From positions 1-20,173 of IMG/VR virus record IMGVR_UViG_3300017788_000233: a stretch of DNA of 20,173 nucleotides; one strand, written 5' to 3'. Positions 1 through 20,173 of this stretch are shown piece by piece; positions within the stretch are counted from its first letter, which is position 1, and every line of letters begins with the position of its first letter. The stretch is from a virus. A program made the translations under genes and the position numbers. The notes below the pieces were generated by a model that was not told the origin of the DNA, searched no databases, and saw nothing but the letters and a program-made list of their open reading frames with translations.

Positions 1-1716
1 ATTAGAAGCAATATCGGCTACTTTAGCAATATTAGCAAATGTACAAGCGTAACTAGTATCAATTGTGCCAAATTGATTCTTTAAGGGCCAGTAAATATTA
101 TCAGAGAACGAATTTGTCGGTACGTCTAATGTTTTTATGTTCGCACCCTGTACAAATATATTTGAAATAGGATCTGCAATAAAGATATGATCCTTGCGAG
201 TATTAGCAAGATTGAGGAACTGCGTGGCTACTGCAGCGTATTGTACAGCGGGCACTGGCAGCGTGGGTGGGTTCTGTACAGTAAGAGCATCAACCATGTC
301 ATCATACGGTACAGTATCATCAAAGAAGCCGTATGTTGAGGGGTTAAATGAATTTACATAGATTGTGCCTAACCCTGCTTCACAGGTGATATTAATTGGA
401 TAAAGATCAACATTATTAAGCTTTTCTGCAGCTCTGTTTATCTTACCGGGGACATTACCAATAATCTTTGTTGAAAGATCTTGGTTGTCATATACACCTA
501 ACGGGTAAAGAGCATTTGTAGTGCCGATAAAATTAATCAGTGTGGCTACTACGCCAGAAGGTGCACCAATTCTTGTAGTGTACTCTTCTTCTGTTTCGCC
601 GGCAAGAGGTACTGACATTGGTTCGCTTAAAAAGCGAACTTTCTTAGTAGGTACACCGGAAAGATTTAACCATGTAGTTTTATTTTTATTAGCAATGTAG
701 GGGTTAACAATGGTTGTAATTGTTAGTGAAGGTTCGTCAATCTTTTCGATAAAAAAGCTTACTGCGGGACCGCCGTTAGAGCTATTTATTTCACGGTTAG
801 CGTCGAATGATGCTGTGTAGCCATCTTGTAAAACGTAATCGAGAGCAATAGTGTCGGGTGAGAAAACGGACTGGCGTAGCTTAAATGCACCGATTGTTAC
901 AGTATCATCAAATTGATGTGTTGAAATGTCAAATGCAGGAATGTTTTCTAGTACTTCAGAAACACTGCCCTGTAATCCTGTTGAATCGGCTGAAAGTGGG
1001 AAGTTTAATCTTACATCTGGAATTTGTACGAATCCGTTACCGAATGTATATCCTGTGTTATTATTGATAGAAAATATTGCATTGACGTCGTTAAAGGGCG
1101 TAGCAGGATTTAAATTTGTATTATCAATAATACCGAGATATGTACCTTCATACTTACTGTTAATGGTTGATTGTGCTTTATTAAGTACGATGAACCCTGC
1201 TCCGCTCAAATCAGCGAGGCTTGTAAATGCTGAAGTACCGCTTGTATTTTCTGACCAAGTAAACCCATCACCCCTTAGTAGGGAAAGATATTCAGTCTGT
1301 GTTAACTGAATGTGTGTTGGTGAACCGAAAAAGTATACGAGGTTATCAAGCGTTAAATCTGTTGTTATGTTTAATCCGGCTGGATCATATGAAGCTACTG
1401 GATAGACTAGTGCACTATATTCATCGCTTGTATCGACACCGAGATCTGCACCATAAGGGAGTCTGTAAACAATAACGGCAGCTGTCGACTGAAGGGCAGC
1501 TTTTACGGTGTGGTAAAAATATCTTTCTGCACCATTTGTAGGTGTTCCAAAAATTTGTTCGAATTCTGATAGCGAAGAAACGCTAAGAGGTTCTGAAGTA
1601 GGTCCTTTTGAAGCAAAACCAGGTACGAAAACAGTAGTTGCTGGTGTTCCTGCTCCTCTTAATGATAAATCTACCTCTTGAATTTGAACCCCGGGGCTTT
1701 GAATTGTGCGTGCCAT
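1..1716 (-). CDS. Contractile tail sheath protein, gp18-like (3' end cut by window)
   Basis: This is the subunit of the contractile sheath that surrounds the tail tube and drives genome delivery. The 572 visible codons are open from the ATG at 1716 to the left edge, so the C-terminus is missing. The N-terminus MARTIQSPGVQIQEVDLS is the classic sheath signature (the SPGV-x-x-x-E strand that links neighbouring subunits). It is followed by a variable Thr/Ser/Asn-rich middle, as in the protruding domains of gp18. T4 gp18 is about 660 residues, so perhaps 80-100 residues are lost. A late-type box lies 6 bases upstream, which supports this start. The gene follows the tail tube gene; in T4 the order is the reverse (18 then 19). 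Confidence is high on the family; the exact full length is unknown. Confidence 0.93.
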   Translation of the reverse strand, partial: MARTIQSPGVQIQEVDLSLRGAGTPATTVFVPGFASKGPTSEPLSVSSLSEFEQIFGTPTNGAERYFYHTVKAALQSTAAVIVYRLPYGADLGVDTSDEYSALVYPVASYDPAGLNITTDLTLDNLVYFFGSPTHIQLTQTEYLSLLRGDGFTWSENTSGTSAFTSLADLSGAGFIVLNKAQSTINSKYEGTYLGIIDNTNLNPATPFNDVNAIFSINNNTGYTFGNGFVQIPDVRLNFPLSADSTGLQGSVSEVLENIPAFDISTHQFDDTVTIGAFKLRQSVFSPDTIALDYVLQDGYTASFDANREINSSNGGPAVSFFIEKIDEPSLTITTIVNPYIANKNKTTWLNLSGVPTKKVRFLSEPMSVPLAGETEEEYTTRIGAPSGVVATLINFIGTTNALYPLGVYDNQDLSTKIIGNVPGKINRAAEKLNNVDLYPINITCEAGLGTIYVNSFNPSTYGFFDDTVPYDDMVDALTVQNPPTLPVPAVQYAAVATQFLNLANTRKDHIFIADPISNIFVQGANIKTLDVPTNSFSDNIYWPLKNQFGTIDTSYACTFANIAKVADIASN

Positions 1717-1722
1717 ATAAAG

Positions 1723-1730
1723 TATTTATG
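1723..1730 (-). promoter_or_regulatory. T4-type late promoter box for tail sheath
   Basis: Read on the minus strand the box is CATAAATA, one mismatch from the T4 late consensus TATAAATA. It ends 6 bases before the sheath ATG. No Shine-Dalgarno lies between, so the transcript would be nearly leaderless. Confidence 0.7.
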
Positions 1731-1757
1731 TTTTTTCGGATAAAACTTTTTGGTTTT

Positions 1758-2372
1758 TTATAAACTATCTACTTGTTCAACTAAGGATACGATTAGTTGT
1801 GAGTATGAAAAAGTAAAGGAAGTTTCTATTTCTCCAGCATCTCGATTATTAAAATTTATAGCACCTAAAGTTGTCGGAAAAGCATTAGAATATAAAAATT
1901 CTACTGTTCTTTTATCATATTCATCTAGAGCATATATTGACAAATTAGCTCTATATTGTAAAAATTTATCTGTTGAAGTAGGTAAAACAGGTTTATTGCT
2001 TAAATTAGTACTATCAAATATATTTTGACGCGCATCATTTAATAAATTCAACCATTTAAAAATTACCCAATAGTTGTTAAATCTATTGTCAATTGTAAAA
2101 CTTACTGTTACCGGAGGATAGGGTGGTCTTGCATGACTACTCGCGGCAAGAGTCTGCCCAGAATATCTTATATCAAGATTGGGAACCTCAATATCTGGTA
2201 CAACAGAACCAAATACTGAAAATTGTAAGGAGTCGCTTTGAATAGTGTCGTTATCTCTAATAACCTTTTTAGAAATTTTTTTAAGGGCTTCAGGATAATT
2301 TAAAACCATTAAAAATTTGTCTTTACGAGACTTGTTAAATGGGCTTTGTGAATATGAGACTAAGTTAGCCAT
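1758..2372 (-). CDS. Tail tube protein, gp19-like
   Basis: This 204-residue protein would form the inner tail tube through which DNA passes. It has the layout of T4-type gp19: an N-terminal MANLVSYSQSPF segment, a core with VPDIEVPNLDIRYSGQ and PPVTVSFTIDNRFNNYW, and a C-terminal beta strand segment (TSFTFSYSQLIV). An in-frame ATG at 2402 would overlap the terminase end. The ATG at 2372 is preferred because a late-type box ends 5 bases before it and because MAN is a typical tube start. T4 gp19 is 163 residues, so this copy is longer, as in several marine T4-like phages. It lies between terminase and sheath. Confidence 0.85.
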   Translation of the reverse strand: MANLVSYSQSPFNKSRKDKFLMVLNYPEALKKISKKVIRDNDTIQSDSLQFSVFGSVVPDIEVPNLDIRYSGQTLAASSHARPPYPPVTVSFTIDNRFNNYWVIFKWLNLLNDARQNIFDSTNLSNKPVLPTSTDKFLQYRANLSIYALDEYDKRTVEFLYSNAFPTTLGAINFNNRDAGEIETSFTFSYSQLIVSLVEQVDSL

Positions 2373-2377
2373 AATAA

Positions 2378-2385
2378 TATTTAAT
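2378..2385 (-). promoter_or_regulatory. T4-type late promoter box for tail tube
   Basis: The minus-strand octamer ATTAAATA ends 5 bases before the ATG at 2372. The TAA stop codon of the terminase gene (2381-2383) lies inside the box, so promoter and upstream stop share bases. Confidence 0.65.
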
Positions 2386-4102
2386 ATCCTAATCTTCTCC
2401 AACCCTCAGATTCAAGGTCGGCAAGATCGTTTGAGCTTGATGCATTTGCATCACCTTGAATTACTATAGGTAAAGGTTGTATACCTAAACCGCCTTGTTT
2501 TTCATTATTGTACATTGAGGCGGGGTTAAAAAATTGTTTAATACCGTAATCAAGTGATTTTATTTTTAATGGCTTTCTATTACTATCGTATTCTGCAATT
2601 TCAAAATATTTTTCCACTATATCATTTTCCAAAACCATTAATGCCCAAACCAAACTCATAACTCTATCGTCCCAGCTATCAGCACCGGGTTTAGCTGCCC
2701 AAGTTCCATTTGGATAACGTACAAAGTTTTTTAATTCATTAAGTGTTTTTAAATCTTTTATTTTTAAAGCCTTGACTTCGCCCATCCAGTAACGCAAATT
2801 TACTACACCTTTATATTTTGTATTTGTATGGGCCTGGACTCCTATTTTATTAAATTTTATTTGATTAGGGCCTGCTTTGATACCATACGAAACTATATTT
2901 TCATATCCTAAAGTATTTCTTAATTGATCAACTACTTGCGCGCCGCAATTATTTCTCTCAATAAGTGCAAGAGGTGATCCCCAGTGTTTTAAAATTTCGT
3001 GAAGCTTGGCTGTAAAGTTGTAGGGGCTAATCATCCTGTCATGAAATACTGCAACTTGTTTTATTTCTCTTAAATCTGTAATATCTAAAATTTGTACCAC
3101 GCTTGCAGCCTCACCAATACCTTCACTTATATCTACCCCGGCTACATAAATTTTTTCGCTACTTGGCTCTTCCCACATCAAATATTTTCCTTCATTAAAA
3201 ACGAAATTAGGTTCAGTACATTCTTGTTTCATTTCTTCAAACAATAATTCATCTAAAGCGCTTTCACCGGTTTGTAAGAATACGTTTCCAAATTCTTGAT
3301 CAAACACCTCTCTACTTCCTAGAGAACGAATTGTTTCTTCTTTCCACTTTTCATCTCTACCAGGAAACTCCCACCAGTCAACTTTCTCTGCGTGCCAATT
3401 ATTTTTACCATCTATTGCCCCAGAATAAAGTTCGTGAAATAAATTTCCTGTACCGTTTGGCGTTGAAGCAACAAATATCTTTGACTTTTTAGATGACGAT
3501 ATGATAGGGTATACAGAACTCCAAAACTGCTGTACAAGGTGGTTATCAATAAATGCTAACTCGTCCAAGATTAGTACATTACAGCTATCACCTCTTCCTG
3601 CATCGCTACTTGTTGTCGAAATTCCGATACTTGAACCATTACCTAGGGACATTGATGTTTTACCGTATTCTACAGTTCCTGGTTTGAGGTAGTTAGGTAG
3701 TTTCTCGTAAGCTAATCTAACTCTCTTAAAGATATTAATAGCTGTTTGTTCTTTATTGGCTACAATAAGAATACGTTGATCTTCAAAAAAGCAAGCAATC
3801 CATAATGCATATATTGTCATTAGTGTGGTTTTGCCAACCTGTCTTGAAGCTAAAAGACAAACAAATCTATTATCTCTCAAACTTCTTAAAATTCTTTTTT
3901 GATAGGTATGTAGCTTAATTTTCATTTTACCTTCGTCGAGATTTGTAATGTAAAAGAAGTTTTCCGCAAAGTATAATATGTTTTTTCTACTCTTTGCTAT
4001 ATCTTGTACCCATTCAGGATGTGCTTCATAATCAAACGATGCATCAGTAGTGGGTAGATTAGGATTACCTAAATAATATTGACTTTCTTGTTTTTTAGGC
4101 AT
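2381..4102 (-). CDS. Terminase large subunit, gp17-like (packaging ATPase/nuclease)
   Basis: This 573-residue protein is the motor that pumps DNA into the prohead and cuts the concatemer. The ATPase domain shows a Walker A at about 84-92 (LASRQVGKT), Walker B with catalytic Glu at 176-181 (VLILDE) and the coupling motif STPNG at 213-217. The RNase H-fold nuclease domain shows D324 (AGVDISEG), E382 (LIERNN) and an Asp cluster at 475-479 (DSWDD), matching the D/E/D triad of T4 gp17 (D401, E458, D542). Length is close to T4 gp17 (610). It is divergent from the gene at 4123 with 20 bases between the starts, and it is followed directly by the tail tube gene. No small terminase is recognisable in the window. 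Confidence 0.96.
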   Translation of the reverse strand: MPKKQESQYYLGNPNLPTTDASFDYEAHPEWVQDIAKSRKNILYFAENFFYITNLDEGKMKIKLHTYQKRILRSLRDNRFVCLLASRQVGKTTLMTIYALWIACFFEDQRILIVANKEQTAINIFKRVRLAYEKLPNYLKPGTVEYGKTSMSLGNGSSIGISTTSSDAGRGDSCNVLILDELAFIDNHLVQQFWSSVYPIISSSKKSKIFVASTPNGTGNLFHELYSGAIDGKNNWHAEKVDWWEFPGRDEKWKEETIRSLGSREVFDQEFGNVFLQTGESALDELLFEEMKQECTEPNFVFNEGKYLMWEEPSSEKIYVAGVDISEGIGEAASVVQILDITDLREIKQVAVFHDRMISPYNFTAKLHEILKHWGSPLALIERNNCGAQVVDQLRNTLGYENIVSYGIKAGPNQIKFNKIGVQAHTNTKYKGVVNLRYWMGEVKALKIKDLKTLNELKNFVRYPNGTWAAKPGADSWDDRVMSLVWALMVLENDIVEKYFEIAEYDSNRKPLKIKSLDYGIKQFFNPASMYNNEKQGGLGIQPLPIVIQGDANASSSNDLADLESEGWRRLGY

Positions 4103-4106
4103 ATAT

Positions 4107-4135
4107 AGTATAAATACTTAATATGAACCAGACAA
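4107..4135 (-). promoter_or_regulatory. Possible sigma70-like promoter for terminase
   Basis: On the minus strand TTGTCT (4130-4135), a 17-base spacer and TATACT (4107-4112) precede the terminase ATG by 4 bases. It overlaps the late box of the divergent gene at 4123. The match is weaker than at the replication genes, so this is tentative. Confidence 0.35.
4109..4116 (+). promoter_or_regulatory. T4-type late promoter box (perfect TATAAATA)
   Basis: An exact TATAAATA ends 6 bases before the ATG at 4123. The intervening bases carry no Shine-Dalgarno. Confidence 0.75.
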
Positions 4136-5007
4136 GAACGCTAGTAGAAATGGGCGATTTTTACGAAAAGAATGTTATTGAAGAAAAGAAGTCTGTGTTT
4201 CCTCCTAAAGGCACTTTTAAATTAGCTACAGATAAAAAGCCTGTAGAAGCTAAAGCTGATCCAAAAGCCTTTACTCCAAAGAATTCTGGCCCTGAAAACG
4301 CGCAAGGCTTTAATAAGGATATTGTTGATCTCTCTAAAGTAAAAGACGATAATCTTTATGAACCTAAAAAATTCTCACAAAACCTTGAAAAAACAGAAGT
4401 ACAAACAATAAATAATTTTATGAGTAAATCTATTTTTGACAAACTATATGAGGACGTAATGTCCGGTCAGTTAGATTCAGATACACAGGATGCTGAAGCC
4501 CTCGGTCTACCCGGCGCCGGTGAATCAGAAGCTAGCGGTGAAGAAGTAACATTAAACCTTTCTCGTGAGCACGCACAGGCGCTTTGTGATGCTCTAAAGG
4601 CTGTTCTCGAAACTGAAGAAGATTCAGGCGATGAAGAAGTCGGCGGTGAAGAAGCCGTAGCTGATGAAGCTAACGAAGAAAAGAAAGACGACAAGAAGAA
4701 GGAAGATAAGAAGGATGAAGATAGCGAAGTAGCTGCTGAAGCCACTGAGCTCAAGGAACTTCCTGATTCAGCCGGCCAAGCCCTTCAGAAGAAGGACAAT
4801 AAGGTTGGTGATGTTACAAAGAGTTTAACATCAAGTGGCCCTGGTGATGCCAAGGTTACTGATAAGGTTGGTAATGATGGTGAAAAAGGCCATGCTCTTG
4901 TTGGTAGTGGCGTAAAAGGTGGCGCTCCTACATCACCCAAGGGTAAGGCAAACGTAGTTGCAAGTAAGACATCTAAGGTTGGTGCTTACTTGGCTGGGTT
5001 AAAATAA
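4123..5007 (+). CDS. Acidic, Lys/Glu-rich low-complexity protein, possible head-core or scaffold protein
   Basis: This is a 294-residue protein of no family I can name. The N-terminal third is Lys/Pro-rich and has a short ordered segment around FMSKSIFDKLYEDVMSG. A short helix with NLSREHAQALCDAL follows. Residues about 165-210 are an extreme Glu/Asp/Lys tract, and the C-terminus has Lys-Val-Gly-type imperfect repeats. Composition (highly charged, few aromatics) and late-box control resemble prohead core or scaffold proteins, but this is inference. Codon use shifts to AAG and a higher GC content in the charged tract, unlike the AAA-rich neighbours, as expected of an abundant protein. It starts a plus-strand group and is followed by a strong terminator. 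The antisense open frame across the charged tract is a by-product of composition. Confidence 0.8.
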   Translation: MNQTRTLVEMGDFYEKNVIEEKKSVFPPKGTFKLATDKKPVEAKADPKAFTPKNSGPENAQGFNKDIVDLSKVKDDNLYEPKKFSQNLEKTEVQTINNFMSKSIFDKLYEDVMSGQLDSDTQDAEALGLPGAGESEASGEEVTLNLSREHAQALCDALKAVLETEEDSGDEEVGGEEAVADEANEEKKDDKKKEDKKDEDSEVAAEATELKELPDSAGQALQKKDNKVGDVTKSLTSSGPGDAKVTDKVGNDGEKGHALVGSGVKGGAPTSPKGKANVVASKTSKVGAYLAGLK

Positions 5008-5039
5008 CTATTAAATAATAGTCAAAAATAGTAAAAATT

Positions 5040-5070
5040 AGGGCCTAAGTAAAATTAGGCCCTTTTTTTT
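5040..5070 (+). terminator. Rho-independent terminator
   Basis: A perfect 9-bp stem (AGGGCCTAA / TTAGGCCCT) with a 6-base loop is followed directly by a run of eight T. It lies 33 bases after the stop of the acidic protein gene and is the only strong intrinsic terminator I can see. It is followed at once by a fresh late box, so it isolates the two transcripts. Confidence 0.9.
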
Positions 5071-5071
5071 G

Positions 5072-5079
5072 ATTAAATA
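5072..5079 (+). promoter_or_regulatory. T4-type late promoter box
   Basis: ATTAAATA ends 5 bases before the ATG at 5085 and begins one base after the T run of the terminator. The arrangement is terminator, promoter, start within about 45 bases. Confidence 0.65.
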
Positions 5080-5084
5080 CTTTT

Positions 5085-5444
5085 ATGACGTTTAAGGACT
5101 ATTTTGCAAAAAGCTCTGGTTTAAAGAATAAGCAGCCAAAGCCAGGTCTTAAAATAGGTGTACAAAAACGTCATATGAATCCAATTGGAAGAGATGTAAG
5201 TTCACATTCTAAGCACCCTGGTAGGTTTGTACCTCATATGCATAGAACGATTAATAAAAATCAAAAAGTAGAAGGGTTACTTTTAAAAACGAACGGGCGT
5301 GCTGTTTTAAATGATGCAGAAATAAAGCAGATAGAAGATGAATTTGGGGTTAAATATTCAAGTACCACGCCTAAGAAATTAGGTAATACTGGTATAAGCT
5401 TAAGATTTGATCCAACTTTAAATAAAGCAGTATTGGAGAAATAA
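5085..5444 (+). CDS. Small basic protein of unknown function, upstream of the neck gene
   Basis: This 119-residue protein is rich in Lys, His and Arg in its first half (KRHMNPIGRD, HSKHPGRFVPHMHR) and has no signal peptide or membrane segment. The second half has an ordered stretch with AEIKQIEDEFGVKY. I do not recognise a family. It starts right after a late-type box and ends one base before the ATG of the gp14-like gene. Co-expression with a neck protein suggests a virion or assembly role, which is inference only. Confidence 0.75.
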   Translation: MTFKDYFAKSSGLKNKQPKPGLKIGVQKRHMNPIGRDVSSHSKHPGRFVPHMHRTINKNQKVEGLLLKTNGRAVLNDAEIKQIEDEFGVKYSSTTPKKLGNTGISLRFDPTLNKAVLEK

Positions 5445-5445
5445 A

Positions 5446-6180
5446 ATGGCAGTATTAACAAAAGACTTTTATACAGGTAATCCCGAACCTAAAGTATATC
5501 CTTTTGCTTCTGGAGAAAATCCTTGCTTTAGATTTACAGATAAAGAAAACAATCAAGCAGAGAGAAATCTAATTAACAATTACTGGAGAGAACAAATTAG
5601 CTTGTATGGTCAAAAGGTAGGTTATATAGTTAATAATACCACTTTAAGCGGTGCAGATATGTTGTATGGTGAGCACCCTACACAGGCCTTTTCACCGCCT
5701 CAAGATATAGTAATAGCTATAAACTTAAACGAAAACGCTTTAATGCTTAGTAAGTTCGGCTTAGTGTCAGATGACGAGCTTACAGCATTTATTCATATAA
5801 GCTCTTTTTATGCAACTTTTGGTCCTAATGCAGAGCCAAAATCGGGTGATCTGTTTCAATTAGTAGAATATGGAAATGATAGGCCAGGCGGTAGAAATGG
5901 TAATATATATGAAATAACTCAGCGTCTTGATCAAGATATTGCTCAAATTAATCCTTTGATGGGTCATTATGTGTGGCTAATTAAAGCTAAGCGTTTTGAA
6001 TACTCTTTCGAGCCTGGTGTTGCACCTGAGGCGCAAAACGATCAAGTATTCGATGACACTAAAAGCGTAGGTGTATCGGGTGCAAATAAGCCTTATGATT
6101 ACAGTGCTTCTGAAGCTTCTAAAGAAGTTTTTGATTATTCAAAAACTGATTATTCGGATGTCTACGGTGGTTACAATTAA
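5446..6180 (+). CDS. Neck protein, gp14-like (head completion)
   Basis: This 244-residue protein resembles T4 gp14 (256 aa), which with gp13 forms the neck that closes the filled head and accepts the tail. Shared features, in order, are a polar segment with NNYWREQISLYG (44-55), the DMLYGEHP motif (71-78; T4 has DLIFGED), LSKFGLVSDDELT (101-113; T4 has FFSNFGMQVQDEVT), PKSGDLFQLVE (131-141; T4 has PKEGDLIYFP) and IYEITQ (154-159; T4 has FEINWV). The C-terminus is a Tyr/Asp/Ser-rich tail. A GGAG lies 11 bases before the ATG, inside the end of the previous gene, so this start is one of the few here with a Shine-Dalgarno. It meets the minus-strand gene at 6177 tail to tail with overlapping stops. 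Confidence 0.82.
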   Translation: MAVLTKDFYTGNPEPKVYPFASGENPCFRFTDKENNQAERNLINNYWREQISLYGQKVGYIVNNTTLSGADMLYGEHPTQAFSPPQDIVIAINLNENALMLSKFGLVSDDELTAFIHISSFYATFGPNAEPKSGDLFQLVEYGNDRPGGRNGNIYEITQRLDQDIAQINPLMGHYVWLIKAKRFEYSFEPGVAPEAQNDQVFDDTKSVGVSGANKPYDYSASEASKEVFDYSKTDYSDVYGGYN

Positions 6181-6458
6181 TCCAGTTTAAAATATTCTTC
6201 TGAAGAATTATAATTGTATTGTGGTAGTTTTTCGTTTCTATATTTTGAAATAAAAGCATCTGCATCATTACATGAAACAAATGCTACTTCAATAAATGAA
6301 TTATCAGACCCTCTAAATTTATATATGTAATTATCTTCCTTCTTATTAATAGTAAGTAATGTATATTTAATTCCGGGTTGAAATTGTTTATCCCTCACTC
6401 CTTTTAAAACCTTAAAACTAGGGCTTACTGTAAAACTGGTTCCTGTAATGTAGTGCAT
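6177..6458 (-). CDS. Small protein of unknown function
   Basis: This 93-residue protein starts at MHYITGTSF; an in-frame TTG at 6485 is possible but less likely. It looks like a compact beta-rich domain (GTSFTVSPSF, KYTLLTINKKEDNYIYKFRG, FIEVAFVSCNDADAFI). No family is recognised. It is the last gene of a minus-strand run and its start overlaps the end of the preceding gene by about 34 bases, which points to translational coupling. It converges with the gp14-like gene, the two stops sharing bases. Confidence 0.7.
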   Translation of the reverse strand: MHYITGTSFTVSPSFKVLKGVRDKQFQPGIKYTLLTINKKEDNYIYKFRGSDNSFIEVAFVSCNDADAFISKYRNEKLPQYNYNSSEEYFKLD

Positions 6459-6739
6459 TTTGCTTTCTTGATTGCTGTGGGGCAATTTATTTGCTCGTTA
6501 TTAATTACTTCATCTACCATCGATTCATATCTTTCAACAATATATTTTTGAAAAGCTAATGGCTTTATCCAATCAACATCTTTACCTTGAAGATCTACTT
6601 TAAATTGTGACGCCTTACGTGTAACAATGTCGAGAGCTTCTAATAAACTTAACCACCGAGTATATTCCTCGACTTTAAGTTTTTGTGGTCCAAGTTTAGT
6701 ATCAACCGTTATGTATTTTTTTAATGATGCTGAGTGCAT
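6425..6739 (-). CDS. Small protein of unknown function
   Basis: This 104-residue, largely alpha-helical protein starts at MHSASLKKYITVDTKLGPQ; a TTG two codons upstream is an alternative. It has helical segments such as YTRWLSLLEALDIVTRK and FQKYIVERYESMVDEVI. There is no membrane segment or known motif. It overlaps the end of the upstream gene by 38 bases and the start of the downstream gene. I do not recognise the family. Confidence 0.68.
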   Translation of the reverse strand: MHSASLKKYITVDTKLGPQKLKVEEYTRWLSLLEALDIVTRKASQFKVDLQGKDVDWIKPLAFQKYIVERYESMVDEVINNEQINCPTAIKKAKCTTLQEPVLQ

Positions 6740-7154
6740 ATCCAAGTATTATGAGGGTAACTTGCTTTGGTTCAAGAAAATTCTTCTCTTTATTAAAAAT
6801 AAATAACAAATTATATAAATTCTCAAAGCTTTGCTCTAAAGTATTACAAAATTGTTTTGTGTTAAAAGCAACTTTACTTTTTTCATCTTCATTAACAGAG
6901 CTTTCTTTTATTGCTGTAACTAACCCTTCTGTTAGCACATTTACAAAATTTTTAATAACTTGCTTTTCGTTAGATACATCCGATTTAAAATATGCTAGGC
7001 CTAATTCAAAATTTGTTAGCTCTTTAGAAGTTAATGATTTTCTTATGAGATATACAATCTCGTCGAGATCTAAAGTTGGTAATACTACTTTAGGTGTGAG
7101 TAGACTAGGAGAAACTTCAGTTGTAAGTTTATTAATACTTTCAGGAATTTGCAT
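6702..7154 (-). CDS. Helical protein of unknown function
   Basis: This 150-residue protein is mostly predicted helix: LDEIVYLIRKSLTSKELTNF, IKNFVNVLTEGLVTAIKES and a C-terminal hydrophobic helix (VTLIILGYALSIIKKI) that could be buried or membrane-associated. No family is recognised. It starts 14 bases inside the end of the membrane zinc-ribbon gene, with AGAGAAAA upstream as a weak ribosome site, so the two are probably coupled. It may work with that membrane protein; this is inference from position. Confidence 0.7.
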   Translation of the reverse strand: MQIPESINKLTTEVSPSLLTPKVVLPTLDLDEIVYLIRKSLTSKELTNFELGLAYFKSDVSNEKQVIKNFVNVLTEGLVTAIKESSVNEDEKSKVAFNTKQFCNTLEQSFENLYNLLFIFNKEKNFLEPKQVTLIILGYALSIIKKIHNG

Positions 7155-7569
7155 TTTTTATTTTCTCTAATATAAGAGGATCAACCTCTGTATTAATTAT
7201 AGGTTCAGTAGCTATTGCAGTCTCAGATGAAATTAAAATACTTACTGTTTTTTGACAATCTTTACATTTATAGTAATTAGACGTGTTAAGTTTAACAGGA
7301 ATTACATCTTTAATCTGCTTATGACAAGGACAGGTTACTTGAATGCTTTGATAAGAAAGTTGTTTTAATCTCTCGTTTTCTAAACCTTTATTTTTTAAAG
7401 CAACATAAATTTCTAAAACGTTTGCATATGCGTAATAAAATAAAAACTGACAAACTGTTGCAACAAAAAACCCGATAAAAAAGTTTAGGCTCAAACTACT
7501 AAAAAGAAAACCTGCTAGCGTAGAAAGAGAGGTAAGAGTAATAAGCTGTATAAAAAGTTTTATAAACAT
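7141..7569 (-). CDS. Two-helix membrane protein with cytoplasmic zinc ribbon
   Basis: This 142-residue protein has two hydrophobic helices at about residues 3-24 and 28-50 with a very short loop, so both termini should face the same side. A charged helix (LKNKGLENERLKQL) follows. Then comes a four-ligand zinc-ribbon pattern: C80-P-C82-H83 and C102-K-D-C105. The tail is Ile/Glu/Thr-rich. I do not know the family. The design (membrane anchor plus metal-binding knuckle) suggests a tether or an inhibitor of a host membrane process, which is speculation. A sigma70-like promoter lies directly upstream, unlike the late box of the preceding gene, so it is probably expressed earlier. Confidence 0.8.
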   Translation of the reverse strand: MFIKLFIQLITLTSLSTLAGFLFSSLSLNFFIGFFVATVCQFLFYYAYANVLEIYVALKNKGLENERLKQLSYQSIQVTCPCHKQIKDVIPVKLNTSNYYKCKDCQKTVSILISSETAIATEPIINTEVDPLILEKIKNANS

Positions 7570-7577
7570 TTAGTAGT

Positions 7578-7605
7578 ATTATACTATATAATTACTTGAT
7601 ATCAA
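7578..7605 (-). promoter_or_regulatory. Sigma70-like promoter for the membrane zinc-ribbon gene
   Basis: On the minus strand TTGATA (7600-7605), a 16-base spacer and a perfect TATAAT (7578-7583) lie 8 bases before the ATG at 7569. The -35 lies in the end of the upstream gene. Transcription should start a couple of bases before the ATG. Confidence 0.65.
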
Positions 7606-7990
7606 CTGCAGGATCTTTTTTGTCAACTCGCTTGTCTGTATTGTAAAATATTTGTTTTAGCATTGTTATAATTCCGTCAAGCTTTAAAATAATTTTTTTA
7701 ACTTGCTCTTCTGCCTCTTTATTTTTTTGAATTACCGGGTTATTGAGAGCCTGAGTAAATAGAGATTTTGAATTACATGCTTTAATATACATATCACCTA
7801 ATTGCTCAATAACGTTAGGTATAGGATAAGGTAAAGGCTTTTCAGCTTTAGAGTTGTTTGGACTTTGATCTATATGTTTTGTAAGTAAATCTTTTAAAGT
7901 AACTCTTTGTGTTCCAAGCTCTCTTGAAGCCATACCGGAAACCCACTTATTATATGCCATTACTTCTTCGAACAAAAGATTATGTTTCAC
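7592..7990 (-). CDS. Protein of unknown function with GTG start, late-type control
   Basis: This 132-residue protein starts at a GTG directly below a perfect TATAAATA box (5-base gap), which fixes the start. The N-terminus LLFEEVMAYNKWVSGM is amphipathic. The middle is polar and Pro-rich (KPLPYPIPNV). The C-terminal half is helical and Lys-rich (VKKIILKLDGIITMLKQIF) and ends DKKDPAVDIK. No family is recognised. Late control suggests a virion or assembly protein. It is divergent from the gene at 8024, with back-to-back late boxes between them. Confidence 0.75.
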   Translation of the reverse strand: MKHNLLFEEVMAYNKWVSGMASRELGTQRVTLKDLLTKHIDQSPNNSKAEKPLPYPIPNVIEQLGDMYIKACNSKSLFTQALNNPVIQKNKEAEEQVKKIILKLDGIITMLKQIFYNTDKRVDKKDPAVDIK

Positions 7991-7995
7991 TAAAA

Positions 7996-8003
7996 TATTT
8001 ATA
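7996..8003 (-). promoter_or_regulatory. T4-type late promoter box (perfect) for the GTG-start gene
   Basis: On the minus strand the box is exactly TATAAATA and ends 5 bases before the GTG at 7990. Its position makes GTG the start and leaves no room for a Shine-Dalgarno. Confidence 0.72.
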
Positions 8004-8010
8004 TTAAATC

Positions 8011-8018
8011 AATAAATA
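8011..8018 (+). promoter_or_regulatory. T4-type late promoter box for the gene at 8024
   Basis: AATAAATA ends 5 bases before the ATG at 8024. It is back to back with the minus-strand box at 7996-8003, so two late promoters share a 33-base divergent spacer. Confidence 0.7.
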
Positions 8019-8023
8019 TTATT

Positions 8024-8428
8024 ATGAGTTTGTTTAAACATAAATTTGACGTTTTATTAGAAGCAGCAGAAGATACAGATACTAAAGTAGCTTCACCAGA
8101 AACTGATAGAGAGGCAATGGCCCAAACGTTAAATACAGCTAAACCTGAAGATTTTGATGTTGAGGGTAGAAGAGAAGAGCTTAACAACCATGTAAAAGAT
8201 AATCAATCTGTAAGATTAAAGGAATGGATTCAGCAAATTGATGCCTTTATTAACTTTTTAAATGGTACAGATGGTTCCTCAATGCAAGTTCAGCTACATA
8301 CAGCTCCTTGTGACTCAACATTCGAAGATATTGCAAGGAGTGAAAAGAAAAAAATTGCTAGATTAGCTGCAGAATTAAGCTCTTTGAGCGAGTCGTTAAA
8401 AGGTTATTTAATTTCTAACGACAAATAA
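8024..8428 (+). CDS. Unknown protein, probable virion component
   Basis: This 134-residue acidic, helical protein has the N-terminus MSLFKHKFDVLLEAAEDTD, which contains an L-x-E|A site of the kind cut by T4-type prohead protease (inference). The rest is polar, with a central helix (SVRLKEWIQQIDAFINFLNG) and a C-terminal coiled-coil-like segment (KKKIARLAAELSSLSESLKGY). No family is recognised. It is the only plus-strand gene between 6180 and 17716 and starts at a late box. Its 3' end overlaps the 3' end of the primase gene by 14 bases, tail to tail. Confidence 0.75.
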   Translation: MSLFKHKFDVLLEAAEDTDTKVASPETDREAMAQTLNTAKPEDFDVEGRREELNNHVKDNQSVRLKEWIQQIDAFINFLNGTDGSSMQVQLHTAPCDSTFEDIARSEKKKIARLAAELSSLSESLKGYLISNDK

Positions 8429-9449
8429 AAGTCATTAAAGTTTTTGCTTTTAAGCTACTAAACGAGTTGTTAATAAAAAACTCCGGTTCAATTTCGTTTA
8501 ACTTTCTATCTATACACATTTCATTAATATCCTTATAATTTTTACCTATATCTTCTGGCCATATAAAGACGCTTTCACCAGCATCTACTAATCTCTGTGT
8601 TTTAGTTTTACTAGCTTTATCAAGACGTTGATTGTCGAGTACCCAAATCTTTTTAAAAAATTTAAAAGCATTAAGCTGTTCCTCTTGCAGTTTAGTAAAC
8701 ATTGAATCGCTGTTTTCTTGAATACCAGCTACAGCTGTACCGTTCTTAACAAAAAACGAATCAATAGGTCCCTCAAAAATAAAAATATAATCTAACTCAT
8801 CAGAAATTTTATTAATATTATATAACGATTTTTCTCCATTTATTTTACTTAGATATTTTGGATAATATTTTAAATCTTCCTTGTATATGCATCTAGATTG
8901 ATAGAAAATAATATCGTTATTTAAATCGTAAAAAGGTATTATAATTCTATTTTTATGTGTGCGGTCTTTAGTAGTGACATATAAAGAATCAGGCCTATTA
9001 ATTGCCTTATCAAGTCTCCTTTCTTTAATAAGGCTTAAAGCATCTGTTACTACTTTATCATTGCTATAAAAATCTAACTGATTATTATCAAATAAATTTA
9101 TAGAATCGAAAGGAAGTTTTTCTTGAGACTTTTTTATTAACGGTACGTCTTCTTTAGCTAAAACATCTAGTGGTAGTATATCATAATTTTTAGATTCGTT
9201 TACTATTTCAGGAAATGTCATACCTGAAACTTCCTGTATCCATTTTACAGTATCGCTATACCAACCGCAATTATGACAACAAATAGAATTTTTTTCTACT
9301 AAGTAAATACATCTTCTCTTCTTACCCCAGGATTTACCTTCGTGACAAATAGGGCAGCCCGCAATATAAGTGTTGCTTACTTTTTTAAATTTAGGATAAC
9401 CAGCATACTGGTAAAACTTTTGCAAAACGTATTCGGAAGGTATAACCAC
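8415..9449 (-). CDS. DNA primase, gp61-like
   Basis: This 344-residue primase would make RNA primers for lagging-strand synthesis with the gp41-like helicase. The zinc-binding domain has C32-x2-C35 (GCPICHEG) and a second pair near 57-61 (CCHNCGW). The TOPRIM domain has the catalytic Glu at 226 (FIFEGPID), a LDNQ motif at 271-274 and DINE at 307-310. T4-type primases carry D-N-E/Q rather than a canonical DxD, so this is not a defect. T4 gp61 is 342 residues. The start is GTG, with a sigma70-like promoter 6 bases upstream. In T4 the helicase and primase genes are adjacent; here they are about 5 kb apart on the same strand. Confidence 0.92.
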   Translation of the reverse strand: MVIPSEYVLQKFYQYAGYPKFKKVSNTYIAGCPICHEGKSWGKKRRCIYLVEKNSICCHNCGWYSDTVKWIQEVSGMTFPEIVNESKNYDILPLDVLAKEDVPLIKKSQEKLPFDSINLFDNNQLDFYSNDKVVTDALSLIKERRLDKAINRPDSLYVTTKDRTHKNRIIIPFYDLNNDIIFYQSRCIYKEDLKYYPKYLSKINGEKSLYNINKISDELDYIFIFEGPIDSFFVKNGTAVAGIQENSDSMFTKLQEEQLNAFKFFKKIWVLDNQRLDKASKTKTQRLVDAGESVFIWPEDIGKNYKDINEMCIDRKLNEIEPEFFINNSFSSLKAKTLMTFICR

Positions 9450-9455
9450 ACTTAT

Positions 9456-9483
9456 AGTATACTAGAAATATTAACTAAAACAA
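9456..9483 (-). promoter_or_regulatory. Sigma70-like promoter for primase
   Basis: On the minus strand TTGTTT (9478-9483), a 16-base spacer and TATACT (9456-9461) end 6 bases before the GTG start at 9449. Spacing and gap match the promoters of gp32, gp45 and the reductase. Confidence 0.5.
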
Positions 9484-9485
9484 GA

Positions 9486-9668
9486 TTATTTCTTAGGAGC
9501 AATATCTCTGACAGAAACAATGCCTTTTCTAATAAAAGCACCAGAAGCTGGGTCAATATATTCTGCTTCAACAATCTCTTTACCTTCGCGAATATATGTC
9601 CTTAGTCTAGGCTTTACAGGTTCTCCACTTATAGGAGAAACTATAGGCTTAGGCTGAATAAAGTTCAT
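9486..9668 (-). CDS. Small protein of unknown function, late-type control
   Basis: This 60-residue protein is Pro/Arg/Lys-rich with a central strand-rich part (RLRTYIREGKEIVEAEYIDP, ASGAFIRKGIVSV). There are no cysteines or membrane segments. No family is recognised. The start is set by a late box 5 bases upstream, which overlaps the stop of the preceding gene. The small size and late control fit a structural accessory or decoration protein, but that is a guess. Confidence 0.7.
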   Translation of the reverse strand: MNFIQPKPIVSPISGEPVKPRLRTYIREGKEIVEAEYIDPASGAFIRKGIVSVRDIAPKK

Positions 9669-9672
9669 ACTA

Positions 9673-9870
9673 TTATTTATTCAATGCTTCACTGAGCTTA
9701 CGCTTTAACTGTACAGTGTATTTTTGTACAACAGTATCAATAGTCTTATTAGCTGCTTCGATACCCTTTTTAGAAGCAATAGCAACAATGTCATCTTTGC
9801 TCAGAAGAACAGTAAAAGAATTAATCTCCCTGCTGTCCTCTCTAATAATAGTTTCAATAGATAATTTCAT
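9673..9870 (-). CDS. Small helical protein of unknown function, late-type control
   Basis: This 65-residue protein begins MKLSIETIIRED. An in-frame ATG five codons upstream would overlap the preceding gene and disrupt the spacing to the late box, so 9870 is preferred. It has a short beta strand region (SFTVLLSKDDIVAIASKKG) and a C-terminal helix (YTVQLKRKLSEALNK). No family is recognised. A late box ends 5 bases before the start. Confidence 0.7.
   Translation of the reverse strand: MKLSIETIIREDSREINSFTVLLSKDDIVAIASKKGIEAANKTIDTVVQKYTVQLKRKLSEALNK
9674..9681 (-). promoter_or_regulatory. T4-type late promoter box for the gene at 9486-9668
   Basis: The minus-strand octamer AATAAATA ends 5 bases before the ATG at 9668. 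The upstream gene's last codons (AAT AAA TAA) form the box, so promoter and stop are fused. Confidence 0.65.
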
Positions 9871-9874
9871 GTAA

Positions 9875-10174
9875 CTATTTAACAATACTGTTAGTTAAAT
9901 CAATTTTTTTGTTTTTATTGTATTGCGCAATACAAACTTTGTAAATGTCAGAAGGTAACTTCTCTACTATGTCGACAATATTTTCGCTTAAGCCAAACTT
10001 AAATTTGTCGCTTGGAATTTCTCGTACATGCATTTCGGGTAAAGATAAAAAATAGTTATTAATGTTGTCTGATTCTATAAAAACAAGTAGTTCACCGAGA
10101 TATTTACCGCCTGTAACTGCGTAAATATATTTCTTCTTAGGGTGTTCTTTTTTAAAAAAATTGATAAATTTCAT
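9875..10174 (-). CDS. Small protein of unknown function, coupled to the reductase gene
   Basis: This 99-residue protein begins MKFINFFKKEHPKKKY. The start at 10174 gives a 4-base ATGA overlap with the stop of the RmlD-like reductase gene, the usual sign of translational coupling; an upstream in-frame ATG (10192) is less likely. It has alternating strands and helices (YIYAVTGGKYLGELLVFIES, ENIVDIVEKLPSDIYKVCI) and no known motif. I cannot assign a function. Confidence 0.7.
   Translation of the reverse strand: MKFINFFKKEHPKKKYIYAVTGGKYLGELLVFIESDNINNYFLSLPEMHVREIPSDKFKFGLSENIVDIVEKLPSDIYKVCIAQYNKNKKIDLTNSIVK
9876..9883 (-). promoter_or_regulatory. T4-type late promoter box for the gene at 9673-9870
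   Basis: The minus-strand octamer GTTAAATA ends 5 bases before the ATG at 9870. The TAG stop of the upstream gene (9875-9877) overlaps its last two bases. The first base departs from consensus. Confidence 0.55.
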
Positions 10175-11040
10175 CCTAAAGCTTGTACACATTTATCCAT
10201 TACTGTTAATGCGTTGGGTAGCGATAACTCCATATTCTTAATTTTCTCTGTACTTAATATACAGTTACTTCTATTTGCCTTTAACTGAAGGTTTTCAATA
10301 TCTACAAATTTCCAATTTGGATTAATAATATTATATTTCGAAAACAGCTCTACTACTTCTCTTGCGTCTACGCCACCTTCGTTTACCACGTTGTATATCC
10401 CAGCATCGGACTTATAGTATCCTTCTTTAATAAATTTTCTAATAAAAGTAGCAAGATCATCAAGAGATGTCATACTATTTTTATAGCAAACTAAATTATC
10501 ATATTTTAAAATTTTATTTAAATAATTTCTATCTGACGGATAATCACAAAAAGGCATTCTTATTCTTAATGTTGTAGTGTTACTAGGATTAACAAGATAT
10601 TCAGCTAAATGCTTTGTTTTTGAGTAAAAGCTGCTATTAGGATTAAACATGCCAAAATTAGGAATATCCTCTTCTGAAAATTCTTTTTCATAACCAGTAA
10701 AAATACACCCGCTAGAAACGTTAATAAGATAGTAATTATACTTTTCGCAGAAATTACTCAAAAAGACAGGTAATTTAGTATTATATTCGAGACAAGCTTC
10801 TTTGTTTGATTCGCATGCATCTACGTTAGGCTTTCCTGTATAGCCAGAACAATTTAAAATAATAACATCATTCGAAGGATTATAAAAAGAAGTTCTTACA
10901 TATTTTTTTAAACTTATTTCATCAAAATAATTTACATCTTTACGGTTAGCAAAGTTAATAATAAAATCATGATCATCTTTTAAGAAATTTGCAACGTGTG
11001 ATCCGACAAAACCTTTACCAATAATAAACAAATTATTCAT
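10171..11040 (-). CDS. RmlD-like NAD(P)-dependent sugar reductase/epimerase (extended SDR)
   Basis: This 289-residue Rossmann-fold enzyme is of the extended short-chain dehydrogenase type, closest in layout to dTDP-4-dehydrorhamnose reductase. The nucleotide-binding glycine motif is at 8-13 (GKGFVG). The NCSG segment is at 63-66, with ACESN following (75-79). The catalytic Ser lies at about 109-110 (NVSSGCIF) and the Y-x-x-x-K pair is Y139/K143 (YSKTK). A C-terminal substrate domain follows. The reaction would be reduction or epimerisation of a nucleotide sugar; the exact substrate is not visible. It could modify virion, DNA or host surface glycans. A sigma70-like promoter with an inverted repeat over the -35 lies upstream, and the next gene overlaps its stop. 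Confidence 0.85.
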   Translation of the reverse strand: MNNLFIIGKGFVGSHVANFLKDDHDFIINFANRKDVNYFDEISLKKYVRTSFYNPSNDVIILNCSGYTGKPNVDACESNKEACLEYNTKLPVFLSNFCEKYNYYLINVSSGCIFTGYEKEFSEEDIPNFGMFNPNSSFYSKTKHLAEYLVNPSNTTTLRIRMPFCDYPSDRNYLNKILKYDNLVCYKNSMTSLDDLATFIRKFIKEGYYKSDAGIYNVVNEGGVDAREVVELFSKYNIINPNWKFVDIENLQLKANRSNCILSTEKIKNMELSLPNALTVMDKCVQALG

Positions 11041-11045
11041 ATAAT

Positions 11046-11073
11046 ATTATATTAAGACTTGAGCAATTCTCAA
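11046..11073 (-). promoter_or_regulatory. Sigma70-like promoter for the RmlD-like gene
   Basis: On the minus strand TTGAGA (11068-11073), a 16-base spacer and a perfect TATAAT (11046-11051) end 5 bases before the ATG at 11040. An inverted repeat covers the -35. Confidence 0.65.
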
Positions 11074-11074
11074 G
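11058..11074. repeat. Inverted repeat over the -35 of the RmlD-like gene
   Basis: A perfect 6-bp inverted repeat, CTTGAG-N5-CTCAAG, spans the -35 region. It could be an operator or a weak attenuator hairpin for the upstream gene. There is no T run after it on either strand, so it is not a clear terminator. Confidence 0.45.
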
Positions 11075-11076
11075 AA

Positions 11077-11394
11077 TTATTCTTCAGAGTTATTTTTAAA
11101 AATAAATTTATTTAGCAATGTGCCTAAAGAATCTGCTTCTTGTTGATTATGGGCAGATATTAGTGTAACGGGCTCTCCTTCACAATTATAGCCTATCAAA
11201 ATAAAGCAGTTTAAAAACTCTAATATTTGACTATTAAGAGCGTCGAGATCCCTTTTTGAATCGAGCTTATCCTTAGCATGATCGCGTAAAAAAGAAATTA
11301 AAGCTTTGTGGGTAAGTTCTTTTATGTCCTTATTTGCATTAGGATCAAAAGCCTTATTATCATTATTACCATTAGATGACTTTTTGTCCTTCAT
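11077..11394 (-). CDS. Small protein of unknown function, downstream of the clamp operon
   Basis: This 105-residue protein starts at the second of two adjacent ATG codons, because a late-type box ends 6 bases before 11394 but only 3 before 11397. It has a polar Asn/Asp/Lys-rich N-terminus (about 25 residues) and a helical middle (LTHKALISFLRDHAKDKL). The C-terminal half has FLNCFILIGYNCEGEPVTLI and a final helix. No family is recognised. It starts inside the end of the preceding gene. A role as a transcription co-factor is possible from position near gp45, but no motif supports it. Confidence 0.7.
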   Translation of the reverse strand: MKDKKSSNGNNDNKAFDPNANKDIKELTHKALISFLRDHAKDKLDSKRDLDALNSQILEFLNCFILIGYNCEGEPVTLISAHNQQEADSLGTLLNKFIFKNNSEE

Positions 11395-11746
11395 CATAAT
11401 TATTTAATCTTTTTGACAGAAATCTATCTCTTCCTTGATAGTCTGTATTGTTTGTTACACCGTGCTTTAAGAGATAATCAATAATAACCTCTATACTAGA
11501 TGTTTTAATGTAAAATTTAGGTGGGATATTTTTTCCACCGTCGTCTATTTCAAACATAATTTCGTTTATTTCATTCTTATTAGCATAACATGTTATAAGA
11601 ACTGAGGCCTCACTTGGGTTAACCATTACAGTCCATTGTCTGGGGTCTGATTTAGAATAGATAGCAAAAAGTTTAATAGCTATAAATCCATTATCTCTCA
11701 GGCGCTTTATAAAATAGCTAGGTGTTCTAAGTTTATTTTTACTCAT
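11372..11746 (-). CDS. Conserved-looking small protein directly downstream of the clamp gene
   Basis: This 124-residue protein is basic at both ends with a beta-rich core: TPSYFIKRLRDNGF, DPRQWTVMVNPSEASVLITC, IMFEIDDGG and a helix VIIDYLLKHGV. It does not look like RegA, gp62 or gp33 of T4 by eye. Its ATG shares a base with the stop of the clamp gene (TAATG), so it should be translated with the clamp. Functions tied to clamp, such as clamp binding, late transcription or RNA control, are possible but not shown. Confidence 0.75.
   Translation of the reverse strand: MSKNKLRTPSYFIKRLRDNGFIAIKLFAIYSKSDPRQWTVMVNPSEASVLITCYANKNEINEIMFEIDDGGKNIPPKFYIKTSSIEVIIDYLLKHGVTNNTDYQGRDRFLSKRLNNYDEGQKVI
11401..11408 (-). 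promoter_or_regulatory. T4-type late promoter box for the gene at 11077-11394
   Basis: The minus-strand octamer ATTAAATA lies inside the end of the preceding gene and ends 6 bases before the ATG at 11394. Confidence 0.55.
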
Positions 11747-12477
11747 TAGTTTGCCAATGCTGAAATAATAAATTTAAACTTAGAATCATCTAAATTTAGA
11801 TCTAATGTTACAACACCCATTTTAGTAATTAAACGAGATTCTAACTCTTTAAATCTCATAGAAGAAATTATTCTAAATATCTCAAAATTCAACGGTATAG
11901 CATTAGCAAACTGCGTTCCTTCATAATTATCTGATATCTTAATACCGTATGAGTCTATATTAGATCTCGTTTTATCCGTTAATTCTCCGGTCAATGTATT
12001 GTTTTTAACAGATAGATATATTTTATTAGACTCTGTACTAATAGAACTACCCTTAATCAAACTAACAATAGAATTATAAGTGAGTGTAAATTTACCGTCA
12101 AATTCTAATTTATTGATCTTATCAATGCTAATCTTAGGGGTAGAAATAATGCCATCATCATACAAATGATATTTAAATCTTACTGTATCAGACTTATATC
12201 CTATAAAATTCTGACTTATATCAAGAGAAAAACTCGGTTCATCAATACAGGATATAACGCGAACAAACTTCTTTAAATCAGGTACATTTAAAATTTTATC
12301 ACAATCAACTCTATCATCAGAGTACTCCGAGCTTACTATAATTGTATTGTCGCCTGCTGAAACAATCGAACTAATCTTTCCTTTTGTAACTTTAAGTACA
12401 GCAGCATCAGCTATTTTACTTAACGGAGATATAAAGTTATTTAAAAATTTATCTTTATCCGTAATCGTTAGATTCAT
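11746..12477 (-). CDS. DNA polymerase sliding clamp, gp45-like
   Basis: This 243-residue protein matches gp45-type clamps in length (T4: 228) and layout: an N-terminal helix with FLNNFISPLSKIADAAVLKV, repeated beta hairpins and a second half with LTYNSIVSLIKGSS, then MRFKELESRLITKMGVVTLDLNLDD and a C-terminal strand KFKFIISAL. The trimeric ring tethers the replicative polymerase, and in T4 it also activates late promoters with gp33 and gp55. That second role fits the TATAAATA-type boxes in this window. Clamp-loader genes (44/62), adjacent in T4, are not here. A sigma70-like promoter ends 7 bases upstream. The next gene starts on its stop codon. Confidence 0.85.
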   Translation of the reverse strand: MNLTITDKDKFLNNFISPLSKIADAAVLKVTKGKISSIVSAGDNTIIVSSEYSDDRVDCDKILNVPDLKKFVRVISCIDEPSFSLDISQNFIGYKSDTVRFKYHLYDDGIISTPKISIDKINKLEFDGKFTLTYNSIVSLIKGSSISTESNKIYLSVKNNTLTGELTDKTRSNIDSYGIKISDNYEGTQFANAIPLNFEIFRIISSMRFKELESRLITKMGVVTLDLNLDDSKFKFIISALAN

Positions 12478-12484
12478 TTCATTT

Positions 12485-12512
12485 ATAATAATATAAATGT
12501 CTTACTAATCAA
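12485..12512 (-). promoter_or_regulatory. Sigma70-like promoter for the clamp gene
   Basis: On the minus strand TTGATT (12507-12512), a 16-base spacer and TATTAT (12485-12490) end 7 bases before the ATG at 12477. The -35 begins right after the stop of the upstream gene and is identical to that of gp32. Confidence 0.55.
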
Positions 12513-12884
12513 TTACTTTTTTAACAAATCAATAATTTGAGACAGCTTAGTATTAATTTCGTCTAATTTTAAAAAAAGCTTATCAGGATTACTGTTTGCA
12601 ACATCACTAAATCTTATTTGAGCCGGGGCAACCGGTTGGTTTTGATGCTTTACTTGTGCATTAATAGAACTTACAACTTCAGGTGCAGGGGCAGCAACTG
12701 TTGTAGCTTGCGCAGGAATAGAATTGATTACCTTAGCAGGATCAATAGTCATACCTTGTAAAGAAGTGGTCTTAGAAATCATATGACTTTCTAACTGCTT
12801 AAGATCACCGGTAAGATGCTGGCCCATAAACTGAAGAGTAATCATTTTGATCTCCTCAGGTGAAAGATCTTTAAATGTGTCCAT
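12513..12884 (-). CDS. Small protein of unknown function between gp32 and gp45
   Basis: This 123-residue protein has a helical N-terminal domain (LSPEEIKMITLQFMGQHLTG, LKQLESHMI), an Ala/Pro/Gln/Val-rich linker at about 57-85 and a C-terminal coiled-coil-like helix (KLFLKLDEINTKLSQIIDLLKK region). Its ATG shares a base with the stop of gp32 (TAATG), so it is likely co-translated with it. The linker-plus-helix design is typical of adaptor proteins. No family is recognised. Confidence 0.75.
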   Translation of the reverse strand: MDTFKDLSPEEIKMITLQFMGQHLTGDLKQLESHMISKTTSLQGMTIDPAKVINSIPAQATTVAAPAPEVVSSINAQVKHQNQPVAPAQIRFSDVANSNPDKLFLKLDEINTKLSQIIDLLKK

Positions 12885-13735
12885 TATAGATCTTTAAGAA
12901 GTTCAGAGATTGACTCATCATCATCCTGACTGACTTTCTTAACTTCTGTTTTTGCTTCCTTAACAGATACTTTTGTAGCAGGTACCGGGGCGGATGTAGT
13001 AGGCGCTTCTACTTCTTCAACTTCCTTTGTGCCATTATAATGAGTATCGAGCAAATCTTTGAGCTCGTCATAGCTCTTAACCGATACATAGCTCTCGAGA
13101 TCAAAAGCACTCTTGTAAATCTTATCGTACGAATCTTCATCAAGACCTTCAATCTCCTTAGGAGTTGAGAACTTAGATGAAACGTATGTAGGATAATCGC
13201 CTTGCTTCTCAACCTTAATTCTTAGGTTACAACCTTTAGAAGAAAGATCAAAAATACGAGGTCCGAGTTCTGCAGCTTCTTCGCCTTCGATAGCATCCAT
13301 AATAATCTTATGTAATTGTCTACCAAAGCGAACGATCTTGATCTTACCGTTATTATCTGCATTTACAGGGTCATTAACAACATATACATTTACAAGCCAA
13401 TTCTCTCTTCTCTTAATAGCAAGAGCCTTTTCTTTTTCTTTCTCAGTACCATTGCGAAGAATTCTGTATCTTTCTTCAGCAATAGGATCACGCTGATTCC
13501 AGGTAGTAGGGCTTACAGCAGTAACAAGCTGACCAGTGGTTACGCTATTCCAACCATAAGAATAATAATGAAAAAACGTCTTTGTAGGGTCTTTAACGTT
13601 AGGAAGTAATCTCACAACGTAGGTATTACCAACCTCAGTCTTTAGATAATCCTTAATCTTAGAAGAAACGTTTTCGTTATTTTTAGTTAGCGCGCCTTTA
13701 ATGCTTTCAAACATCGATGCTGTAAATGTACTCAT
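12884..13735 (-). CDS. Single-stranded DNA-binding protein, gp32-like, lacking the zinc site
   Basis: This 283-residue protein (T4 gp32: 301) would coat single-stranded DNA in replication and recombination. Shared features are the VVRLLPNVKDP segment (40-50; T4 has VIRFLPSKND), ENWLVNVYVVNDPVNADNNGK (111-131; T4 has [20 protein letters not shown]), the following RFG, and an acidic C-terminal tail ending DDDESISELLKDL (T4 has DDTDLDDLLNDL), which recruits partner proteins. The T4 zinc ligands (His64, Cys77, Cys87, Cys90) have no counterpart: the region around 71-90 reads VTAVSPTTWNQRDP, and the only cysteine is Cys169. Codon use is more ordered than in its neighbours, as expected of an abundant protein. 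A TTGATT-N16-TAATAT promoter precedes it. Confidence 0.88.
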   Translation of the reverse strand: MSTFTASMFESIKGALTKNNENVSSKIKDYLKTEVGNTYVVRLLPNVKDPTKTFFHYYSYGWNSVTTGQLVTAVSPTTWNQRDPIAEERYRILRNGTEKEKEKALAIKRRENWLVNVYVVNDPVNADNNGKIKIVRFGRQLHKIIMDAIEGEEAAELGPRIFDLSSKGCNLRIKVEKQGDYPTYVSSKFSTPKEIEGLDEDSYDKIYKSAFDLESYVSVKSYDELKDLLDTHYNGTKEVEEVEAPTTSAPVPATKVSVKEAKTEVKKVSQDDDESISELLKDL

Positions 13736-13741
13736 AAAGTA

Positions 13742-13769
13742 ATATTAAAGGATACTGTAGTTAAATCAA
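13742..13769 (-). promoter_or_regulatory. Sigma70-like promoter for gp32
   Basis: On the minus strand TTGATT (13764-13769), a 16-base spacer and TAATAT (13742-13747) end 6 bases before the ATG at 13735. The TGA stop of the upstream gene is part of the -35. Confidence 0.55.
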
Positions 13770-14407
13770 GCAAATTTATTAATTATTTTTTTAATGCCTA
13801 GTTCGACTAATTTAACGGCCTTTTTAGAGCTATACAGTTTGGTTCTAAAAACAGAAATATTGTTAAAAAGATCGTCACCAACAATAAATTTTGCAACGTC
13901 AGATTCAACTAATTTTAAATTTTTTTCAAAATTTTCAAAACCTAAAAGAGAAAAGACATTAACTTTATGTTCTTTTAAATGAATAAGAAAACTAAATTGA
14001 TTATTAGTTTTATGATTAATGTAGTTTTTAGGATTAATTTGATTTTTCTGGCAAAAATTAAAAATGTACACTAGAGATTGTTTTATATTATTAAGTTGCT
14101 CATCACTATCGGGGTCCATACTAAGCTTTTTGTTTTGAAATAAAGTATAAGCCTTAGTAGCTTTAAGTGTTGTAAAGTATTCTAAAGGAAAATAATCTTG
14201 ATCTGAATAAACTACATAAGGTGCTTTAAAAAACTCTTCTGTCTTAATATGAGGAAATCGTCTTAAAAAACTTGCAATTTTTTTTATTAAAACAAAGTTT
14301 TTATCGTCAAGCTTATCAAAATTTTTTCTTAATTTAAAAGGTAAATTTTTGCTCGTCCTTGTAGCAATTAAATAGTTGTTGTAAATGTGCTTCTCAAAAA
14401 GCGTCAT
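13766..14407 (-). CDS. Unknown helical protein, candidate gp59-like helicase loader
   Basis: This 213-residue Lys/Phe-rich, wholly helical protein lies directly upstream of gp32. In T4 that place is taken by gp59, a 217-residue helical protein that loads the gp41 helicase on gp32-coated DNA. Length, fold class and neighbours agree, and there is a loose similarity of pattern (IASFLRRFPHIKTEEFFKAP followed by a Tyr/Asp-rich helix), but no diagnostic motif is visible. The chosen ATG lies 2 bases after the stop of the bS21 gene; an in-frame start at 14425 would overlap it. The call as loader is inference and could be wrong. Confidence 0.72.
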   Translation of the reverse strand: MTLFEKHIYNNYLIATRTSKNLPFKLRKNFDKLDDKNFVLIKKIASFLRRFPHIKTEEFFKAPYVVYSDQDYFPLEYFTTLKATKAYTLFQNKKLSMDPDSDEQLNNIKQSLVYIFNFCQKNQINPKNYINHKTNNQFSFLIHLKEHKVNVFSLLGFENFEKNLKLVESDVAKFIVGDDLFNNISVFRTKLYSSKKAVKLVELGIKKIINKFA

Positions 14408-14409
14408 TA

Positions 14410-14622
14410 TCAATAAAACTTCCACTTATTTCGTGCAAGTTCTTTTTTAAGCTTTTTTAAAACACTGGGTTTATAAAAACATCTTTTAAGTCTGAGTTCA
14501 TCCAAAACACCAGACCTTAAAAACTCTCTATTAAATTTATTATATGCCTTATCAAAATAAGCCTTATCCAAGCTTTTTTTGCCGTTAAGAACTACTTTTG
14601 CGTTATAATTGTCGGGTTTCAT
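14410..14622 (-). CDS. rpsU: Ribosomal protein bS21 homologue
   Basis: This 70-residue basic protein matches bacterial bS21 (E. coli: 71 residues) in length and pattern. Residues 24-53 include DKAYNKFNREFLRSGVLDEL and then YKPS, against E. coli [20 protein letters not shown] and EKPT. A Lys-rich C-terminal helix (VLKKLKKELARNK) follows. bS21 sits on the 30S platform beside the 3' end of 16S rRNA, where the Shine-Dalgarno is read. Phage copies are known from pelagiphages and other aquatic phages and are thought to replace or supplement the host protein. It is embedded in the replication operon: its ATG overlaps the preceding stop (ATGA) and the next gene starts 2 bases after it. Confidence 0.82.
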   Translation of the reverse strand: MKPDNYNAKVVLNGKKSLDKAYFDKAYNKFNREFLRSGVLDELRLKRCFYKPSVLKKLKKELARNKWKFY

Positions 14623-14906
14623 AAAAATAAACTTTTCTTGGTGCTGTTTAAGAATTTCATTATATACTTACTTTTATGAAGGCTAGAGTCAAACTGTAAA
14701 AAAAATTTTATAGCCGTGAAGTCATTTTTTAAATCACAGTAAGTCTTAAATAGTTCTCTAACCCCTCTCTTCTTTAAAAGTAAAATAAAAACGTTGGCTA
14801 AATTCAATTTTTTTGTGTTTGTTAGTGTTATAAATGAACAAAAAGATAAAAACAGGTGTGATTGCTCGTATTCTGTCATCGATTCAGCAGGATCATAACT
14901 TTTCAC
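14619..14906 (-). CDS. Small helical protein of unknown function between gp41 and bS21
   Basis: This is a protein of about 95 residues, rich in Phe, Leu and Lys, with helical segments LFLSFCSFITL, LANVFILLLKKRGVRELF and FTAIKFFLQF. No family is recognised. The start is uncertain: GTG at 14906, TTG at 14912 and ATG at 14879 are all in frame and none has a Shine-Dalgarno or a well-placed box. Its stop overlaps the bS21 start (ATGA), so the two are coupled. Position in the helicase-SSB block suggests a replication or translation accessory role. Confidence 0.62.
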   Translation of the reverse strand: MKSYDPAESMTEYEQSHLFLSFCSFITLTNTKKLNLANVFILLLKKRGVRELFKTYCDLKNDFTAIKFFLQFDSSLHKSKYIMKFLNSTKKSLFL

Positions 14907-14944
14907 AGTCAAAACTAATTATTGACTATTTATTATAAATCCAT

Positions 14945-16270
14945 CTATGTCAATGATAATTTAGTGAGTGTATTAATAGTAGATGTACTACCCTCCGTGT
15001 CGTTTATGTGCTCGTCTTCTGTAATTGTAAGTGTTGTGTAGTCAATTCTCATAGAGCAGCAACCATAATTTGGACCGAATCTATTTTTCATGAGCCCCAT
15101 CTTTATAACACCCAATTCTTTATCTGTATCTTCTTGCCATACACTAAGAATTACGTCGCCTGTCATTGCTAATCCTATACTCTCTGAAATAGTTTTTAAT
15201 CCAGGATCAGAAATTTCATACCCCTCTCTATTGAGCTGTGTAGCAGAAATGATCGGGCAGTTAAAATAATAAGAGAGGGCTCTTAACTGTTCGGTACAAA
15301 TCTTTATTCTTTCATAACTAGAATCACCTAAAGTTGAGTTAAGCAAATTTACATAGTCCAAAACTATAGCATCTAACTTAATACCTTTTTGAATAATTTT
15401 CTTTATAAATGCTTTTAAATGATTTGCTGATATTGTTGCGGGTGGAAATTCTTTAATAATAATCTTTGAGTCGGGGTTTTCTATAGAATATTCATTTATC
15501 TGATTTTTTAAAGTATCTGATTCAACTTTTAAATGGCTTAAAGGTATCTTGGATACGCTTGAGCAAAGCCTCTTTGCGTATATAAGTTCCGGCATTTCAA
15601 GAGATACAAGTAAAACAGTTTTTCCTTGCTTTGCAATATTAATTGCTACATTACCGAGAAATATGCTCTTACCAATATTTGTCTCACCAGCAAAAAGATA
15701 TAAGGCTCTTCCGTCCTCTAAGAAGCCTCCGCCAATTTTATCGTCGAGCCATTTCCATGAAGATGGAATATATTTTTCAGCTGAATTAAGATCATCAATT
15801 ACTCTATCAATATTAGCATAAAGATCTAATCCTGTATCAGTGGTAAGAGAAACATTACAAGCTTTTTCAAATTTATCTAAAATTTTAGAAGTATCAATTT
15901 CATTTTTAGAAACATCATCAACAACATCAAGCATTGTATGATAAACTGCTTTTTCTTTTAAAAACGTTTCGGTGTTACTAGTTAGTTCATCAATATTAAA
16001 ATTCTTATCTATTCCATTAAAAAGACTGACAACATTTTTTAAGCTGGTCTTTAATTCGTCTGTAGTAAGATATGATTTTATTTCTGTAATTGTAGGTTTT
16101 GTGCTTCTCTTTTCGTAAAATTCTCTAATAATTTTAAAAATAGCCTGAATATCCTTATTCTTAAAATATATAGGCTTTACATAGTCAATAATGGAAGCGA
16201 GATAGGTATCATCGGTTAGACTTTTGTAAGCTATGAGTACTTCGAAATAATCTAAATCTAGCTTAGCCAT
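14945..16270 (-). CDS. Replicative DNA helicase, gp41/DnaB-like
   Basis: This 441-residue protein (T4 gp41: 475) unwinds DNA at the fork and partners the primase. The N-terminal helical domain (1-150) is followed by the RecA-like core: Walker A at 194-202 (AGETNIGKS), SLEM at 223-226, Walker B at 302-306 (IVLDY), sensor Gln at about 345 (SATQLNREG) and the arginine motif MKNRFGP (394-400). This is the complete DnaB-family set. The C-terminal tail after about 420 is Thr/Ser-rich. It heads the helicase, unknown, bS21, loader candidate, gp32 block, with its own sigma70-like promoter just upstream. Confidence 0.95.
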   Translation of the reverse strand: MAKLDLDYFEVLIAYKSLTDDTYLASIIDYVKPIYFKNKDIQAIFKIIREFYEKRSTKPTITEIKSYLTTDELKTSLKNVVSLFNGIDKNFNIDELTSNTETFLKEKAVYHTMLDVVDDVSKNEIDTSKILDKFEKACNVSLTTDTGLDLYANIDRVIDDLNSAEKYIPSSWKWLDDKIGGGFLEDGRALYLFAGETNIGKSIFLGNVAINIAKQGKTVLLVSLEMPELIYAKRLCSSVSKIPLSHLKVESDTLKNQINEYSIENPDSKIIIKEFPPATISANHLKAFIKKIIQKGIKLDAIVLDYVNLLNSTLGDSSYERIKICTEQLRALSYYFNCPIISATQLNREGYEISDPGLKTISESIGLAMTGDVILSVWQEDTDKELGVIKMGLMKNRFGPNYGCCSMRIDYTTLTITEDEHINDTEGSTSTINTLTKLSLT

Positions 16271-16278
16271 TATTATAT

Positions 16279-16307
16279 AATATATCAGTTTTTAAGGTTT
16301 TCAACAA
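16279..16307 (-). promoter_or_regulatory. Sigma70-like promoter for the helicase gene
   Basis: On the minus strand TTGTTG (16302-16307), a 17-base spacer and TATATT (16279-16284) with a TG one base upstream (extended -10) end 8 bases before the ATG at 16270. An alternative register is TTGAAA (16299-16304), N16, TATTAT (16277-16282). Confidence 0.5.
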
Positions 16308-16987
16308 TTACTATATTCGCTTAAAAACTTAATTTGACTGTCAGAAAATAACTTATCATTTACATCGAGAAGCCCGGGAGAGGAATGCATAACCCAAATA
16401 GGTGCAACGCCGAGTTTTAACTTTTTCTTATTTGCATCAATACTGCTAGCGATGTCATAGTGATGAAAATTATAATTCTCATTAAACTTCCATCCTACAT
16501 TTTGTACCTTTCTTACATCTATTGATATAAAAAGACCATCAAGAATAGCAACACGAGATGGAGTAGGGCCAAAATTAGTTACCATAATTTGATCTTTACT
16601 AGCTGGGTGTGCAACAGCACCTCTTAAATTACCGCTTCCAAATCCCCCGCACATCAAATGCCATAAAGCTGGTTGTTTAATCTGAGGAACTAATCCCCCA
16701 GCTAAGCCAACAATATCAAACTGAGAATGCGCTCTTTCAAGCTTATCGCAAACATTTACATCATCAACAAAAACGTCGTCGTGTAAGAAAACAATGTAAT
16801 CGTACTTAGACTTATGTTCGCTTACTACATCATTGTAGGCTTTGCTTAGCCCGTCTGTGTTGTTTGCTTTGAAGATAATATTAAAACGTGACGGTATTTT
16901 TTCTAATATACCTTTTAGTGATTTAAACGCTAAAGTATTTTCTACAGTACTTTGTCTTGTACAAAAAAAGAATGCAAATTTCTTCAT
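16301..16987 (-). CDS. GT-A fold glycosyltransferase, family 2-like
   Basis: This 228-residue protein looks like a glycosyltransferase of the StrF/Glyco_tranf_2_5 kind. It has a short N-terminal strand (KKFAFFFCTRQ), GLSKAYN at 46-52, a DxD-like HDDV at 69-72 after strand YIVFL, then DGLFISIDV and a HHYDIASSID segment that would bind the acceptor or metal, and a final HSSPG. It would transfer a sugar from a nucleotide donor; the acceptor is unknown. Its ATG overlaps the stop of the amidotransferase gene by 4 bases (ATGA), so the two are coupled. No signal peptide or membrane helix is seen, so it is cytoplasmic. Confidence 0.82.
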   Translation of the reverse strand: MKKFAFFFCTRQSTVENTLAFKSLKGILEKIPSRFNIIFKANNTDGLSKAYNDVVSEHKSKYDYIVFLHDDVFVDDVNVCDKLERAHSQFDIVGLAGGLVPQIKQPALWHLMCGGFGSGNLRGAVAHPASKDQIMVTNFGPTPSRVAILDGLFISIDVRKVQNVGWKFNENYNFHHYDIASSIDANKKKLKLGVAPIWVMHSSPGLLDVNDKLFSDSQIKFLSEYSNC

Positions 16988-17667
16988 GATGTAAAAAATG
17001 GTGAGTTAAGTTTAAACCTACCTACCGAAGTTATGCCTTCTTTTGTTAATAGATAAACGAACCCTTCTTCTAGCGGAACAAAACCATCTTCCTTTAAAGA
17101 AGAAAATTCATTATTTAGAAAATCAGCATATAATGTGCTGCCGCACCTCGCTAAATAAATGTTTGTGCTTTTTTGATTATAAATCCAAACACCAAAAGTA
17201 CCTTGTAAAGAGGATAAAGTCTTAACTATTGCAGTAATTTCATCTCCTGTTTCCTTGAAATACTTTGCGATTAAAGGTGCAATTACGGAGGAGTCAACAA
17301 CGTTATATGATTTTTTGTCGGTTAAAAGTAGCTTAAGTTGCTTGTCGTTAGTAATAACACCATTATGCGCAATAATCCATTCTTTATATTGAAACGGGTG
17401 GCTTGTGGAGGGAGAAAACTTTCTTTGTGCAGAAGTAGGAGCCTGTGTGTGTCCTAGGAAATAATTAAAATCAGTAATGCTTTTCTTCTTTTTACCGTAT
17501 TCAATAACTAATCGATTAGAAAGATTTGCAGTGCCCGGGCTCTTCAAAATAGCGTGAACTTTAGTATTAAGTAGTAGACCGCCATAAGAAAAAGTGCCTC
17601 TTTTTCTATTACTCTTATATAGTTTAACGTAATTGCTAAACTCTTTAGAACCAAATATGCCGCAAAT
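16984..17667 (-). CDS. Stand-alone class II glutamine amidotransferase, AUU start
   Basis: This 227-residue protein is a complete glutaminase domain of the GlmS/PurF/AsnB type, which frees ammonia from glutamine. Class II enzymes need Cys directly after the initiator Met. Here the frame reads ATT-TGC-GGC-ATA-TTT-GGT (Cys-Gly-Ile-Phe-Gly) 8 bases after a perfect AGGAGG, so the start is taken as ATT at 17667. Later motifs are RGTFSYGG (23-30), GHTQAPTS (72-79), HPF then AHNGVITN (100-107), VDSSVIAPLI (124-133) and LQGTFGVWIY (154-163). No synthase or isomerase domain follows, so ammonia must go to a partner. Starting at the next in-frame TTG (17547) would remove the nucleophile. The gene is coupled to the glycosyltransferase. 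Confidence 0.88.
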   Translation of the reverse strand: MCGIFGSKEFSNYVKLYKSNRKRGTFSYGGLLLNTKVHAILKSPGTANLSNRLVIEYGKKKKSITDFNYFLGHTQAPTSAQRKFSPSTSHPFQYKEWIIAHNGVITNDKQLKLLLTDKKSYNVVDSSVIAPLIAKYFKETGDEITAIVKTLSSLQGTFGVWIYNQKSTNIYLARCGSTLYADFLNNEFSSLKEDGFVPLEEGFVYLLTKEGITSVGRFKLNSPFFTS

Positions 17668-17675
17668 AGAATTTT

Positions 17676-17681
17676 CCTCCT
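17676..17681 (-). promoter_or_regulatory. Perfect Shine-Dalgarno fixing the AUU start
   Basis: AGGAGG on the minus strand, 8 bases before ATT at 17667. It is the strongest ribosome-binding site in the window and decides the start of the amidotransferase. Confidence 0.85.
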
Positions 17682-17686
17682 AAATT

Positions 17687-17714
17687 ATTATAATATAGAG
17701 AATAAATAATTCAA
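17687..17714 (-). promoter_or_regulatory. Sigma70-like promoter for the amidotransferase-glycosyltransferase pair
   Basis: On the minus strand TTGAAT (17709-17714), a 16-base spacer and a perfect TATAAT (17687-17692) lie just upstream of the AGGAGG. The region overlaps the late box of the divergent gene at 17716. Confidence 0.6.
17701..17708 (+). promoter_or_regulatory. T4-type late promoter box for the gene at 17716
   Basis: AATAAATA ends 7 bases before the ATG at 17716, the longest gap of the late boxes here. It lies within the spacer between the -35 and -10 of the divergent sigma70-like promoter. Confidence 0.6.
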
Positions 17715-17715
17715 G

Positions 17716-18615
17716 ATGAACAAAGATGTAAAGCTTATATTCGAAGCTTATTTAACTAAAAAAACCCAGGTTTTAAAAGAAGCACCTATCTATGGCCCGG
17801 GAGACTTAGATTACGGTGGTGATATAACTCAAACACCGGGAGGTGGTTATGGTTTAGGAACTGCTGCAAAACGCGAAGGTAAATCAATTAAAGAGGTTGC
17901 TGGCGAATTATTAAATGCTATTAAGACAAAGCTTTTTAAGCCTGCAGTACATACAGTTGACGGTAAAGAGTATCAATTGTTCTATCCGGGTAGTAAGATG
18001 AAGTTTAGAGCAGATTTAGAAAATCTTATTAAAAACGTGCTTAAAGTGGGGTCCACACAAGCAAAATATACAGCAAGAGTTGTCGACAACTTGTTAAATG
18101 TTGTAAGAATTGATGCAGAGGGAGGAACAGTAGCCGAACCTGCTAAAGTAGATAAGGCTGTCAAAGCAGGGGTTGAAGGTAAACCTGTAACACCAGATGC
18201 AGGTCAACCTACTGTAACTGTTCCATCTACACTTACTTTTGTAAAAAATGATAACGTTAGATTTATTAAAGAATGGCAGCCTATTTTTACTGAACTTCCT
18301 GATGAGATTACCATTGAAAAGGGTGACCTATATGACTCGCCTGAGCTAAAAAATGAGGTTGTTGAAGCAATTACAAGAGCTTTTGATGATAAGATGGCAA
18401 ATGATAAAGAAATGGTTCAAGACTTTATTGACTCATTAAAATATAAAAACAGTTATTCACCTGCTAGCGAGAAAAAAGAAGGTGAAGGTACTGGTGAAGA
18501 GCCAAATATTGAAGAATACCCAGAAGATGACGATGTTACCGGTACCCTTAGGGATATAGGGGCCATTGGTGGGCGTACAGGTTATGATCCAGGTGGCTTT
18601 AGCTACAATGACTAA
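17716..18615 (+). CDS. Unknown protein, probable virion or internal head component
   Basis: This 299-residue protein has the N-terminus MNKDVKLIFEAYLTKKTQVLKEAPIY in two parts: an amphipathic segment like the capsid-targeting peptides of T4 internal proteins, and an L-K-E|A site that fits T4-type prohead protease. A Gly/Asp/Pro-rich stretch and a helical domain (about 55-135; SIKEVAGELLNAIKTKLF, FRADLENLIKNVLKVG) follow. A Pro/Val linker, a second domain (about 175-250) and an acidic Gly/Glu/Asp-rich tail complete it. I do not recognise the family. It lacks membrane segments. It starts below a late box and is followed after 2 bases by the fibronectin-III gene. A head-internal or tail role is inference. 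Confidence 0.78.
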   Translation: MNKDVKLIFEAYLTKKTQVLKEAPIYGPGDLDYGGDITQTPGGGYGLGTAAKREGKSIKEVAGELLNAIKTKLFKPAVHTVDGKEYQLFYPGSKMKFRADLENLIKNVLKVGSTQAKYTARVVDNLLNVVRIDAEGGTVAEPAKVDKAVKAGVEGKPVTPDAGQPTVTVPSTLTFVKNDNVRFIKEWQPIFTELPDEITIEKGDLYDSPELKNEVVEAITRAFDDKMANDKEMVQDFIDSLKYKNSYSPASEKKEGEGTGEEPNIEEYPEDDDVTGTLRDIGAIGGRTGYDPGGFSYND

Positions 18616-18617
18616 AA

Positions 18618-19349
18618 ATGCCTCTGTTTGTAAACTCTAGCGGTTGGAAAACTGTAAAAAATATATTTGTTAAACAGTCTGGTAACTGGCGTAATATAAA
18701 AAACGGTTGGATAAATCAAAATGGAATTTGGAGACAATTCTATGCATCTGTACCCGGTGCACCGACTATAAATTCAATCGCTACTACTTATCCTGACAAC
18801 GTTGTAGCTAATTATTTAACAGTAAGTTTTTCGCCACCAACTATTAATAATACTAATATTACTAGTTATCAATATTCACTCAACAGCGGTAGTTGGGTGA
18901 CAGTTGGTACAGCGACCTCATTTAACATAACTGGGCTTACCCCCGGTACTTCTTACTCTGTAGTATTAAGAGCAGTTAATTCCAACGGTGCTGGTGATAG
19001 TTCAAACACCGCTTCTACTGTAGCGGCCGGTCGACCGCTTCTTCCTGTTATTACTAATACAAGCACACGCGTGCCCTACACGTCTAGGCCGTGTGTATCT
19101 AGATTTGGTGGTTATATAAGCGCGACTGCGACAGCAAATAATAACGGAAGTACTCCTGTTACAATGCAGTATAGAACAGGTACCACGGGCAACTGGATAA
19201 ATGGGAGCAGCTGGTCGGGAGGAACAGTTTGTGCCGGGATGTGCGCAGGTCAAGCTTGTAACACTGTATCTTTTAGAGCATTAAATCCGATAGGCACAGG
19301 TCCAACTATTACGTCTAGTATATGCGTCTTCTGGGGTAATCCATGTTAA
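18618..19349 (+). CDS. Fibronectin-III/Cys-rich surface protein, possible tail fibre or decoration
   Basis: This 243-residue protein has three parts. Residues 8-42 carry imperfect Trp repeats of about 14 residues (W10, W24, W31, W38; FVKQSGNWRNIKNGW), a pattern seen in phage tail and virion adhesins. Residues 47-136 are a fibronectin type III domain (PGAPTINSI, YQYSLNSGSW, ITGLTPGTSYSVVLRAVN). Residues 140-243 look like a second such domain (VSFRALNPIGTGP) with six Cys at 159, 205, 209, 214, 236 and 243. Even Cys number outside the cell suggests disulfides or a metal site. It follows the gene at 17716 by 2 bases, so both are probably late. Host recognition or virion decoration is the likely role. 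Its stop overlaps the stop of queC, tail to tail. Confidence 0.83.
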   Translation: MPLFVNSSGWKTVKNIFVKQSGNWRNIKNGWINQNGIWRQFYASVPGAPTINSIATTYPDNVVANYLTVSFSPPTINNTNITSYQYSLNSGSWVTVGTATSFNITGLTPGTSYSVVLRAVNSNGAGDSSNTASTVAAGRPLLPVITNTSTRVPYTSRPCVSRFGGYISATATANNNGSTPVTMQYRTGTTGNWINGSSWSGGTVCAGMCAGQACNTVSFRALNPIGTGPTITSSICVFWGNPC

Positions 19350-20086
19350 AAAATCTCTTTACACTTATATTTTTCCCAAGGTATTGAGATTTTATAAGGT
19401 ATTGGGTCTATAAAACCGGCATCTATAAATCCTTTTATTCTTAAAGAACATGCAGTGCATTCACCGCAAGCCGCTTCTTCTCCCTCGTAACAAGTCCAGG
19501 TATTCTTAAAATTCACTCCAAGTTTTATTCCTAATTTTATAATTTCTGCTTTAGATTTATCGATTAACGGTGCTTGAACGGTAATTTTATTTCTACGGTT
19601 CAAAGCCGATACTTTGTTGATTTGCTCTAAGAATTCTTCACTACCATCCCAGAACCCTGCAACGCTATCGGCCTGTGCAGCTCCATGAAAAACGGTGCTA
19701 GCCCCCACGTTCTCTGCTATTGCCAGAGATATACTAAGAAGCATTAGGTTACGGTAAGGTACATAGTTTACCGTCTGTGGGTCGCCCATTACATCTTTAG
19801 CTTTAGCAACTGCAATCTTATTATTAAGGAGAGAAGAAACTCGACAAATATCCTTAAAAAATGGTAATTTAATAGATTGATATGTTACAGGCATGTCCAG
19901 TGATTCAATCTGTAAAGTAGCGCACAATAGCTCTTTATCACGGTGCTTTTGCCCGTAATCATAGTTTACAGCTATGATCTCATCATACCTACTAGCAGCT
20001 AAATGTAGTAGGACAGAGCTGTCCATTCCCCCGGAAATAGGGACTACAGCTTTACTCGACAGGTTCTTCTTCGCCTTGCGCTTCAT
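19346..20086 (-). CDS. queC: 7-cyano-7-deazaguanine (preQ0) synthase, QueC
   Basis: This 246-residue enzyme converts 7-carboxy-7-deazaguanine plus ammonia and ATP to preQ0. The PP-loop is at 18-24 (SGGMDSS), near the N-terminus as in the family (E. coli 231 residues). A zinc site is formed by C199, C207, C210 and C213 (TCYEGEEAACGECTAC), and VPYRNLMLLSISLA is the typical central motif. The start at 20086 overlaps the upstream gene end by 35 bases; longer in-frame starts only add the shadow of that gene. In phages QueC usually feeds 7-deazaguanine modification of DNA, and in bacteria queuosine in tRNA. FolE, QueD, QueE and a DNA transglycosylase (DpdA) are not in the window. Confidence 0.93.
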   Translation of the reverse strand: MKRKAKKNLSSKAVVPISGGMDSSVLLHLAASRYDEIIAVNYDYGQKHRDKELLCATLQIESLDMPVTYQSIKLPFFKDICRVSSLLNNKIAVAKAKDVMGDPQTVNYVPYRNLMLLSISLAIAENVGASTVFHGAAQADSVAGFWDGSEEFLEQINKVSALNRRNKITVQAPLIDKSKAEIIKLGIKLGVNFKNTWTCYEGEEAACGECTACSLRIKGFIDAGFIDPIPYKISIPWEKYKCKEIF

Positions 20087-20173
20087 TTGCGTTATACTTG
20101 TATTCTTCAGCCAAGCGCTTGTCGAGTTCAGGAATAATAAATTCCTCGTAGAAAGCGGGATCTTTTGCAAAAG
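20052..20173 (-). CDS. C-terminal end of an unknown protein (cut by right edge)
   Basis: On the minus strand an open frame enters from the right edge and ends in TAA at 20052-20054. The last 39 residues are helical and very acidic (DPAFYEEFIIPELDKRLAEE, ending EEEPVE). It overlaps the start of queC by 35 bases, so the two are probably co-transcribed. No function can be read from this piece. Confidence 0.6.
   Translation of the reverse strand, partial: FAKDPAFYEEFIIPELDKRLAEEYKYNANEAQGEEEPVE

What the first reader, a model, noticed from the sequence alone, without database searches (positions are those of the whole stretch)
16984..17681. Non-canonical AUU start codon in a class II amidotransferase
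Seen: a perfect AGGAGG stands 8 bases before ATT followed by TGC-GGC-ATA-TTT-GGT, i.e. the obligatory N-terminal Cys-Gly-Ile-Phe-Gly of the family. No ATG, GTG or TTG is available in frame at this place, and the next in-frame TTG (17547) would remove the catalytic Cys. Known: AUU starts occur in infC and pcnB of E. coli, where they mediate IF3-dependent control. Inference: the gene may be deliberately weakly or conditionally initiated, with the strong Shine-Dalgarno compensating.
Basis: partly seen in the sequence, partly recalled or inferred. Interest (0 to 1): 0.66.

Follow-up and report, generated by a model that had tools for sequence, protein, structure and literature searches.

The report
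Phage gene that starts with AUU
A phage gene for an enzyme that probably helps modify the phage's DNA really does begin with the rare start codon AUU, and in dozens of related phages that AUU always comes with a strong ribosome-binding site, while relatives lacking such a well-placed site start with ordinary AUG, so initiation of this gene looks deliberately tuned.

Summary
The ATT start is real and conserved. All 15 relatives from a start-unbiased search have ATT immediately before the catalytic Cys codon. Across 78 non-redundant homologues, 44 of 44 with ATT carry GGAGG 8-10 nt upstream; none of 34 with ATG do. The state changes at least 6 times on supported branches, and the SD changes with it each time. 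Base -1 is T in 44 of 44 (zero changes on the tree; neighbouring bases 9-13).

A -10 box (TATAAT) lies 5-6 nt before GGAGG in most ATT forms and mostly 5-10 nt before the ATG in ATG forms, so ATG mRNAs are predicted leaderless or nearly so and ATT mRNAs to begin at the SD. These phages otherwise hardly use SDs.

The protein is a class II glutaminase, probably a stand-alone Gat of the 7-deazaguanine (dG+) pathway, translationally coupled to a glycosyltransferase.

Best reading: U-AUU behind a 5'-terminal SD is an attenuated initiation site, alternating in evolution with leaderless AUG; both types are disfavoured by IF3 in E. coli. Regulation is inferred, not shown. Gating by the phage's own bS21 is a speculative rival. 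Novelty: a new variant of known SD-plus-AUU sites (infC, pcnB, cvfC1).

The parts
16984..17667 (-). Gat: stand-alone class II glutamine amidotransferase, 227 codons, AUU start
   Evidence: Pfam GATase_6 1.1e-10 and GATase_7 1e-6; AF2 pLDDT 92.6, best Foldseek hit GlmS glutaminase 1xff E 3e-12; Cys2 invariant in 59 homologues
17665..17667 (-). ATT start codon
   Evidence: 44 of 44 in the SD-bearing homologues, zero changes at its third base on the tree
17668..17668 (-). invariant T at position -1
   Evidence: 44 of 44, zero changes versus 9-13 at -2 to -5; background 52%
17676..17681 (-). AGGAGG Shine-Dalgarno sequence, predicted to lie at the 5' end of the mRNA
   Evidence: SD:aSD energy -10.2 kcal/mol, ATT-set median -11.6 against -1.4 in the ATG set
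17687..17692 (-). TATAAT -10 box, 6 nt before GGAGG
   Evidence: gap of 5-6 nt in the 31 ATT homologues with an adjacent TATAAT
17709..17714 (-). TTGAAT, -35-like, 16 bp before the -10 box
   Evidence: read from sequence; TTGA-N18-20-TATAAT enriched about 2-3 fold in related phages
16301..16987 (-). glycosyltransferase-like gene, start overlaps the gat stop (ATGA)
   Evidence: Pfam Glyco_tranf_2_5 3e-10; overlap kept in 65 of 77 homologues
14410..14622 (-). phage bS21 ribosomal protein homologue, same strand, 2.4 kb downstream
   Evidence: PF01165 E 2.2e-11; ORF
17701..17708 (+). T4-type late promoter-like AATAAATA of the divergent gene (ATG at 17716), overlapping the gat promoter spacer
   Evidence: TAAATA-to-ATG spacing peaks at 5-6 nt family-wide
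19346..20173 (-). QueC, 5' end cut by the window edge
   Evidence: Pfam QueC 1.8e-56; matches the C-terminal part of phrog_10428, a family also matched in its N-terminal part by the gat protein

Best explanation
The gene starts at AUU, read by initiator tRNA as fMet, which is then removed to expose the catalytic Cys. SHOWN from sequence: AUU is conserved, is strictly tied to a strong SD 8-10 nt upstream and to U at -1, and alternates in evolution with an AUG that has no well-placed SD. INFERRED: the mRNA starts at the SD itself, about 13-15 nt before the AUU, because the -10-to-SD distance equals the commonest -10-to-AUG distance of the AUG relatives (predicted leaderless or nearly so). INFERRED: SD-aSD pairing holds the 30S subunit in place and U(-1) pairs with A37 of the initiator tRNA, partly replacing the lost third codon-anticodon pair. 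The result is a deliberately weak site that sets low production of Gat, and by ATGA coupling of the glycosyltransferase. In E. coli both AUU starts and leaderless mRNAs are disfavoured by IF3, so both forms may keep the gene weak and IF3-sensitive. Gat probably acts with QueC in 7-deazaguanine (dG+) DNA modification.
For: AUU in 15 of 15 start-unbiased relatives. Perfect association of AUU with well-placed GGAGG, 44 of 44 against 0 of 34. At least 6 changes of state on supported branches, single clade rejected p 3e-6, 6 of 6 independent pairs, sign test p 0.031. U(-1) and the AUU third base unchanged on the tree while -2 to -5 change 9-13 times. Promoter geometry. SD energies. In six phage records gat is the only AGGAGG-led ATT frame of 100 or more codons. 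Published precedent: AUU plus extended SD gives about 10% of AUG in S. aureus cvfC1 (PMC13009471); leaderless mRNAs need AUG and are antagonised by IF3, non-canonical starts are discriminated by IF3 (PMC4611024). FolE, QueD and QueC in relatives; QueE read from an ORF; weak matches of a distant gat relative to proteins annotated as archaeosine synthase or QueC-like in Vibrio phages.
Against: No expression data. Transcription starts rest on consensus boxes; 7 of 44 AUU leaders have no TATAAT within 80 nt and 6 have it 37 nt away; 8 of 34 ATG genes have no TATAAT within 60 nt. Two relatives (L131, L132) have AUG with a poorly spaced SD, so the two forms are not wholly discrete. The U(-1):A37 pairing is from general knowledge; the papers found do not document it. 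No TGT/DpdA was found by Pfam, so the DNA-modification role is incomplete.
Confidence: 0.6

Rival explanations
1. Ribosome gating. In a cell whose translation is largely SD-blind, SD plus AUU can be read only by ribosomes with a free anti-SD, for example those lacking bS21. Phage bS21 from the same strand would then switch gat off or on as it enters ribosomes.
For: SD use in these phages equals mock levels, as in a Cellulophaga phage and unlike SAR11, Synechococcus and Sinorhizobium phages; gat is the SD-AUU exception; phage bS21 in the window and 10 of 15 relatives searched; bS21-less F. johnsoniae ribosomes selectively translate SD mRNAs (PMC9976891).
Against: Host unknown; the enriched TTGA/TATAAT promoters are not the Bacteroidota kind; Bacteroidota rpsU uses SD with ATG in 79 of 79; bS21 is also present in G009, whose gat has an AUG and no SD.
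Confidence: 0.15
2. IF3-dependent conditional control as in infC: AUU makes gat expression rise when free IF3 falls during infection.
For: AUU is IF3-repressed in E. coli and leaderless mRNAs are IF3-antagonised (PMC4611024), so both evolutionary states could share it.
Against: No IF3 is encoded by 12 related phage records; no evidence that IF3 changes in infection; S. aureus cvfC1 AUU showed no medium-dependent effect.
Confidence: 0.2
3. Neutral drift: a strong SD made AUG dispensable and AUU is tolerated without function.
For: Start codon and SD strength are known to compensate each other (PMC5622118).
Against: No ATG, GTG, TTG, ATC or ATA among 44 homologues with a well-placed SD though AUG is one step away; U(-1) invariant; AUG to AUU is otherwise about 1 in 61,358 starts.
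Confidence: 0.07
4. Artefact, pseudogene or start elsewhere.
For: A gene caller limited to ATG, GTG and TTG would choose TTG at 17547.
Against: Same ATT in dozens of independent contigs; N-terminus conserved with invariant Cys; purifying selection.
Confidence: 0.02

Closest known systems
Staphylococcus cvfC1 AUU start (PMC13009471)
   Same: Conserved AUU with a very strong extended SD; AUU lowers expression to about 10% of AUG
   Different: Bacterial gene in an SD-using host; no leaderless AUG counterpart described; here a phage gene with an SD at the predicted mRNA 5' end and invariant U(-1)
E. coli infC and pcnB AUU starts
   Same: AUU start; non-canonical starts are subject to IF3 discrimination
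   Different: infC is autogenous control of IF3; these phage records encode no IF3 detected by PF00707
Flavobacteriales rpsU (bS21) SD gene (PMC9976891)
   Same: Rare SD-led gene in an SD-poor genome; linked to bS21
   Different: rpsU uses ATG in 79 of 79 loci, not AUU
Gat domain of phage and archaeal Gat-QueC (PMC6884629)
   Same: Class II glutaminase partner of QueC; folE, queD and queC present
   Different: Separate gene rather than a fusion; DpdA not detected

Membership tests
Class II (Ntn) glutamine amidotransferase | Catalytic Cys directly after the initiator residue | tested here: met
   Cys2 invariant in 59 aligned homologues
Class II (Ntn) glutamine amidotransferase | Glutaminase fold and profile | tested here: met
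Class II (Ntn) glutamine amidotransferase | Conserved His-Asn-Gly and Asp motifs, Arg in HTRWAT | tested here: inconclusive
   HNG and Asp invariant; the HTR Arg aligns with Gln (HTQAPT)
Gat of the archaeosine/dG+ pathway | Works with QueC; pathway genes present | tested here: inconclusive
   FolE, QueD and QueC found by Pfam search in relatives, QueE read from one ORF list, QueC in window; no TGT/DpdA by PF01702; activity untested
SD-plus-near-cognate attenuated start site | Conserved AUU with strong, well-spaced SD | tested here: met
SD-plus-near-cognate attenuated start site | Lower expression than with AUG | not testable with these tools
   needs a reporter assay
infC-type IF3-regulated start | Response to IF3 level | not testable with these tools
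   no IF3 in relatives
rpsU-type bS21/anti-SD control | Host with sequestered anti-SD | tested here: inconclusive
   SD use at mock level but promoter type unlike Bacteroidota phages

The most novel reading that the evidence does not exclude
The gene has two interchangeable initiation modules, AUG on a leaderless mRNA or U-AUU behind a 5'-terminal SD, selected because both are read by a particular ribosome or factor state (low IF3, or anti-SD exposed for lack of bS21), so that gat is switched on or off as the phage's bS21 remodels host ribosomes.
Probability: 0.2. Interest if true: 0.87.

Novelty: new variant of a known kind. Interest (0 to 1): 0.62.

Why it matters
It is a natural experiment in start-site choice: one gene swapped repeatedly between AUG without a well-placed SD and SD-dependent AUU, with a tell-tale U at -1. 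The AUU genes are missed or truncated by start-codon-based annotation, and the system makes SD strength, start codon, IF3 and bS21 effects testable in one short leader.

Tried and rejected
Sequencing error, pseudogene and TTG start: rejected by homologues. A general ATT habit of the phage: rejected, gat is the only AGGAGG-led ATT frame of 100 or more codons in six phage records. Phage IF3: not found. Special initiator tRNA: the CAT-anticodon tRNAs in relatives look like tRNA-Ile2 or elongator (judged by eye), none in the window. Host identification: no gat relative in the 84,980-species genome collection; SD-poor like a Bacteroidota phage but promoters are not Bacteroidota-like, left open. First AlphaFold run with 10 rows was poor (pLDDT 54), repeated with 59 rows. 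The scan was biased to Ile starts and was replaced, whose probes are internal. DpdA by PF01702 not found.

Full report
Observation. The window is a 20 kb phage record of T4-like character: its terminase and replicative helicase match T4-like phages. On the - strand an AGGAGG at 17681-17676 is followed after 8 nt by ATT at 17667 and then by TGC GGC ATA TTT GGT. The upstream frame is closed by a TAG overlapping the SD, and no ATG, GTG or TTG is in frame before TTG 17547. The motif is not expected by chance.

The ATT is conserved. A first scan used probes inside the protein, so it could not favour any start codon; all 15 full-length relatives (70-79% identity) have ATT just before the Cys codon and GGAGG upstream. 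A second, wider scan whose query lacked the first residues gave relatives down to 43%. With a few more distant rows added from the earlier scan, whose probes partly favour an Ile start, this left 78 non-redundant proteins. Of these, 44 start with ATT and all 44 have GGAGG 8-10 nt upstream; 34 start with ATG and none has it in that position. No GTG, TTG, ATC or ATA occurs. On a maximum-likelihood tree the state changes at least six times on well supported branches, a single ATT clade is rejected (p 3e-6), and in all six independent pairs SD and ATT change together (sign test p 0.031). Lineages L116, L128 and L130 share almost the same leader, CAAACAGGAGAGGAGGGTAACRCT-ATT, so the leader may move as a module (inference).

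Two kinds of mRNA start. In ATG relatives a TATAAT box commonly lies 5-10 nt before the ATG (24 of 34, most often 6). In ATT relatives TATAAT lies 5-6 nt before GGAGG in the 31 with an adjacent box. With the usual -10 to +1 distance, the ATG mRNAs are leaderless or nearly so and the ATT mRNAs begin at the SD. This is inference from consensus boxes. Leaderless promoters look common in these phages: TATAAT-N6-ATG, and T4-type late [T/A]ATAAATA-N5-ATG. SD use across the window and eight related records is at mock level (3-10% against 2-15%), as in a Cellulophaga phage and unlike SAR11, Synechococcus and Sinorhizobium phages. Scanning six of these phage records, gat is the only AGGAGG-led ATT frame of 100 or more codons in each. 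So gat is a marked exception.

A further signature. Among the 44 ATT genes the base before ATT is always T, with zero changes on the tree, while -2 to -5 need 9-13 changes; the background before ATG starts is 52% T, and ATG-type gat genes have mainly A or T. I infer that U(-1) pairs with A37 of the initiator tRNA and offsets the lost G:C pair; this step rests on my own knowledge of the tRNA anticodon loop, and the papers I could read do not document it.

What the protein is. Pfam and PDB profiles give a class II glutaminase. The second AlphaFold model (pLDDT 92.6) matches the GlmS glutaminase domain. Cys2 is invariant in 59 rows. Relatives carry FolE, QueD and QueC by Pfam; QueE I read from one ORF list. 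A distant gat relative weakly matches proteins annotated as QueC-like or archaeosine synthase in Vibrio phages, so gat is probably the stand-alone Gat of a 7-deazaguanine pathway (Gat-QueC: PMC6884629). In a group of distant ATG loci gat directly follows the end of a queC-like frame. No TGT/DpdA was found. The gat stop overlaps the start of a downstream gene, the glycosyltransferase in the window, in 65 of 77 homologues, so translation of the two is likely coupled.

Mechanism. Published AUU plus strong-SD sites give about 10% of AUG (S. aureus cvfC1, PMC13009471). Leaderless mRNAs require AUG and are antagonised by IF3, and AUU is discriminated by IF3 (PMC4611024). I therefore read the two forms as alternative weak initiation sites. 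Two relatives with AUG and a badly spaced SD (L131, L132) fit tuning of strength rather than an all-or-none switch. Whether control is conditional is untested. Gating through bS21 is attractive because the window encodes bS21 2.4 kb downstream and bS21-less F. johnsoniae ribosomes translate SD mRNAs (PMC9976891). But the host is unknown: TTGA/TATAAT promoters are enriched here and not in Flavobacterium or Cellulophaga phages, no gat relative lies in the genome collection, and Bacteroidota rpsU pairs its SD with ATG.

Limits. Everything is sequence evidence. The association test has only six independent pairs. Transcription starts are predicted. AUU starts with strong SDs have precedents in bacteria, so I rate this a new variant of a known kind.

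Noticed in passing
window 14410-14622 (-): A phage-encoded bS21 ribosomal protein homologue; also in 10 of 15 related records searched.
   Followed up: partly
L151-L158, L167-L181, L197-L214, window: Sharp spacing of TATAAT-N6-ATG and [T/A]ATAAATA-N5-ATG predicts that many genes of these phages have leaderless mRNAs; HTVC008M shows the N5 spacing too.
   Followed up: partly
window and eight related records: SD use is at mock level although the enriched promoters look like ordinary sigma70 ones; host phylum unresolved.
   Followed up: partly
L116, L128, L130, L133, L136, L137 upstream of gat: Nearly identical SD-ATT leader in different gat lineages, suggesting the leader moves as a module.
   Followed up: no
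L053, L056, L144-L150: In distant relatives gat directly follows the end of a queC-like frame, with TATAAT 6 nt before the gat ATG inside that frame.
   Followed up: no
window gat protein, residues 73-78: The glutamine-binding Arg of HTRWAT aligns with Gln (HTQAPT) in this Gat family.
   Followed up: no
L174 283-688 (-): ARAGORN reports a tmRNA with an unusually long 33-residue tag in a related phage; not verified.
   Followed up: no
L158 17490-17564, L167 10751-10825, L181 19242-19316: CAT-anticodon tRNAs that look like tRNA-Ile2 rather than Met.
   Followed up: no
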